Below are positions 1 to 64,000 of a stretch of DNA of 64,000 bases, piece after piece. The first letter of the stretch is position 1; the number at the start of each line of letters is the position of its first letter. Origin of the DNA: Acidobacteriota bacterium. GTDB taxonomy: Bacteria > Acidobacteriota > Terriglobia > Terriglobales > Acidobacteriaceae. The translations under genes and the position numbers were made by a program. Location of the stretch: positions 1 to 64,000 of the forward strand of contig QIAP01000042.1 of assembly GCA_003225075.1 (NCBI GenBank). The letters are read 5' to 3'. The notes beneath the pieces were generated by a model. The model was not told the DNA's origin, did not search any database, and saw nothing but the letters and a program-made list of their open reading frames with translations.

Positions 1-2
1 CG

Positions 3-83
3 GGGATGCGCCGCATCCCGGTCTACGTGGACGCGGCGACGCACGAGCGATTCAGCCTGCCCGGGGAAGTGGCAAAGCATTAA
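3..83 (+). CDS. C-terminal end of an unidentified protein (partial)
   Basis: An open frame enters from the left edge and ends at TAA 81-83, giving about 26 residues that finish in PGEVAKH. Nothing in this fragment identifies a family. It lies on the same strand as the small ORF and dnaJ that follow. It does not resemble the usual acidic C-terminus of DnaK, so I would not assume dnaK precedes dnaJ here. Confidence 0.4.
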   Translation, partial: GMRRIPVYVDAATHERFSLPGEVAKH

Positions 84-110
84 GCGAATCGTGTGTTTTG
101 GGGAGACACA

Positions 111-302
111 ATGAAGCGCATAAATCATCCGCGAGCAACCGGTGGCCAGGCGTTGGCGGAGTACGGGTACAAATGGGCCACGATCAGCGCCAGACTCAGC
201 GTGAAGCACATAGCCGTCCAGGCGCTGACCGCGATGTACGGCAAACGGGCTGCTCGGGCTGCGATTCGGGAAGCCAGGCGTGTGTCGAGAAGGACGCGGT
301 AA
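111..302 (+). CDS. Small basic hypothetical protein
   Basis: A 63-residue frame starts at ATG 111, with a purine-rich GGGAGA about 5 bases upstream that could serve as ribosome binding site. The product is strongly basic and ends in an Arg-rich segment (RRVSRRTR). I see no signal peptide or known motif. It sits between the truncated upstream gene and dnaJ. Another frame of similar length (98-325) overlaps it, so coding status is uncertain. I chose this frame because of the start context. Confidence 0.3.
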   Translation: MKRINHPRATGGQALAEYGYKWATISARLSVKHIAVQALTAMYGKRAARAAIREARRVSRRTR

Positions 303-344
303 ACTCGGGGAGAAAGATTGTCTGAAGTTGCGCTCTCGTAAGCC

Positions 345-1568
345 ATGGCGACTCAAACCAAAGACTATTACGGCCTGCTCGGAGTAAAGAAGTCTGCTTC
401 GGCAGATGAGATCCGCAAGGCTTTCCGCAAACTCGCGCGCAAGTATCACCCCGATGTAAACCCCGGTGATAAGGGCGCAGAAGAGAAATTCAAGGCCATT
501 TCCGAGGCCAATGACGTTCTCAGCGACCCCAAGAAGCGCAAGATTTACGATCAGCTAGGCTTTTACTCCGACAATATTGATCCCGCGGCAGCCGAAGCCT
601 ACGCTCGCGGCGGCCCCACAGGTGCCGGCGGGTTCGGCGGATTCCCTGGAGCACAACCGGGAAGTGGCGCCGGAAACCAGGGGACGCATTTCGATTTCGG
701 GGGCTTCGATTTCTCTGACATGTTTGAAGGAGGCCGCGGAAAGAAGGCTTCCTCCGGCGGGGGCTTCCGCGACATTTTCTCCAGCATGTTCAGCGGCGGT
801 GGTGGCGTGGCCGACGAAGGCCCCGAGCCTGGCAATGACCTCGAATATCAGGTCAACGTGCCGTTCTGGACCGCCATTCGTGGCGGCGTGCTGCGGCTGA
901 ATATCACGCGCCGGGATGCCTGCTCGACATGCTCTGGCCACGGTTATGTGGAAGCCCCGGGTGTCTGCCCCCAGTGCAAGGGCAAGGGCACCATCGAGCA
1001 AACCGGCGGTCGCATGAAGTTCAACGTGACCTGTCCGCGTTGCCACGGCACCGGCAAGAACATCTCGACTTGTCCGACGTGCCACGGTGAAGGCAGCATC
1101 GAACGCACGGAGCCCCTTGAGGTCCGTATCAAACCGGGCACGCGAGATGGTCAACGCATTCGTATTCCCGGCAAAGGCAATGCCGGACTGCGAGGCGGAC
1201 CCGCCGGAGACCTTTACGTAATCATCCGAAGCGGAGACCACCCAATCTTCCGCCGTGAGGGCGACGATATCTATCTGACTGTCCCCATTACCGCGACGGA
1301 GGCAGCCTTGGGCGCTAAGATTGAAGTGCCGACCATCGACGGCCGCACTCTTCTCAAAATTCCGCCAGGTACCCAGTCCGGGCAGAAACTGCGACTGCGC
1401 GGAAAAGGCGTACCCTCGGCAAGCAAAGAGGGCGCGCGCGGCGACGAGATCGTCGAGGTCAAGGTCACCGTCCCCATGCCTCGCGACGAAAAGACCAAGG
1501 AGTTGCTACGCGAATTGGCGAAGCTCAATCCCGAGGATCCCCGCGCGGATCTCTGGAAAAGCGTCTGA
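345..1568 (+). CDS. dnaJ: Chaperone protein DnaJ (type I Hsp40)
   Basis: Co-chaperone that delivers unfolded clients to DnaK and stimulates its ATPase in the cytoplasm. The 407 residues show the full type I layout. A J domain covers residues 1-75 with the HPD motif at 35-37. A Gly/Phe-rich linker runs from about 85 to 155. A zinc domain at 193-250 has four CxxCxGxG repeats ([32 protein letters not shown]). The C-terminal substrate-binding domains follow. Length is slightly above the usual 370-380 because of the long G/F linker. No dnaK or grpE is visible beside it, but an HspR-like regulator lies 1.7 kb downstream. I saw no strong Shine-Dalgarno before ATG 345. Confidence 0.96.
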
Positions 1569-1697
1569 CATCCCTTCGGGGTTGATTCCTTTCCCCTATC
1601 TTCCCTTGCGGTTCAGATCCTCGTCTCCGGTTACCTCTGTACGTTCCTCAAAAAAATATTTCACTTTTTCCACACAGCGCATCCAATTTGTCTTATT

Positions 1698-1737
1698 CTC
1701 TCGCATGCGAACTCGCTCCGCAGTCGCATGCAGAGAG
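1698..1737 (+). promoter_or_regulatory. Long hairpin in the 5' leader of the permease gene
   Basis: Positions 1698-1710 pair with 1724-1737. This gives 13 base pairs interrupted by one bulged A, closing a 13-nt loop. The structure ends 16 nt before the GGAGG at 1754 that serves the TTG start of the permease. It lacks a trailing T-run, so it does not look like a terminator of dnaJ. A leader structure or an operator for a dimeric regulator are both possible. Confidence 0.5.
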
Positions 1738-1770
1738 CGCGAGGATCGCCCACGGAGGTAGCCATCGAAA

Positions 1771-3165
1771 TTGGCAACAACTAACGCGCCCAGCCAGCCC
1801 CATCAGCCTTTCGCTGTCCCTGCAAAGAAAAAATCCGTCCGCCTCACGCTCTGGCCGCTCGTCGCCGCCACTTTTTTCATGGTGTCTGGCGGAACCTATG
1901 GAACGGAAGACATCGTTCATGGCGCAGGCTACGGTCGCGCCATCCTCATCTTGCTGCTGACCCCGCTTCTCTGGAGCCTCCCTACGGCGTTTATGATCGG
2001 CGAGCTCTCCAGCGCTCTGCCCTTCGAAGGCGGTTACTACGCCTGGGTTCGGCGCGCCATGGGAAACTTTTGGGGATTTCAGGAAGCGTGGCTCTCGCTG
2101 GTGGCCTCGATCTTTGACATGGCAATCTACCCGACCTTGTTTGTCGCCTATCTCACGCGGATGTTTCCGTGGTTTGCCCAGGGACATCGCGGCGTCATGG
2201 TTGGCCTCGCCGTGGTTGTCGTTTGCGTTCTGCTTAACATCGCCGGCGTCCGCGTGGTTTCGACCACATCGCTCTGGCTCTTTTTTGCATTGTCCGCGCC
2301 TTTTGCGCTCATGGTGGTATTGGCGCCATTCAAGTACGCGGCGCTCCTGCACGCCGTCACTACGCCGACCTCGTCAAAAGTGGATATGATCGGCGGCTTG
2401 CTTATCGCCATGTGGAACTACATGGGCTGGGACAACGCCTCCACCATCGCAGCTGAAGTGGAGCGCCCGCAACGTACTTATCCTCGTGCCATGTTGGTGG
2501 CAGTGGCTATCGTCGCTCTCACGTATATTGTGCCGGTAGCCGCGGTGTGGATGACAGGACTCGCGCCCAGTGCGTGGGAAACCGGTTCATGGGCGGAGAT
2601 CGCTAGCATGCTCGGTGGGCCGCTACTACGAGTGGCTCTCGTACTGGGTGGCATGATCAGTGCTTTCGGCATGTTCAACGCACTTGTGATGAGCTACTCC
2701 CGCCTTCCGCTGGCCATGGCTCAGGACGGCATGCTACCGCGCGTGTTTGCCAAGCTGCACCCGCGCACCCGTGCTCCGTGGGTGGCGATCGTAGTTTGTG
2801 CGATGGGTTGGGCCATGTGTCTCGGCCTGGGGTTTGAACGACTGGTGACCATTGACATCCTGCTTTACGGATCCAGTCTAGCTCTGGAATTTGTCGCGCT
2901 GGTCGTCTTGCGCATCCGCGAGCCTGAATTGCCTCGCGTCTTCCGTGTCCCGGGCGGGATGTTCGGAGCCGTGGCTGTCGGCGTCACACCCATACTTTTG
3001 CTCGGTTTTTCGATTGTCCGCAGTCGGAGCGAGCAGGTGCTGGACATGAGTTCGTTTGCCTTTGGGATGATTCTGATCGGCGCAGGCGTCGTCGCCTACG
3101 CCTTGAATGTGTTGCTGAAACCTTCCGGTTGGGCGCCGGCAGAGAAGCCGGAAGCCGCCGCGTAG
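1771..3165 (+). CDS. APC-family amino acid/polyamine permease
   Basis: Predicted inner-membrane transporter of amino acids or related amines. The 464-residue product is almost entirely hydrophobic, with about 12 membrane segments. The N-terminal stretch has the glycine-rich pattern of APC transporters (VSGGTYGTEDIVHG), followed by the conserved EGGYYAWVRRAMG segment near TM2-3 and WNYMGWDN in the middle. The start is TTG 1771, supported by GGAGG at 1754-1758. An internal ATG would remove TM1. It follows dnaJ on the same strand after a 200-base gap holding a strong hairpin. The substrate cannot be told from sequence. Confidence 0.88.
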   Translation: MATTNAPSQPHQPFAVPAKKKSVRLTLWPLVAATFFMVSGGTYGTEDIVHGAGYGRAILILLLTPLLWSLPTAFMIGELSSALPFEGGYYAWVRRAMGNFWGFQEAWLSLVASIFDMAIYPTLFVAYLTRMFPWFAQGHRGVMVGLAVVVVCVLLNIAGVRVVSTTSLWLFFALSAPFALMVVLAPFKYAALLHAVTTPTSSKVDMIGGLLIAMWNYMGWDNASTIAAEVERPQRTYPRAMLVAVAIVALTYIVPVAAVWMTGLAPSAWETGSWAEIASMLGGPLLRVALVLGGMISAFGMFNALVMSYSRLPLAMAQDGMLPRVFAKLHPRTRAPWVAIVVCAMGWAMCLGLGFERLVTIDILLYGSSLALEFVALVVLRIREPELPRVFRVPGGMFGAVAVGVTPILLLGFSIVRSRSEQVLDMSSFAFGMILIGAGVVAYALNVLLKPSGWAPAEKPEAAA

Positions 3166-3288
3166 AGCTTAAATCCTGCTCAAGTGCTGTTGTACAAACG
3201 CCCTTGCTGCGTCTGCTTTGTCCTTTTAGGGTAGTATCGGTTCCTGGGACTCCGGATGGCTTCTAAGCGCAAATCTAAAGGAGCGTAC

Positions 3289-3657
3289 ATGATTTCGGTG
3301 GTGGCCGAGATGTACGGCATCCACCCGCAGACCCTGCGCCTCTACGAGCGCGAAGGCCTGCTCAAGCCTTCACGCACCGAGGGCAACACCCGCCTTTACA
3401 CCGACGAAGACTTGCAGCGCCTCGAATTTATTCTGTCACTAGCGCGTGACTTGGGAGTAAATATCAGTGGCATTGCCATCATCCTGCAAATGCGCGAGCG
3501 CATGGAAGAAATGCAGCGCCAGATACAAGATTTTGTGAAGTACATACAAGAAGAAGTTCTATCCCGCGCGACTGCCGCCGCAGACCCGTCGCGAGGCGCC
3601 ATTGTTCCCTTGCGAAGGACAATTGTGGCGCCACCTCCCCCGCTTAAGAGAAAGTAG
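3289..3657 (+). CDS. hspR: HspR-like MerR-family transcriptional regulator
   Basis: DNA-binding regulator of the MerR superfamily, closest in pattern to HspR, the repressor of heat-shock genes in several phyla. An N-terminal winged helix reads HPQTLRLYEREGLLKPSR, followed by the RLYTDEDLQRL wing. A helical coiled-coil tail (MRERMEEMQRQI) would dimerise. There is no C-terminal ligand domain, as expected for HspR. The start at ATG 3289 is preferred because AAAGGAG lies 5 bases upstream. An in-frame ATG at 3256 adds 11 residues but has no ribosome binding site. Its position two genes after dnaJ fits a dnaJ-hspR relation, with an amino acid permease between them. No clear HAIR operator was found. 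Confidence 0.8.
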   Translation: MISVVAEMYGIHPQTLRLYEREGLLKPSRTEGNTRLYTDEDLQRLEFILSLARDLGVNISGIAIILQMRERMEEMQRQIQDFVKYIQEEVLSRATAAADPSRGAIVPLRRTIVAPPPPLKRK

Positions 3658-3742
3658 CTCGCCAACTTCAAGCAGTTAAGGCGCGTATCATAGTGAGTTT
3701 TCAGCATCATGCCCGGCTGAATGCTGACTGCGTACTGCTCCC

Positions 3743-4741
3743 ATGCTCCCCTTCAAGCTCGTCTACAGTGACGACTACTACCTCCCCATCGGGGCCCACG
3801 TCTTTCCAGCCGAAAAATATCGGCACATCCACGATCGCCTGCTCCAGACCCGCACAGCCGAGACTTCCGATTTCCTGACTCCCGAGGGCGCTTCAGATGA
3901 GGACATCCTGCTGGTCCACACTTCTGACTACGTTCGCAAACTCAAGACTGGAACTCTCTCGGCGCAGGAAGAGATGCAGATGGAGATTCCTTATTCGCCC
4001 GAACTCGTCCGCGCCTTCTGGCTTGCTGCGGGTGGGTCGATCCTGGCTGCGGACAATGCGCTGAAAGATCGCATCGCCTTCAACATCGGCGGCGGCTTCC
4101 ACCATGCCTTTCCCGACCATGGCGAAGGCTTCTGCATGATTCACGACGTGGCTGTCGCCATTCGTGGCATGCAACGCGACCACAAGATTACCCGCGCCAT
4201 GACCGTAGACTGCGACGTCCATCACGGCAACGGGACAGCGGCGATCTTCGCCGGTACGCGCGTGCCCAGCGATCCCCTACCTTCGTCTTCGCCAACGACA
4301 CTAGCTCCGCTCCGCCCCGCAAAATCACGCCGGTCCCACGCCGGGGACGTGTTCACGATTTCGCTTCATCAGGAGAACAATTATCCGGCCTGGAAGCCGC
4401 CGTCCTCGATCGATGTGGACCTCCCCGACGGAATTGGCGACGACGATTACCTGGCATGGCTGGACAATGCGCTCAGTTCCGGTCTGCGCCAGTTCGATCC
4501 GGAACTGATCTGCTACATTGCCGGCGCCGATCCTTACCGGGAAGACCAGCTAGGCGGACTCGCGCTAACCACTGAGGGCCTGAAGCGCCGCGATGAACTC
4601 GTCTTTCGCGTGGCGCAAGCTCGTAACCTTCCAGTGATGGTGACTCTTGCGGGTGGCTACGCTCGGCGCGTGGAGGATACGGTCACCATCCACTGCAATA
4701 CCGTAATCGCCGCCGCGGAAACCTTCAGAAAACAATCCTAG
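3743..4741 (+). CDS. Histone-deacetylase-superfamily (AcuC-like) zinc hydrolase
   Basis: Arginase/deacetylase-fold zinc amidohydrolase acting on acetylated amines or proteins in the cytoplasm. The family signature is complete: His pair H120/H121 (GGGFHHAF), zinc ligands D158 and H160 in VDCDVHHGNG, third ligand D263 in GADPYREDQ, and catalytic Tyr306 in LAGGY. The 332-residue length is normal, but residues about 172-200 form a Pro/Ser/Arg-rich stretch between IFAGT and VFTISLHQ. In relatives I know, these blocks nearly abut, so this looks like an in-frame insertion. No ribosome binding site is obvious before ATG 3743. The gene ends 20 bases from the convergent glycosidase. Confidence 0.86.
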   Translation: MLPFKLVYSDDYYLPIGAHVFPAEKYRHIHDRLLQTRTAETSDFLTPEGASDEDILLVHTSDYVRKLKTGTLSAQEEMQMEIPYSPELVRAFWLAAGGSILAADNALKDRIAFNIGGGFHHAFPDHGEGFCMIHDVAVAIRGMQRDHKITRAMTVDCDVHHGNGTAAIFAGTRVPSDPLPSSSPTTLAPLRPAKSRRSHAGDVFTISLHQENNYPAWKPPSSIDVDLPDGIGDDDYLAWLDNALSSGLRQFDPELICYIAGADPYREDQLGGLALTTEGLKRRDELVFRVAQARNLPVMVTLAGGYARRVEDTVTIHCNTVIAAAETFRKQS

Positions 4742-4760
4742 ACATGCGCCTGCAGCCGGC

Positions 4761-6932
4761 CTACTTAGCCCCTGCCACCGAGCTCGGATTCGCTGCGAGT
4801 TGCCCTTTCAACACCGTGACTGATGCCTTGGGTAACGTGAAGGTCGTGGCGACGTCCGCAGTCATGACGGAGCGCGCGGCCGGACCATCCGGGTCCGCCA
4901 TTCCGCCTTTCACATTTGAATGCCACTGATACTGCTCGCTCCCAAACGTAACCATGTTCACTGGGCCGGCAAAACGGCTAACCCTGTTGCTCGTGTCTTG
5001 AAATTCGATGCGTACAGGATGCGCATTCTCTTGATCTTTGTTGACCAGCATCAAGGACCACTGGCCATCAGGACGGTGCAGTGCATATGCCGTTACCAGA
5101 ATATGACCGGCGGCGTCGCGAATGTCGCTAGTGACGGGGAACATACGATGCTGCCCATTGCCCGGCTGAACCCATTCCAGGTTAATCATCTGGCTTGAAA
5201 AATACTGGGATGTTGGCTGCAGGATTTGATAGTTTGCGTCGGTGGTAAACATGCTGAAGGTACCAGGCGATGTCCCTTCGCAACCCTGAGAAAGCCCGAG
5301 CGGAATATAGTGAAAGTAGTAGACCGCATTTCCGCCAGCCTGCAGAAAAGCACCAACATAATCCGACCACCAGAGCGCAGCGAATATGTCGACAAACGAT
5401 TCATCGGATCCCGCCGCGATATTGGATTCCGTAATAAACATGGGAACACCGGGTGGCAAGCCGTCATCGCGCCACACTTGAAGAATATTGGTGACCAGAC
5501 TTGCTTCGTCGTAGAGGTCGCTCCAATGCATCTTGCAGGCAGTGAAGGGGTAATGTTCGAACGACACAAACGAAAGATCGGATATGCGGTTATGGGCTTT
5601 CAAATAATCAAAAAAACGGCCCATCCAGGAAGTTCTGCCGCGAGCGTCCGGCCAAACTTCTATGTCTTTGTTTACGCCTTCGAAGATTGGGCCTCCCAAT
5701 TTTAGTTTCGGATCGACGCGGTGGAGTGCTGTCGCCCACTGCAGATAGAGCGCAGCATAGTCCTCCGGCAAGGTATGTTTGCCGTCCGGTTCTTCCCCCA
5801 TTTCGACGTAAGAGATCGGATAACCGCGTTTCTCCAGGTAGGTTATCTCAGCGACAGCGTTTTCGGGTGTGTCATAGAGCATTGCGACCGGAATCATCGT
5901 GGGCAGTCCGCGTGTTATCCCGCTGGTGAAGAAAAGATCAAAGCCGACCTGGTCACCGTGCTCGTTAACGAGGGAAACTTCGTGCCAGGGATCCACTGAA
6001 GAACAGATCGTCGTCGTCTGTCCACGGTCGGCGGTGTGGCGGAGCACATCGTGAAGCCGCCCATCCGGCGTAGTCGTTCCTAGAAAGAGCTCGCGAATGC
6101 CATAACCAAGGCAATTGCGACGGTCGGCAGACCCGTGAGTGTCACATGTGCCCGATGACTCCGTCATCCATATCCGCACGAATCGCGCTGGCAGGGGAGT
6201 TTGCGAAAGCTGGAGCGTCGCATTACCGCCCTTCCCGGTGTTGATCTCGCCGCCGGGAAAAGTTACCCAACTTCCTTTTGCAGCCTCTTCAATGGGATCC
6301 GTGCCCGTCCAGTACTGCACCAAATAACGCTTGGCGTATGGATCGGCCCAATTTATACGAATGGCGTTGATGTCCTGAACGCCCTGCATATCAACCACAA
6401 CCCACTGCGGATGCAGCGTGTCTTCTTCGCCGGTATACGCTTTCGTCAGATAAGGATTGCTCTTCCAGTACGTGTTTAGGTCGCCATCCGTCAACCGCGA
6501 GTAACTGGTGCCGTCGGGATGCGAAAAGCCCGCATGAGGCAATGGGTAACCGAAGGAGTGGCGGATGAACTCCGTCGGGGTCGAATCGCCCACAAAGTAA
6601 CCCTTGTTTCCCGGCTCACTCCACGTACCCTTAGGATTCCAGTGCCACGCTTCCACGTACAGTTCGGTGTTTTGACGGTAAGTTATGGTTTGCCAGCCGG
6701 CAGACAAGATCTGTTTGAGAACAGGTTCGGTAAAAATCTTGTCTGTCGCTTTCAGAGGTATGCGATCGACGCCAGCGCCGAGAGCCTCCGTAGGACGAAA
6801 TGAGTTCGCCACATGCTCCGGGGTCACGTCTACGCGCACGGTCTGCGCCTCAGCCGTCGTAAGCACAAGGCTGATCACCACGCACAAGAAGCATGAAGCC
6901 AGAAGACAACTTGCGGTGTTTCTAAAATTCAT
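4761..6932 (-). CDS. Secreted clan GH-A-like glycoside hydrolase with discoidin-like domain
   Basis: Predicted exported polysaccharide-degrading enzyme of 723 residues. A signal peptide (residues 1-29, ending AEA-Q) precedes an N-terminal segment. Residues about 145-285 look like an F5/8 type C carbohydrate-binding module (LTDGDLNTYWKS start, PARFVRIWM strand, YGIRELFLG end). The catalytic barrel follows, with a candidate acid/base Glu381 in EMGEEPDG and nucleophile Glu502 in MFITESN. Both are spaced as in clan GH-A enzymes. The C-terminal part resembles the beta-sandwich found after GH39/GH30-type barrels. The exact family and substrate are not decidable here. It is transcribed in the same direction as the subtilase upstream but separated by about 316 bases. 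Confidence 0.75.
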   Translation of the reverse strand: MNFRNTASCLLASCFLCVVISLVLTTAEAQTVRVDVTPEHVANSFRPTEALGAGVDRIPLKATDKIFTEPVLKQILSAGWQTITYRQNTELYVEAWHWNPKGTWSEPGNKGYFVGDSTPTEFIRHSFGYPLPHAGFSHPDGTSYSRLTDGDLNTYWKSNPYLTKAYTGEEDTLHPQWVVVDMQGVQDINAIRINWADPYAKRYLVQYWTGTDPIEEAAKGSWVTFPGGEINTGKGGNATLQLSQTPLPARFVRIWMTESSGTCDTHGSADRRNCLGYGIRELFLGTTTPDGRLHDVLRHTADRGQTTTICSSVDPWHEVSLVNEHGDQVGFDLFFTSGITRGLPTMIPVAMLYDTPENAVAEITYLEKRGYPISYVEMGEEPDGKHTLPEDYAALYLQWATALHRVDPKLKLGGPIFEGVNKDIEVWPDARGRTSWMGRFFDYLKAHNRISDLSFVSFEHYPFTACKMHWSDLYDEASLVTNILQVWRDDGLPPGVPMFITESNIAAGSDESFVDIFAALWWSDYVGAFLQAGGNAVYYFHYIPLGLSQGCEGTSPGTFSMFTTDANYQILQPTSQYFSSQMINLEWVQPGNGQHRMFPVTSDIRDAAGHILVTAYALHRPDGQWSLMLVNKDQENAHPVRIEFQDTSNRVSRFAGPVNMVTFGSEQYQWHSNVKGGMADPDGPAARSVMTADVATTFTLPKASVTVLKGQLAANPSSVAGAK

Positions 6933-7248
6933 TCGAATGTCCTGAGTAATGGGAGTGAGGTGCGAGGCTGGGGCGATTTCGGATCAGCTTTTCGAGGGGA
7001 CCGATGTAAATAAGAGCTGGACAGTCTCCAGGGTCAGGCTCTGTCATTTGACGCACATCTTAGGTTTGTAGGCCGAGTAAGTCAACGAGATGCACGATAG
7101 GCGCCTGTCGCCGGATTCTCAAGAATCATGTACGGGATAACCAGGCTTAATGGAAGAAAAGCTATCGCTAAAATGAGTGGATGGATTGCCGTACTGGTTG
7201 GGGCAATCCGCCCCAACCAGAATTTTCGGCACTATGTGCCGGCAGTAT
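6933..7248. other. Intergenic region between glycosidase and subtilase
   Basis: This 316-base stretch holds no convincing gene. It contains the strong hairpin at 7194-7220 listed separately. The rest should include the promoter of the glycosidase on the minus strand, but I could not assign -35/-10 boxes with confidence. Confidence 0.5.
7194..7220 (-). terminator. Hairpin downstream of the subtilase gene
   Basis: Eleven perfect base pairs (7194-7204 with 7210-7220) close a 5-nt loop. It lies about 29 bases past the stop of the minus-strand subtilase. On that strand no U-run follows, whereas AATTTT follows it on the plus strand. It is best read as the 3' end structure of the subtilase mRNA. 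True intrinsic termination is uncertain. Confidence 0.55.
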
Positions 7249-8985
7249 TCAATTTTGCTCTCCCGATGACGCGTTGCTGCCCCACATGGCGCTACTTCCC
7301 GACGTTCCATTGCTACCCCACATCGCGCTGCTTCCCCACATGGCGCTGCTTCCCCACATTGCACTTCCCGCCCATACGGTGCCGAATCCGTTTGCAGTGC
7401 TCGATCCCCACATCGCCGAGGAGCCCCACAAAGCCGATGATCCCCACATTGCTGACGTGGGACCAACGAATTCCGAAGGTCCCCACACGGTCGAGCTTCC
7501 CCACATGGCCGAGCTGTTCCATACCGAAGAGGGATCAAATCCGAGAAACACGTTGCCCGAGCTGGAATCGTAATTTGCCTTTGGGGACATTGCTGTCCCT
7601 TTTGCTACATCAGTGCTATTCAACGCGGCTTCTACGTCCACGTAGCCCGCCCCGATGGTAAAGACGTCGTAATGATCGGTGTAGGTGATCCCGGTGGTAG
7701 GATCGGTTACGCTACTGGAAGCAGGGAAGGACTTCCAGGCCGTCTTCATCAGGCGCGCCTTCACCTGGTCTGGCGTAAGTCCGGGACTTTTCTGCAATAG
7801 GTCAGCAACTACTCCGCTAACCACCCCGGCGGCCATACTGGTCCCGCTCAGCGTGAAGTAACTGGAAGAAGATGCGCTGGTTCCCCCCGCGACATAATAA
7901 CTGTAGGGAACACGATTGCCAGGATAGGCATTGTAGAGAGTGCCGGCTGCCTCAAGCGATACCAGCAAGTTGCCCGGCGCCACAACATCGGGTTTTACGA
8001 AATGGTCAATCGCGGTGGGCCCTTTTGAACTATAGCTGGCAATGAGGTCATCATTTCGAGTGGGCGTTCCCATCGGTTTCATCGAGCCCACGGTAATCAC
8101 ATAGGGATCATTGCCAGGCGACGTAACCGTGGCGTATCCATCAGTGGCTTGATAGCGTCCGTTATTCCCGGCCGCGACTACCACCACGATGCCGTTTTTC
8201 CACGCTGCTTCCACTGCCTGGCAAACCGGATCGAGTTTATAGCTCTCATATACCGGTCGGCCGAGTGAAAGATTAAGCACACGGATGTTGAGCCACGGCT
8301 TCAATGCGATCGCCTGTGAGATGGCGGCAATCACAGCGCTGTCAGTCCCTGCACCGTTCTGATCCAAAACACGCAAATTAATTAAGTTCGCGCCGGGCGC
8401 TATGCCTTGAAAGGTGTGCGTATATTTTGAGCCCTTGGAGCTTGCGCCATTCCCTGCGATAAGCCCGGCGATGTGAGTGCCATGACCATATTGATCGGCC
8501 GCACTCGAAGTGCCGGGAACAAAACTCTGGCTGTACACAACTCGAGACAATCCCAGAAAGCCGCCATTCAAGTCCGGGTGGCTGCTGATGCCGCTATCAA
8601 CCACCGCCACGCCGATTCCCGACCCGGTGTAGCCAGATTGCCATGCCGCATATGCTTTCACCGCAGGTCCTGCATTGCTTAGCGTAGGCGCCAACGTGCG
8701 ATCCAGGCTGATGTACCTCACGTTCGATTGATTCGAGAGTGAAAGAATATCCGTCAGCGACAGGTCGGCGACGACCGCATTGATCAGTGGCAACTGACTC
8801 ACTATCGAGCCCAACAGGTTCGTAATGCCCTGGAGATCAAGAAGTGCCGGGGGACTGTTGTACTGGACGATAACTCTCGCGGTGGGCGCAGAACACTTTA
8901 GCAAATCCGGCGACAACTTCGAGTTGTCGGCAAACGCCACCGTGACCATCGCAAACAAACAACAGACGACCAAGAACTTCTTCAT
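7249..8985 (-). CDS. Secreted S8 subtilisin-like serine protease with MWGSS repeat tail
   Basis: Exported endopeptidase of 578 residues. The start at 8985 (MKKFLVV) is favoured over the longer frame because GGAGG lies 10 bases upstream and a signal peptide (residues 1-19) follows at once. The S8 catalytic triad is present: Asp130 (VAVVDSGIS), His168 (YGHGTH) and Ser383 (LSGTSMAAG), with oxyanion Asn274 (AAGNNG). The propeptide covers about 20-110. The last 93 residues are a low-complexity tail built of roughly a dozen degenerate SAMWGSS units, ending GEQN. The tail carries no known fold. It may be surface-associated or serve in secretion. Confidence 0.9.
   Translation of the reverse strand: MKKFLVVCCLFAMVTVAFADNSKLSPDLLKCSAPTARVIVQYNSPPALLDLQGITNLLGSIVSQLPLINAVVADLSLTDILSLSNQSNVRYISLDRTLAPTLSNAGPAVKAYAAWQSGYTGSGIGVAVVDSGISSHPDLNGGFLGLSRVVYSQSFVPGTSSAADQYGHGTHIAGLIAGNGASSKGSKYTHTFQGIAPGANLINLRVLDQNGAGTDSAVIAAISQAIALKPWLNIRVLNLSLGRPVYESYKLDPVCQAVEAAWKNGIVVVVAAGNNGRYQATDGYATVTSPGNDPYVITVGSMKPMGTPTRNDDLIASYSSKGPTAIDHFVKPDVVAPGNLLVSLEAAGTLYNAYPGNRVPYSYYVAGGTSASSSSYFTLSGTSMAAGVVSGVVADLLQKSPGLTPDQVKARLMKTAWKSFPASSSVTDPTTGITYTDHYDVFTIGAGYVDVEAALNSTDVAKGTAMSPKANYDSSSGNVFLGFDPSSVWNSSAMWGSSTVWGPSEFVGPTSAMWGSSALWGSSAMWGSSTANGFGTVWAGSAMWGSSAMWGSSAMWGSNGTSGSSAMWGSNASSGEQN
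7252..7530 (-). repeat. Coding tandem repeat encoding (S-A-M-W-G-S) units
   Basis: On the plus strand a short unit beginning CCCCACAT recurs every 18 to 30 bases. Translated on the minus strand, it encodes the SAMWGSS units of the subtilase tail. At least nine units keep a Trp-Gly, while others are degenerate (VWNSS, VWAGS, FVGPT). Near-identical neighbouring units suggest recent duplication by slippage or unequal exchange. Confidence 0.85.
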
Positions 8986-9392
8986 ATCCGGAGTGCCTCC
9001 AGTTGGGCGAACACATTTCACCCAAACTAAGCAGGGGAGAAGTCACAGAGGGGGATCGCACAATTAGATTGGCAAGTCACAGACCGAACCGCAAGCCAAC
9101 GAAATCAATGGGTTAGGTTAATTCTTCCCTGGCAAAGCGGACATTTTGTCATCGCAACCCCGCCGCGACCTGACAACATGTCCTCGACCGGCACGTCATC
9201 GCAGGCATGAGGGATGTCCTTTATTTCGCATGTGACCACTGGGAGGCGATCCGGCTCAGTTGTAAGGAAAAACCACAGCTTGGCTATTGCAGAAAGGTGA
9301 GGTAAGTGCTTGACCTATAAGAAAAACACCGTGGTAACGTGCCATAGCGAATTTGACCGGACATCTACCTGCACTTCGCGCAAAATCTTAGA
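8986..9392. other. Divergent intergenic region
   Basis: About 407 bases separate the minus-strand subtilase from the plus-strand HD-GYP/GGDEF gene. Both promoters should lie here, but I could not fix -35/-10 boxes. Its clearest feature is the imperfect palindrome at 9139-9183, listed separately. Confidence 0.5.
9139..9183. repeat. 45-nt imperfect palindrome between divergent genes
   Basis: The left arm carries GGACAT, then TTGTCA, then TCGC. The right arm carries GCGA, then TGACAA, then ATGTCC. They pair across a 9-nt centre with one mismatch and a 2-nt bulge, for 16 base pairs in all. The position between divergent genes would suit an operator or a mobile-element remnant. No transposase gene is nearby. 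Confidence 0.55.
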
Positions 9393-11840
9393 ATGGCACG
9401 CAGTGGTCAACTTGGCGCGAAGCTGTTTATCTCGGTAATGGCGCTGGCGGCGTTGAGTTGTTTCGCATTTGCGTTCGCATATTGGCAATTGAGTGACCCA
9501 ATTAAGTTCTGCTGCTACCTGGCAGTAGCACTCCTGGCTTCTTCTCTCAAGATAAAACTTCCGGGCATTGATGGGACGATGTCCCTTAACTTTCTATTCA
9601 TCCTCCTGGGTGTCTTGGAAATGAGCTTCGGCGAAACCCTGGCGATCGGGTTCGCCGCTGTTCTGGTCCAATCTTGCTGGAGATCTTCCAAGCGGCTGGA
9701 ACCGATTCAGGTCCTGTTCAACCTATCCCAGTTGCCGGTGGGGACCGCCGCTGCTTACGGCATATACAGGCTCGTCAGCAATTATCTCCTGCATGGTCCT
9801 GGGCCGCTCGCACTGCTCTTGGCGGCGATTGGATACTTTGCCTTTAACACCCTGGCAATGTCCGTCATCATCCGCTTGACAGAAAACAAGCCGATCTTAA
9901 AAGTGTGGTCCGAATGCTATTTTTGGTCCTTCCCTTATTACCTGGTTGGAGCAGCAATCGCCGGCTTAATCAGCTTCCTGAACCGCCATATTGGATGGCA
10001 GGCCTCTCTGCTGGTAGTGCCGCCGGTCTACCTGATGTACCGTTCCTATCACCTTTACCTGGGAAAGCTAGAGGATGAAAAGCGGCATGCCGAGAAAGTA
10101 TCTAGTCTCCACCTGCGAACCATCGAGGCCCTCGCCCTGGCGATTGAGGCCAAAGATCATACGACTCACGATCATCTGCAACGCGTTCGTATCTACGCCA
10201 TGGAACTCGCCAAGGACCTTGGCCTGAGCGAGGACGAAACCGAGGCATTGCGTGCCGCTTCGGTTCTTCACGACATAGGCAAGCTAGCGGTTCCAGAACA
10301 TATTATCTCCAAACCTGGGAAGCTCACTCTGGAAGAGTTCGAGAAAATGAAAATCCATCCCATCATCGGGGCGGAGATTCTTGAACAAGTGGAGTTTCCT
10401 TATCCCGTCGTGCCCATCGTTCACGCGCACCACGAGAAATGGGACGGCAGTGGTTATCCTAACGGGCTGAAAGGTGAAGCCATTCCTCTGGGAGCGCGAA
10501 TCCTGGCGACGGTAGACTGCCTCGATGCTCTGGCCTCAGACCGGCAGTACCGGCGGGCGCTTCCATTGCACGAAGCTATGTTGCAGGTGGCAAAGGAAGC
10601 GGGCACCAGTTTCGATCCTCGCGTAGTAGAGGTTCTGCAGCGCCGCTACGTTGAATTGGAAAAGCTAGCGCATGCGCAGCCCTCGAAGACTCCGGCGAAA
10701 TTATCCACAGATATCAAAGTTGAGCGAGGGTTGGCTCCGGCAGCCGGTTTCTCAGAATCCGAAAAACCCGTCGTGCAGCAGCCCGACGCGCGACATGATT
10801 ATCTTTCGTCCATCGCTGCGGCTCGCCAAGAGGCACAAATGCTCTTCGAGCTCAGCCATGAGCTGGGGACTTCACTCAGCCTGGACGATACGCTTTCCAT
10901 GCTTTCCGTACGGTTAAAGCGTCTCGTACCCCACGACTCCATGGCGGTCTATCTCCCAAAGAACAATCTGTTGGTGGCAGGGTACGTGAGCGGCGATAAC
11001 TTTCGTCTATTTTCATCCCTAAAGATTCCGATCGGAGAAGGATTGTCAGGGTGGGTGGCACAAAACAATAAACCTATTCTAAACGGCAACCCCTCGGTTG
11101 AACCCGGCTATCTTAATGACCCCAGCAAGTACAGCACGCTTCGCTCGGCTCTGGCGGTGCCTCTGGAAGGAGTTTCCGGCGTGGTTGCGGTACTGGCTTT
11201 ATATCGCGCTCATCAGGAGGCATTTACCAGGGATCATTTGCGCGTCTTGCTGGCGATTGGTTCGAAACTTGGCTTCACTATCGAGAATGCTTTGCGGTAC
11301 CGGGTCGCCGAGGACTCAGCCACCACCGACTACCTCACTGGGCTTCCCAATGCACGTTCACTCTTCCTGCACTTGGATCGCGAGATTGCGCGCTGTAAGC
11401 GCGCCGATATGCCGCTAGCAGTGTTCGTTTCAGACCTCAACGGGTTCAAGCAGGTAAACGACCGTTTTGGACATATCCAGGGGAACAGACTCCTGAAGAT
11501 TTTCGCAGCAGCTCTTAAAGAAGCGTGTCGCGAATACGACTATTCAGCGAGAATGGGTGGAGATGAATTCGTAATCGTTGCGCCGGGTCTCCATGAGGAT
11601 GCGGCCGCAGAAATGGTCCATCGGCTTGAAACAATTATCGGCCAGGTGGGCCAAGTTGTTTGTGGCGACGCGATCGCGGTTTCGGTGAGTATCGGTCACG
11701 CCTTCTACCCGGCGGATGGTAGCAACGCCGAACAACTTCTGGCGGAGGCCGATCGTCGCATGTACAACGTCAAGAATTCGCATTACGTAAAGATGGCGGA
11801 GCGCCACACCACACTTCAGCTCGAGAGAGCCAGAACTTAG
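9393..11840 (+). CDS. Membrane HD-GYP / GAF / GGDEF cyclic-di-GMP protein
   Basis: Predicted inner-membrane enzyme combining c-di-GMP breakdown and synthesis. Residues 1-222 contain about 6-7 membrane helices. Residues about 240-425 form an HD-GYP phosphodiesterase with His293-Asp294 (LHDIGK) and HHEKWDGSGYP at 346-356. A GAF domain occupies about 475-640. A GGDEF cyclase domain ends the protein, with an intact GGDEF at 722-726 and an RxxD inhibitory site (REYD) five residues before it. Both catalytic motifs look active. The order HD-GYP before GGDEF with a GAF between is unlike the common GGDEF-EAL fusions. The gene stands alone after a 400-base divergent region. Confidence 0.9.
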   Translation: MARSGQLGAKLFISVMALAALSCFAFAFAYWQLSDPIKFCCYLAVALLASSLKIKLPGIDGTMSLNFLFILLGVLEMSFGETLAIGFAAVLVQSCWRSSKRLEPIQVLFNLSQLPVGTAAAYGIYRLVSNYLLHGPGPLALLLAAIGYFAFNTLAMSVIIRLTENKPILKVWSECYFWSFPYYLVGAAIAGLISFLNRHIGWQASLLVVPPVYLMYRSYHLYLGKLEDEKRHAEKVSSLHLRTIEALALAIEAKDHTTHDHLQRVRIYAMELAKDLGLSEDETEALRAASVLHDIGKLAVPEHIISKPGKLTLEEFEKMKIHPIIGAEILEQVEFPYPVVPIVHAHHEKWDGSGYPNGLKGEAIPLGARILATVDCLDALASDRQYRRALPLHEAMLQVAKEAGTSFDPRVVEVLQRRYVELEKLAHAQPSKTPAKLSTDIKVERGLAPAAGFSESEKPVVQQPDARHDYLSSIAAARQEAQMLFELSHELGTSLSLDDTLSMLSVRLKRLVPHDSMAVYLPKNNLLVAGYVSGDNFRLFSSLKIPIGEGLSGWVAQNNKPILNGNPSVEPGYLNDPSKYSTLRSALAVPLEGVSGVVAVLALYRAHQEAFTRDHLRVLLAIGSKLGFTIENALRYRVAEDSATTDYLTGLPNARSLFLHLDREIARCKRADMPLAVFVSDLNGFKQVNDRFGHIQGNRLLKIFAAALKEACREYDYSARMGGDEFVIVAPGLHEDAAAEMVHRLETIIGQVGQVVCGDAIAVSVSIGHAFYPADGSNAEQLLAEADRRMYNVKNSHYVKMAERHTTLQLERART

Positions 11841-11900
11841 GATTTACAAACTGCGTTTCCTGATCCATCAGGCGCATCCCAACCGCTAAAGGTTCTAAGA

Positions 11901-12578
11901 TTACTTGCCCGTGTAAAGCTCCGGGAACCACTGCCGTAAATGTGCGACCCTTGGCGCGTCGTTATAGACGATGTAAGGATTGCCTGGATGACGCGCCGCA
12001 TAGTCCTGGGGGTAAGCCTCGGCGGCATAGAAACCTTTCAACGGGACCACCTGAGTGACTATCGGACGCGCAAAGATCTTGGCTCTGTCCAGTTGCGCAA
12101 TATAGGCCTCGGCGATGCGTTTCTGGTCTTCGCCGTTATAGAGGATCGCCGAGCGGTACTGAGTACCGGTATCGGGTCCCTGCCGGTTTAGTTGAGTAGG
12201 ATCGTGGGCTGCCGAAAAAAACACTCGAAGAAGTTCGCCATATCTAATCTGCGATGGATCATAAGTAATCTTTACCGACTCGGCGTGGCCGGTCTCGCCG
12301 CTACTTACGACTTCATATTCTGCGGTATTGGCTGAACCCCCGGCATATCCCGACGTCGCGTGGGTGACGCCCTTTACGTGCTGAAACACAGCTTGCACGC
12401 CCCAGAAGCAGCCTCCAGCCAAAACGGCGGTCTGCTCTCCATGACTGGGGGCGCGAGCAGCATCTATCGCAGGTTTCGGAACAGCGCCAGTTCCGGTATC
12501 TCCCGCAGCGCAAGCGATGACGCCAGCAAAGTTGAGCATAAGAAATGCAGCAGAGACCCGCGCAAGAAAGCTACCCAT
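11901..12578 (-). CDS. msrA: Exported peptide methionine sulfoxide reductase MsrA
   Basis: Reduces the S-epimer of methionine sulfoxide in damaged proteins. The family core is clear: AGGCFWGVQ with catalytic Cys57, GYAGG, and a C-terminal DYAARHPGNPY block. The start at 12578 is preferred because GGAGGAG lies about 8 bases upstream. That start gives a hydrophobic leader ending in VIAC (Cys23), so the protein is probably exported and may be a lipoprotein. No other Cys is visible beyond residue 57, so it looks like a one-Cys MsrA lacking the usual C-terminal resolving cysteines. It follows the anti-sigma gene by about 80 bases on the same strand. Confidence 0.92.
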   Translation of the reverse strand: MGSFLARVSAAFLMLNFAGVIACAAGDTGTGAVPKPAIDAARAPSHGEQTAVLAGGCFWGVQAVFQHVKGVTHATSGYAGGSANTAEYEVVSSGETGHAESVKITYDPSQIRYGELLRVFFSAAHDPTQLNRQGPDTGTQYRSAILYNGEDQKRIAEAYIAQLDRAKIFARPIVTQVVPLKGFYAAEAYPQDYAARHPGNPYIVYNDAPRVAHLRQWFPELYTGK

Positions 12579-12659
12579 AACAAACTCCTCCTGACACAAC
12601 AATCGCGATTAAGAGCGTCGGTGTTGTTAGAGTCGCCACCGGCGACAAAGTTTCAAACC

Positions 12660-13250
12660 CTATTCCGCGATGCGGGCTTCGCTCTCTTGAGAGTGGGGGC
12701 TAGTAATTACTGTTGCGCTCAGGAATTTCCTCATGCAACGCATGCACGGCACGTAACCTTCACTCAGGGCTTCGCTTACCGGAATTGTGCGCAATTGTGT
12801 CTTGTGATGGATAAAAGAGCAACCGGCAGTATGAAACGTTTTCCCATCTAAGGACACCACCACCATCATGCTTACCGGTACGTGGGTTGCAGGCTGCGCA
12901 TGCTCGGAACGCAATTCCGGGCGTGATGTTACGGATGACCTTGCCACCTCGAAACTGCCGACAATCAATACGATGGCTGCAGCGGCGACCATCCATCCGA
13001 AGGCGTTTCCCCTGTGACCAGGCATTTTCTCATCCAGTCGGTGGTGCAGGCGTTGGCTGAAGCCCAGAGGCACTTCGAACATTCGTTCGTCCCCATAAAG
13101 CTGGATCACATTTCGGGTTCCGTCGAGGACCGCGGTGCAGTGCTTGCAGGCACGGAAGTGCTCTTCCATGGCAGCGCGTAATCCCGGCTCGACGTCGCCC
13201 TCGAGGTAATTCGAAACCTCGCGCCATACTTCTTCGCAGTTGACTACCAT
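12660..13250 (-). CDS. Membrane anti-sigma factor with zf-HC2 domain
   Basis: Likely partner that holds the adjacent ECF sigma factor inactive at the membrane. The cytoplasmic N-terminus carries the zinc anti-sigma signature H31-x3-C35-x2-C38. One membrane helix spans about residues 84-102. The 90-residue outer segment contains His140-x3-Cys144 and a PCMRC motif (Cys169, Cys172), which could bind metal or sense oxidation. The reading frame overlaps the end of the sigma gene by 7 bases, so translation is probably coupled. Such sigma/anti-sigma pairs usually autoregulate. The promoter is not resolved here. An exported MsrA follows. Confidence 0.85.
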   Translation of the reverse strand: MVVNCEEVWREVSNYLEGDVEPGLRAAMEEHFRACKHCTAVLDGTRNVIQLYGDERMFEVPLGFSQRLHHRLDEKMPGHRGNAFGWMVAAAAIVLIVGSFEVARSSVTSRPELRSEHAQPATHVPVSMMVVVSLDGKTFHTAGCSFIHHKTQLRTIPVSEALSEGYVPCMRCMRKFLSATVITSPHSQESEARIAE

Positions 13251-13900
13251 GGCTTATTCCCCTTTGCAAAAGACAAGCGGCTATGCCAACCCCCTCCGAG
13301 CCCAGGCGCCAGCAGATCACGCAGCATCAGTCGTGCCCTCAGTAGCCTTGTCTTGACCGACGCGCTGGAAATTCCAAGGGATCTGGCGGTCTCGTCAATA
13401 CTCAATTGCTCGATGTCCCGCAAAACAAAAACTTCACGGTATTTCTCGCCAAGCGATGCCAACGCTTCTGCCAACTTCTCGCGGACTTCCTTTCGTTCCA
13501 GTGTCTCCGAGGGAATCTCACGCCAGTCGGCAAAGTCCCGTGGAGTATATTTTCCTTCCTCGTCCGGGCTATCAATGATGGGCTCGATCACGCCGGCATG
13601 CTGTTTTCTTCTGCGCATACGCGCCTCATTTACTGCGATCTGAATCAGCCATGTGCTGAATCGCGCTTCCGCCCGGAATTGCCGGATGTGTTTGAAAGCT
13701 TTCAGGACCGCCTCCTGGGCGGCATCCTCGGCGTCTTCCTGGTTGCGTAAAATTGCAAAAGCCGCACTGTACACGCGAGATTCGTAAGGCCGAATCAGCT
13801 GGTGAAAAAGCTCAAGCTCCCCATCCCGAATACGGCGAATTAATACTTCTTCGTCGAGTTTTTCGGCTGGATTGTCCAGCGCAGCGGCTCGTGCCGGCAT
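13244..13900 (-). CDS. ECF-type RNA polymerase sigma factor (RpoE-like)
   Basis: Extracytoplasmic-function sigma-70 factor of 218 residues. Region 2 reads from LFHQLIRPY through DAEDAAQEAVLKAF to FSTWLIQIAVNEARMRRR. Region 4 follows, with EVFVLRDIEQLSIDETA and the helix-turn-helix ISSASVKTRLLRARL. Both regions are complete, joined by an acidic linker. The end overlaps the start of the anti-sigma gene by 7 bases. It lies 44 bases downstream of the cytochrome b561 gene, so it may be in one transcription unit with the molybdoenzyme upstream and msrA downstream. That suggests control of envelope redox repair, by inference only. Confidence 0.93.
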   Translation of the reverse strand: MPARAAALDNPAEKLDEEVLIRRIRDGELELFHQLIRPYESRVYSAAFAILRNQEDAEDAAQEAVLKAFKHIRQFRAEARFSTWLIQIAVNEARMRRRKQHAGVIEPIIDSPDEEGKYTPRDFADWREIPSETLERKEVREKLAEALASLGEKYREVFVLRDIEQLSIDETARSLGISSASVKTRLLRARLMLRDLLAPGLGGGWHSRLSFAKGNKPW

Positions 13901-13944
13901 TGCCCCTCACCACTAACTGAAGTCACCGCGGTCCCGCCCGGAAA

Positions 13945-14640
13945 TTATTCCGACACGTATTCCGGATTCTTCTTCCATCCAGTGAACATGGATACAAAGT
14001 TATCCCACCCATGCAGGATGACCATCACCAAATGGCCAAAGACAAACGCCAAAATCGCCCACATGATCAAAAAGTGCCAAAGCCGGGCCAGGTGAAAACC
14101 GCCCATCATCCACGCCAGCCAGGAAAGCTGCACTGGTTTCCACACGGCCAAGCCGGTCAATACTGACAGCACTCCTAATGCAATCGCCGACGTGTAGGCA
14201 TGCTTCTGCAAAGGATTGTAGGCTTCCTTCACCGGCGGCTTCTGACCAAAGAAGAAGTAGTGACGAACCATTGGCCACACTCCAGGTAGGTCTCGCCGAG
14301 TAAAGAGAACCTGTTTGTAGTTGCCACTAAAAATCTGATAGCCGATGTACAAGATCCCGGTTGCGATATAGATCCACATGAAGGTAAGGTGCCACTGCAG
14401 TGCACCGCCCAGCCAGCCACCGATCGCGAACGCTTTCGGCCAGTGCAGCAGATCTTTTTGCGGTATTTTGGCCCCAAAACTTGGGAAGGCACGGAAGATT
14501 TGCAGTCCGCTTCCTACCAGCACGAAAAGCGCGACGGCGTTAATCCAGTGGCAAAGGCGTACTACGAAGGGGTGCTCGTAGACTGCCGTCGTCACTGCGC
14601 CGGACTTCACGTTCTCGACCGCAATCGCGTGAGTGGACAT
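13945..14640 (-). CDS. Cytochrome b561-type membrane subunit
   Basis: Integral-membrane di-heme cytochrome b expected to pass quinone-derived electrons to a periplasmic enzyme. Four or five membrane helices are visible. Candidate heme ligands are the His of LCHWINAVALF, LQWHLTFMW, GGFHLARLWHF and FVFGHLVMVILHG. It begins 14 bases after the molybdoenzyme gene on the same strand, so the two very probably form a complex. The pairing resembles MsrP with a membrane heme partner, but this is a cytochrome b561-fold protein rather than a recognisable MsrQ. Confidence 0.87.
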   Translation of the reverse strand: MSTHAIAVENVKSGAVTTAVYEHPFVVRLCHWINAVALFVLVGSGLQIFRAFPSFGAKIPQKDLLHWPKAFAIGGWLGGALQWHLTFMWIYIATGILYIGYQIFSGNYKQVLFTRRDLPGVWPMVRHYFFFGQKPPVKEAYNPLQKHAYTSAIALGVLSVLTGLAVWKPVQLSWLAWMMGGFHLARLWHFLIMWAILAFVFGHLVMVILHGWDNFVSMFTGWKKNPEYVSE

Positions 14641-14654
14641 GCCGGTTCTCCCTG

Positions 14655-15395
14655 CTACAGCCCGTAAAAGTATGAGTAGCCTTGATCTTCCCAGTATCCA
14701 ACTTTATCGAGCACATGAGTCACGTGGAGGGCAGTCAGATACTTGGCCTGTTTGTAGCCAATTTTCGTTGGGATATTCAGGCGCAAAGGCGCGCCGTGTT
14801 CGGGAGTAAGAGGTTTGTCGTACATTTCGTAACAGAGCAACGTTTGCGGATGCATTGCTGTCGCCAAATCCAGTGACTCGTAATAGTCGTCAGCGCATTC
14901 GACGGTAACGAAACGCGCACCGGGGTCGGCGCCGATCACCTTGAGGAAGTCAGAGAGCTGCACGCCGCAAAAGCGGCCAATCACATCCCACCCCTCTACG
15001 CAAACGTGACGGGTATTCTGCGCTGTCTTGGGCAGCTCTTGAATTTGTGCCAAGGTATAATCGCCCGGTTTCTGGACCGCGCCGCCCACGGTCAAAGTCC
15101 ATTTATCGAAATCAATTTCCGGGTTGTCTACATCGTAGTCGTTAACGGGAAATTTGTTGAAAGGAGTGAGAGCAGACTCGGGAAAAGTCGGCGCAAGGTG
15201 GCCGGTGCGGAAAAGCCTGGCAGAAGCCCAATCGCTGAAAGCAAGCCCGGACTTCAACAGAGGCTTCTGTAATTTCGGGATGGCGAAGGCACCCAGCGCC
15301 AGCACCGGTGTCAGTTTCAGCAACTCACGCCGATTTATAGCCTTGAATTTACGATCATCAGTGGCTGATTTCATAGAACGCTCAAGCGACAGCAT
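14655..15395 (-). CDS. Tat-exported sulfite-oxidase-family molybdoenzyme (MsrP/YedY-like)
   Basis: Periplasmic molybdopterin oxidoreductase of 246 residues. A twin-arginine signal (NRRELLKL followed by a hydrophobic stretch) marks Tat export. The sulfite-oxidase-fold core contains a probable Mo-ligand Cys in TRHVCVEGWD, then ECADDYYESLD, AMHPQTLL and the pterin-binding HGAPLRLNIP. MsrP from Escherichia coli has the same block order, but this protein is shorter. Substrate could be methionine sulfoxide or another sulfoxide or nitrogen oxide. An alternative ATG at 15374 would trim seven residues and keep the signal. It is paired with the cytochrome b561 gene 14 bases downstream. Confidence 0.85.
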   Translation of the reverse strand: MLSLERSMKSATDDRKFKAINRRELLKLTPVLALGAFAIPKLQKPLLKSGLAFSDWASARLFRTGHLAPTFPESALTPFNKFPVNDYDVDNPEIDFDKWTLTVGGAVQKPGDYTLAQIQELPKTAQNTRHVCVEGWDVIGRFCGVQLSDFLKVIGADPGARFVTVECADDYYESLDLATAMHPQTLLCYEMYDKPLTPEHGAPLRLNIPTKIGYKQAKYLTALHVTHVLDKVGYWEDQGYSYFYGL

Positions 15396-15474
15396 TTATC
15401 CCACGTGAGATTCGCCAGTCGGCAAGAAGTTACAGGCAACCCGCCCGGAAGCGTTGCCACAGTCGATTCGCAAA

Positions 15475-16134
15475 TTACTGTTGTGCCGTGCCCTTCACTA
15501 CCAGCGCAAACGGCATCTCTTCACCGGAAGACAGTTTCATCCCGCCAGAAAATATCCAGTGTTCCTGGTCATCTTTCGACACCGCCGCTGCCGTGCCACT
15601 CTCTGCCTGGACCAAGTTCAAGGGGCCCGGATGCTTGGTTCCGGTCGCTTTGCGGCTGAGACTCACGAGTTCTTGAAATTTCAAGGCTGCGTTGGGATCA
15701 GTATCCGACGCCACCGGGATGAGCAAAAGAAAGTCACGGTTGGGTGCGGCCCCGAGATGATTGCCGTCATCGGGTATTAGTTCATAGCGAAGGCTATAGA
15801 AGCCAGCGGAAATAGGTTGCCCGCGATAGTCGGTTGAAGCCTCCGGGAAATGGAGCACGCCGACCATCGTCGACTCGGCCAGGCGGGTGTAGAGTGCTCC
15901 TTGCACATCTTTCTTGGGTTGTGCGGGCACGGTTCCTCGCAACCACAACTCGCAGGCCACGCTGCCATCATCAAGCATGACATGGTAGCCCTTGGCATCG
16001 AGAACCTGGCGCACCGCATCCGGGACAGACTTGTCGACAAGGGGACCGATGTTCTCTACTTTGCCGTTCTGCGCAAAGCTGAAGGTAGTGGGAAATAGCA
16101 GGAAAGCGCAGAGAAATCCCAGGCCTTTGTGCAA
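15475..16134 (-). CDS. Secreted hypothetical protein
   Basis: A 219-residue protein with a clear signal peptide (residues 1-21, cleavage near FAQ-N). The mature part contains RGQPISAGFYSLRYELIP, typical of DUF2911-like periplasmic beta-sandwich proteins, but I cannot assign a family safely. It is transcribed toward the molybdoenzyme 79 bases downstream and follows the DUF1326-like gene by 36 bases. No catalytic motif is visible. Confidence 0.72.
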   Translation of the reverse strand: MHKGLGFLCAFLLFPTTFSFAQNGKVENIGPLVDKSVPDAVRQVLDAKGYHVMLDDGSVACELWLRGTVPAQPKKDVQGALYTRLAESTMVGVLHFPEASTDYRGQPISAGFYSLRYELIPDDGNHLGAAPNRDFLLLIPVASDTDPNAALKFQELVSLSRKATGTKHPGPLNLVQAESGTAAAVSKDDQEHWIFSGGMKLSSGEEMPFALVVKGTAQQ

Positions 16135-16170
16135 GTACCCTCCTCTGGATCCAACGCCTTATTCGCAAAT

Positions 16171-16833
16171 TTAGCGCGCGAACGTCCCCACAAATGCGCT
16201 CCGCTTGCCGTGCAGATCCCACGAGACACCCAATCCAGGACCGCGATATGAATCGGTCAACGCCACCGCTGGCATGGAATGCGCCATCTCCGTGAGTGGA
16301 GGGTAGAAGGTTTCTTCGTTGCCGCAGAGGTGATCCTTTGCCCCGACCCCGCGCGTTTGGATGGTTGCGAAACGGCCGGCACGCAACATGGCAGAGCCGT
16401 GATGTTCATGATTTACAACCAATTCCATGGGCGCGCTGACAACCTGTTGCACATTTTTCAGCAGTTCCCCGCCCATGTGCCTGGCGAAATTTACTAACGC
16501 AGCACTTTGCTGCGGACTTGCCTGATCGTCCACCAGCAACACAGCCTTTGCAGGATAGGGGTCTTCGTACGGATCACCCAGAGTGCCGTTGGCGCGCACG
16601 GCGGCCGCCACCGTCAGACCTTGGAGGGGCACACCGTCCCAACTTCCGCCTTGGACATGCCAGGCAAGAATGGCTTCATTACCCACCAGGTTCACCTCAG
16701 CATTGGCGAAGCACTGGCCAGTGTAAATATCGGCGCTGCGCGTTTCTAAATAATCGCCGCTGATCTGCTGTGCGCTCATGGCGAGTGAGAGAACAAGAAG
16801 AACGGGGAAAAGAGCAAGCAGGTAGCCACGCAT
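16171..16833 (-). CDS. Secreted DUF1326-like protein
   Basis: A 220-residue exported protein. The start at 16833 is chosen because GAGGAG precedes it and a signal peptide (MRGYLLALFPVLLVLSLAMS) follows directly. A longer frame to 16944 has no such support. The mature N-terminus GDYLETRSADIYTGQCFANAE and the later AILAWHVQGG match the pattern I associate with DUF1326 proteins. The cysteine-rich CxCxxxCPC start of many members is replaced here by a single Cys. Function is unknown. It is the first gene of the minus-strand run that continues into the molybdoenzyme cluster, and it diverges from the kinase gene. Confidence 0.72.
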   Translation of the reverse strand: MRGYLLALFPVLLVLSLAMSAQQISGDYLETRSADIYTGQCFANAEVNLVGNEAILAWHVQGGSWDGVPLQGLTVAAAVRANGTLGDPYEDPYPAKAVLLVDDQASPQQSAALVNFARHMGGELLKNVQQVVSAPMELVVNHEHHGSAMLRAGRFATIQTRGVGAKDHLCGNEETFYPPLTEMAHSMPAVALTDSYRGPGLGVSWDLHGKRSAFVGTFAR

Positions 16834-16972
16834 AGGGAACTCCTCGTCGTTTGTAACGTAGCTTATATTGTCGAACAAAGGGGCCAGTGGCTGCAAGCAC
16901 GTCCGGCCGCGTTGACTTGCGTGGGGCGCTGACCCTACCATCAAAGTTTACTCATCCGGAGAAGTTCACCTC

Positions 16973-19837
16973 ATGATTGACGAGATCATTTCCCATTATC
17001 GCGTAATGCAGCAGCTCGGCGGGGGTGGGATGGGTGTGGTCTACGAGGCGGAGGATCTCAACCTCGGCCGCCATGTAGCACTGAAGTTCCTGCCTCCTGA
17101 CCTTGAGAGAGATGCTGGTGCATTAGAGCGCTTTCAGCGCGAGGCGCGGGCTGCATCGGCGCTGAACCATCCCAATATTTGTACGATTTACGAAATCGGG
17201 CAAGCTGATGGGCGGCACTTCATCGCCATGGAATTGCTCGAAGGCGAGACGCTGAAGCATCGGGTGGATGGCCATCCCATGGAGATGGGGCTGTTACTGG
17301 AGCTCGCCATTCAGATGGCAGACGCTCTCGAGGCCGCCCATGCCAAGAACATCATCCACCGCGACATCAAGCCGGCGAACATTTTTATCACCAACCGTAA
17401 CCAGGCGAAGATTCTCGATTTCGGACTGGCAAAACACGCGCTTCAGCCGCATGCCGTTCTCGGTGGTTCGACGCTCGGGGCGGCCGCGACTTTGGACGAA
17501 GGGCTTCTAACCAGTCCCGGCTCCACGGTTGGCACCGTGGCGTACATGTCTCCAGAGCAGGCTCGAGGCAAGGAATTAGATACCCGCACTGATCTTTTCT
17601 CCTTCGGCGCTGTAATTTACGAGATCTCCACCGGCGCGCTGCCCTTCCGGGGGGATACATCGGCAGTGATCTTTGAGGCCATCCTGAATCGGGCGCCAGT
17701 AGCGCCGGTTCGCCTGAACCCGGACGTTCCGGAGAAGCTGGAAGAGATCATCAATAAACTGCTGGAAAAAGACCGTGATCTCCGCTACCAGAGTGCAGCA
17801 GAAGTGCGCTCGGACTTGAAGCGCCTGAAGCGCGACAGTGAGTCGGGCACCATCGCAGCTGTGACTTCGGAAATCCCCGCGTCGCGAAGTTCGCGGACAT
17901 CTCGGTCGCCGGGTTCTCAGATAACAACGCTGTCCCTAGGAAGAAAATTTGGCACGATAGCGCTTGCTGCGGTCCTCGTGGCGCTTCTCGTCGCCGGGGT
18001 TTTCATGTTTTCACGCCATGGTCGCGCGTTGACGGAAAAGGATGCCATCCTGGTGACTGATTTCATAAACACGACGACCGACCCGGTCTTTGATGGCACG
18101 CTCAAGAAAGCATTAGCAGTGGATTTAGCACAGTCGCCCTACCTGAACGTTTTTCCCGATCAAAAGGTGCAGCAGACACTACAGTTCATGGGGCGCTCGC
18201 CAGATGACAGGGTTTCAATCGCAGTTGGAAAGGAAATCTGCCTTCGCGACGGTATCAAGGCAATGTTGACAGGCTCAATTGCGAGCCTGGGGAGCCAGTA
18301 TGTAATCACAGTGGACGTAATCAACGCTTCCAGCGGCGATTCACTGGCCCGCGAAGAGATACAAGCACCCAGCAAAGAAGAGGTACTCAACGCGCTGCAT
18401 AAGGCTGGCTCGCGGCTACGGGGCAAGTTGGGAGAATCACTGCCTTCGGTCCAAAAGTACGACATGCCTTTATCCGAGGCGACAACGTCGTCCCTCGATG
18501 CTCTGAAAGCACTAAGTCTGGGCGATTCTAAGCACAACGCGAGTCAAGAACTGGCAGCCCTTCCGCACTATCAAAGAGCCGTCGAGCTCGATCCTAACTT
18601 TTCCATGGCTTACGCGCGATTAGGCGCCGTTTACAACAATTTAGGGCAGAGTGAGCTGTCTGAGCAGAATCGCAAGAAAGCCTTCGAATTACGCGACCGC
18701 GCAAGCGAACGGGAGAAGCTTTACATCGCTTCGCATTATTACGCCGATGCTGGGCAACTGGACAAGGGAATCACAGCGCTCGAACTGTACAAGCAAACTT
18801 ACCCCCGAGACTTCGTTCCATTCAACAACGTGGCGAGTATTTATAACCAGCTTGGGCAATTCGAAAACGCTTTAGACAATGCGCGCCAGGCGGTCGAGAT
18901 CGACCCAGAAGGCGGCACCGGCTACGAAAATCTGGCCCAGGCCTATGCAGGATTGAACCGTTTGGATGAGGCAAAAGCAACTTTGAATGCCGGGCTGAAG
19001 CATGTTCCCAAGAGCGCCATGCTGCACTATATGCTCGCCGGCGTAGCCGCGAACCAGAACGATCCGACGACTATGGAACACGAACTGGAATTGACGCAGG
19101 CTGCCGGGCCCGAGGGCCAATTTGTGGCCCTCAGCTGCCGGATTTCGCTCGCCGTGTACCATGGCCAACTGAAGCGTGCCCGCGAGCTTGAAAGCAAAGT
19201 TGAGGACATGGCCAGGCAGGCTAACTTGATTGAAGCTACCGCGTCCGGCCGAGCTCAGCAGGCGCTGTGGGATGCTGTTTTCGGACTTCGCGCGCAAGCA
19301 ATTCAGACGGCTAACGAGGCGTTGCAGACGTCTCAATCAGCCAAAGTTACTCCGACAGTCGCGTCCACGTTTGCGCTAGCTGGTGAAGAGGACAAGGCCC
19401 TGAAGCTCGCGAATGAACTCGCCGCCAAACGTCCCTACGACACCTTTGTGCAGTACGTCCAGGTGCCAACGATCAAAGCGATCGTGGAGCTCAAGCATCA
19501 TCAGCCGGCTAAGGCCATTGATCTTATGGACAGTGCGATGGTGTATGCGCGTACCGATTCCGGCGTGCTCTATGTGAGGGGAATGGCTTATCTGGAAGGA
19601 AAGCAGGGCAAAGAGGCAGCCGACGCCTTTCAAAAGATTATCGATTTTAAGTCTGTCCATGACGTAGACCCTACCGCTGCCCTGGCGCATCTGGGGCTGG
19701 GACGAGCATATGAATTGCAGGGCGATACCGCACGCAGTCGCATCGCTTACCAGGACTTTCTTGCGCTGTGGAAGGATGCCGATCCTGATATTCCGCTGTT
19801 GCGGGAAGCCAAATCAGAATACGCGAGAATACAGTAA
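16973..19837 (+). CDS. Membrane Ser/Thr protein kinase with C-terminal TPRs
   Basis: Hanks-type (PknB-like) kinase of 954 residues. The kinase domain spans about 8-280, with glycine loop [13 protein letters not shown], Lys38, [10 protein letters not shown] (129-137), DFGLAK (149-154) and the [12 protein letters not shown] activation segment. A membrane helix at about 327-345 anchors it. The outer part begins with a region that in acidobacterial kinases precedes TPRs ([16 protein letters not shown]), followed by at least six to eight TPR-like helices from about 525 to the end. Such proteins are abundant in Acidobacteriota and probably relay protein-protein or envelope signals. No partner phosphatase is adjacent. 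Confidence 0.93.
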
Positions 19838-19931
19838 GAAGCTGACATCGCCAGCTTTCAGTACGCGAGTCCACACTGTTGATAACACTTAAGTTGCGCT
19901 TAAACAACAAGCGTTCCGGTCGCCCGAAGTG

Positions 19932-20180
19932 TCATCCACACTTGCCCGTGCCGTGACAGACCCTGCCCTTCGAACAGCAGTTGCCGGGCTCTGCCAGTTC
20001 GCCGTCCGGCCCAATGCAAGTCTGAGTGTGGAGGCACCAGAATAATCCATCGTTAGATCGTGGAACCGTCGGGTCCGGCTCGGAAAGCACGAACTGTCCC
20101 TTCCAGCGTAGGGCTGAGCAGAGATTAGGATTATTCGTATTGAAGCGATCCGATTCGCTGATCGTCCTTTCACGAATCAT
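19932..20180 (-). CDS. Small Cys-rich protein coupled to the molybdoenzyme operon
   Basis: An 82-residue protein with seven cysteines, six of them in the last 34 residues (WCLHTQTC, NCCSKGRVC, GTGKCG). Its ATG at 20180 overlaps the TGA of the FAD subunit as ATGA, so translation is very probably coupled. This context is the main reason to accept the frame over the competing one. There is no signal peptide or membrane helix. The Cys spacing could bind zinc or an iron-sulfur cluster, or form disulfides. I do not recognise the family. A role as accessory, maturation factor or extra electron-transfer subunit of the enzyme is only an inference. Confidence 0.65.
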   Translation of the reverse strand: MIRERTISESDRFNTNNPNLCSALRWKGQFVLSEPDPTVPRSNDGLFWCLHTQTCIGPDGELAEPGNCCSKGRVCHGTGKCG

Positions 20181-21169
20181 GCGGCACCTCCCGAGACGGC
20201 TTTCAGCAACGCGCGTTTCACCGACACGCGGGCAAGTTGAACCTTGTAAGCATTGTGTGAAAGTGGCTTAGCATTTTTCACGGCGGCATCGGCAGCCTTC
20301 TGCGCGATGTCGTCATCGATGCTCTGTCCACTCAGGACCTGCTCGGCCTCCGGTGAAGGCCACGGCAGAGGAGCGACATATCCCATCACCACGCGTGCTG
20401 CTTGCACATTGGAACCATTCATCTTCAGCGCAACCGCGGCGACTGCAAGCGGCCAGTCAAACGCCTGCTTCTGACGAACTTCGTAATGGGCGGCCTTCAC
20501 GCCTGTCGAGGCAGGAAGTACTACCTCCGTCACGATTTCGTTCGGTTGGAGGTCGTGCTCCCGCTCGGTTTCGGTCTTGGGAATCACGTAGAACTTCTCC
20601 AACGGAACTTCGCGTTTCCCCTTCGGACCTTCCACTCTGATTTTCGCCCCGTAGGCGATCAGGATTGGCACGATCGTCGAAGGACTGACAAACTTTGCAG
20701 GCCCATCGTTCCCCAAAATAGCGTGATAGCGGTTATCTCCGTCGGTCACCAGCTCTTTTCCGGTTTCATCCTTAGGCAGAAGGCCAAGTCCATTGCGGAA
20801 AAACCAGCAGCGCGGGCGCTGGCACAGGTTACCGCCCAGTGTTGCCATGTTGCGGATCTGGGGGCTGGCGGCTTCGATCAGCGCATCGGACAGTGCGGGA
20901 TAGTTCTTCCTTACGTTGGCGTCGTCAGCCAAGTCGCCGAGATTGGTGAGTGCTCCAATGCGCAATCCCTGGGCGTTGTAAGTGACACCCGTTAGATCCC
21001 TGATGTCTTTAATATTCACCAGACGTTTGGGGGCGACCACATCATCTTTCATCAGCGCAAGCAAGTCGGTGCCGCCAGCGAGGATTTCCGCTTGTCCCCA
21101 GTTGCTGGCGAGCAAGCTCACCGCCTGCGCCTTCGTCGTCGGACTCACGTATTCAAAAGGTCTCATCAC
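20177..21169 (-). CDS. Xanthine-dehydrogenase-family FAD-binding subunit
   Basis: Medium subunit that carries FAD between iron-sulfur clusters and the acceptor. The FAD pyrophosphate loop reads ILAGGTDLLALM (29-40) and the second loop reads ATLGGNLCQRPRC (109-121). In the PaoB/HcrB subgroup this second loop leads into a four-Cys segment holding a [4Fe-4S] cluster. Here only Cys116 and Cys121 remain, and the following loop (residues 125-147) has none. The C-terminal CODH-like flavin domain is complete, so 330 residues is normal. It overlaps the molybdopterin-subunit gene by ATGA and the small Cys-rich gene by ATGA. Confidence 0.9.
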   Translation of the reverse strand: MMRPFEYVSPTTKAQAVSLLASNWGQAEILAGGTDLLALMKDDVVAPKRLVNIKDIRDLTGVTYNAQGLRIGALTNLGDLADDANVRKNYPALSDALIEAASPQIRNMATLGGNLCQRPRCWFFRNGLGLLPKDETGKELVTDGDNRYHAILGNDGPAKFVSPSTIVPILIAYGAKIRVEGPKGKREVPLEKFYVIPKTETEREHDLQPNEIVTEVVLPASTGVKAAHYEVRQKQAFDWPLAVAAVALKMNGSNVQAARVVMGYVAPLPWPSPEAEQVLSGQSIDDDIAQKAADAAVKNAKPLSHNAYKVQLARVSVKRALLKAVSGGAA

Positions 21170-23532
21170 GCACCTGCTTTCTGGCTGAGCGCGGCGAGCA
21201 CACGATCAGGGGTGAGGGGCAGGAAAGGTACACGAACGCCGATTGCATTGGCCACGGCGTTTGAAATCGCCGCGCCGGGAGAGATTACAGGCGGCTCGCC
21301 CAATCCGATGACTCCGCGCTCGTCATATCCTTTGCCCGTCATCATATGCACGACCAGCTCGGGAATGTCGTTAAGACCAGCAAGCCGGTAGTACTCCATG
21401 TTGGGATTCAACATGCGGCCAGTGGTCTGGTCCATTACCTTTTCTTCGAAAAGTGCATAGCTGATGCCCATGATGAGAGCGCCGTAGCAACTGCTCTCGG
21501 CCATTTTGAGATCGATGATCAGCCCGCAATCCTGGACGGCGACCATCTTCTTGGCCTTGACGACGCCGGTGTCGGTGTCTACTTCGACTTCGGCCATGCT
21601 CACGCCACCGACACCGCTATTGGTAAGGTCAGGCGGCTTGCTCTTGTCAGGATTCTTGCCACGCACCGTCACCGGCATCGCACCGAGCTTGGAACATGCC
21701 TCCTTCCAGCTCAGCGACTTGCTGGGATTGCTCTTCACCCTCACCGTTCCGTTGACGGATTCCAAGTCGTCCGGCTGAGCATTCAGGGCTGGAGCGACTT
21801 TGGCAAAGAGCGCGTCGCGCGCATCTACGGCCGCACGCCGCGTGGACGAACTCACCCCACCCGGGGTTGTCGAACCTCCGGAACCACCCGAGGGTGGATA
21901 GAGCGTGTCGCCGATGTACAGTTTGATGCCGTCCATCGGAATTCCCAGGGTGTCCGCCGCAACTATCAGAATCGTAGTGCGTGTGCCGGTGCCGATGTCC
22001 TGCGTCCCCAGCTTGATGTCTACCGAACCATCAGGATGCAGAGTGAGGTCGCAGTCGCTTGCATGGCCGCGCCCACCCCAGGTATGCATTGAAAGGCCAA
22101 CGCCGCGAACGACGTTGCCAGATGCGTTCTGGCCTCTCGGATGCCACTTCTGTTTCCAACCCATCAGGTCGGAAGCTATGCCTAGTTCCTCGCGGTAGGT
22201 GTTTTGCCTATCCTTGGTCGCGAGTTCGATGTTCTTGAGGAAAAACTCGAGCGGATCCATGTTGAGCTTGGCCGCGAGATCATCAAGGGCGCACATCGTG
22301 ATCACCGCTGCCTGCGGGTGATTTGGCGCCCGCCAGGCTCGTGCCGGACCAATGTTGTTACGTATTGCGGTGTGTTCTTTGCGCTGGTTGGGAATGCTCA
22401 ACACGTAAGGTATTGGGGGCATACCGCCACCACCGGGACCTCCCGTTCCCCACGACTCCGATTGCCAAGCGACAATCGTGCCGTCTTTCTTCGCTCCGAC
22501 TTTCACCCGGGCATAGGCAGATGGGCGAGCTCCCGCTACCTTCAATTCCGAATCGCGCTCCAGCATGATCCGCACGGGCTTACCATCCGCCTTCTTCGAA
22601 ATTTCCGCGGTGGCAATTCCCCAACGATCGGGCCCGAACTTGCTGCCAAAGCCTCCGCCAATATGATCCTGATGTACTCGGATGTTGGTCGCCGGCACCT
22701 TCAGTAGCTCCGCCATCTGACCCGCAATACCCGACACATTCTGCGTGGACATGTGCACCAGCAGATGATCGTTATCCGTCCACTCTGAAGTGGAACCGTG
22801 GCTTTCCAGGCAGCAATGGGTGATGACCGGTGCGCCGTACAAGCCTTCGGAACTGACTTCAGCCTGAGCGAAAGCCTTCTCACCATCGCCAACCGTCTGT
22901 GCCGCAGCTTTCTGATAATTCGACTTCGGTCGAGTACCTTCCTCGGGATGAACTGTTGCCGCACGAATGGCGTTGATAACATCATCAGTGGCGCCATCCT
23001 CTTTGAGGCCGTTTAGGGTTTCCTCCTCCGGCTTGGAAGTAATGCCGTACTGCTGGATTTGCTCAACCATCTGTCGCGGTGGAACCTGGTTGTCGAGCAT
23101 CTCATCGATATCGTCCATGCTGATGGGCCCTTGGGCTTCCGCGGCTCCTTTTGGCGGTTCTGCATCGCTGACCAGATGGGGCAGCTTCTGGTACTTCACT
23201 TCAATGGAACGGATGGCGTCCTCGGCCGTCGGTTCATCTACAGCAGCGACCGCGACAATCTCATCGCCGGCCCAGTGGATGGTCGAGTTCGACTTTTGGA
23301 TTATGTGGACAGCCTTCACCCCCGGCATCTTCTCCGCCGCGCTGGTGTCAATGCTGATCACCTTCGCGTGCGCGTAAGGACAGCGCAAAATTTTGCCGAA
23401 GAGTAACCCTGGACGCTTGACGTCATAGGTGTACTTTGCTTGCCCCGATACTTTTACCGGGGAATCCACACGTGAAATGCGCTTTCCAATCAGAGTGCGA
23501 TGTCCGGCATCGGGCCAACTATAGTCGGGCAT
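21166..23532 (-). CDS. Xanthine-dehydrogenase-family molybdopterin-binding subunit
   Basis: Catalytic large subunit (788 residues) for hydroxylating an aldehyde or N-heterocycle. Conserved blocks include GIGGGFGSKFG-type DHIGGGFGSKFGPD, a GPARAWRAPNHPQ active-site loop, LGTQDIGTGT, and the final catalytic Glu in GLGEPP. The AYRCSFR loop of true CO dehydrogenase is absent, so this is not CoxL. Residues about 135-196 are a charged, helical insertion in the N-terminal domain, matching a short repeat domain seen in other acidobacterial proteins. It follows the 2Fe-2S gene by three bases and overlaps the FAD gene. It has no signal of its own, so export would be by piggyback on the Tat-tagged small subunit. 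Confidence 0.92.
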   Translation of the reverse strand: MPDYSWPDAGHRTLIGKRISRVDSPVKVSGQAKYTYDVKRPGLLFGKILRCPYAHAKVISIDTSAAEKMPGVKAVHIIQKSNSTIHWAGDEIVAVAAVDEPTAEDAIRSIEVKYQKLPHLVSDAEPPKGAAEAQGPISMDDIDEMLDNQVPPRQMVEQIQQYGITSKPEEETLNGLKEDGATDDVINAIRAATVHPEEGTRPKSNYQKAAAQTVGDGEKAFAQAEVSSEGLYGAPVITHCCLESHGSTSEWTDNDHLLVHMSTQNVSGIAGQMAELLKVPATNIRVHQDHIGGGFGSKFGPDRWGIATAEISKKADGKPVRIMLERDSELKVAGARPSAYARVKVGAKKDGTIVAWQSESWGTGGPGGGGMPPIPYVLSIPNQRKEHTAIRNNIGPARAWRAPNHPQAAVITMCALDDLAAKLNMDPLEFFLKNIELATKDRQNTYREELGIASDLMGWKQKWHPRGQNASGNVVRGVGLSMHTWGGRGHASDCDLTLHPDGSVDIKLGTQDIGTGTRTTILIVAADTLGIPMDGIKLYIGDTLYPPSGGSGGSTTPGGVSSSTRRAAVDARDALFAKVAPALNAQPDDLESVNGTVRVKSNPSKSLSWKEACSKLGAMPVTVRGKNPDKSKPPDLTNSGVGGVSMAEVEVDTDTGVVKAKKMVAVQDCGLIIDLKMAESSCYGALIMGISYALFEEKVMDQTTGRMLNPNMEYYRLAGLNDIPELVVHMMTGKGYDERGVIGLGEPPVISPGAAISNAVANAIGVRVPFLPLTPDRVLAALSQKAGA

Positions 23533-23535
23533 GGC

Positions 23536-24165
23536 TCACGCCCCTTTCTGCGCGACCTGCGCGATCGCTTGCTGAATGCCGTGATAGGTACCGCAGCGGC
23601 ACAGATTGCCGCTCAGCCCGTGGCGGATATCTTCGGCAGTAGGATTGGGATGCTTGTCCAGAAAGGCCTTGCACGCAACCACGAAGCCAGGAGTGCAAAA
23701 ACCGCATTGCGACGCATCATTGTCAACGAACGCCTGCTGAATCGGATGCAGCTTGCCCTGTTGCATCAAGGACTCGACCGTGGTGACCTGCTTGCCCTGG
23801 GCTTCGATGGCCAACACCGAACACGCATATACGGGTTTGTTATTTATCAGCACGGTGCAGGCACCACATTCCGCACGGTCGCATACGCGCTTAGCGCCGG
23901 TGATGTCGAATTCATCGCGCAGAGCATCGAGCAGAGTAACGCGCGGCTCCAGGTTCGCTTTGTACTTCTTGCCGTTGATGGTGAACTGCATGGCCCCGGC
24001 GCCGGGGCCATGGACCGGCACCTGTTCCCCCGCGGCCAATACCGCCTTTGGCCCCGCGACGAGGGGTACAGCTACCGAGATGCTGGAAATTTTGAGGAAG
24101 TCGCGCCTGGAAACGCCGGAGCGTTCGTCTTGCTTCTCTTTCTTATTCGAATCATCGTCACGCAT
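23536..24165 (-). CDS. Tat-exported [2Fe-2S] subunit of xanthine-dehydrogenase-family enzyme
   Basis: Small electron-transfer subunit (209 residues). A twin-arginine signal lies at residues 19-25 (SRRDFLK), followed by a hydrophobic stretch to AVLAAG. The plant-type ferredoxin cluster is CDRAECGACTVL with a later Cys (VYAC). The second cluster is CGFCTPG plus CRCGTYHGI. The signal places the whole complex in the periplasm, as for PaoA in the PaoABC aldehyde oxidoreductase. GGAGG sits about 7 bases before ATG 24165. It is the first gene of a tightly spaced minus-strand operon of four genes. Confidence 0.93.
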   Translation of the reverse strand: MRDDDSNKKEKQDERSGVSRRDFLKISSISVAVPLVAGPKAVLAAGEQVPVHGPGAGAMQFTINGKKYKANLEPRVTLLDALRDEFDITGAKRVCDRAECGACTVLINNKPVYACSVLAIEAQGKQVTTVESLMQQGKLHPIQQAFVDNDASQCGFCTPGFVVACKAFLDKHPNPTAEDIRHGLSGNLCRCGTYHGIQQAIAQVAQKGA

Positions 24166-24597
24166 CCCTGACCTCCGATGGCTGGAAGAGTTGCCGGCAG
24201 CGAGAGCCGGGTTATGCCCGTCCGGGCAACTTATTGGACGAGCCGGGAAAGAAACGGTTGAGAAATATATGCCTGCATCCGAACGAAGTAGACTCCGATA
24301 TTTTGCGCAGGAGGGGAAGTATACAACCAGGAAGACGTGAAAGTTAAGTTGGAGCCGAAGAATTTCGCGCCCTCAACAAGAGCAGAACCACAAATCAGTT
24401 CAAAAGGCAGCTTCCAACCAGAGGAGCTGAGAGGGGCGATGCCTGCCCCCCACGCGTGGCGGCCCAGGCGGCGCTATATGCAAGATCTTTCCACCTGGAA
24501 ACCCTCGTATATGAATTAGTTAACACTGCACTCTTACCTGCGGAACCAACCGTCTAAGTCGTCGCGCCATCGAAAAGATCGAACAGAGGTGATCTCG
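24166..24597. other. Divergent intergenic region
   Basis: This 430-base gap separates the molybdoenzyme operon (minus) from the phosphoesterase gene (plus). A nested inverted repeat lies at 24190-24230: GTTGCC pairs with GGCAAC and encloses CGGG-ttatg-CCCG. It falls in the 5' leader of the minus-strand operon. Short frames in the rest look unconvincing. I found no recognisable riboswitch. Confidence 0.45.
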
Positions 24598-26352
24598 GTG
24601 TCATTCCTGGCCAAAGTATGCGTCACGTGCATCACGATCTCGGCGTTATTATTTCTTCCCGGTTGTCAGGGCCTCAAGCAGAGCTTCACGCCTCCACCTC
24701 CACCGCCACCGCCACCGACTTCCGCGCAGTTGACTGTCGCTGAAAATGACTCGGGGACAGGTACCGTGACCAGCACCCCGGCGGGAATCAACTGCGGCCC
24801 AACCTGCGCAGCAACTTTTAATAGCGGGACCAAAGTCACGCTTACAGCAACCCCCAATACCGGTTTTGCATTTGGACAGTGGTCTGGCGCGTGCTCCGGG
24901 ACGGCTGCAACATGTACCGTGTCCTTGGCTGCCGCGACCACAGTGACGGCTACATTCAACGCAACCCTTCAATCTATCAATCACATCATCTTCATGGCCC
25001 AGGAAAACCGAGGATTCGACCACTACTTTGGCGCCCTTCGCCAGTACTGGGCTCAAAATGGCTACGCAGATGCACAGTTTGATGGGCTCGCGCAATTTAA
25101 TCCGACCTCAGGCATTCCCCCGTTGCAAGGACCTGCGCCGACTAACCCGGGTTGCGATCCTGCGTTTCCGTTTGACTCGTCTTCAACCACTGTGCAGGAT
25201 TGCGTCATTGACAGCAACAGTCCGTCAGTGGCCTCTTTTCATCTGAGCTCGGTATGTACTGAGAACCCCAGCCCCTCTTGGAACGAGAGCCACAACGACG
25301 TTAATCATGAGGATCCAACCTCCGCCACTCCCCCGCCGGGCGGGCCGGATGGCTATGTTTGGACTGCGGCGCATGATGCGAGACATCAGCACCCAGCGTT
25401 CAACGACACTGACGGTCTGCGCGCCATGGGGCACTTCGACGACAGCGATCTGAACTATTACTACTTTATGGCATCGAATTTCGCCACCTCAGACAGATGG
25501 TTCTCGCCGGTAATGACCCGAACCCAACCAAATCGTATGTACATGCTGGCGGCCACTTCCGCCGGACACACCTATCCGCTGCCGTCGAATTCGCCGCAAC
25601 TCCAGAACAAGACGATTTTCGAAGCGCTGCAAAATGCAGGTATTTCCTGGAGGCTTTATGTCAGCGACCCGCATCCTACCTTGACCGCGGGCAGCGCACT
25701 TGCCATGTTTGTTTTCGCCAATCACTTCCCCCAGAACTTTGTGCCGGCAGAGCAATTCAAGACAGATGCGGCCAATGGAACTTTGCCACAGGTCGCCTTG
25801 ATCGAGCCGGGTTATAGCAGCGGACGGGATGAGCATCCGTTTGAGACGGTAAATTCACCAGGTGGAAGTGTGCAGGTCGGAGCGAACTATGTTTCGGGAT
25901 TTATCAACTCCCTGATGCAGAGTCAATCGTGGAAAGATTCCGTATTCATACTCACTTGGGACGAATCAGGCGGGTTCTACGATCACGTCCCACCCCAGTC
26001 CACCGTTAGCCCAGATGGAATACCCCCGAGCGACCTCAGGCCTGGCGACGTGTGTGCACAAGTTACAGGTCCAACTTGTGATTTTGTCTATACCGGCTTC
26101 CGGGTGCCGCTGATCGTCGTCTCGCCTTTCGTGAGCAAACACTTTGTCTCGCACACGCCTGCGGATCACACTGCAATCCTTAAACTCATCGAGACCCGAT
26201 TCGGCCTGGGCAGCCTGACTAACCGAGATGCCGCCCAAATGGATATGACAGAGTTCTTTGATTTCGTTAACGTACCATGGAGCACCCCTCCCGATCCCTC
26301 GCTGGTGCCGGTCCAGAAAACGAACGGGAGTTGTGTGGACCAAGTGCCCTAA
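24598..26352 (+). CDS. Phosphoesterase-family (PF04185-like) lipoprotein
   Basis: Phospholipase C/acid-phosphatase-type hydrolase of alkaline-phosphatase fold. A lipoprotein signal ends at LPGC. A nine-proline run follows, then a bacterial repeat-like domain (LTATPNTGFAFGQWSGAC) at about residues 40-118. The catalytic part begins with HIIFMAQENRGFDHYFG. It continues with TRTQPNRMYMLAATSAG and DESGGFYDHVPPQ, which hold the expected metal and nucleophile residues. GTG 24598 is preferred because AGAGGTG lies 6 bases upstream. GTG 24589 is the frame's earliest start. Substrate may be phospholipid or a phosphomonoester. Confidence 0.85.
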   Translation: MSFLAKVCVTCITISALLFLPGCQGLKQSFTPPPPPPPPPTSAQLTVAENDSGTGTVTSTPAGINCGPTCAATFNSGTKVTLTATPNTGFAFGQWSGACSGTAATCTVSLAAATTVTATFNATLQSINHIIFMAQENRGFDHYFGALRQYWAQNGYADAQFDGLAQFNPTSGIPPLQGPAPTNPGCDPAFPFDSSSTTVQDCVIDSNSPSVASFHLSSVCTENPSPSWNESHNDVNHEDPTSATPPPGGPDGYVWTAAHDARHQHPAFNDTDGLRAMGHFDDSDLNYYYFMASNFATSDRWFSPVMTRTQPNRMYMLAATSAGHTYPLPSNSPQLQNKTIFEALQNAGISWRLYVSDPHPTLTAGSALAMFVFANHFPQNFVPAEQFKTDAANGTLPQVALIEPGYSSGRDEHPFETVNSPGGSVQVGANYVSGFINSLMQSQSWKDSVFILTWDESGGFYDHVPPQSTVSPDGIPPSDLRPGDVCAQVTGPTCDFVYTGFRVPLIVVSPFVSKHFVSHTPADHTAILKLIETRFGLGSLTNRDAAQMDMTEFFDFVNVPWSTPPDPSLVPVQKTNGSCVDQVP

Positions 26353-26603
26353 TGCGGGGACCCTGATTAATTTCTCGGCCTCGGGACAAAATCAAAGCCA
26401 GTTTCAGCATCTCACGGACGCGCCGAAATTTAATCGTCTTAGAGGTAGTCGCTATGCGCAAGCGTTCAACGCTGAGCGTCCGCTCGGTCCTTCCAGACGG
26501 TTTTGGGAAAGAATCGCTAAACGTACGAATATATTTCTCCTGCCACGGGTTGTTCCCGGTATACTTTTGTGGATCCGGTTCCATACCTCCTGAGGGTCCG
26601 GTT

Positions 26604-27707
26604 ATGAAATTTCCACGGCCCACTCAGAATGCCTTCTCTGTTTGGCTTCTGATCCTCCCGCTCCTGATTGCGCTGGGCACGTCCACGAGCTTCTCCCAAG
26701 AATGTGCCGGATGTCTCAATTCGGGAGTACCGGCCACCCCCAACGGGAGTGGTTTTAGATCATCCAACTTGAGCTTTACTCCCTCTTCCTCTGCTCCCGA
26801 TCCCTGGACCATTCGCAAGCGGGTGGACGAGGTCACCGTCTTTTTTACCGTCACCAACCGGCACAAGTTTGTGGACGATCTTGGTGAAGAAGATGTCAAT
26901 GTGACTGACGATCGTAAGCCGGTGCCAAGACTTTCCGCTTTCGGGCACGAGCGCGACCTGCCGTTGCGCATGGGTCTGATGGTGGATACCAGCAACTCAA
27001 TCCATTATCGCTTTCGTTTTGAACAGGAGGCCGCCACCCGGTTCCTGCAAAAGATAGTGCGCCGAGAAATGGATCGCGCATTCGTAGTCGGCTTTTCCGA
27101 CCACGCCAATCTTACCCAGGACTATACCGATGATCCCGGGCAACTGGCGGCTGGGGTTTCCGCCTTGAAGTCCGAAGGCGGCACCGCCCTCTATGACGCC
27201 CTCCGCAGCGCTTGCGGAAAACTGGCGAGTGCAGGGGACAATGTCCCCATGGCCAGGACCCTTGTCGTCTTGAGTGATGGGGATGACAACGCGAGCAAGG
27301 CCACTCTTGAGCAGACGATCGAGAATGCGCAGCGTCACGAGGTTACTATTTACACCATCAGTACTAACAACTCCGGCACAATCAGACCCGGGGATAAAGT
27401 GCTAAAAGAGCTGGCGCTACAGACGGGAGGCCGGATGTTCACTCCGAATAGCGCCAAAGAAGTAGTGAAGGCATTTGCTTCTATTGAAGACGAGATGCGC
27501 AACCGATACGCGCTTTCCTATCGCCCCACCGATTTCGCTGAAAATGGCCGCTATCGCCGCATAGAGATTATCGCCCGCAAACTGAAAAAGCGGTTTCACG
27601 TCCACGCGCGCAAGGGCTATTACGCACCGCTGGCAGAGTTCCGGGAATTAGTGCCGCCCCAGGCAGGGATTCCGGCGGATTTAAACACCCCCGACCAGCG
27701 GCATTGA
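26604..27707 (+). CDS. Secreted VWFA-related acidobacterial-domain protein
   Basis: A 367-residue exported protein with a von Willebrand factor A fold. The start at ATG 26604 is chosen because TGAGGG lies about 7 bases upstream and the signal peptide (to about residue 31) starts there. A frame opening at 26454 would put 50 charged residues before it. The MIDAS motif is DTSNS beginning at Asp128, with later VVLSDGDDN and GGTALYDAL. The pattern matches the acidobacterial VWFA-related family (TIGR03436), expanded in this phylum. The role is probably adhesion or protein binding at the surface. Ligands are unknown. Confidence 0.88.
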   Translation: MKFPRPTQNAFSVWLLILPLLIALGTSTSFSQECAGCLNSGVPATPNGSGFRSSNLSFTPSSSAPDPWTIRKRVDEVTVFFTVTNRHKFVDDLGEEDVNVTDDRKPVPRLSAFGHERDLPLRMGLMVDTSNSIHYRFRFEQEAATRFLQKIVRREMDRAFVVGFSDHANLTQDYTDDPGQLAAGVSALKSEGGTALYDALRSACGKLASAGDNVPMARTLVVLSDGDDNASKATLEQTIENAQRHEVTIYTISTNNSGTIRPGDKVLKELALQTGGRMFTPNSAKEVVKAFASIEDEMRNRYALSYRPTDFAENGRYRRIEIIARKLKKRFHVHARKGYYAPLAEFRELVPPQAGIPADLNTPDQRH

Positions 27708-27727
27708 ACGGTTCTCTGTTAAAAGTA

Positions 27728-27762
27728 ATTCCCGAATTGATGCTTACTCTCGATTCGGGAAT
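27728..27762 (+). terminator. Hairpin after the VWFA gene
   Basis: A perfect 10-base-pair stem (ATTCCCGAAT with ATTCGGGAAT) closes a 15-nt loop 20 bases after the stop codon. No T-run follows, so intrinsic termination is possible but not proven. It may protect the mRNA 3' end. Confidence 0.45.
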
Positions 27763-27850
27763 ACACGGGTCGTATCTTTGGTAATCTCACCTGCACTCCT
27801 CAATCCTGAACAACGCCTTCCCGATGTAGAGGTAGCAGGGGTTAAGGCGC

Positions 27851-29865
27851 ATGCCGAAGACAGTCAGCCCGATCCCCCAAGACGCCGTACTGCAAATTCT
27901 GCTTATCGGTCATGGCGAAGAAAGCTTTTTTGTCATCCGTGATCTGTTAAGCAGAGGCAATTCCGCTACCCGTGCAGAGTTAGAACACGCAACCTCATAT
28001 GAAGAAGCATTACTTCGCATTGGAGAGACGGAGTACGACCTGATCCTGTTTGAATATGAAGCTCAGGATGGCATCGTTCTACAGTTGTTACCGGAGCTTC
28101 GCCGCCTCAATACGACTGTGCCTGTTATCTTTCTTGCCGAGTACGCGGACGAGGGTACCCTGGCGGAAATTATCGCAGCGGGAGCTTGCGATTTCGTCAA
28201 GAAATCTGAGTTGTGTGAGGAGTACCTTGGGCGCTCGATCCGATATGCGGTCAACCTCCACCGTAAACATCAGAAGCGCCAGCAAGCGGAAGAAATGCTG
28301 CGTAAACTCTTTCAGGCAGTCGAGCAATCTGCCGACCTTGTCATGATTACCGATCAGGCGGGATTAATTGAATATGTGAATCCCGCGTTCGAGACGCTTA
28401 CCGGTTATGCGAGCGAAGAGGTGGTCGGCAACACCGTTGCTTTATTGAAGTCGGCGGAACAAGCGCCGGGAATCTACGGAGAACTATGGGCCACAGTTCT
28501 GTCCGGCAAAGTCTTTCGCGGAACTCTTGCTAACTGCAAAAAGAATGGCGACATCTTCTATCTGGAGAAGACGATCACTCCCATTAGCGATACGGAAGGT
28601 AACATCACCCACTTTATCTGCAACGATCGTGACATCACTGAGCGGCGCAAGCTGGAGGCTCAGCTTCGGCAGGCTCAAAAGATGGATGCCATCGGACAGT
28701 TGGCGGGTGGCATCGCGCATGATTTCAATAACCTCTTGATGATTATCGGCAGTTATGCCGAATTGGCGCTGGACTCTATTGATTCCGATAGCCACCTGCG
28801 TCACAACATTGCGGAGATACAGAAAGCAGCGCATCGGGCCGCAGACCTCGCACGGAAACTGCTGGCTTTCAGTCGTAAACAGATGCAGGTGCTGCAAGTG
28901 TTAGATCTAAGCGCGGTGACCACCAAAATGGGCAAGATGGTGCCCCGTTTGATCGGCGAACACATTGATTTAATGGTGATTCCCACAGACGATCTTTGGA
29001 AAGTCAAAGCTGACCCGGTCCAGATAGAACAAATCCTCATGAACCTGGCCACCAACGCAAGAGATGCGATGCCCGACGGTGGCAATCTTGCAATTGAGAC
29101 CTCAAATGTTCGGGTGGACGAGGCCTATATTCAGCGGCACGCGATGGTGCCCATAGGAGATTACGTGCTGTTGACGGCCAGCGATTCGGGCCAGGGAATC
29201 GATTCCAAAGACTTGTCTCACATTTTTGAGCGCATTCTTTACGACCAAAGAAAAAGGCAAGGGCACGGGTCTGGGTCTGGCGACGGTATACGGCATCGTC
29301 AAACAGAATGCCGGCTTTATATGGGTGTATAGCGAGCGCGGGATGGGCACCATCTTCAAGATTTATCTGCCTCGAGTTCACGAAACACAAGTTGCTCCGA
29401 AAGTTGCTCTTAGCAATCCGGGGATCCATTTGAATGGAAACGAAACCATACTCCTAGTAGAGGACGAACCAGCACTCAGGCAAGCCACCACAAAATTTCT
29501 TAAAGGCGCTGGCTACAGTGTGCTGGAGGCACGAGATGGTCAGGACGCGGTTGAAGTGGCCGAGGGCCATTCCGGTCCAATTCACATCGCGGTGAGCGAT
29601 GTGGTGATGCCGCGCGCATGAGTGGCGTTCAACTGGCTGAGCACCTCGCAATCATCCGACCTGAGACGAAAGTCTTGTTTGTTTCCGGGTATGCTGAAAG
29701 AAACGTTTTGCAACGTGGAACTGCCATTCGACGAGCGCGGTTCCTGCAAAAACCCTTTGGTCTTAAAGTTCTGGCACAAAAATACAGCAAGTGCTGAAAA
29801 CCAAGCCCGGGCAGTCACGGGCTGAGGCCACCACAGTTCCAGCCATCACCATAGCTCCCGTATAA
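27851..29865 (+). pseudogene. Frameshifted hybrid sensor histidine kinase (receiver-PAS-HisKA-HATPase-receiver)
   Basis: The order is an N-terminal receiver (its acceptor position reads LFEYE, Glu in place of Asp), a PAS domain (about residues 150-270), a HisKA box (GGIAHDFNNLL) and an HATPase with N and G1 boxes. In the intact frame the catalytic part breaks near 29235. HIFE is followed by out-of-frame RILYDQ, while [20 protein letters not shown] continues one base later (frame 29226-29621). That frame, which includes a second receiver ([16 protein letters not shown]), stops at 29621. SGVQLAEHLAIIRPE continues from 29618 in the first frame. A third shift near 29780 moves the end (KIQQVLKTKPG) to a stop at 29863. 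Three small indels in one gene suggest decay or sequencing error. Function is probably lost. Confidence 0.75.
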
Positions 29866-29888
29866 TTGAAATTCTGCGGAATTCCTAC

Positions 29889-31754
29889 ATGAATCTGCCT
29901 GTAGCGCTACGGGAGCGTAATTCCATTGCCGAGCCGTCCTTCTCAGACCCTGCTGCCGGGTTTCATCTTCGTCCTAGCCTATGTCTGCTGATGATTACAG
30001 GTTTTTGGCTGGTTATTTATGTTGCTGGGATGTGCATGCCGGCCCTCCTTGACGACGCCGACACCCAACACGCCGAGGTGGCACGCGAAATGATTGTGCG
30101 ACACGATTGGGCGACCCTGTATGCCAATGGCATTCGTTATATGGAGAAGGCGCCTTTGATGTATTGGGGAATCGCCGGCAGCCTTGTTCTCTTTGGAAAG
30201 AGCGAATGGGCTGTCCGGCTACCCGTCGTACTGTGGATGCTGGCCTTGTTTTACGCCACCTACTGGGTCGGACGGAAAATCTACGATGAAAGCGCCGGAC
30301 TCTATTCGGCTCTGATAATGGCGACGGCCTTCGGCCCTTATATCTACACCCGCTTTTTAATCCCGGACACGCTTGTAGGCTTGTGGCTGCTGCTTGGATT
30401 TTTCTTCTTCCTGGAGACTTTGGAGGAGACCCCGCCCTCACGTCTGGCTTGTTGGGGACTAGCTGTAAGCTGTGCCCTGAACGTACTTACCAAGGGCTTG
30501 ATCGGATTAGTCTTCCCGGTGGCGGTGATCGCTTTTTACTTGATCTTGACCGGTAACCTGCGGCACATTCTGCGACTGCGGCTGATCTCGAGCACTGCTA
30601 TCTTTCTGCTGGTCGCAGCACCTTGGCACATCCTGGCGGCGATGCGCAACCCCGACCAAGGCGGGGTTCGCGGTTTTTTGTGGCTCTATTTCGTGAATGA
30701 GCACTTTCTGCGGTATTTGAACAAACGGGTGCCGCGTGACTACGACACTGTTCCTCTTCTAATTTTCTGGGGACTGCTGGTGTTATGGCTCCTGCCATGG
30801 AGCGCGTTCTTGCCGCAAGCCCTGAAACAGGTTCCCTTGCGCTGGCGAGAGGTGCGATCAAGACTCGACCCACGTCAAAGAGCCAATCTGCTGTTCGCTC
30901 TTTGGATCATGGTCATCGTAGTATTCTTTAGTTTTTCGACTCGCCAGGAGTACTACACAATTCCTGCAATACCGGCCATGGCGCTGCTGGTCGGCGCATG
31001 GTTCTCACGGGAGGCTGAGTCGCCGGCTAACAGCGCTGATCGTCGCGCGGGCAGGATTTCTTCCGCCATTCTGTTCGGGCTGGGGTCTCTGGGATTTGTT
31101 GTCAGTATGTTGCTGCTGATTCTATCCAAGCCGCCTTCGCCCGGAACGGATCTCTCGGAACTATTGAAAAGGAATCCGGAAGTTTACACCCTCTCCTTTG
31201 GACACTTCCTTGACCTTACGCCCCAGGCCATGGGGGCGTTTCGCGGACCGTTATTAGGCGCCGCCCTTGCCTTGTTGCTCGGAACCGGCTTGAACTGGAT
31301 GCTTCGCCGGGGCGGACGTCCCGCAGCAGGGAACTTTGCGCTGGCGGTGATGATGATCGGCCTGCTCGCCTGCGTGCACTCGGCATTCGTGACTTTCTCG
31401 CCAATCCTATCTTCCAAGCAGCTGGCTATTGCGATCGAGCAGCATTACCGGCCAGGGGACGTAATTGTCGTAGATGGCGAATACGAGAGCGCTTCCAGCT
31501 TGAATTTTTACATCGGTATTCCACTGCGCATCTTGCACGAGCCCTCAAGTGGCCTGTGGTACGGCTCGCACTTTCCCGATGCTCCGCATGTCTTCGAAAC
31601 CCCGGCGTCCTTCGCGTCCCTTTGGGCTGGGCCGGCGCGCATCTTTTTATGGAGTGACCAGGAAACGCCTAAGGAATTAGAGGGCGAAAAGTTCTATGTA
31701 TTGGCGCGCGATGGAGGGAAGTTTATCTTTACCAATCAGGACCTGAAGCGTTGA
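29889..31754 (+). CDS. Membrane glycosyltransferase of GT39/ArnT type
   Basis: Large integral-membrane protein of 621 residues with about 10-12 helices, using a polyprenyl-phosphate sugar donor. After the first helix comes the acidic loop LLDDADTQHAEVAREM, where the GT-C catalytic Asp lies, followed by GIRYMEKAPLMYW. The C-terminal soluble part (after about 490) ends in a periplasmic-type domain. ArnT and protein mannosyltransferases share this plan. The acceptor here is unknown. The next gene, a GT21-like transferase, starts 40 bases on in the same direction, so they may share a transcript and a lipid-linked product. No good ribosome binding site is visible before ATG 29889. Confidence 0.83.
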   Translation: MNLPVALRERNSIAEPSFSDPAAGFHLRPSLCLLMITGFWLVIYVAGMCMPALLDDADTQHAEVAREMIVRHDWATLYANGIRYMEKAPLMYWGIAGSLVLFGKSEWAVRLPVVLWMLALFYATYWVGRKIYDESAGLYSALIMATAFGPYIYTRFLIPDTLVGLWLLLGFFFFLETLEETPPSRLACWGLAVSCALNVLTKGLIGLVFPVAVIAFYLILTGNLRHILRLRLISSTAIFLLVAAPWHILAAMRNPDQGGVRGFLWLYFVNEHFLRYLNKRVPRDYDTVPLLIFWGLLVLWLLPWSAFLPQALKQVPLRWREVRSRLDPRQRANLLFALWIMVIVVFFSFSTRQEYYTIPAIPAMALLVGAWFSREAESPANSADRRAGRISSAILFGLGSLGFVVSMLLLILSKPPSPGTDLSELLKRNPEVYTLSFGHFLDLTPQAMGAFRGPLLGAALALLLGTGLNWMLRRGGRPAAGNFALAVMMIGLLACVHSAFVTFSPILSSKQLAIAIEQHYRPGDVIVVDGEYESASSLNFYIGIPLRILHEPSSGLWYGSHFPDAPHVFETPASFASLWAGPARIFLWSDQETPKELEGEKFYVLARDGGKFIFTNQDLKR

Positions 31755-31794
31755 CTTCTGCTGTTATGCCGATAGCGCGAACCTGATTAAGAAA

Positions 31795-33054
31795 ATGATT
31801 CGTGTTTTATTAAGCATTCTTTCTTATCGCGTGTTGTCGTTACTCGTCATCTGGCGTGTTCTGCTGCTGATTGCGATCATTGGCACGCTAAGTTCCACCG
31901 TTTTCCTTGGCCTGGTACTGTTCGCGGCGCTTCGTTATCGTCGGCAGGCGCTTGCAGCGACATTAGCGACTGAGGTGCTCCCGCGATCTTCTTTTCCAGC
32001 TGTCACTGTGCTGAAGCCGGTCCACGGAGCGGAACCACAGCTCCGAGAAAATCTGGAGAGATTCTTCCAACAGGACTATCCCGATTTCGAAATCATCTTT
32101 GGCGCCCGCGCCGCGGAGGATGCAGCACTCAAGATCGCGGAAGAGCTTCAGCGACGCTATCCGAACGTGAAGTCACGCATCGTTGTTTCCGGTGTGCCTA
32201 CTTGGCCGAATGCGAAGGTCTTCTCGCTCAACAAGATGCTGCAGGCATCGTCGAACCCCTACGTGGTCCTAAGCGACAGTGACGTAGAGGTTCGCCCCGA
32301 TTTCTTGCGCAACATCGTCGCGCCATTGCTGGATTCGAAGGTAGGCCTCGTAACCTGCTTATACCGGGGTATCCCAGCGCAAGATTTCTGGTCGGTGTTG
32401 GAGGCACTGGGAATGTCAGTGGAAATGCCCTCTGGCGTTGTGGTGGCTGACATGATGGAAGGAATGCGGTTCGCACTCGGCTTGGCCATAGCAACGCGCC
32501 GGGATGCACTCGCCGCCATCGGCGGTATCGGATCTACCGCAGACTATTATTCCGACGATTTCGTGTTAGGCAACGAGGTTTGGGCAGCGGGATATAAGGT
32601 TGTTTTGTCCCACTATATTGTGGGACACGTGCTGCTTCCCCGTTCTGTAAGACAGACGCTAGGCGATCAACTACGATGGATGAAAAGCACCCGCTACTCT
32701 CGTCCAAAAGGGCACCTGGGCACCAGCCTCACCTTTGCCGTGCCATTCGGGATGCTGGGATTCGTCGCGGCCACGGCGCTGGGGCATGCATATCTCGGCT
32801 TTGGCCTCTTTGTGGCGTCATTCCTTAATCGCATGATTCAGTCGGTGAGCGTGGGATGGGGAGTCGTTGGTGACCCGAGAGCTTTGAGCTTATGCTGGCT
32901 TTACCCCTTGCGGGACCTAGCGGGATTTCTTACGTGGGCGGCTAGTTACGCGAGCGGCAGTTTCACGTGGCGAGGGGAAACATATCGTTTTACCGAGGGC
33001 GGAAGAATCATTCCACAACACCGGCCCGCACAACCCGCTGCTGAGCAGCCGTAA
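31795..33054 (+). CDS. GT21/HpnI-like membrane glycosyltransferase
   Basis: Ceramide-glucosyltransferase-like GT2-fold enzyme of 419 residues, family of hopanoid-associated HpnI. A membrane helix at the N-terminus precedes the catalytic domain: VTVLKPVHGAEP start, LSDSDVEVRP metal-binding DxD-type motif, DDFVLG base, and QLRWMKSTRY for the (Q/R)xxRW motif. C-terminal helices complete the fold. Substrate may be hopanoid, ceramide or diacylglycerol. Its last 47 bases overlap the end of the convergent epimerase gene. A second paralogue lies at 34287-35459. Confidence 0.87.
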   Translation: MIRVLLSILSYRVLSLLVIWRVLLLIAIIGTLSSTVFLGLVLFAALRYRRQALAATLATEVLPRSSFPAVTVLKPVHGAEPQLRENLERFFQQDYPDFEIIFGARAAEDAALKIAEELQRRYPNVKSRIVVSGVPTWPNAKVFSLNKMLQASSNPYVVLSDSDVEVRPDFLRNIVAPLLDSKVGLVTCLYRGIPAQDFWSVLEALGMSVEMPSGVVVADMMEGMRFALGLAIATRRDALAAIGGIGSTADYYSDDFVLGNEVWAAGYKVVLSHYIVGHVLLPRSVRQTLGDQLRWMKSTRYSRPKGHLGTSLTFAVPFGMLGFVAATALGHAYLGFGLFVASFLNRMIQSVSVGWGVVGDPRALSLCWLYPLRDLAGFLTWAASYASGSFTWRGETYRFTEGGRIIPQHRPAQPAAEQP

Positions 33055-34042
33055 CCGGTATCGCCGTGGACGTAATGAGTTCCTCGCGGCGGTTTGCAAC
33101 GACTCGACTGATAATTTCGCGTAATCTTACCCGTGGCGCGTAACCAATCAGCCGGGAAATTTTATCGATGTTGGGAACTCGACGCTCCATGTCCTCGAAC
33201 CCCGGCTGGTACGCCTCGTCGTAAGGAATCAGTCGAATCCCTGACTTGCTGTGCGCTAGCTTCTTCACCAGTTCGGCCAGTTCATACATCGAGACTTCTT
33301 CAGGATTACCTATGTTGAAGACTTGCCCAATCGCATCTGGATGCTCCATCAGTGCAAGCAGAGCGCGCACCACGTCAGCTACATCGGCGAAACACCGGGT
33401 TTGGCGGCCATCTCCAAACACCGTGATTGGCAACCCCTTAAGCGCCTGATCCACAAAGCGCGGCAGCACCATGCCATAGTAACCAGTCTGACGTGGTCCG
33501 GTTGTGTTAAACAATCGAGCGATGACTACGGGCAGTGCCTGCGTTCTGTAATAGGAGAGAGCAAGAAATTCGTCGATGGCTTTCGAGCACGCGTAGCTCC
33601 AACGGCTCTTGATGGTGGGGCCGTACACCACATCGTCGTCTTCGGTGAACGGGACTTTATTACTCTTACCGTAGACCTCCGAGGTAGATGCGATCAGGCA
33701 AAGCTTGCCGTAGCGAGCTGCCTGCGACAGCACATTATGGCTTCCTAGCACGTTGGTTTCTATTGTCTCCACTGGGGCATTGATGATTTTTTGCACTCCG
33801 ACGACGGCCGCCAAATGAAAGATCACGTCGGCCTTCCTCACCAGCGGCTCCAGTCTGGCAGCATCCAAAACTGAGCCCACAGTCATGTGAAAATCTTCAC
33901 GATCCTGGAGATGTGCGATGTTCTCGACGCGACCAGTGGATAGATCGTCGACGACGGATACTTCATCTCCCCGAGCGAGCAATGCCTCGCACAAGTGACT
34001 GCCAATAAAACCGGCACCTCCAGTAACCAGAACTCGGCTCAT
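33008..34042 (-). CDS. NAD-dependent epimerase/dehydratase (extended SDR)
   Basis: Nucleotide-sugar-modifying enzyme of 344 residues. It has a Rossmann signature (VTGGAGFIGSHL at about 5-16), the Ser-Tyr-Lys active site with TSEVYG and YACSK, and an RLFNTTGPRQ substrate block. The pattern fits GalE, UDP-glucuronate decarboxylase or GDP-sugar dehydratase types. I cannot distinguish them. It shares its 3' end with the plus-strand glycosyltransferase (47-base convergent overlap) and lies downstream of the second HpnI-like gene on its strand. Together they suggest sugar activation and transfer to a lipid. Confidence 0.87.
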   Translation of the reverse strand: MSRVLVTGGAGFIGSHLCEALLARGDEVSVVDDLSTGRVENIAHLQDREDFHMTVGSVLDAARLEPLVRKADVIFHLAAVVGVQKIINAPVETIETNVLGSHNVLSQAARYGKLCLIASTSEVYGKSNKVPFTEDDDVVYGPTIKSRWSYACSKAIDEFLALSYYRTQALPVVIARLFNTTGPRQTGYYGMVLPRFVDQALKGLPITVFGDGRQTRCFADVADVVRALLALMEHPDAIGQVFNIGNPEEVSMYELAELVKKLAHSKSGIRLIPYDEAYQPGFEDMERRVPNIDKISRLIGYAPRVRLREIISRVVANRREELITSTAIPVTAAQQRVVRAGVVE

Positions 34043-34149
34043 ATGTATGACCTTTATCTAAGAAGACGCGGTAGGCCAGTCATCAAGGCCAGTCCGCGAG
34101 AAGCACAAACCTCTAATTCTAATGGAACGTAAATCTATGTAAAGACACG

Positions 34150-34194
34150 AGGCGTTAGGTAGCGTCTTAAAGTATTAAGATACTACCGACGCCT
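34150..34194. repeat. 45-nt imperfect palindrome upstream of the epimerase gene
   Basis: Nested arms AGGCGT, GGTAG and TCTTAA pair with TTAAGA, CTACC and ACGCCT across a 4-nt loop (17 base pairs with small internal loops). It sits in the 245-base gap between two minus-strand genes. There is no U-run on either side, so terminator use is uncertain. An operator or a REP-like element is also possible. Confidence 0.6.
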
Positions 34195-34286
34195 AGTGTT
34201 CACAAGTAGCGGACCGTCAGCGGATGCGGTATTGGCCGAAATGCAGTGTTTAAAGACATACCCCAGGCGTCCGACAAACTGTCAAC

Positions 34287-35459
34287 CTACAGGCTCATTC
34301 GCACCATTTTGCCGTGCTTCAAAAGGAACGTATCCCCGCGCCAGGTTACCGTGTGACCGGTCAAACTGAGAACCCAGATTGCCGGAGCGATTAAGTCTCG
34401 CAGAGGAATTAGCCATGAGTGATCAATAATCTGCCGGTCCCGCAATACTACGCCTCCCACCAACCATGCGACTGAAAGACGTAACCCTAGTGCAATAGCA
34501 AGCAGTCCCCACGCCCACCCGGCGCCGCGAGTTACTAACAAATTTACGAAGGCCCAGGGAAATCCGAACGTAACCAGCAATCCCATGTAACCCCAGCGCC
34601 GGGAATCGCGAATGCTGCGAGCCCACCGCAATTGATGGCGGACATACTCCCGTAATGAGTAGTCAGGTAAGAACGTTTCCACAATTACCTCCGAAAGACA
34701 TACGCGGTAGCCGTGCGCGGCCAAGCGACGGCCGATCTCATAGTCATCCGCCAGGTAATCCGCAATGCTTTCAAAGCCGCCAATGGCCTCCAGATCACGA
34801 CGGCGGAACGCTAACGTCGAGCCCAACCCAAAGCGCATACCGCCCTCGATCTGACGCGCCGCCAGCACACCTGCGCAGAAATCCGTGCTGATACCCAGCG
34901 ATTCCAGGCGCGATCCCAGGGTTGGAGCCGCTACCCCGCGGTAGAGGCAGGTAACCATTCCGACCGTAGGATCGCTCAACGGCTGGAGCACCCTTCGCAA
35001 GTAATCCCGTTCCACGCGAATATCGCTATCATTAACGATCAAATTTTCATAACGCGCGACGGGCAGCATTTGCGCCAGGTTGCTCACCTTGATGTTCGCT
35101 CCCAGGTTCTGCTCGCAGATAACAAGTTGGATGGCGAGCCGCGGGAATTCCGTCTTCAGGCGCTCAACCGTCTCCACCGCCGCATCATTTTGAACGTTTA
35201 CGCCGAAGACGATTTCGTATTCCGGATAGTCCTGCACACAATGACTTCGAAGGCTCTGGTAGATTTCAGGGTCAGCACCTCGCAAAGGTTTCAGGATGGA
35301 AACAGGTTGTATCGGGCGGGCGCTCCCGGCCGCCGATTTTGACTTTCTCATTCCGCGCAAGAATCCGACGGCACTCCACAAGCAGAGCGTGAAATACGCA
35401 ATGCTCGCGATCGTGCCCATTGCAGCGATCACTTCGATTGCTTGGCGGGCGTGATGCAT
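34287..35459 (-). CDS. GT21/HpnI-like membrane glycosyltransferase (second paralogue)
   Basis: A 390-residue enzyme built like the HpnI/ceramide glucosyltransferase group. It has an N-terminal helix, VSILKPLRGADPE, the NDSDIRVERDYL metal-binding motif, DDYEIG, QLRWARSIRDSRR, and C-terminal membrane helices. It shares LVxxxVTCLYRG and the DxD and QxxRW blocks with the plus-strand paralogue 2.5 kb away, but the two are clearly diverged. It starts 9 bases after the stop of the upstream MacB-like permease, so the two are probably cotranscribed. I infer a role in making or modifying a membrane glycolipid that the permeases may help move. Confidence 0.88.
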   Translation of the reverse strand: MHHARQAIEVIAAMGTIASIAYFTLCLWSAVGFLRGMRKSKSAAGSARPIQPVSILKPLRGADPEIYQSLRSHCVQDYPEYEIVFGVNVQNDAAVETVERLKTEFPRLAIQLVICEQNLGANIKVSNLAQMLPVARYENLIVNDSDIRVERDYLRRVLQPLSDPTVGMVTCLYRGVAAPTLGSRLESLGISTDFCAGVLAARQIEGGMRFGLGSTLAFRRRDLEAIGGFESIADYLADDYEIGRRLAAHGYRVCLSEVIVETFLPDYSLREYVRHQLRWARSIRDSRRWGYMGLLVTFGFPWAFVNLLVTRGAGWAWGLLAIALGLRLSVAWLVGGVVLRDRQIIDHSWLIPLRDLIAPAIWVLSLTGHTVTWRGDTFLLKHGKMVRMSL

Positions 35460-35468
35460 CTTTTGAGA

Positions 35469-36731
35469 TTATTCGTAGCGCAGCGACTCGATGGGATCCA
35501 GATTGGCTGCCTTCCATGCCGGATAGATTCCGAACAGTAACCCTTCCACGGCCGCGGCAGTGAAGCCGAAGCTCGCCCAAAACACTGACATTCGTGCCGG
35601 CAATGAACTCCAGATTGCCGGAATCGTCCAGGTGATGATCGCGCCCAGCAACACACCCAGAATCCCGCCAATGGCGGTGAGTGTGATTGCTTCGAGCGTG
35701 AACTGGAGCAGGATGTCGCGCTTGCGCGCGCCAATCGCCTTACGTACGCCAATCTCCCGCGTGCGCTCCGTGACCGATACCAACATAATGTTCATTACAC
35801 CCACTCCGCCTACGATAAGTCCAACGCTCGATACGGCAAACATAAAAATGAAGACCGCTCCTGTGATCTGGTTCCACACGTCTGAGAGCGAATCCTGTGT
35901 AAATATCGAAAAATTGTCGGGCTTGTCAGGAGCTACCTTACGGCGGCGGCGCAGCAACTCACGCATCTCATCCATGGCCTTGGGCATATCTTCGTGGGAT
36001 GTGGCTTTGACAACGATCCAGTATTGCTTCAGCTCAGGATGAAGTTTGCGGAATGTACTGAGTGGAAAATAGACAACATTGTCCGCGGGATTTTTGCCGC
36101 TCGCAAGAACGTCCTTACGCCGCTCTGCTACTCCGATGACAGTAAACATCTGGCCTTCAATGTTGATTTCTTTCCCCAGCACTTGCTCATTAGGAAATAA
36201 TTCCTCAGCCGTGTCCCTGCCAAGAACGATCACGGGCGCGTGGTGTTCGTCATCGACTTCAGTGGGCCACCTTCCCATCGACAACTGTATGTCGTACACG
36301 TCTTTGAAGGCGCCGCTATTACCTTCGAGAATAGTGTTCTTGGCCCGGCGGTTGCCATACTTCACTACGTAAGTACCCTGACCAAATTCCGGGTGAACGT
36401 ATTGCAGAATCGAGGTTACCGCCTTCACGTGCGGCAGGTCTTTCATGGCCAGGCCGTCCTCGAAGCTCAGTTCCTTACGCTTGCGCATTTCCTCTGTGGG
36501 TCGGCCAAACTTGAAAGGCTGAACATGGAAAGCGAAAACCATGTTCGATCCCAGGCTGCTGATGACTTGCCGCACATTGTCATTCAACCCGCGCACGATC
36601 GATGAGATCCCGATCACGACGGCGACTCCGATTACAATGCCAAGCACGGTCAACCCGGACCGCAATTTATTGCTGACAATGGTGTCCAGGGCCATCTGGA
36701 CAATCTCACCGTAATCGCCTTTACGCATCAT
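35469..36731 (-). CDS. MacB-like ABC transporter permease (no ATPase domain)
   Basis: Membrane subunit of 420 residues from the start at 36731. A first helix after [17 protein letters not shown] is followed by a large periplasmic domain (about 60-285) and three C-terminal helices with the FtsX signature ([23 protein letters not shown]). The N-terminal ATP-binding domain of MacB is missing, so an ATPase must be supplied elsewhere. It is the second of two similar permeases on the minus strand, followed by an HpnI-like gene 9 bases on. The earliest start of the frame, 36758, adds nine residues without ribosome binding evidence. Confidence 0.9.
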
Positions 36732-36745
36732 GAAAACGCCTGGCA

Positions 36746-36827
36746 GCCACAGAGTCACTGAGGCGCAGAGAAGAAGTCTATGGCTAAGATCAAAGCCTTT
36801 CGTTCCTCTGTGTCTGTGTCTACGTGC
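36746..36827. repeat. CACAGAG-type inverted repeat
   Basis: The left arm (36746-36772, containing CCACAGAGTCACTGAGG) and the right arm (36804-36827, TTCCTCTGTGTCTGTG) are near-reverse complements. They match the dispersed repeat type built on CCACAGAGACAC and AGAGGCACAGAG that recurs in many bacterial genomes. It lies between the two MacB-like permease genes. A single-armed relative lies at 54924-54953. Confidence 0.6.
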
Positions 36828-36845
36828 CGAATACTGCAGCGATCC

Positions 36846-38075
36846 CTATAATTCAAATCTCAATGCCGCGATTGGATCCAGCATCGCCGCCCGCCGCGCG
36901 GGATAGACCCCGAAGAACACTCCCACGCTGGCGGAAACCAGTAGGCCCGCCGCGACCGCCCAAAGCTTGATTTCCGAGGGCATGCCGATAATCGCCGTAA
37001 TTCCTTTCGCAACCGCGACTCCAAACAACACCCCCACCACTCCACCGACCAGAGCCATGGTCCCCGATTCAATCAGAAACTGCAGCAGCACGTCGTCCCG
37101 CGTGGCCCCCATGGCCTTCCGAATCCCGATCTCACGCGTGCGCTCGGTCACCGAGACCAGCATGATATTCATAATTACGATGCCGCCCACAATCAGCGAA
37201 ATCGCCGCGATCGCAATCATCGCGATGAAGAACGTCCCGCTCAGATTCGACCATATGCTTAGGAAGCTGGCGTTAGTCTCCGCGGCAAAACTGTCTGGCT
37301 TGCCCGGCAAATCGTGACGCCGGGCGCGCAGTATGGCGCGAGCTTCATCAATCGCGGCATCGAGCTGGCTGCCGACTCCGTTGGCCTTTCCCGAGATGCG
37401 GATGCTAGTGTGCACTCCGAACTGCTTGAGATAAGTGCTGATCGGGATGCCCACGAAATTGTCTCGGCTCTGTCCCAGGGTCTTGCCTTGCTTTTTGCCT
37501 ACGCCGATCACGCGGTAAAGCTGGCCCTCCACTCTGATTTCCTTGCCCAAGGGGTCAACGCCTGGAAACAGGGTATCAACCACGTCGGTGCCGATTACTG
37601 CCACGTTGGACCGGTTATTCTCATCACTTTGATTGAGCCAGCGTCCTGCGCCCAAATCCAGGTCGAGAATGGTAGCCATTGAAGGCGTCAGACCTCGCAC
37701 CCATGAGTCGCTGATCGATTGCTCGCCATATTTCACGTGGCCGTTGGCATTCAGGATTGACGCCCCAATCATCCTGCAATGTCTGCAGGCTCCGGCTACT
37801 GCCTCATAGTCCTCCATGGTGAGGTCCTTGCGCTTCTGACCTTCCAGCAGTTGATCGATGTTCGTGATCACAGGGCTGACTTTGCTGATGAGGAACACGT
37901 CCGCCCCCAGATTGAAAATCTTTTCCGCGACATAGCCATTGATCCCATTCACGAACGTCACCACCGCAATTACCGCAGCCACGCCGATTACTACGCCAAG
38001 CAGCGTGAGAACGGAGCGCAGCTTATTCGCCCACAAGGATTGCAGCGAAATACGAATGGCTTCTATGAGGTTCAT
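36846..38075 (-). CDS. MacB-like ABC transporter permease (no ATPase domain)
   Basis: A 409-residue permease from ATG 38075 (MNLIEAIRIS), the start that fits the family best. A TTG at 38111 adds 12 residues. Organisation is the same as its downstream neighbour: first helix after NKLRSVLTLLGVVIGVA, a large extracytoplasmic domain, then three C-terminal helices with [23 protein letters not shown]. No ATP-binding domain is present. With the second permease it could form a heteromeric exporter of the LolC/LolE or MacB kind. Cargo is unknown. An HpnI-like gene downstream hints at a lipid or glycolipid. Confidence 0.9.
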   Translation of the reverse strand: MNLIEAIRISLQSLWANKLRSVLTLLGVVIGVAAVIAVVTFVNGINGYVAEKIFNLGADVFLISKVSPVITNIDQLLEGQKRKDLTMEDYEAVAGACRHCRMIGASILNANGHVKYGEQSISDSWVRGLTPSMATILDLDLGAGRWLNQSDENNRSNVAVIGTDVVDTLFPGVDPLGKEIRVEGQLYRVIGVGKKQGKTLGQSRDNFVGIPISTYLKQFGVHTSIRISGKANGVGSQLDAAIDEARAILRARRHDLPGKPDSFAAETNASFLSIWSNLSGTFFIAMIAIAAISLIVGGIVIMNIMLVSVTERTREIGIRKAMGATRDDVLLQFLIESGTMALVGGVVGVLFGVAVAKGITAIIGMPSEIKLWAVAAGLLVSASVGVFFGVYPARRAAMLDPIAALRFEL

Positions 38076-38248
38076 GAGGTGACAGATGGCAGGAAGCAAG
38101 CCCTGCCGCAAGCCTAAGCATCAGTTTAGCAGGCACGATGCAGCCGCCCTTACGAGGTTGTTTAAGTAGGAGTTCGTCGCGCCCTGCGATCGGCGGGCTG
38201 TCCCTGTGAACTTGCCACCTGCTTCCTATGACCCCCACCGGCATCGAA

Positions 38249-38254
38249 TATAAT
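38249..38254 (+). promoter_or_regulatory. -10 box of the RNase P RNA promoter
   Basis: A perfect TATAAT lies 7 bases before position 38261, almost exactly where the RNase P RNA P1 helix begins. No good -35 box is present at 16-18 bases upstream. A promoter starting the RNA is the simplest reading. Confidence 0.55.
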
Positions 38255-38259
38255 AAATA

Positions 38260-38693
38260 AGTTGGCAGCCGGACCGGACGGTCGCTTCCGCCCCTTCGGG
38301 CGGTGGGAGAGGAAAGTCCGAACTCCGCAGAGCAGTGTGCCGGATAACGTCCGGGAGGGCGCCCCGTCCTTGCATTTTTTGCAAGCTCGGGGATGACTCG
38401 ACGGAAAGTGCCACAGAAAACATACCGCCTCGTGCCGCAAGGCCGCGGTAAGGGTGAAAAGGTGCGGTAAGGGCGCACCGCCGCCGCAGTAATGCGGCGG
38501 GCAGGGCAAACCCCACACGGAGCAAGACCAAATAGGGAGGGAGTCCCGGCTTCGGCCGGGACACGTGCTGGCTCGGCGCGTCCCACCTCCGGGTAGGTCG
38601 CTAGAGCTTCGCAGTAATGCGTGGCCCAGAGGAATGACCGTCCTGCCGGATCACTCCGGCAGACAGAATTCGGCTTACAGGTCCGGCTGCTAA
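38260..38693 (+). ncRNA. rnpB: RNase P RNA (bacterial class A)
   Basis: Catalytic RNA that trims the 5' leaders of tRNA precursors. Helix P1 is an exact 11-base-pair match of 38265-38275 with 38680-38690. The universally conserved P4 segments are present: GAGGAAAGTCCGAACTCC near 38334 and ACAGAATTCGGCTTAC near 38664. Conserved internal parts such as the AGGGTGAAAAGG loop and GCAAACCCCAC are also visible. Length of about 430 nt is normal for a type A molecule. It is transcribed on the plus strand between divergent and convergent protein genes. Confidence 0.96.
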
Positions 38694-38733
38694 TTTCAAT
38701 TCACTATCAGACTTCTGGGGACTATCGCTACGT

Positions 38734-39771
38734 CTACGACGACGGCCCCGCCAGTTGTTCCACATGTGGCGCCTGCCCGCCCAGCCATTCCGGATGATGG
38801 GCGGTAGAATCGAAGTGTTCCGAGGTCTTGAACAACTCGTAATGTCCGCTCGCCGCCGCCTGCTCGGTCTTTTTCAGCAGTGCTGCTATCTGATCTTTGC
38901 TCATAGGACGAAAGCTACGCGCCGCCTCGAATGCCTGCTCGAGAATCTTCTCGCCGTCGATGCCTGTAATTACCACAGAAGTCGGCAGATTCATCGCATA
39001 GTGCAGGCACTCGACCGGCCGCACGGTCTTGCTTTTCAAAATAATTCCGTCGCCCATAGACTTCATTCCCAGCACGCCGATCCCCTGTTCGACGAGCTTT
39101 GGCAATACCAGCTTTTCAAAGCTGCGGAAATGTGTGTCCATCACGTTGAGCGGCATCTGCACCGTGTCGAAGCGGAATCCGTGGTCCGCCGCCACTTTTA
39201 GCATATAGAGATGTACGTGTGGGTCTTTGTGCCCAGTAAACCCGATGTAGCGAATCTTGCCCGCTTTCTTGGCTTCGAGCACAGCCTCCTGCGCTCCGCC
39301 TTGGGCGAATATCCGGTCCGGATCTTCAAAGCGTATGATCTCGTGATGCTGCATCAGGTCCACATGGTCGGTCTGTAGCCGTTTGAGCGACTCATCGATT
39401 TGTTTCGCGGCTTCTTGTTTGGTGCGGCCGTCGAGCTTGGTCATCAGGAAAACTTTTTGACGATATCCGTTCTGCAAAGCTTTTCCCATCCGAATCTCGC
39501 TCTGCCCCTCGTTGTAATCCCAGGAGTTGTCCATAAAGTTGATGCCCCGGTCTATGGCGGACCGGATCAGGCGAATGCTTTGAGCCTCTTCGATTTTCGG
39601 CTGGCCAATATGAAAGCCACCCATTCCAAGCGCTGAAATCTTTTCGCCCGTTTTTCCGAGCGTGCGGTACGGCATGTCTCCTTGGGAACTCTGTGCTGCC
39701 ATAAAATCACTCCCTACTGAAGATGTCATCCCTAGAACTGCCAATCCCTTCAGAAACTCACGACGTTGCAT
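38734..39771 (-). CDS. Tat-exported aldo/keto reductase family protein
   Basis: Oxidoreductase of the aldo/keto reductase (TIM-barrel) family, 345 residues. The start at 39771 is chosen because AGAGGT precedes it and the twin-arginine signal (MQRREFLKGLAVLG) begins there. The longer frame to 39837 is unlikely. Barrel motifs include GINFMDNSWDYNEG with the catalytic Asp and Tyr, LMTKLDGR with the Lys, and DLMQHHEI with the His position. The C-terminal part carries an SKDQIAALLKKT helix typical of the exported acidobacterial members. An NADPH-binding role in the periplasm is puzzling unless cofactor is loaded before export. Confidence 0.87.
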   Translation of the reverse strand: MQRREFLKGLAVLGMTSSVGSDFMAAQSSQGDMPYRTLGKTGEKISALGMGGFHIGQPKIEEAQSIRLIRSAIDRGINFMDNSWDYNEGQSEIRMGKALQNGYRQKVFLMTKLDGRTKQEAAKQIDESLKRLQTDHVDLMQHHEIIRFEDPDRIFAQGGAQEAVLEAKKAGKIRYIGFTGHKDPHVHLYMLKVAADHGFRFDTVQMPLNVMDTHFRSFEKLVLPKLVEQGIGVLGMKSMGDGIILKSKTVRPVECLHYAMNLPTSVVITGIDGEKILEQAFEAARSFRPMSKDQIAALLKKTEQAAASGHYELFKTSEHFDSTAHHPEWLGGQAPHVEQLAGPSS

Positions 39772-40225
39772 GGACAATACCTCTGTTGAGCCCCCGCTTA
39801 ACAGCAATCTACAGATAGTCTTTCCCGTACAGAACAAAGATCAGAGCGTGTACAACCCTGGGTTACATCTTGCAAGATTCCCGGCAACTACCATTTCACC
39901 GCAACACTAAATGCGTGAACGCTCCCGGTCTATACTGTGAGAATTGTATATTCTTCGGTTGGCGACTTTGCAGAGTCTCAGAGGCGGAGACTTCCCAATA
40001 CGGGATGGGGCTTCCGTAATTACCGCGAATCCCATTTGCCGCCTCTCAATTATTCTGATAAGCTGGCCCGCAGTTTCCGGGGACATCTTTCAATGTACAG
40101 AGGTTTTCAGGCCGAACCCTCTCTTCCCCTAGTTTGCCTTCAGTAGACCCGTTACCTTAGCGGATCTTGGCTGTTGGTGTTCCGTAGCTGTGCATTCTCA
40201 CCTCTCCCCGGAACAGAGAGGATAT
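39772..40225. other. Divergent intergenic region
   Basis: About 450 bases lie between the aldo/keto reductase and sedolisin starts. Small frames here (such as 39937-40146) look like noise. Features seen are a GTCTC/GAGAC hairpin near 39976-39992 and a CCTCTC/GAGAGG hairpin at 40201-40221 that covers the sedolisin ribosome binding site. Promoters could not be assigned. Confidence 0.45.
40201..40221 (+). promoter_or_regulatory. Hairpin over the sedolisin ribosome binding site
   Basis: CCTCTC (40201-40206) can pair with GAGAGG (40216-40221). The 3' arm is the Shine-Dalgarno of the gene starting at ATG 40226, so folding would mask it. The stem is only six pairs, so any regulatory role is tentative. 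Confidence 0.4.
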
Positions 40226-41842
40226 ATGTCATCTCCGAAAGATCGCATTCCTGTACCAGGCAGTGAGCGGGCTCCGCTCCCGGGCGCGCGTGCCGTGGGC
40301 GCGGCCAATCCAGACGAATCCATTCAAGTCACCGTACTTCTCCGTCCGCGTGCTGCAAAGGATGCGCCCAACATCGAACTGCTAGCTTCACGTATGCCAC
40401 AAGAACGTCAACACATGACCCGCGAAGATCTCGGCAAGAATCGCGGCGCTGATCCTCAGGATATTGCCAAAATAGAAGCGTTCGCCCACGACCATCGCCT
40501 CGCCGTGGTTGAAGCGAACCCGGCTGAGCGACGAGTTGTGCTCTCAGGCACAGTCGCCAGCTTTAACCAGGCCTTCGATGTCGACCTGCAGCGGTTCGAA
40601 CATCCCCAAGGTTCCTATCGTGGACGCACCGGCCCAGTGCACATACCTGCCGATATTGCGGACATCGTGCAAGGTGTTTTTGGACTGGACAATCGCCCGC
40701 AGGCGAAAGCGCATTTTCAGAGGACCCGACGGCCAAGAGGCTTAGGCGCGCGCACTGCCGGAACGTCCTTTACTCCCACTCAAATCGCAGATCTGTACAA
40801 CTTCCCCTCTGGAGACGGAACCGGACAATGCATTGCGCTGATTGAATTGGGCGGCGGTTACCGTCCTCGCGATCTGAAAACATATTTCGATCAGCTTGGA
40901 CTGCCACATCCCACTGTAAGGGCGGTATCTGTGGATGGCGGTCACAATCATCCCGGCTCGGATGCCGACGGTGAGGTCATGCTGGATATAGAAGTGGCTG
41001 CTGGCGTGGCGCCCAAGAGCAAGGTGATCGTGTACTTTGCTCCCAATACGGACCAGGGATTCCTGGACGCGATCATCAAGGCGGTTCACGATAAGCAGCA
41101 CAATCCCTCCGTCATTTCCATCAGTTGGGGTGGGCCAGAATCCGCCTGGACCACGCAGGCCTTACAGGCTTTCGACCAGGCATTTCAGGATGCCGCAGCC
41201 GTCGGCGTAACCGTGTGCTGCGCCGCTGGCGACAATGGCTCAACCGATGGTGTGAACGATGGATTGCAGCACGTGGATTTTCCTGCGTCCAGTCCTTTTG
41301 CTCTGGCCTGTGGTGGGACAAGTCTGCAAGCCTCTGGGAAGACGATTTCTTCAGAAACCGTCTGGGACGATGCTCCTACTAGCGCCACCGGCGGTGGAAT
41401 TAGTGACTTCTTCCCGCTACCGAGCTGGCAATCCGGAACCAACGTGCCCTCATCGGCCAACCCTGATCACCACAAAGGAAGAGGCTTGCCCGATATCGCG
41501 GGAGACGCCGACCCCAACACTGGCTACGCGGTAATCGTGGACGGACAACAAGAGGTCATCGGAGGAACCAGTGCCGTAGCACCACTCTGGGCCGGACTGA
41601 TTGCAAGGATCAATCAGCAACTGGGAAATACTTTGGGTTATCTCAACCCGCTACTCTACGGCCCACTTTCCCAATCCGGCGCCCTCCATGACATCACCCA
41701 AGGCAACAATGGCACGTATACGGCAGGCATCGGGTGGGATCCCTGCACCGGTTGGGGAACTCCAGATGGAACCAGGTTACTTTCGGCGTTGACTCCCAAG
41801 GCCGCGGCGAAAGCAGCCGGAAAAGGTTCAAAAGTGGCATAA
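40226..41842 (+). CDS. S53 sedolisin/kumamolisin-like serine peptidase
   Basis: Acid-acting carboxyl-serine peptidase of 538 residues. The propeptide (about 30-185) ends before the catalytic domain near residue 190. The Ser-Glu-Asp triad is visible as ExxxD in DGEVMLDIEVA, SISWG for the oxyanion Asp, and GGTSAVAPLW for the Ser. A calcium-site-type C-terminal block (GWDPCTGWGTP) ends the domain. ATG 40226 is preferred, as AGAGAGGA lies just upstream. No typical signal peptide is seen, as in known kumamolisins. Likely secreted by an unconventional route or by propeptide-assisted export. Confidence 0.92.
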   Translation: MSSPKDRIPVPGSERAPLPGARAVGAANPDESIQVTVLLRPRAAKDAPNIELLASRMPQERQHMTREDLGKNRGADPQDIAKIEAFAHDHRLAVVEANPAERRVVLSGTVASFNQAFDVDLQRFEHPQGSYRGRTGPVHIPADIADIVQGVFGLDNRPQAKAHFQRTRRPRGLGARTAGTSFTPTQIADLYNFPSGDGTGQCIALIELGGGYRPRDLKTYFDQLGLPHPTVRAVSVDGGHNHPGSDADGEVMLDIEVAAGVAPKSKVIVYFAPNTDQGFLDAIIKAVHDKQHNPSVISISWGGPESAWTTQALQAFDQAFQDAAAVGVTVCCAAGDNGSTDGVNDGLQHVDFPASSPFALACGGTSLQASGKTISSETVWDDAPTSATGGGISDFFPLPSWQSGTNVPSSANPDHHKGRGLPDIAGDADPNTGYAVIVDGQQEVIGGTSAVAPLWAGLIARINQQLGNTLGYLNPLLYGPLSQSGALHDITQGNNGTYTAGIGWDPCTGWGTPDGTRLLSALTPKAAAKAAGKGSKVA

Positions 41843-41866
41843 CCCGTAGCTCCTGCGAACTGGCTA

Positions 41867-41910
41867 GTTCGGACAATGGCGCGGGCTCCAGCCCGCTCTA
41901 TTGTCCGAAC
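41867..41910 (+). terminator. Long hairpin after the sedolisin gene
   Basis: GTTCGGACAAT (41867-41877) pairs with ATTGTCCGAAC (41900-41910). An inner GCGGGC pairs with GCCCGC, with 3-nt internal bulges between. It lies 24 bases past the stop codon with no T-run after it. It may be a terminator or a REP-like palindrome. Confidence 0.5.
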
Positions 41911-42025
41911 ACATTAAGCCTAGCTTCGGGGAATCCTCTACATCCGCGCAACAAATATTTCCGGGATCTCTCCCCAGCAGATAGAATTGCCTGCAACCTT
42001 TAATTTCAAGTCAGGAGTCATGCTT

Positions 42026-42205
42026 ATGTCAGCACCTAGCCGCCGGCCGGAGATTCGTCGTCGGCGCGCACGTAAAGAAAAAATTCTAAAGTTGCGGAAG
42101 CGCTTGGCTGCGGCCTCCTCGGACACCGATCGGAACCGCATCACCGGCAAGATCAATCGCCTCGGTTTGAGCTCGCCTGGAACTCCGCTATTGAAACAGG
42201 ACTGA
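42026..42205 (+). CDS. Small basic protein, possibly DUF6800-like
   Basis: A 59-residue protein starting at ATG 42026 with AGGAG 8 bases upstream. It is dominated by Arg/Lys in the first half (RRPEIRRRRARKEKILKLRKRL), predicted as one helix, followed by a short tail. The arginine-rich helix resembles small proteins of Planctomycetes and Acidobacteria that I recall as DUF6800, but I am not sure. Nucleic-acid binding is possible. It stands alone, downstream of sedolisin and convergent with the GT4 gene. Confidence 0.5.
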   Translation: MSAPSRRPEIRRRRARKEKILKLRKRLAAASSDTDRNRITGKINRLGLSSPGTPLLKQD

Positions 42206-42217
42206 AGCAACTCAGGG

Positions 42218-43405
42218 TTACGCGGGGATGCTGTGGACCCCAGGGCGGGTTTTGGAATCATCAGACAGCTTGGCATTACCCGCGACCTGCTCATACACCG
42301 AAAGAATCCGCCGCACCGAACCATCCCAGGAAAACCTGCTGGATTGCTCGTAGCTACGCTCTTTGAGCTTGTCCCGCAGTGCTTTATCGACGAGCACGCG
42401 GTGTACGGCGCGCATAATCTCAAACACGTTCTCTGGATTCACCAGCACTGCCGCGTTGCCGGTTACTTCGGGCAAAGAAGATGTATTCGAGGTCACGACC
42501 GGCGTTCCATGCGCCATCGCCTCCAGTGGCGGCAGGCCAAATCCCTCGTACAGTGAAGGAAATACGAAAACCTTGGCGGCATCGTAGAAGATCCGCAACA
42601 CTTCTATGGGCACAAACCCTAGAAAGCGCACATCATTTTGCACTCCGCTCCTGATCACGGTGCGACGCAAGTCAGGATGGCTGGAAAGGTCGTCTCCAAT
42701 GATGATCAGCTTCAGATCGCGGAGCTTGTTTTCTTTGTCAAGTTCGGTCTTCAGTGCCGAAAAAGCCTCAATGATGCGCACCAGATTCTTATGTGGACTG
42801 ATCCGCCCCGCATAGAGCACAAAGGGATAATTCACCAGGTAGCGCTCGGCGATCAATTGACGGTCGGCGTCGGTAGCGTGACCTCGCAGAAAACGCTCGT
42901 CGATAGCGTTATAAACAACCTCGATACACGCGGGAGCGATACCGAATAGTTTTTCAATCTCGTTCTTGGTGAATTGCGAGACCGCGAAAATGCGGTCCGC
43001 ATTTTTCAGTACACGTCGTGTGAGATGCAAGTGCAAAGCACGACGGACACTGGAATGATCCCGTGCCCGGTACAAGTGCTCTAGCACGTCATGAACCGTC
43101 ATTACGTAGGGACATGGCAGCGCTCGCGGCAACCAAAACAGGTGTGGGATGTGTACCAGGTCGCATCTCAGTCGCTTCAGAATTTTCCGGAATTCAAAAT
43201 AACCCTTGGGCTCGGTGTCGGGATCAAGCAGCGGGACAGTATGAAAATTAGCCGGCAAGGGACCTATCTCCTCTACCTTCACCGGCGAACCCATAAGGAA
43301 GTATTGGTTGTTGTGATCGAGCCGCCCGAGGGCTCGCACCACGTTGCGGATGTAGGTGCCCACGCCGAACTCGGTCATCCGGCGTATATCAATGCCAATT
43401 TTCAC
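42218..43405 (-). CDS. GT4-family glycosyltransferase
   Basis: GT-B-fold retaining glycosyltransferase of 395 residues, probably acting in the cytoplasm on a lipid-linked or cell-surface glycan. The N-terminal Rossmann domain has FGVGTYIRNVVRAL and the DLVHIPHLFWLP segment. The C-terminal one has VLYAGRISPHKN and the E-x7-E motif in YEGFGLPPLEAMAHG. The substrate sugar is not decidable. It follows glyA by about 40 bases on the minus strand and may be transcribed with it, though no functional link is obvious. Confidence 0.9.
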   Translation of the reverse strand: MKIGIDIRRMTEFGVGTYIRNVVRALGRLDHNNQYFLMGSPVKVEEIGPLPANFHTVPLLDPDTEPKGYFEFRKILKRLRCDLVHIPHLFWLPRALPCPYVMTVHDVLEHLYRARDHSSVRRALHLHLTRRVLKNADRIFAVSQFTKNEIEKLFGIAPACIEVVYNAIDERFLRGHATDADRQLIAERYLVNYPFVLYAGRISPHKNLVRIIEAFSALKTELDKENKLRDLKLIIIGDDLSSHPDLRRTVIRSGVQNDVRFLGFVPIEVLRIFYDAAKVFVFPSLYEGFGLPPLEAMAHGTPVVTSNTSSLPEVTGNAAVLVNPENVFEIMRAVHRVLVDKALRDKLKERSYEQSSRFSWDGSVRRILSVYEQVAGNAKLSDDSKTRPGVHSIPA

Positions 43406-43445
43406 GTGACGAGTATACCCGCATCATGTCCGCACTCCATGTTGC

Positions 43446-44735
43446 CTAGGCGCGAACTTCTGCCTGTGCCCTTACTCTGCGCTCTGAATAGAGCGGGAAT
43501 GTCTCAGCAAGTTCCAGCACCTGCTTATGAATTCTGGACAACACGACAGCGTCAGTGGGATTGTGGAGTGCCTCGGAAATCCAGCGTCCGACTTGACGCA
43601 TTTCGGATTCCTTCATGCCTCGAGTGGTGAGTGCAGGAGTGCCGATGCGAATGCCACTCGGTTTCATTGGCGGGTTAGTATCGAAAGGAATGGCGTTCTT
43701 ATTGACGGTAATCGCAGCCTCACCCAAAGCTTTTTCTGCTTCACTGCCAAACATCCCTTGGGAGAAAACGTCGACTAGCATCAAATGCGTATCGGTGCCG
43801 CCGGAAATGATGCGGAAGCCCTCGGTTGCAAGGGTCTCGGCGAGAACCTTGGCATTAGCCACAATCTGCAGCGCGTAATCACGGAACGAAGGCTGCATGG
43901 CTTCGTGAAAGCAGACGGCCTTGGCGGCGATGATGTGAACCAGCGGCCCACCTTGCATTCCGGGAAAAACTACCTTGTCGATGGCGGCGGCGTGTTCTTG
44001 TTTGCAGAGAATCATTCCGGCACGGGGTCCGCGCAGCGTCTTGTGGGTCGTCGAAGTCACGATTTGAGCATGCGGCACGGGAGATGGATGCACGCCGCCT
44101 GCAACCAGTCCAGCGAAGTGCGCCATGTCCACCAAGTAAAGTGCGCCGACTTTGTCAGCAATCTGACGCATGCGAGCGAAGTCAATGATTCGAGGATAGG
44201 CGCTACCACCGCCGATGATCAGCTTGGGACGCTCGCGCTCGGCAAGTTTTTCCAGATCGTCGTAATCAATCGTTTCCGCTTCTTTGGTCACCCCGTAGGG
44301 AACGATGTGATACGTTTTCCCTGAAAAATTCAGATGATGTCCGTGAGTGAGATGACCGCCATGCGCCAGGTTCAATCCCAGGATCGTGTCCCCGGGCTGC
44401 AGTACGGCTGCGTAGGCCTCCATGTTGGCCTGCGAACCAGCGTGCGGCTGCACATTGGCATGCTCGGCGCCAAACAACTGCTTAGCGCGCGTGCGCGCCA
44501 ATTCTTCCACGATATCGGCGAACTCGCATCCGCCGTAGTAGCGCTTGCCCGGGTAGCCCTCGGCGTATTTGTTGGTAAAAACCGAACCCATGGCTTCAAG
44601 TACGGCCTCGCTGACGAAGTTCTCTGACGCGATCAATTCCAGTCCCTCGTGCTGGCGGCGAACCTCGTTGTCAATGGCCGTGGCAATCTGTGGATCGATC
44701 TCCGCTAGCGGGCGATACATGGCAGCAGGCTTCAT
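43446..44735 (-). CDS. glyA: Serine hydroxymethyltransferase
   Basis: PLP enzyme converting serine plus tetrahydrofolate to glycine plus methylene-tetrahydrofolate. The 429-residue product starts at 44735 ([10 protein letters not shown]), which fits family length. A longer frame to 44858 has no support. Landmarks are LIASENFVS (34-42), the [11 protein letters not shown] pocket, and the Schiff-base Lys232 in [19 protein letters not shown] gene ends 13 bases upstream and a GT4 gene follows, so glyA probably sits in a minus-strand operon. Confidence 0.97.
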
Positions 44736-44748
44736 ATCTTTCTCACCC

Positions 44749-45234
44749 TTATTCTTGCACAGCAATCGGGCTGTATACCGTAGGATCGTGAATCTCCATA
44801 TATCTCTCCGGCGCTTTAAGCGGCGTGAAGCCAAAGTGAGCGTAGAGCCTGTGGGCATCGCGTGTAAGCAGGCTCCAACGTCGCAGACCCTGCAGCCGGG
44901 GATGCGCCATGATGCATTGCATCATCCACTTGCCCAGGCCCTGGCCACGGTATGGTTCCAGAACAAACACATCGCCGAGATAGGCATAAGTCGCATAGTC
45001 AGAGATGATACGAGCGAAGCCTGCCTGTTTGTCTGCGTTGTACATGCCGAAGCACAGAGAGTGCTCGATGGAACGCGCGACGGTTTTCTTGGGGATTCCT
45101 CTTGCCCAGTAACAGTCAGTTAGAAAGTGGTGGATTAGATTCAGATCTAAACGGGACCGATCTGTACTCACCAGAAACTCGTCCTTGCGGCATTCGTATA
45201 GATCTGCTGGCCGCTTTGCCGTCGTGATAGCCAT
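44749..45234 (-). CDS. GNAT-family N-acetyltransferase
   Basis: Small acetyl-CoA-dependent transferase of 161 residues. Motif A, which binds the CoA pyrophosphate, is [17 protein letters not shown], followed by motif [12 protein letters not shown]. The acceptor, an amine on a protein or metabolite, is unknown. It ends 13 bases before glyA on the same strand, so the two are very likely cotranscribed. A standalone start at 45234 (MAITTAKRP) is consistent with the family's usual length. Confidence 0.88.
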
Positions 45235-45267
45235 GTATTGATAGTACAGCGGGGTGGGACGGCGCTG

Positions 45268-46389
45268 CTACACACTCTCAAACGTCATACGGAAGAACGA
45301 GGCGAGCTGCCAGCCGTCCATATATTTGTAAGGGGTCTCACCGGTGGTGTAGTGGCCACAAGGCAGCACAACAACTTTGTGACCAAGATTGCGGCTTTTG
45401 AATTCAGCTACTACCTGCCTTGAGAATTCCGGCAGGAAAGTCATATCGTACTTGGCGTAGACGATAAGCGACTTCTTTGGAAAGCGTGCGAATTTATCGA
45501 AGTACACCATGGGGCTGATCGCAAGCCAGAGGCCCCGCAATCGATCCAGGTCAATTTGTGGTTCAAGTCCTTCTCGGACATGCCGCGTCGTCTGGCCGTG
45601 CCAGGCCACATCAGCAAAATATGTAGAGGCATGATTGAATGCGGCAACCTGAATACGAGGATCGTGCGCCGATGCGATGAACGCACAGCAGGAACCCAGG
45701 CTGGTACCCACGATCCCGAGCCGGTTGTATCCCTGCTGCTCCAGCCAATCCAGGCAGCAGCGGGTATCCACCACGCCCTGGCGAACGGCATCCAGCGTGC
45801 GACCGATGTTTGCGGACACAGCGTAATCCGCGCGCCTGATTTCAGCCGGCATGCGGATATCGTGGTACGGCAAGCTCAGGCGTAACACTGCGACGCCAAG
45901 CCAGTTCAGTACGCGACAGAGACTTGTGTAGGCAATTGCGTCGGAGTTCCAGTGTGGCAACAACACGACGGCCCGGCGGCCGCGCGCTGGAAACCAGCGG
46001 GCATTCGCTAGATTATTTTCTGGAAATGGAGTGCGCACCGGCGATGTAAAACGCAGGAACTCGGAATTGGTTCCACGCACCTTGGCTTCGAGCTTCGCAT
46101 CGGGAACTTCTCGCGTGCTGAACACCCGTACCTCGCGCCGGTCCAGACGAAAGTCCGACGGCTCGCGGTAGGAATAGAATTCGTCGCTATCGGCGATGAT
46201 TCTCTGGTTATATTCAGAAAAGAATCTTTCCGGATTGCCCGGCACCTGCCCTGCGGGAAGTCCGTTGCGACACGGCCAGTCGGCAGCCCACTCCACTCCC
46301 CATTCCAAGGGACGCACGATGCGGTTGTTGTCCAGCGACGTGAGGCGACTTTCCCAGTCGTACATCCACTGTGCGTAACGAGTGCGCAT
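45268..46389 (-). CDS. Alpha/beta-hydrolase-family protein
   Basis: Serine hydrolase of 373 residues from ATG 46389. The long frame to 46461 only adds residues without a binding site. The nucleophile elbow reads GTSLGSCCAFIAS, with a likely catalytic His in the late block LPCGHYTTGE and a strand KSLIVYAKYD carrying the Asp. Substrate is unknown and no signal peptide is seen. It sits 33 bases upstream of the GNAT gene on the same strand and 126 bases after alr. Confidence 0.8.
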   Translation of the reverse strand: MRTRYAQWMYDWESRLTSLDNNRIVRPLEWGVEWAADWPCRNGLPAGQVPGNPERFFSEYNQRIIADSDEFYSYREPSDFRLDRREVRVFSTREVPDAKLEAKVRGTNSEFLRFTSPVRTPFPENNLANARWFPARGRRAVVLLPHWNSDAIAYTSLCRVLNWLGVAVLRLSLPYHDIRMPAEIRRADYAVSANIGRTLDAVRQGVVDTRCCLDWLEQQGYNRLGIVGTSLGSCCAFIASAHDPRIQVAAFNHASTYFADVAWHGQTTRHVREGLEPQIDLDRLRGLWLAISPMVYFDKFARFPKKSLIVYAKYDMTFLPEFSRQVVAEFKSRNLGHKVVVLPCGHYTTGETPYKYMDGWQLASFFRMTFESV

Positions 46390-46515
46390 GAGTCTATTGA
46401 AATATAGCAAAGGCGCAGCCTGAAGTTCAGGTTGGCAACAGCGAAATGCAGCTATGAGCATTCAGCACTGAACATTCGGCCACCAAGCGGAAGGCCGAGT
46501 CGTGGCTGCCAAGTA

Positions 46516-47691
46516 TTAGCTGCTGTATCTTCTCGGCACTCTTTTCGAGATATTACAGAGAATTTCGTACGGGACAGTGTTAGCGAGAGTGGCGTGCTCA
46601 ACGGCATCAACCGATAGACCACCCGCTGACCCCAGCAGAATCACCTCGTCTCCGACGGCGATCCCATTGATCCCGGTTACATCCACCAGGGTTAAGTCCA
46701 TCGAAATGCGGCCTACAATCGGAGCGTAGTGTCCCCGCACGATTACCCGTCCCCGGGATGAAAGTTGCCGGTTGAGACCGTCGGCGTAACCTACCGGAAG
46801 CACCGCGATATGAGCCGGGGCCTTCGTGACATAGGTTCCCCCGTACCCCAAGGGCTGGTTGGCCTGCACGTCACGAAGAGAAAGAATGCGAGTCTTCCAT
46901 GTGAGCACGGGCGTGATGGCGAGATGGGTGTTATTGTTCACTTCCTTTGCCGGACGCTGGAACGGAAGGTGGTAACCGTAGAGCGCAATTCCGGGCCGCA
47001 CCATATTATTCCAGGTTTCTCTACGCGCGATGATCGATCCGGTGTTTGCCACGTGAACAAATTCCGGCGCCAGTCCGGCTGACCGCACAATGCTGCGGGC
47101 TTGCTCGAAAGCCTTGAGTTGCTTTTCGACAGAGTCAGAGTCCAGTGCTTCGGAGGAAGCGAGATGAGTGGAGAGTCCTTCGAACCTTAGGTGTTGGGCT
47201 GAACGAAGGGCAGAACAAATTGCCGGCAAGTCGGACAACGCCACGCCCAATCGTCCCATGCCGGTATCCACTTTGAGATGGACAGGCTGCCTGGAGACGC
47301 CAAGAGTAGATGCCGCTTTCTCCATCAACTCGACCTGCCATGCTTCCCAGATAATCGGGGTCAGATGGAGGCGAATAAGTTCTTCCTCTTCGCCTCTCCA
47401 GAAGCCGGTCATCAGCAGCATGCGACCGGTTATGCCCGCCTCGCGCAGCGGAATCGCTTCATCCAGCGAGGTCACTCCAAACCATTTCGCGCCTTCCGAT
47501 TCGAGGGCACGAGCACACTCCAGGGAGCCGTGTCCGTAGGCATGAGCCTTTACCACGGCGCAGACGTTTACCGCGCTACCCACATGCAGCTGAAGGGTGC
47601 GGAAATTTTGCCGCAACTGAGCTAGCGAGACTTCGGCCCAGGTTGGCCGCGTCGCGCTGCGGATTACTGGTTCCGCAATTGTGCCGATCAT
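46516..47691 (-). CDS. alr: Alanine racemase
   Basis: PLP enzyme that makes D-alanine for peptidoglycan. The N-terminal barrel holds the Schiff-base Lys48 in VVKAHAYGHG and the substrate-binding DTGMGRLG. The C-terminal domain includes the second catalytic Tyr region (PLGYGGTY) and VGRISMD. The 391-residue length is slightly above typical 360-380. The gene lies downstream of the TonB-like gene on the minus strand. No promoter was resolved in the 85-base gap. Confidence 0.95.
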   Translation of the reverse strand: MIGTIAEPVIRSATRPTWAEVSLAQLRQNFRTLQLHVGSAVNVCAVVKAHAYGHGSLECARALESEGAKWFGVTSLDEAIPLREAGITGRMLLMTGFWRGEEEELIRLHLTPIIWEAWQVELMEKAASTLGVSRQPVHLKVDTGMGRLGVALSDLPAICSALRSAQHLRFEGLSTHLASSEALDSDSVEKQLKAFEQARSIVRSAGLAPEFVHVANTGSIIARRETWNNMVRPGIALYGYHLPFQRPAKEVNNNTHLAITPVLTWKTRILSLRDVQANQPLGYGGTYVTKAPAHIAVLPVGYADGLNRQLSSRGRVIVRGHYAPIVGRISMDLTLVDVTGINGIAVGDEVILLGSAGGLSVDAVEHATLANTVPYEILCNISKRVPRRYSS

Positions 47692-47776
47692 TGTTTATCA
47701 ATTATATCGGCTGATGATTTTGCCTCCGAGTTACGAGAGTGTGACACGCTTCCAGCCAACGTCATCAGCTTTCCGT

Positions 47777-48514
47777 CTATCCTCCAGCCAGAATGAAATT
47801 GACCGTGACCTGCGTCTCTACTTCAACCGGTTCACCGTTAAGGTAGTACGGACGGTAGCGCCATTGGGAAACTGCGTCCATTGCAGCCTTGACCAGCATG
47901 GGATGTCCGCCGAGCACTCGCAAATTTTCAATGCTGCCATTTTTGCTGATGAGGGCTCGGATCACCACCGCGCCCTGAATCCGCGCTGCCTTTGCAGCAA
48001 GCGGGTATTCGGGCTGAACTTTGTGGATGAGGTTGCCCTCCATCATGCGGGATACGCGAAGCGGATGGGGAGCGGGCGGTGGAGGGGTCGCGACAGCAAT
48101 TGAGTTCGCGATCGAATTAATTATTCCATGCGACCTCGGATCGCCGGTGCCGCCGGGCACGCCCATGTCATCGAGGTTCACTTGAGGTGGAGCGACCTCC
48201 TCGGCAATCATCCCTATGTCGTGAGGAATTTCACGAGGCGGGATGAGCACACCATGATCCAAGTTGCTCTGCGCCGCGTTCGCGTACCGCGCCTGAGAAC
48301 GCACAGCCGGCGCGGGAGGTGGTTGAGGAACATCCAGGGGTGCAAAACTGCGAAGTTGCGGAAGTCCTTGCGTGTAGATCAGCGGCAAGACGAGGAGCAA
48401 ACTGATGCCAAATGCTTGCAATGCGAACGAGAACAGCGTAGTCCAACCCCGGTGCGAACGATTGTCCCATGAACCAGGGGCCCAGTGAGATTCCAGCAGG
48501 CTGTCGGAGAACAT
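47777..48514 (-). CDS. TonB-family protein (energy transducer)
   Basis: A 245-residue protein anchored by one N-terminal helix (TLFSFALQAFGISLLLVLPL) and a proline-rich periplasmic stretch (PQPPPAPAV). It ends in a TonB C-terminal domain: VQPEYPLAAKAARIQGAVV, then VSQWRYRPYYLNGEPV. It may couple proton-motive force to outer-membrane transporters. No ExbB/ExbD is in view, and many acidobacterial relatives are of uncertain partner. AGGAG lies about 6 bases before the start. It is separated from the ompH gene by a strong terminator. Confidence 0.88.
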   Translation of the reverse strand: MFSDSLLESHWAPGSWDNRSHRGWTTLFSFALQAFGISLLLVLPLIYTQGLPQLRSFAPLDVPQPPPAPAVRSQARYANAAQSNLDHGVLIPPREIPHDIGMIAEEVAPPQVNLDDMGVPGGTGDPRSHGIINSIANSIAVATPPPPAPHPLRVSRMMEGNLIHKVQPEYPLAAKAARIQGAVVIRALISKNGSIENLRVLGGHPMLVKAAMDAVSQWRYRPYYLNGEPVEVETQVTVNFILAGG

Positions 48515-48602
48515 GGTGTGCTCCTGAGTTACTCGCGGATATTTCTTCTGCGGATATCTCTACAGACACCACCAGTCTGCGGTCGTCGAAGAAACAGCAA
48601 AT

Positions 48603-48632
48603 AAAAAAGGCCACGCGCGAGCGTGGCCTTTG
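48603..48632 (-). terminator. Rho-independent terminator after the ompH gene
   Basis: On the minus strand AAAGGCCACGC pairs with GCGTGGCCTTT, followed by a run of T (TTTTTTAT). It lies about 35 bases past the OmpH-like stop codon and so ends the bamA-ompH transcript. Confidence 0.8.
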
Positions 48633-48667
48633 GGAACTTTCGCGGCACCTAAGGTGTCGCGAGCAAT

Positions 48668-49414
48668 CTATTTCGGAGGCGAGGTGGTCTGGGGCTTGCT
48701 GGGTGGCGGAGTAGCAGGCTTGGTCGTGCTGCCAGCCGGCCTCGTGCTTCCGGTTCCGGTGGGTCTGGCTGCCCCGGAGCTTGTTGAGGCGGGCACATTG
48801 GACTGCGCATTGTAGGCATCCACCACCGGCTTGGTCACATCGACGGCCTGGCTCTGCCAGACCACGGGTCCCTGCGGCCAGGGTTGCGAAGTATCGATGA
48901 TGACGCCAAAGCCGTTGTCGCCCGCGTACTTTACGAGCACCGGCGCTATCTTCTGGAGGATGCGCTGCGCAATTTCGTTCTGCTGCCCCTGCGCCTCTTC
49001 CTGGGCATCTTGGCGGACGCGCTCGAATGTTTTCTTCTTCTGCTCGATCTGCTTGACCAGGTTGGCCCGCGTTTGATCGTTCAGCTTATCACTCTGAGTG
49101 TTGAGTTGCTTTTGCAGGCTCTCGAGCTCGTCGTTCATGCCCTTCAACTCGGCCTGCTTTGGCTCCAGCTTCTTGCTGAGAGTTTCAAAATCTCGGCGAC
49201 CCTCATTGGTGGCGAAGATGGCCTGCTCAATGTTGATTGTCCCCACCTTGGTACCGGTGGTGCCGGTTACAGAAGGTGCAGAAGGAACCGCAGCCGGAGA
49301 TGCCGCGGGTGGTGATGCCGGGGCCGGAGAAGCTGCCGCAGCGTTGGTTTGAGCCAATGCGCCCAGGGAAACGGCGAAAGTGGCCAGAAGAATTTGCGCA
49401 AACTTACTTGTCAT
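48668..49414 (-). CDS. skp: Skp/OmpH-family periplasmic chaperone
   Basis: Periplasmic holdase for unfolded outer-membrane proteins, 248 residues. A signal peptide (about 1-21, ending in LAQ) is followed by an Ala/Pro-rich stretch and the coiled-coil OmpH core from about residue 55 to 165 (KKLEPKQAELKGMNDELES). The C-terminal 60 residues are low-complexity Pro/Ser/Thr-rich, longer than in classic Skp. AAGGAG is about 13 bases upstream of ATG 49414. It lies downstream of bamA, the conserved arrangement for OMP assembly genes, and is followed by a terminator. Confidence 0.85.
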   Translation of the reverse strand: MTSKFAQILLATFAVSLGALAQTNAAAASPAPASPPAASPAAVPSAPSVTGTTGTKVGTINIEQAIFATNEGRRDFETLSKKLEPKQAELKGMNDELESLQKQLNTQSDKLNDQTRANLVKQIEQKKKTFERVRQDAQEEAQGQQNEIAQRILQKIAPVLVKYAGDNGFGVIIDTSQPWPQGPVVWQSQAVDVTKPVVDAYNAQSNVPASTSSGAARPTGTGSTRPAGSTTKPATPPPSKPQTTSPPK

Positions 49415-49629
49415 CGGATCGTTTGTACTCCTTGGAGAATGTTTCCAGAAATTACACAGAATGTCGTCCCCCAGGCAACGCTGGGCCCTGCCACAAGGTC
49501 TACCTGGCCGTTAATCTGACGTTCGCTGCAAGCGAGGAAGGTGAACCGGATCTCCCAGCTCGGCACGCCGAACGTGATGGCGTGAAGACCACCCCTATGC
49601 TTTCCAGTTTTCAGGGTGTAGATACTCGC

Positions 49630-49658
49630 ATTATACGGATAGCTTTGGCTGAGCGCAA
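49630..49658 (-). promoter_or_regulatory. Promoter for the ompH gene
   Basis: On the minus strand TTGCGC (49653-49658) and TATAAT (49630-49635) are separated by 17 bases. The start would be about 215 bases before the ompH-like ATG at 49414, giving a long leader. It could let ompH be expressed apart from bamA. Confidence 0.5.
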
Positions 49659-49708
49659 ACCGCCGCGCCCGAACCACCCTCCTTTAAACGGCGGCTAACA
49701 GGCATTCT

Positions 49709-52639
49709 TCAGAATGTGGTCGCAACTGAAAACCGGAATGTCTTGCGCGGCTCGCGTAACGTAAAGTTCCCCGCTAAAGACTGGACGGCCTCCAGGAAGG
49801 TAAAATCGCCAGCCGCACCCGCCGGAAACATGTCGCGGGTAATCGGAACCGGTGAAGATGTGGTGGTATTCAGCCGCAGCGCATTGTATGCCCAATAAAT
49901 CCGGAAGGGCGCATTGATGATGGGCAACATTACCTGCAATTCCAGACCGGTAGACATGCGCGGAGTCCAATTGGTGCCGGCAACCGGCTTCAGAAACTGC
50001 GAGAAACTCATGCGTTGGCCCCCAACGCAGTTCAGACCGACATCCAGTGTGGGACAACCGAAGATCGTATTGTTGATGTCACTCAACTGTCCTGAATTGA
50101 TGCGCAATTGCGAAGTCCGAAGGATCGGATTTATGCCCGTGTCCAGGAACGGAGCTAAGGCGACCGGCCCGACGATAGTGATGCGGTATTCGAGGTTGCC
50201 CACGAGACTCATATCGCCGCCGGGGAAGACCAGTCTTTCGGTCGGAATGGGGATAGTGTAAGCACCCCGGCGCGGGTTACTGGGATCCTTGGGGACAACC
50301 GTGCCATCTGGATTCGTCAAGCTAATGACCGCCTTGTCGGGCAAAAATGCGATCGGCGAAACCGAGCGAATGTCGAAGCCACGCAGATCATTTTCGCCAC
50401 CCAAGTAGAAACGTTCAAAAGGTGGCGCTACCAAGCCACCGTACCCGGTCATGAATGAACCCTGAACATTGAAACCGATGGCATTGCGGCGCTTCTGCAT
50501 CGGAATGAACTGCTTGTACTGCACGATGGGCCGCAGTGACTTCACGGTTCCCCCAATGCCGCTGATCTCGCCGCCGAGGAAGAGGCTGTGTCCGGTCTTG
50601 GGGGCATATGGACTATCAATTGAGCTAAACGAAAAACTGGGGACAATCTTGCTGGTGATGATACCGGTGAGCGAGTTTGGACCGGAGATTCCACGAAAGG
50701 CCAGGTTCTGGAAAAGAATCTTGGACGCGTCGCTCACTGCCACCAGCGAAGATCGATCAAGCGAGTAACTGATACCCACGCGTTTGAAGGAGTGATGCAG
50801 CGGGTAGCTGACAGACGTGGAGAAGCCGGTGCTGGACTGCGTGTAGTTCTGTAGGTTCTGTAAAAATGGAGAGGGAAGGTTGAGCCTCTGACCGGACAAA
50901 ATGGAAAGTTGCTGCGCTTGATCGAAGTTGAATCTTCGGGTGTAGACCGTGAAGCCGAGCTGTAGCGGCCGATCAAACATATAGGGCTCAGTAAAGCCAA
51001 ACATCAAGTCGCGCTGACGGTTACCCAGGCTGGCTTGTACCTGCAGAGTCTCGCCTAAACCTAGAAAATTGTTGGTGGAATAGCTGATACCCACAAACGC
51101 CCCGGAAAGGCCGCTGACTCCTCCCTGAAGGCCAATCTGATTCTTTCCTTTTTCTTTGACTTTGAGCGTCAGGTCAACCCTGCCATTCTTTTCGTCCAGT
51201 TTGCGTTCCGTGGTATTGGGATCGTCAGGCTTCAGCGGCTCGAAGTACCCCAGTTGGTTGAGCCGTAGCAAGCTGAGCTCCCAGTACCGCGAGTTGTAGA
51301 CCTGGCCCTCTTCCAACGCAATTTCGCGGCGGATAACTTTGTCACGCGTAGTCGTGTTGCCCTGAAATTCGATGCGGCGAACGTAGAACTGCTTGCCCTC
51401 ATCCACATCGATATCGAGGGTGATCAGTTTCTTTTCATCATCAAATTTGGTATCGGGAACGGATGTAAAGTTGATGTATCCCTGTTCGCCGTATACCTTC
51501 CGTAGGTTTTCCAGGCCTTTTGCAACTTTCTCGCGGCTGAAGATTTCGCCGTCTTTTATGGGGAACAGGCCGCGCAGGGCGGCGGTGTTCGATACCGCTT
51601 TATTGTGCTTGAACGTGATCCTGGCCAGGCGATAGCGATCTCCTTCCTCGATGGGAATGGTGATATCAACTGCTTTGCCGGGTCCTTTCTGCACCAGTGG
51701 GATGTGAAATCCGGTATGTCCGGTATCGTGAATTTCCGTCTTTGGATTTTCCACCAGCACCTTGAAGTATCCACGATTCTGGTACTCAGCCCGGACGCGC
51801 TCCACATCTTCGTCCAGTTTGGTTGCGTCGTAGGTTTTTGAGAACAGATTTTCCAGAAAAATCGAGTGCGGGATTCCGATCGGCCGCAAGTTCTTCATCG
51901 CTGCGCGAAGGGTACGGGTCTTTACGTGCTTGTTACCTACGAAAGTAATCTTGCCGACTTTGACTTTAGCTCCCTCCCTGACCACGAAGGTAAGGCCGAC
52001 CGCAGCCGGCGGAATGGGACGTACCTCGGTGCGAATGGTGGCGAACTGACGCCCGTGTTCCGCCAGCAGATCTTTAATCGCGACTTCCGCTTTTTTCACT
52101 CGAGTCGGGTCATACTGGCTTTCGACCGACAGTCCGACTTTGCGCTCCTTAAAGCGATCGAGAACGTCGCTGGTCGAGACCGAGCTCAGGCCCACGTAAT
52201 TGATTTCGCGAATGGTGGGCCGTTCTTTGACGTAGACGTGAATGATCCAACCTTTGGCCGTCTGCTCACGTTCGAATCGGATGTCCTCGAAGTATCCTGT
52301 ATTCCACAGTGAATTGAAGTCACGCTCCAGCGCTGCGGCGTCATAAATGTCACCCGGCTTTGTAAAGATGCGGGCTCTGATGGTGTCCGCAGGAATGCGC
52401 CGGTTGCCGCTGACATCAATCTTGGAGATGACGTCCTGTTGTGCCCAACCTCGAGCGGAAAGCACCGCGACGACGAGGAACAAACAGATCGTGGGGACGA
52501 TCCAAGTGAACCGGTTCGGCTTGCGCCAAATTCTTGTAAATAAAGAAAATAGGAAGAACCAGCCTGGGACCAAGCTGGAACGGGCGTGCCCGCTCTTCGT
52601 GACGACAGGGCTATCCTGATGAGAACGAAGAATCGCCAC
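49709..52639 (-). CDS. bamA: Outer membrane protein assembly factor BamA
   Basis: Essential Omp85 barrel that inserts outer-membrane proteins. After a signal-like helix (PTICLFLVVAVLSARGWAQQ), five POTRA domains run to about residue 475. The 16-strand barrel follows, with the lid motif LRGFD in loop 6 and a terminal Phe (SVATTF). GTG 52639 is used as start. The frame's first TTG (52672) cannot be right, because a -10 TATAAT overlaps it, placing the transcription start near 52665. The signal helix then comes after about 45 residues, longer than usual, so a still later start is possible. The ompH-like gene follows on the same strand. Confidence 0.95.
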   Translation of the reverse strand: MAILRSHQDSPVVTKSGHARSSLVPGWFFLFSLFTRIWRKPNRFTWIVPTICLFLVVAVLSARGWAQQDVISKIDVSGNRRIPADTIRARIFTKPGDIYDAAALERDFNSLWNTGYFEDIRFEREQTAKGWIIHVYVKERPTIREINYVGLSSVSTSDVLDRFKERKVGLSVESQYDPTRVKKAEVAIKDLLAEHGRQFATIRTEVRPIPPAAVGLTFVVREGAKVKVGKITFVGNKHVKTRTLRAAMKNLRPIGIPHSIFLENLFSKTYDATKLDEDVERVRAEYQNRGYFKVLVENPKTEIHDTGHTGFHIPLVQKGPGKAVDITIPIEEGDRYRLARITFKHNKAVSNTAALRGLFPIKDGEIFSREKVAKGLENLRKVYGEQGYINFTSVPDTKFDDEKKLITLDIDVDEGKQFYVRRIEFQGNTTTRDKVIRREIALEEGQVYNSRYWELSLLRLNQLGYFEPLKPDDPNTTERKLDEKNGRVDLTLKVKEKGKNQIGLQGGVSGLSGAFVGISYSTNNFLGLGETLQVQASLGNRQRDLMFGFTEPYMFDRPLQLGFTVYTRRFNFDQAQQLSILSGQRLNLPSPFLQNLQNYTQSSTGFSTSVSYPLHHSFKRVGISYSLDRSSLVAVSDASKILFQNLAFRGISGPNSLTGIITSKIVPSFSFSSIDSPYAPKTGHSLFLGGEISGIGGTVKSLRPIVQYKQFIPMQKRRNAIGFNVQGSFMTGYGGLVAPPFERFYLGGENDLRGFDIRSVSPIAFLPDKAVISLTNPDGTVVPKDPSNPRRGAYTIPIPTERLVFPGGDMSLVGNLEYRITIVGPVALAPFLDTGINPILRTSQLRINSGQLSDINNTIFGCPTLDVGLNCVGGQRMSFSQFLKPVAGTNWTPRMSTGLELQVMLPIINAPFRIYWAYNALRLNTTTSSPVPITRDMFPAGAAGDFTFLEAVQSLAGNFTLREPRKTFRFSVATTF

Positions 52640-52671
52640 TACCTCAGTCTCTGGGATGATGGAAAACCGCA

Positions 52672-52702
52672 ATTATACGGTAGAGCACTACGGAGCGTCC
52701 AA
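52672..52702 (-). promoter_or_regulatory. Promoter for bamA
   Basis: On the minus strand TTGGAC (52697-52702) and TATAAT (52672-52677) are 19 bases apart. The start of transcription falls near 52665, downstream of the frame's first TTG. This argues for a later bamA initiation codon. Confidence 0.6.
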
Positions 52703-52723
52703 GAAGGCAGCCTTCAGCTCGAT

Positions 52724-54898
52724 TCAGGCGGCTGGCTTTTTTAGCTCCACCTCAACCAAGACGGAATAAAACGTGGCCGAGTTGCCCATGTCGGTAAGTT
52801 TTTCCGAAGTGAGGACGTTAATGTTACGGTTTCCGGGTGTCAGCTTCGCCCAGTTGAGGTGTGCGGAGACGACTCCCGGTTGAACTGCGCCGTCCACGCG
52901 CGCCTTTAGGACGATTTCGCCACGCTTGTTGAAGACCCGGACCCTGTCCCCATCCGCGATGCCTCTTGCTCGCGCGTCGGCGCCATTGAGTTCCAATAAT
53001 CCTGGCTCCTCCATTTGCTGTATCGAGGGCAGGTTGGAGAAAGTTGAGTTTAGAAAATTGTCCGCCTTGCGGGCCAGCAACTCCAGCGGAAACGCCTTCG
53101 CATGCTCGCCATGACGCGATTCGTCAGGCGGAAGAAACGCCGCCACGGGATCAAGGCCCTGTGCCTTGAGGCGCTCGTTGTAAAGCTCAGCTTTACCGCT
53201 TGGCGTGCGGAAGTTACCTTGAGCGAAGGGAAGGAAAGGATTGTGTTGTGTGGCGCGGGCGCCCTCGCCGTTTGCTTTTTCAAAGCCAGGGTTAGATTGC
53301 CTGGCAGCGCCGAAATTCAGCCTCACATGCTTTTCCCGTGCTAGCCGCTCGCGCTCAACCCCCGCCAGCCAGGGATCGTCTGAACCCAGCGCCAGGTCGA
53401 TCATCTCGTCCACAGTTTCGCGGAAGCAATCCTCCTGGAAGCCCATTCGCTGAGCCAATGCCCGGAATACTTCCACATTCGAGCGGCACTCGCCAAGCGG
53501 TTCAATGGCCTGGTCGGAAATCTGCAGGTAATAATGTCCATAGGCCGTCTGCAGATCTTTATGCTCGAAAAATGTGGTCGCTGGTAGAACGATGTCGGCG
53601 TAATCGGTGGTATCGGTTAAGAATTGTTCGTGGACCACGGTGAATAGATCGGAACGGTGCAGGCCGCGGACGACATCGTTGTGATTGGGGCAAACAGCCG
53701 CGGGGTTTGAATTGTAGACAAACAACGCTTTGACGGGCGGGTTGTCGAGTGCGTTCAGCGACTTTCCGAGTTCAACCATGTTCACGGTGCGCGCCGAACG
53801 GCCTAGCGATTCCTGCATCAGGTTCTCGCGTTGCAAAGCCTCACGGTTCAATCCGTACGCACCGCTGGTGGATAGTTGAAGTCCGCCTCCGGCTTGCTGC
53901 CACGATCCTGTGATGCAAGGCAGCATAGCGATAGTGCGAGTTGACATGCCGCCACACTCAGAGCGCTGCACACCATAATTCACTCGGACCACCGCAGGCC
54001 GCGTAGTTGCGTACTCCCGCGCGAGTTTGACGATATCTGTCGCTGGAATACCAGTCCATTGTGCCGCACGCTCCGGCGGATACTCCTGCACTTTGGCGCG
54101 AAGTTGTTCGAAGCCGAGTGTGTATCTGGCGACATAATCCGCATCAAAGAGATGCTCGTTGATAATGACGTGCATCATGGCGAGCGCCAGGGCGGCATCC
54201 GTGCCAGGATTAATCGGAAGATACCAATCAGCGCATCGCGCGGTGCGCGTACGATAGGGATCGATGACGACCAGCTTCGCACCCACGCGCCTCGCTTCCG
54301 CAATAAACGGCCACAGGTGGACGTTGTTGCCATGAATGTTGGCGCCCCACGCAATGATGTAGCGAGAATCGCGGAACTGCTCCGGTTCGGTGCCCAGCTT
54401 CACGCCGATAACCGACTTCAGTCCCTCTTCCCCCGCCATGGAGCAAATGGTGCGGTCGAGTTGGGATGCGCCCAGGCGGTGAAAGAAACGCCGATCCATG
54501 GAAGCGCCGTTCAAAACCGCGAGCGTGCCACCGTAGGAATACGGCAGAATAGCCTCGGCGCCATATTCTGCGACGATCGTTCTAAAGCGAGAAGCGATTT
54601 CGTCGAGAGCTTCGTCCCACGTGATGCGTTTGAAAGCTGGTGTCGATCCTGGGCCTGGGAAATTGCCTGCTTTGACCTCGGGTCCCTTCGGCAGCACCCG
54701 CCGCATCGGATACAACACACGTTCCGGCGAATACACCCGGTCGAGATACTTCGCCACTTTGCCGCAGAGAAAGCCGCGCGTGATGGGATGGGCAGGGTCG
54801 CCCTGAATCTTCGTGGCCAGCCCATTTTCAACCGTGATCAGAACTCCGCAAGCATCAGGACAGTCGTGCGGGCACGCGGCGTGGACAACCTTCTTCAT
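52724..54898 (-). CDS. Formate-dehydrogenase-like molybdopterin oxidoreductase
   Basis: DMSO-reductase-family molybdoenzyme of 724 residues, cytoplasmic as no signal peptide is present. An N-terminal [4Fe-4S] cluster is coordinated by Cys9, Cys13, Cys17 and Cys45 (CPHDCPDAC and FLCGK). The pterin-binding blocks include GGTLAVLNGASMDRRF and VIDPYRTRTARCADW. The C-terminal molydopterin domain ends in GVVSAHLNW and NINVLTSEKLTD. It resembles acidobacterial and archaeal catalytic subunits whose substrate (formate, thiosulfate or other) is not settled. It starts 112 bases after the frr stop, with a repeat in the gap. Confidence 0.88.
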   Translation of the reverse strand: MKKVVHAACPHDCPDACGVLITVENGLATKIQGDPAHPITRGFLCGKVAKYLDRVYSPERVLYPMRRVLPKGPEVKAGNFPGPGSTPAFKRITWDEALDEIASRFRTIVAEYGAEAILPYSYGGTLAVLNGASMDRRFFHRLGASQLDRTICSMAGEEGLKSVIGVKLGTEPEQFRDSRYIIAWGANIHGNNVHLWPFIAEARRVGAKLVVIDPYRTRTARCADWYLPINPGTDAALALAMMHVIINEHLFDADYVARYTLGFEQLRAKVQEYPPERAAQWTGIPATDIVKLAREYATTRPAVVRVNYGVQRSECGGMSTRTIAMLPCITGSWQQAGGGLQLSTSGAYGLNREALQRENLMQESLGRSARTVNMVELGKSLNALDNPPVKALFVYNSNPAAVCPNHNDVVRGLHRSDLFTVVHEQFLTDTTDYADIVLPATTFFEHKDLQTAYGHYYLQISDQAIEPLGECRSNVEVFRALAQRMGFQEDCFRETVDEMIDLALGSDDPWLAGVERERLAREKHVRLNFGAARQSNPGFEKANGEGARATQHNPFLPFAQGNFRTPSGKAELYNERLKAQGLDPVAAFLPPDESRHGEHAKAFPLELLARKADNFLNSTFSNLPSIQQMEEPGLLELNGADARARGIADGDRVRVFNKRGEIVLKARVDGAVQPGVVSAHLNWAKLTPGNRNINVLTSEKLTDMGNSATFYSVLVEVELKKPAA

Positions 54899-54923
54899 GA
54901 TTAGCGATTATAGATTCATTTAT

Positions 54924-54953
54924 GCCACAGAGACACGGAGGCACAGAGGAATT
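54924..54953. repeat. CACAGAG-type repeat arm
   Basis: Contains GCCACAGAGACACGGAGGCA, then CAGAGGAATTC. It matches the left arm of the element at 36746-36827. Only one arm is evident here. It lies between the molybdoenzyme start and the frr stop codon. Confidence 0.55.
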
Positions 54954-55010
54954 CAGATCTTGTCTTTAAAAGCACCAGGTTTCAGGAGGGTTAAACCAGC
55001 GCGCACTCTT

Positions 55011-55601
55011 TTACTTGATCTCCAACACTTCTTTTTCTTTTGCCTTGCTCATATCCTCCATCTTCTTGATCTCATCGTCTGTGAGCCGTTGAATCTCGTC
55101 TAGCGCCCGCTTTTCTTCATCTTCGGTAATCTTCTTGTCTTTTAGCGCCTTCTTAATCCCATCGTTTCCATCCCGACGAATGTTTCGAATGGCGGTCCGA
55201 TGCTCTTCCAGTACCTTGTGCAGGTGCTTGACCATATCCTTTCGGCGTTCCTCGGTGAGCGGCGGAACAGGCACGCGGATGATCTTGCCATCATTCATCG
55301 GGTTCAATCCCAGGTCGGCCGCGCGAATCGCTTTCTCAATCGCTCCCAGTGACGACGGATCAAACGGCTGCACCGTGATCAACTGCGCTTCCGGGGCATG
55401 CACCTGCGCGATCTGGTTCAGCGGCATCTGCGAGCCGTAATAGTCGACATTCACGCTGTCCAGCATGTGTACCGAGGCGCGACCAGTGCGGGTGGCGGCC
55501 ATCGCTTTGCGGAAATCCTCCACCGCCTTATCCATGCGCGTCTTTAATTGGATGTTCATTTCTCTGAGACCAGGTAAGGCTGCCATGGTGCTTTGAGCCA
55601 T
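55011..55601 (-). CDS. frr: Ribosome recycling factor
   Basis: Helps EF-G split the post-termination ribosome. The 196-residue product has the three-helix bundle plus hinge domain: VEDFRKAMAATRTGRASV, VDYYGSQMPLNQIA, and the C-terminal KKALKDKKITEDEEKRAL. It is about 11 residues longer than common homologues at the N-terminus. GGAG is 7 bases before ATG 55601, supporting it. It follows pyrH on the same strand, the classic order. Confidence 0.96.
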   Translation of the reverse strand: MAQSTMAALPGLREMNIQLKTRMDKAVEDFRKAMAATRTGRASVHMLDSVNVDYYGSQMPLNQIAQVHAPEAQLITVQPFDPSSLGAIEKAIRAADLGLNPMNDGKIIRVPVPPLTEERRKDMVKHLHKVLEEHRTAIRNIRRDGNDGIKKALKDKKITEDEEKRALDEIQRLTDDEIKKMEDMSKAKEKEVLEIK

Positions 55602-55640
55602 TTGTCAGCTCCACAAAACTTTAAGAATCAAAAACGGTGC

Positions 55641-55646
55641 ATTATA
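55641..55646 (-). promoter_or_regulatory. Possible -10 box upstream of frr
   Basis: A perfect TATAAT on the minus strand lies about 40 bases before the frr start, in the gap after pyrH. No convincing -35 is present, so the promoter call is weak. Confidence 0.35.
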
Positions 55647-55726
55647 AACCGAAGCACGTTTAGTGGGGATTTACGCACCCCAGCCGGATCTTTGCCGGGT
55701 TAATTCAGCGGAACGGGATTTGTAGT

Positions 55727-56446
55727 TCAAGCACTTACCAGCGAACCGATTTTTTCGCCTGTAACTACTTTTCGGATGTTGCCACGATGATTCAGGTTAA
55801 AAATGATGATAGGAAGGTTGTTGTCCTTACACATGGAAATGGCGGTGGAATCCATCACCTTGAGACCTTGCTTGAGGACTTCCATATAGCTGATCTGGGT
55901 GAACTTCTTGGCATCCTTCACCAGCAGGGGATCGGCGTCGTAGATACCATCGACCTTGGTGGCCTTGAGGATGGCCTCTGCCTTAATCTCCATGGCGCGC
56001 AGCGAAGCTGCGGTATCGGTTGAGAAATATGGATTCCCGGTCCCGCCGGCGAATATCACAATCCGCTCCTTCTCCAGGTGACGGATGGCGCGGCGGCGTA
56101 TGAACGGCTCGGCCACCTGGTTCATCTCAATCGCAGACATAACGCGGGTATACACATTCTGCTTCTCCAGCGCGTCCTGGAGGGCGAGAGCGTTGATTAC
56201 GGTGGATAGCATGCCCATATGGTCAGCCGAAACGCGGTCCATGTTGCGGGCCTGCTCGGCCACACCGCGAAAGAAATTCCCGCCACCGACTACGATTGCG
56301 ATCTGCACCCCCAGCGAGTGCACATCGGCCAACTCGGCTGCGATTTCATGGATGCGAAAGGGGTCCACTCCGAATCCCTGCGTCGCGGCCAAGGCTTCAC
56401 CTGAAAGCTTAAGCAGAATGCGTTTGAAGACCGTAGTTGTGGACAT
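55727..56446 (-). CDS. pyrH: UMP kinase
   Basis: Converts UMP to UDP with ATP, essential in pyrimidine synthesis. The 239-residue protein has the amino-acid-kinase fold: [12 protein letters not shown] start, [26 protein letters not shown], and [16 protein letters not shown]. The sequence before ATG 56446 has no clear Shine-Dalgarno. It follows tsf after an intrinsic-terminator-like hairpin and precedes frr, the common tsf-pyrH-frr order. Confidence 0.97.
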
Positions 56447-56497
56447 TTAAGTTGTAAGTTCTCGGATACCGGTTGGTTCTCGCTTCAGCCGAGCAAA

Positions 56498-56520
56498 TAA
56501 AAGGAGCGCCGTGGCGCCCC
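56498..56520 (-). terminator. Terminator-like hairpin after tsf
   Basis: On the minus strand GGGGCGCC pairs with GGCGCTCC (one G-T wobble), followed by TTTTATTT. It starts 6 bases past the tsf stop, so it may end the rpsB-tsf transcript or act as a partial attenuator before pyrH. Confidence 0.65.
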
Positions 56521-56525
56521 TCAGA

Positions 56526-57182
56526 TTACTCGGCTTTCCCTTCACCAGGCTTGGTGATCGCAATCGTCTCGCCCACATCCCCCACTTTGAAACGCGCGAA
56601 ACGGCGTACCGCGAGGTTCTCGCCCAGCTTGCCAATTCTGGTCGCGATGAGTTGCGCAATGCTGATCGTCTGATCTTTAATGAAGGGCTGCTCGTATAGG
56701 CAAACTTCTTCATAAAACTTGCTCATCTTGCCTTCAACAATCTTCTCGACCACCTGTGGGGGCTTGCTAGTGGCGGCAGCCTGGCTGCGATAGATGTCCT
56801 TCTCGCGCTCGTAGGCCTCAGGCGTGACGTCCTCTTTGCGGACAAATTTCGGATCCGACGCAGCGATGTGCATGGCGATATCGTGCACCAGTTCCTTGAA
56901 GTCATCGGTGCGCGCCACAAAATCACTTTCGCAGTTTAGTTCCACCAGAACGCCGATCTTACCGCCGGCATGTATGTAGCTGGCGACCGATCCTTCACTG
57001 GTCACGCGAGTCGCCTTCTTGGCAGCGACCGACACACCTTTCTTGCGCAGCAGAATCACTGCCTGGTCGAGGTCACCCTTGGACTCAGTTAGTGCCTGTT
57101 TGCAGTCCATCATCGGCGCCCCAGTCTTTTCCCGGAGCTCTTTCACTTGCGAAGCAGAAATATTCACTGTAGTTGTGCCCAT
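56526..57182 (-). CDS. tsf: Translation elongation factor Ts
   Basis: Nucleotide-exchange factor for EF-Tu. The 218-residue protein is the short type, with the N-terminal UBA-like helix and TGAPMMDCKQAL motif, the GKIGVLVELNCESDFVAR core, and a single C-terminal core repeat (KMSKFYEEVCLYEQPFI). Short forms with one coiled-coil region are normal outside Proteobacteria. It follows rpsB by 143 bases, in which a strong hairpin lies. No obvious Shine-Dalgarno precedes the start. Confidence 0.96.
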   Translation of the reverse strand: MGTTTVNISASQVKELREKTGAPMMDCKQALTESKGDLDQAVILLRKKGVSVAAKKATRVTSEGSVASYIHAGGKIGVLVELNCESDFVARTDDFKELVHDIAMHIAASDPKFVRKEDVTPEAYEREKDIYRSQAAATSKPPQVVEKIVEGKMSKFYEEVCLYEQPFIKDQTISIAQLIATRIGKLGENLAVRRFARFKVGDVGETIAITKPGEGKAE

Positions 57183-57275
57183 ATTTGTTAAAACACTTTC
57201 TTGTTAGATGCTTCCACGCTCATTAAGGCGCTAGCCGAAGGGACTGAAAACCTGGAGATTGCTCCTACAAAACTT

Positions 57276-57304
57276 GACCCGCGGCGACAAAACGCGCGCG
57301 GGTC
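57276..57304 (-). terminator. Hairpin between rpsB and tsf
   Basis: Eight perfect pairs (GACCCGCG with CGCGGGTC) are followed on the minus strand by AAGTTTTG. It lies about 22 bases past the rpsB stop. It may terminate or attenuate transcription into tsf, adjusting the S2 to EF-Ts ratio. Confidence 0.55.
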
Positions 57305-57325
57305 GGAGTCTCTGACCGGGTACGC

Positions 57326-58255
57326 TCAATAAGTCTGAGTCTCAACTTCAGGTACCTCGCCGGCTTCTTCTTCCTTAGCGGCAGCCGGCTGCTTGCGCGT
57401 CCCCGCGCCCAACACCTCTTCCATACTGATGTCTTCTGATGCCGAATCGTCGGCGCCAGCATGGGAAGCACCTGCGCCCGCGGCTGCTCCAGCGGAGGCT
57501 TCCGCGGCATCCAATTCGGCCTGCCGGGCGGCACCGGCGGCAGCGGCCAATTCGGCAGATTGTTTGTCAGTGGCCATCTGCGAACCTTCGACAATCGAGT
57601 CCGCAATCTTAGACGCGAATAATCTGATCGCCCGCAACGCATCATCGTTTCCTGGAATTACGTAATCCACTTCGCTCGGGTCGCAATTGGTGTCTACCAC
57701 GGCGACCACAGGAATGCCCAGCTTACGTGCCTCGCGTACCGCAATCTGCTCCTTGTTGGAGTCGATGACAAAGATCGAGTCGGGCAGCTTGTTGAGGTCT
57801 TTGATGCCGGAAAGGTTGGCTTCGAGGTGCTTGCGCTCGCGCTCCAGCTTTATGACTTCCTTCTTGGGCAACAGCTCGTAACGGCCATCGGTGGCCATTT
57901 CGTCGAGCTCCTTGAGCCGCTTTACCGACTTCTGCACGGTCACCCAATTAGTCAGGAGTCCGCCCAACCAGCGCTGGTTTACGTAGAACATGCCACAGCG
58001 CTTTGCCTCTTCAGCAATCGCGTCCTGCGCCTGGCGCTTGGTTCCCACGAAGAGCACAAGTCTGCCTTCGGATGCCAGGTCCTGCACAAATTTGGACGCC
58101 TCTTTGAACATCTTCAGCGTCTTCTGCAGGTCAATAATGTAGATCCCGTTGCGCTCACCGAAGATGTATTCTTTCATCTTGGGATTCCAGCGCTTGGTCT
58201 GGTGCCCGAAGTGGACGCCCGCCTCGAGCAATTCCTTCATGGTGATATTAGCCAA
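57326..58255 (-). CDS. rpsB: 30S ribosomal protein S2
   Basis: Small-subunit protein on the back of the 30S particle. The standard core begins [18 protein letters not shown] and includes the block [12 protein letters not shown]. The start is TTG 58255, four bases after GGAGG. An ATG lies 15 bases further in. The 309-residue length exceeds the usual 235-260 because of an Ala/Glu-rich C-terminal tail (about 60-70 residues), as in other acidobacterial S2 proteins. It is followed by tsf, the standard pairing. Confidence 0.97.
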
Positions 58256-58364
58256 TCAACCTCCTCATTGAGTCTGCATCTTTCGCGTGCCTTGCGGCCG
58301 CTCCAGATTGCCATTCCCGACCCCGAGCCGCGAGGCACGGGAAGAATTGAACACCTGAACCAAT

Positions 58365-58420
58365 GTTTCAAATTCTCAAAGCTTCAAGTTTGCCCGCGTC
58401 GTCTTTTGAAACTTTGAAAC
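58365..58420 (-). promoter_or_regulatory. Inverted repeat in the rpsB leader
   Basis: The arms 58365-58382 (GTTTCAAATTCTCAAAGC) and 58403-58420 pair with a few mismatches around a 20-nt loop. They lie in the 187-base leader upstream of rpsB. The TTTCAAAG-type motif recurs just upstream. It may be a translational control structure for S2 or a dispersed repeat. Confidence 0.45.
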
Positions 58421-58442
58421 CGCAGAAACCTTGAAATCTGCC

Positions 58443-58838
58443 CTATCGCTTCGAATACTGGAAGCGTTTTCTTGCGCCCTTCTGACCGTACTTCTTGCGT
58501 TCTTTGCCGCGTGAGTCGCGGGTGACCATACCCTCCGCCTTCAGCTTTTTTCGCAATTCAGCATTGAAGAGGATCAAGGCGCGCGCCACGCCAAGCTTAA
58601 CGGCGTCTGCCTGACCGCTGACCCCCCCGCCGGAAACATTGGCGACCACATTAAAGTTACTATGGGTCTCGGTGGAAACCAGCGGCAGCCGCGCGCTTGA
58701 GCGTTGCTCTTCGGTCACGAAATATTGTTCGAAGGGTCGTCCATTGACTTTGAATTCGCCACTGCCCGGACGCAAATAAACGCGCGCAATAGCCGACTTG
58801 CGGCGTCCCGTACCATAATATTGAACTAATTCAGCCAT
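58443..58838 (-). CDS. rpsI: 30S ribosomal protein S9
   Basis: Small-subunit head protein whose C-terminal tail reaches the P-site tRNA. The 131-residue product shows [19 protein letters not shown] at the start, [12 protein letters not shown] in the middle, and the basic tail ending [14 protein letters not shown] precedes ATG 58838. It follows rplM by 54 bases, the conserved L13-S9 operon order. Confidence 0.98.
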
Positions 58839-58892
58839 TTAGCCTCTTGTCTAGGCGGCGATGAGCAAACCGCATCTCTGCCGACGAAATTG

Positions 58893-59324
58893 TTATGCCA
58901 GCGCCAGCGCTTCCGGCTTCTGCGCTTCATGCGGATGTTTATCGCTGCGATACACCTTCAGTTTACTCGCCATATGGCGGCCCAGTTTCGTCTTGGGCAA
59001 CATGCGCGTGATCGCGTCTTCGATTACCAGTTCAGGTTTCCGCGCAAAACGTTTGCGGAAATCTTCCGTGCGTAACCCGCCCGGATAACCAGTGTAGTGC
59101 TGATATTTTTTCTGTTCCGACTTCATGCCAGTCGTCTTCACCTTGTCAGCGTTGATGACAATCACATGATCGCCGGTATCCAGAAACGGCGTGTACTTCG
59201 GATTCGCTTTGCCCATCAGGATGTGGGCGACCTGCGAGGCCAGCCGTCCCAGGGTCTGTCCCGAAGCATCCACGACGTACCACTTGCGCGCAATTTCCCC
59301 CTCTGTGGGGAAATAGGTTGACAT
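58893..59324 (-). CDS. rplM: 50S ribosomal protein L13
   Basis: Early-assembly large-subunit protein of 143 residues. Landmarks are [17 protein letters not shown] near the start, the [25 protein letters not shown] core, and [19 protein letters not shown] near the end. GGGAG lies about 8 bases before ATG 59324. It heads the rplM-rpsI operon, with a promoter candidate upstream. Confidence 0.98.
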
Positions 59325-59433
59325 CTGAAATCTCCCAGAAATTAAAAAAACGCAAAGAAGACCGCTGAGTCTCTCCCTCGCGCGGAAAGCGCCAGGGTAT
59401 CAGGCGGGCAACCGCAAGACATCCGAAGGTTTA

Positions 59434-59463
59434 AAGATATCGTAGCCCGCGGAGAAAAGTCAA
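59434..59463 (-). promoter_or_regulatory. Promoter for the rplM-rpsI operon
   Basis: On the minus strand TTGACT (59458-59463) and TATCTT (59434-59439) are 18 bases apart, about 110 bases upstream of the rplM ATG. Both boxes are close to consensus and no other gene lies between. Confidence 0.6.
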
Positions 59464-59527
59464 CGAACCGGCCATTTACCTGCTGGTTACTGGGCTACGC
59501 CAAGCCACGAAAACAGATCGCGGTGCA

Positions 59528-60634
59528 TTACTCATATGCCAATGCATCGATGGGATCCTTCTGCGCCGCCTTGTACGCGGGATAGAGTGCGCCCAGAATC
59601 GCGCCGAGGATGGCGATCATCGTCGCTTTAAGAATCCAGCCTCCTGTCACCACAACTCGCAGCAATGGCAAACGATGGAGGATGCCAACTCGGGCCACCA
59701 AGCTGAACGAGATCCCTGCCACGATGCCGGCGATGGCTAGCAGCACGGTCTCGCGCAGAATGACATTCACAATGTAGAACTTTGACGCCCCGATGGATTT
59801 CAAGATTCCGATCTCGCGGGTCCGTTCCATGACGGCGGTATACATCGCCTGGAAAATTACGATGAATCCAATAATCACCGAGATCGCAATCACAACGTCT
59901 ATAAAACTTGACAGCCCGGGGTAGTTACTCGGCGTCATAAGAGAGAGATAGTCACGCATGGAATGAACGTTGTAGTTTTCCATTCCGGGCGTGCTCTTAA
60001 TCTCCTTGACAACAGCATCAGCATTGTTGGGATCATCCAACTTTAAATAAAAAGCCGATGCCTTTCCTTGAGCGCCGACTAGGTCTTGTAGTGTATTCAT
60101 TGGCAGGAACTTGCGAGCCCCGCGGCCATGCTCGACGATGCCAGCGATGCGAAAATTGTGGTTGAGAAGTTCAATGTTGTCTCCGACCTTGAGATGCTGC
60201 GACTTGGCGATCAAGTCATCTATCAGGACGTCATTGGGTCCGCGAAATGGTCCGCCGGCTACATAGCGAAAGGGCCCACCTAGCCTCTCGAAACTCTTCA
60301 GGTCAATGCCGTAAATTATCTCGACCGCGCCCGCGCTCGAGAACTGCATCACCACCGGCGCCACCGCAACCACATGAGGTAGCTTTGACAGCACATCGCC
60401 GATTTTTATAGAAAAAGGCGCTCCCGAGACGCCCGAAATCACCGATGACCCAGAGGGCAGAACAATGACATCTGCTCCCATCCCCGCCTGCCGCTGTTTC
60501 ACGTCATTCAAAATACCTAGCGATAATCCCACGATCAGCAGAATCAGGGTCACTTCCAGCGCGATGGCGACGATACTTATCGCTGACCGGATCGGCCGGT
60601 GCACCAGGTTTGCGACAATCATGCGGTTCATCAT
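59528..60634 (-). CDS. FtsX/MacB-type ABC permease
   Basis: A 368-residue permease from ATG 60634 (the frame opens at TTG 60655). One N-terminal helix (SIVAIALEVTLILLIVGLSL), a large extracytoplasmic domain, and three C-terminal helices with AVMERTREIGILKSIGASKFYIV match the FtsX/LolC type. No ATPase domain is present. It follows a LolA/LolB-like lipoprotein gene by about 44 bases, so it may move lipids or lipoproteins through the envelope. The start among the ATG/ATG/TTG options is not settled. Confidence 0.87.
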   Translation of the reverse strand: MMNRMIVANLVHRPIRSAISIVAIALEVTLILLIVGLSLGILNDVKQRQAGMGADVIVLPSGSSVISGVSGAPFSIKIGDVLSKLPHVVAVAPVVMQFSSAGAVEIIYGIDLKSFERLGGPFRYVAGGPFRGPNDVLIDDLIAKSQHLKVGDNIELLNHNFRIAGIVEHGRGARKFLPMNTLQDLVGAQGKASAFYLKLDDPNNADAVVKEIKSTPGMENYNVHSMRDYLSLMTPSNYPGLSSFIDVVIAISVIIGFIVIFQAMYTAVMERTREIGILKSIGASKFYIVNVILRETVLLAIAGIVAGISFSLVARVGILHRLPLLRVVVTGGWILKATMIAILGAILGALYPAYKAAQKDPIDALAYE

Positions 60635-60677
60635 GCTAAAAAGGGCTAATGCCAAGTGCTAATTGCCAATTGCGATC

Positions 60678-61619
60678 TTACTTATTCTTATTCCCGTCAT
60701 TTCCATTCGAGCTAGTGGCTCGTCCGGACTGCGGTTGATCCAGGCGCACGACTTCAGCTCCCGGCGGCTGCTGCAACACAAATTGATCGTCGGCCAGCTG
60801 CTGGTTGAGTTGCAGCTTCGCGATAGTGAGCGTGATGTCGTACTCCTCTTGCGGCCGATAGATCTCAATGTGAGTGGGCAAATTAATTCCAGAATAATCC
60901 TTGTAGTTCTCATAACTCACATCCGTGGCGAGATTGCCGTTTTCATCGTAAATAAGCTGCCGGTGCGGCAGCAGATCGGTGCGGCTGAAGACGATCTTTC
61001 GCGACAGAAACCAGCCGTGATCGGCCTTTTGAATGACATCAATCTCATAGTCGGGCTGTTCCACCCGGTGGCGTTTGGCGTCCGTTACCGTTTCGTACCC
61101 GTTTTCCATGACCGCGATGTCTTTCTCCGGATCAATCTGGCGGAGTAGTAAAGCATCATAGATGTGCTGCGGCCGGAGATTTTCCAGCGGCTGCTGTGTG
61201 CTGCGAGGCATGACATCATTGCGTCCGATGACAAACTTGTTCTTAGGCGGGATCCAGAGTTTGAACTGTTGCCCGTCGCTAACCATGTCGAAGGCACGAT
61301 TGCGTACTATCGGCATCAGGCCGATCATTCGCAGCATGGCCGGTTTGCGTAAAAGAATGTAGCCACGAATTTGTTTGTAATCTGTGACTTTGCCCTTGAT
61401 TGCACCACCTACAGAGGTGTCAATGTCCACCGTTGCGTTCATGGTTTGGATCTTGGCTGCCTGCTCATTGATATATGCGATTAATTCCTGCTGGGTGGCG
61501 GATTTCAGCGGAGCCGTGCTAACTTGGCGCTCCACCCTGCGGGAACGGAATAGGCAGCCGGTGAGCGGCATCACCACCAGCAAAATGGCCACGGCCTGGT
61601 AACTGCGCAGGGACTTCAT
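60678..61619 (-). CDS. LolA/LolB-like outer-membrane lipoprotein (DUF4292-type)
   Basis: Lipoprotein of 313 residues from ATG 61619, with a lipobox LTGC. The longer frame to 61685 has no support. The body shows a beta-rich pattern (VDIDTSVGGAIKGKV, KPAMLRMIGLMPI, VRNRAFDMVSDGQQFKLWIPPK) typical of the convex half-barrel of LolA/LolB or DUF4292. It may bind lipids or lipoproteins at the outer membrane. The paired FtsX-type permease follows on the same strand, suggesting a transport pair, but no ATPase is near. Confidence 0.7.
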   Translation of the reverse strand: MKSLRSYQAVAILLVVMPLTGCLFRSRRVERQVSTAPLKSATQQELIAYINEQAAKIQTMNATVDIDTSVGGAIKGKVTDYKQIRGYILLRKPAMLRMIGLMPIVRNRAFDMVSDGQQFKLWIPPKNKFVIGRNDVMPRSTQQPLENLRPQHIYDALLLRQIDPEKDIAVMENGYETVTDAKRHRVEQPDYEIDVIQKADHGWFLSRKIVFSRTDLLPHRQLIYDENGNLATDVSYENYKDYSGINLPTHIEIYRPQEEYDITLTIAKLQLNQQLADDQFVLQQPPGAEVVRLDQPQSGRATSSNGNDGNKNK

Positions 61620-61840
61620 TGATACTTCTCTAATGTCATTGTGTTGCAGCTCTAACAGATGAGTATACCCCGAAGAAGTTGCCACAAAGGATGCCTCGGC
61701 GGCGCTGTAATGCTCGAAATTCCATCGCAGCCTGCAGACCTGGTGGTCAAGCGCTTGCCGCGTACCCTTGGGTTATGACTCCCGGCCAACGACTACCGAC
61801 TAACCAGCCATGCTCGATCATCATCTAAACTATTGATCGA

Positions 61841-62827
61841 TTGCGCAGATTTTTCACAATACTGTTTTTCGTGGTCGTGGCTGCCGCTGGATATATAGGG
61901 TGGAGCCTGCTCGTCCCGCTGTCGCCGCGCGGGCAAAAGTTTGTCTTGCTACGTCCCGGATATTCCACGCGCCGCATTGCGGGGGAACTGAAGGCTGCCG
62001 GCGTCATCAGGAGCCAGAGTGCCTTTGTCCTCTGGCATTACTTTCATCACAAGCGGTCCTTGAAGGCGGGCGAATATCTATTCGAAAGTTCCGGTAACGA
62101 AATCGCGGTACATAGACGCCTGGTGCGCGGTGATATCTACGTCCACAGCGTGGTGATTCCCGAGGGATACACCGTGTTCGATATCGCAAATGCCATTCAA
62201 GAAGCTGGATTAGGTTCGAGGCAAGACTTCCTCAGAGTGGCGCAATCGGAGACCTCTCTTATCGCCGATTTAGCTCCCGAAGCGCATTCCCTGGAAGGTT
62301 ACCTCTTCCCCAACACTTACCAATTCACCCGTACCCAGAGTATGGAAGAAATGTTATCCGCGATGGTGAAGCAGTTCCGGCAGGTGGCCCAGCAGATCGG
62401 CTTGAGCAGCAACCTGCAAAGAACGGTCACGATGGCGTCCATCATTGAAAAGGAAACAGCCGTCCCCGAGGAGCGACCGATCGTGGCGAGCGTGTATTAC
62501 AACCGGCTGGGCAAGAATATCGCACTGGACGCCGACCCCAGTGTGATCTACGCGGAATTACTGAATGGCAACTATCAAGGCACCCTCCACCACGGCGATT
62601 TGCAGGTCAACTCGCCCTATAACACCTACAGGCATGCGGGACTGCCCCCAGGCCCAATCGGAAATCCTGGCAGGAGTTCACTCGAAGCTGCCATGCATCC
62701 GGCTCAAACCGACTACTACTATTTCGTCAGCGACGGCGACGGCCATCACCGGTTCGCGCACGATTTAGAAGAGCACAATCGGAATGTAGCGGCTTATCGC
62801 AGAGCGATTCGCGAGCAAAATCGGTAG
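61841..62827 (+). CDS. mltG: Endolytic murein transglycosylase MltG
   Basis: Membrane-anchored enzyme that cuts nascent glycan strands and sets their length. The 328-residue protein has an N-terminal helix, a LysM-like part (IPEGYTVFDIANAI), and the YceG/MltG catalytic domain with LEGYLFPNTYQF, the key Glu203 in SIIEKETAVPE, and DPSVIYAE. The start is TTG 61841; no ATG lies upstream before a stop. Its end is 20 bases from the convergent response-regulator gene. Confidence 0.95.
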   Translation: MRRFFTILFFVVVAAAGYIGWSLLVPLSPRGQKFVLLRPGYSTRRIAGELKAAGVIRSQSAFVLWHYFHHKRSLKAGEYLFESSGNEIAVHRRLVRGDIYVHSVVIPEGYTVFDIANAIQEAGLGSRQDFLRVAQSETSLIADLAPEAHSLEGYLFPNTYQFTRTQSMEEMLSAMVKQFRQVAQQIGLSSNLQRTVTMASIIEKETAVPEERPIVASVYYNRLGKNIALDADPSVIYAELLNGNYQGTLHHGDLQVNSPYNTYRHAGLPPGPIGNPGRSSLEAAMHPAQTDYYYFVSDGDGHHRFAHDLEEHNRNVAAYRRAIREQNR

Positions 62828-62847
62828 ATGAATAGTTTCCAATGTGC

Positions 62848-63252
62848 CTAAACTGCGTTGTGAAGTCCATCCACGAAGAACATTGAATTTTGCAAGACGG
62901 CCTCTACTCCGCTCACAACTTCGCGCCCCGTACTCTTCGAGACGGCACCTTGAAAGCCAGCATCGCGCGCTTCCTCCGCAAGTTGGTCTGACAGTTGCTG
63001 AACGGTTAGCAGGATCAAGTGAGAACCGGGATTCCGCCGGCTTATTTCACGTGCCGCCTGCAGGCCATTCATCCGGGGCATGCCCAAATCGAGTATCACG
63101 ACGTCGGGCGCAAGTTCGTCGCTCTTGGCCACGGCGTCGAGGCCGTCCACTGCTTCCCCGCAAACTTCCCATTGGGGATGATCTTCGAGCAATCTCTTAA
63201 GCAGTTTGCGTATGGTGGAATCGTCGTCCGCGACCAAGATCCGAATCGGCAT
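62848..63252 (-). CDS. Single-domain response regulator
   Basis: CheY-like receiver of 134 residues with no output domain. ATG 63252 follows GGGAGG by 5 bases and is preferred to the longer frame. Conserved residues are Asp9/Asp10, the phospho-acceptor Asp55 (VVILDLGMP), Thr83 and Lys106. The C-terminal tail is short and hydrophobic. Its partner kinase is unknown and not adjacent. It could act by protein contact or serve as a phosphate sink. Confidence 0.85.
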   Translation of the reverse strand: MPIRILVADDDSTIRKLLKRLLEDHPQWEVCGEAVDGLDAVAKSDELAPDVVILDLGMPRMNGLQAAREISRRNPGSHLILLTVQQLSDQLAEEARDAGFQGAVSKSTGREVVSGVEAVLQNSMFFVDGLHNAV

Positions 63253-63364
63253 GTCAGCCTCCCAAGTCGCAGTCTTGATACGTTCGCATGCGGAGAGACT
63301 TTTATGGCTCGGCGCGGGCAATCATGAGGCGGTAATGTCGCTCCCCACCGAAGTCGTCACAAGT

Positions 63365-63383
63365 CTGTCATAGGGTATGACAG
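63365..63383. other. Perfect short palindrome between the response regulator and ruvX
   Basis: CTGTCATA-GGG-TATGACAG gives eight perfect pairs and is followed on the plus strand by CTTTTA. It lies in a 215-base gap after ruvX on the minus strand. It may be a weak terminator or a regulator binding site for the response-regulator gene. Confidence 0.4.
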
Positions 63384-63467
63384 CTTTTACAACGCGGAAC
63401 AATACAGCAGATACCCGATTACCAGCATGGTTACGCCAACTACTTGATGCCAAAAGGGAAAGTTATC

Positions 63468-63953
63468 TCAGGTTGAGACCCCCTTGGTATTCTCATTCGC
63501 AAAACCCCTACGTTCCATCCAAGCCTGCAAGATCAACACGGCGGCTAATTGATCCACCACTTCGCCGCGGCGCTTGATCGACATATCGGAGTCACGCAGT
63601 ACCCGGTTCGCCTGGGCAGAACTTAGTCGTTCGTCCCACAGATGTACAGGAAGCTGGAAGCGTTTGCGCAACTCTTCTGCGAAATGTTGCATTTTCTCCG
63701 CTTGAATGCCTTCCGCTCCGCTCATACGGAGCGGTAGACCAACCACGATCTCGGCGACGTTGTAATAACGAATCACTTCCTCGAGTTGCGCCAGATCTCG
63801 CCGTTTGTTCTGCCGGCGGATCGTTTTAAGGCCCTGCGCCGTGATTCCAAGCGGATCGGATACAGCCATACCAATAGTCTTCGAGCCTACGTCGAGCCCG
63901 AGAACCCGTTTGGGGAACCGGGCAGCCGAAACATCAGCCGAACTGGAGCTCAC
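63468..63953 (-). CDS. ruvX: Putative pre-16S rRNA nuclease / Holliday junction resolvase (YqgF/RuvX)
   Basis: RNase-H-fold nuclease of 161 residues. LGLDVGSKTIGMAVSDPLG carries the first catalytic Asp, VVGLPLRMSG holds the next strand, LWDERLSSAQA the Glu and DQLAAVLILQAWME the final Asp. The family processes 16S rRNA 5' ends in E. coli and has been proposed to resolve junctions. It is the last complete gene in the window. The next sequence to the right edge is too short to identify. Confidence 0.93.
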   Translation of the reverse strand: MSSSSADVSAARFPKRVLGLDVGSKTIGMAVSDPLGITAQGLKTIRRQNKRRDLAQLEEVIRYYNVAEIVVGLPLRMSGAEGIQAEKMQHFAEELRKRFQLPVHLWDERLSSAQANRVLRDSDMSIKRRGEVVDQLAAVLILQAWMERRGFANENTKGVST

Positions 63954-64000
63954 CTCCGGATTATATGTCTTCCGGAACCTCCGCCTTCCGCTACCATAGC

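Follow-up and report, generated by a model that had tools for sequence, protein, structure and literature searches.

A predicted four-helix domain is inserted into the molybdenum-cofactor (Mo) subunit of a molybdenum hydroxylase encoded in the window, i.e. the stretch of 64,000 nucleotides of acidobacterial DNA analysed here. The host is ordinary, a known kind of enzyme of the aldehyde/xanthine oxidase type; what is new is the inserted domain and its placement. A single insertion took place in an ancestor shared by one family-level group (f1), and profile matches indicate that the insert belongs to a family of domains found commonly in exported acidobacterial proteins.

The host enzyme is encoded by three genes that form a minus-strand operon in the order Fe-S, Mo and FAD subunit, both partner genes being adjacent to the Mo subunit gene. 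Its features are as follows:

23536-24165, minus strand: [2Fe-2S] subunit, operon gene 1, with the Tat-type signal SRRDFLK (PF01799, PF00111; PaoA-like in NCBIfam)
21166-23532, minus strand: Mo-cofactor subunit, 788 aa, PaoC/XdhA-like, carrier of the insert (PF01315, PF02738, PF20256; best solved relatives PaoC 5g5g/5g5h)
22228-22917, minus strand: MoCoBD_1 (PF02738), residues 206-435, starting directly after the insert (Pfam)
21361-22170, minus strand: MoCoBD_2 (PF20256), residues 455-724 (Pfam)
21295-21297, minus strand: Glu746, matching the active-site glutamate of the family (alignment with the GxGE motif of PaoC)
20177-21169, minus strand: FAD subunit, operon gene 3, with a 4-base overlap with the Mo subunit gene (PF00941, PF03450)

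All three Pfam domains of the Mo subunit, including the a/b-hammerhead domain PF01315, scored above the Pfam cut-off, and the predicted fold matched members of the xanthine oxidase family at TM 0.7-0.8. The best fold match was PaoC (TM 0.78-0.84, about 25% identical) from Escherichia coli PaoABC (PDB 5g5g), which likewise consists of Fe-S, Mo and FAD subunits and whose Tat signal, like the putative one here, is confined to the Fe-S subunit. The two systems differ in gene order, as Mo precedes FAD in the window operon, and in the inserted helical domain, which is absent from PaoC; with 315.2 bits against the NCBIfam PaoC model (cut-off 1180) the window Mo subunit is PaoABC-like but not a member by score. 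Similarly, 4-hydroxybenzoyl-CoA reductase (PDB 1rm6), which with PaoC is the closest solved relative in both sequence and fold and also about 25% identical, shares the fold of the Mo subunit, and its beta subunit is the best-scoring relative of the window FAD subunit, whereas the score of 303.8 bits falls short of the NCBIfam cut-off of 994.55 and the insert is absent. None of the NCBIfam equivalog models reached its cut-off with the host enzyme.

In PaoB and in the beta subunit of 4-hydroxybenzoyl-CoA reductase, a loop of the FAD subunit binds a [4Fe-4S] cluster. The corresponding loop of the window FAD subunit, in contrast to PaoABC, has just two cysteines (CQRPRC, residues 116 and 121), which makes a four-cysteine [4Fe-4S] cluster impossible, and the cluster thus seems to have been lost from this type of FAD subunit. 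The two-cysteine loop is common to insert-bearing and insert-less relatives. Glu746, which would be catalytic as in the xanthine oxidase family generally, is invariant in the alignment columns of 54 orthologues, and the active-site region including this residue is unchanged in the orthologue alignment whether the insert is present or absent, so that a catalytic role of the insert is unlikely. The host enzyme probably folds and functions as usual.

The only putative Tat-type signal of the operon is that of the Fe-S subunit, in which SRRDFLK is followed by a hydrophobic stretch; its match to the TAT_signal profile is weak (E 0.01, below cut-off). For E. coli PaoABC, it has been reported that the signal of PaoA alone exports the whole complex and that none is exported if one subunit is missing (PMC4273604). 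By analogy with PaoABC, we infer from the signal on the partner Fe-S subunit that the window enzyme would be periplasmic, the same compartment as that predicted for most other carriers of the domain.

The insert itself and its parts were located by comparison of orthologues with and without it and by structure prediction:

22894-23169, minus strand: whole enlarged linker (residues 122-213), exceeding that of insert-less orthologues by about 73 residues (alignment)
22948-23133, minus strand: four-helix inserted domain, residues ~134-195 (alignments with and without insert; profile A1 match at 22948-23130; structure models)
23092-23118, minus strand: insert helix 1, residues 139-147 (structure models)
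23080-23091, minus strand: N-Q-V-P turn, residues 148-151 (comparison of enzyme inserts with other carriers)
23047-23079, minus strand: insert helix 2, residues 152-162 (structure models)
22999-23025, minus strand: insert helix 3, residues 170-178 (structure models)
22960-22986, minus strand: insert helix 4, residues 183-191 (structure models)

The peptide quoted in the initial annotation does correspond to residues 137-192 of the 788-codon open reading frame at 21166-23532, and the coordinates given for it, 22957-23124, are exact once read on the minus strand; a stop interrupts the plus strand there. These residues lie within the domain, but the insertion is larger, as residues 122-213 replace a linker of ~19 residues and the domain itself spans ~134-195. 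The placement inside the first domain had to be revised as well: the insert occupies the linker between the a/b-hammerhead domain (PF01315) and MoCoBD_1, which begins at residue 206. In insert-less orthologues, the chain passes from '...LPHLV(I/V)D' to '...GDP' via the ~19-residue linker, for which the window protein has 92 residues. These orthologues have no equivalent loop, and the segment is therefore not a normal loop of the family. As this linker between two domains differs from one relative to another, we infer that the domain placed there is exposed on the enzyme surface.

The helical character proposed for the segment was borne out by structure prediction. AlphaFold2 prediction of the whole subunit with 54 orthologues as input gave four helices in the insert (block pLDDT ~61-88), and a model of the domain alone gave the same four helices with a pLDDT of 94-97; with this model and the homologous domains detected by profile, the segment is neither disordered nor devoid of homologues. 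Profile comparison of the two domain halves (probability 71%, E 3.8e-5 over 20 columns) weakly suggests that the domain may consist of two related helical hairpins. Across 51 distinct enzyme inserts, the hydrophobic positions match the general domain pattern, and the N-Q-V-P turn is largely retained (N in 41/51, Q in 41/51, P in 47/51). Other carriers have at this site A/G, then G (18/22, at the Q position), then L/V and then S/P. The conservation of the turn amid drift of the other insert residues makes it a candidate site for contacting either the host enzyme or a partner.

The distribution of the insert was followed in 200 genomes of the window's family-level group f1, whose named relatives include 'gp1' Acidobacteria and Candidatus Sulfotelmatobacter. 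At a threshold of E <= 1e-140, orthologues of the Mo subunit were found in 56 of these genomes, one of them truncated (G037). The insert is present in 51 of the 55 genomes with an intact orthologue, across ~30 genera, and is conserved in these orthologues at 25-85% identity; the four genomes without it all belong to genus g54 (L103-L106), where the operon is retained. Orthologues of other acidobacterial families are insert-less, ~73 residues shorter and 57-72% identical over core residues 209-787. In a gene tree built from the core only, with the insert columns left out, all f1 proteins form one clade (support 99) and g54 is nested within it as sister to an insert-bearing protein, so that one gain and one loss, the latter in a single genus, suffice. 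Loss is also indicated by the g54 linker, which retains 'S-x-x-Y-K', resembling the 'S-x-Y-x-K' found downstream of the insert in the others. Second copies of the enzyme in two genomes (G048 and G172) contain the insert too; the window's genome encodes five other MoCoBD_1 proteins, none of which has a copy of it.

Close pairs of orthologues gave dN/dS values of mostly 0.03-0.25 (maximum 0.40) for the insert and ~0.04-0.13 for the core, and the insert is under purifying selection. Together with the insert-specific N-Q-V-P turn, this argues against junk sequence. An artefact or frameshift was ruled out by the open frame in ~50 orthologues and by a codon-position pattern of coding DNA. Amino-acid differences accumulate 2.3 times faster in the insert than in the core, and this faster change, along with the loss in g54 with the operon kept, led to the conclusion that the insert is not essential to the enzyme.

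Relatives of the insert were then sought with profile A1, which comprises 23 enzyme inserts only, in 61 related genomes. Besides the enzyme inserts, it recovered further proteins, including a pair of TPR proteins encoded in the genome of the window (G000:C129, E 3.5e-6; G000:C222, E 1e-4), and other carriers were matched by the insert-only profile at E 1e-4 to 1e-11 with most or all of the domain covered. Over the open frames of the sampled loci, A1 gave 60 matches at E < 0.01, nearly all of them proteins other than this enzyme; the number includes some duplicates of a few proteins, and the two weakest-looking matches (L134 and L136) are probably due to chance. The reversed A1 profile yielded zero matches at E < 0.01 on the same open frames, and a reversed alignment with 15 rows, not 23, yielded zero at E <= 0.05 in the same 61 genomes. 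In the two TPR proteins (G000:C129 at L102; G000:C222 at L163 and L184) the domain lies near the N-terminus, preceded in G000:C222 by a signal peptide. The enlarged profile A3, which includes non-enzyme members and is hence less independent, detected it in 83 (~42%) of 199 genomes sampled from the whole phylum.

According to Pfam assignments, the domain is found N-terminal to TPR repeats, before PDZ, at the C-terminus of an M19 dipeptidase and in CsgG-like proteins; further carriers are PEGA-like proteins (domain C-terminal; this label is our reading of the sequence) and many short proteins of no assigned function. A simple rule assigned a start resembling a signal peptide to 35 of the 48 other carriers, a few proteins appearing twice in this count. 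The initial annotation had associated the segment with a short domain of acidobacterial signalling and hypothetical proteins. The latter association is well founded, as the insert profiles match many other, mostly hypothetical, acidobacterial proteins and the reversed profiles none, whereas no signalling protein was recognised among the TPR, PDZ, PEGA-like, CsgG-like, M19-dipeptidase and functionally unassigned carriers. The domain of these carriers has the length, motif register and apparent two-hairpin layout of the enzyme insert, its type being summarised as 'LTN-DVI ... AGLS--VI--KI ... F--S---L--LK-AGVSD-VI-AM'; a four-helix fold is predicted for the window copy. The domain is internal in the host enzyme; elsewhere it usually starts 25-60 residues past the protein start or ends at the C-terminus, and its placement in the enzyme is as unusual as had been supposed, most other carriers examined having it near one of the termini. 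The closest non-enzyme match to the inserts (E ~1e-11) is the C-terminal domain of an exported M19 dipeptidase (L098, G105:C29). One short exported protein (L205) has two copies of the domain, and at another locus (L118) it is present in two neighbouring reading frames.

In Pfam and NCBIfam, the best match of the window's domain copy had an E-value of 0.016, below cut-off, and no convincing family was found. One other copy of the domain exceeded the DUF7626 cut-off by half a bit with no single significant stretch; this match and one to CPSase_L_D3 were both discounted. Sequence searches of the PDB with the insert and alignments as queries returned no credible match; low E-values for designed pentatricopeptide proteins proved to be sums of many sub-threshold repeats. 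Foldseek comparison of the domain model with the PDB gave nothing below E 2, two versions of the domain found no match in a plasmid collection, which says little on other phyla, and literature searches retrieved no description of the domain. The unnamed domain is common in this large phylum of soil bacteria, as sampled here, and lacks a curated model, so that naming a profile for it would give an annotation to many exported proteins now listed as 'hypothetical'. The molybdoenzyme provides a good handle on its function, since natural versions with the insert and without it (g54 and other families) allow its effect on assembly, location and electron transfer to be compared directly.

Regarding its role, we rank highest, and hold with about even confidence, the proposal that the insert is a non-catalytic docking or assembly surface module of a presumably periplasmic enzyme; this rests on how varied the host proteins are and on the conservation of the turn specific to the inserts. 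A four-helix module inserted once into the hammerhead/MoCoBD_1 linker of a PaoABC-like, probably Tat-exported molybdenum hydroxylase would, in the periplasm, bind the enzyme to a further subunit copy, an electron-accepting partner or an envelope component; the earlier suggestion that the insert may recruit a partner is reasonable. A bolder version, which we regard as improbable, holds that the domain family is a phylum-wide interaction module tethering unrelated exported proteins (TPR, PDZ, dipeptidase, molybdenum hydroxylase) to one common envelope partner, in which case acidobacteria would have linked a redox enzyme to an envelope network via a mid-protein domain insertion. Next in rank, and doubtful, is a tolerated passenger, kept by inertia in a permissive linker and selected just to fold without disturbing the enzyme. 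The faster evolution of the insert and its clean loss from g54, operon intact, would fit such a passenger, but its retention in 51 of 55 genomes across ~30 genera and the conserved N-Q-V-P turn would not.

The insert could also pack on the enzyme's own subunits and thereby stabilise the heterotrimer or set a dimer-of-trimers state. Quaternary state is indeed variable, given that PaoABC, the nearest solved relative, unlike family members does not dimerise (PMC3958847), and the N-Q-V-P turn could contact the enzyme core; however, orthologues that lack the insert, with core identities of up to 72%, manage without it, and we judge this structural role unlikely. Lowest in rank, and very unlikely in our estimate, is the idea that a small c-type cytochrome docks on the insert to accept electrons, which is brought into play by the gene directly upstream of some operons:

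2759-3073 of locus L148, co-oriented with the Fe-S/Mo/FAD genes: upstream cytochrome c gene

Such genes encode a single-haem cytochrome c of 105 aa that has a signal peptide; on the same strand, one is found immediately upstream in 14 distinct insert-bearing operons (L148 and L070, L073, L078, L081, L082, L087, L088, L089, L091, L092, L096, L145 and L146) and in 0 of 20 insert-less operons, for which the upstream DNA was read (0.4 kb only in one). Many insert-bearing operons, including that of the window, nevertheless have no cytochrome neighbour, the window's genome contains only a weak cytochrome match, and both traits may simply share ancestry. One of these operons (L145) resides on a 3.6-kb contig labelled Nitrospiraceae, where a 76%-identical insert-bearing orthologue accompanies the cytochrome gene; this is probably a misbinned acidobacterial contig.
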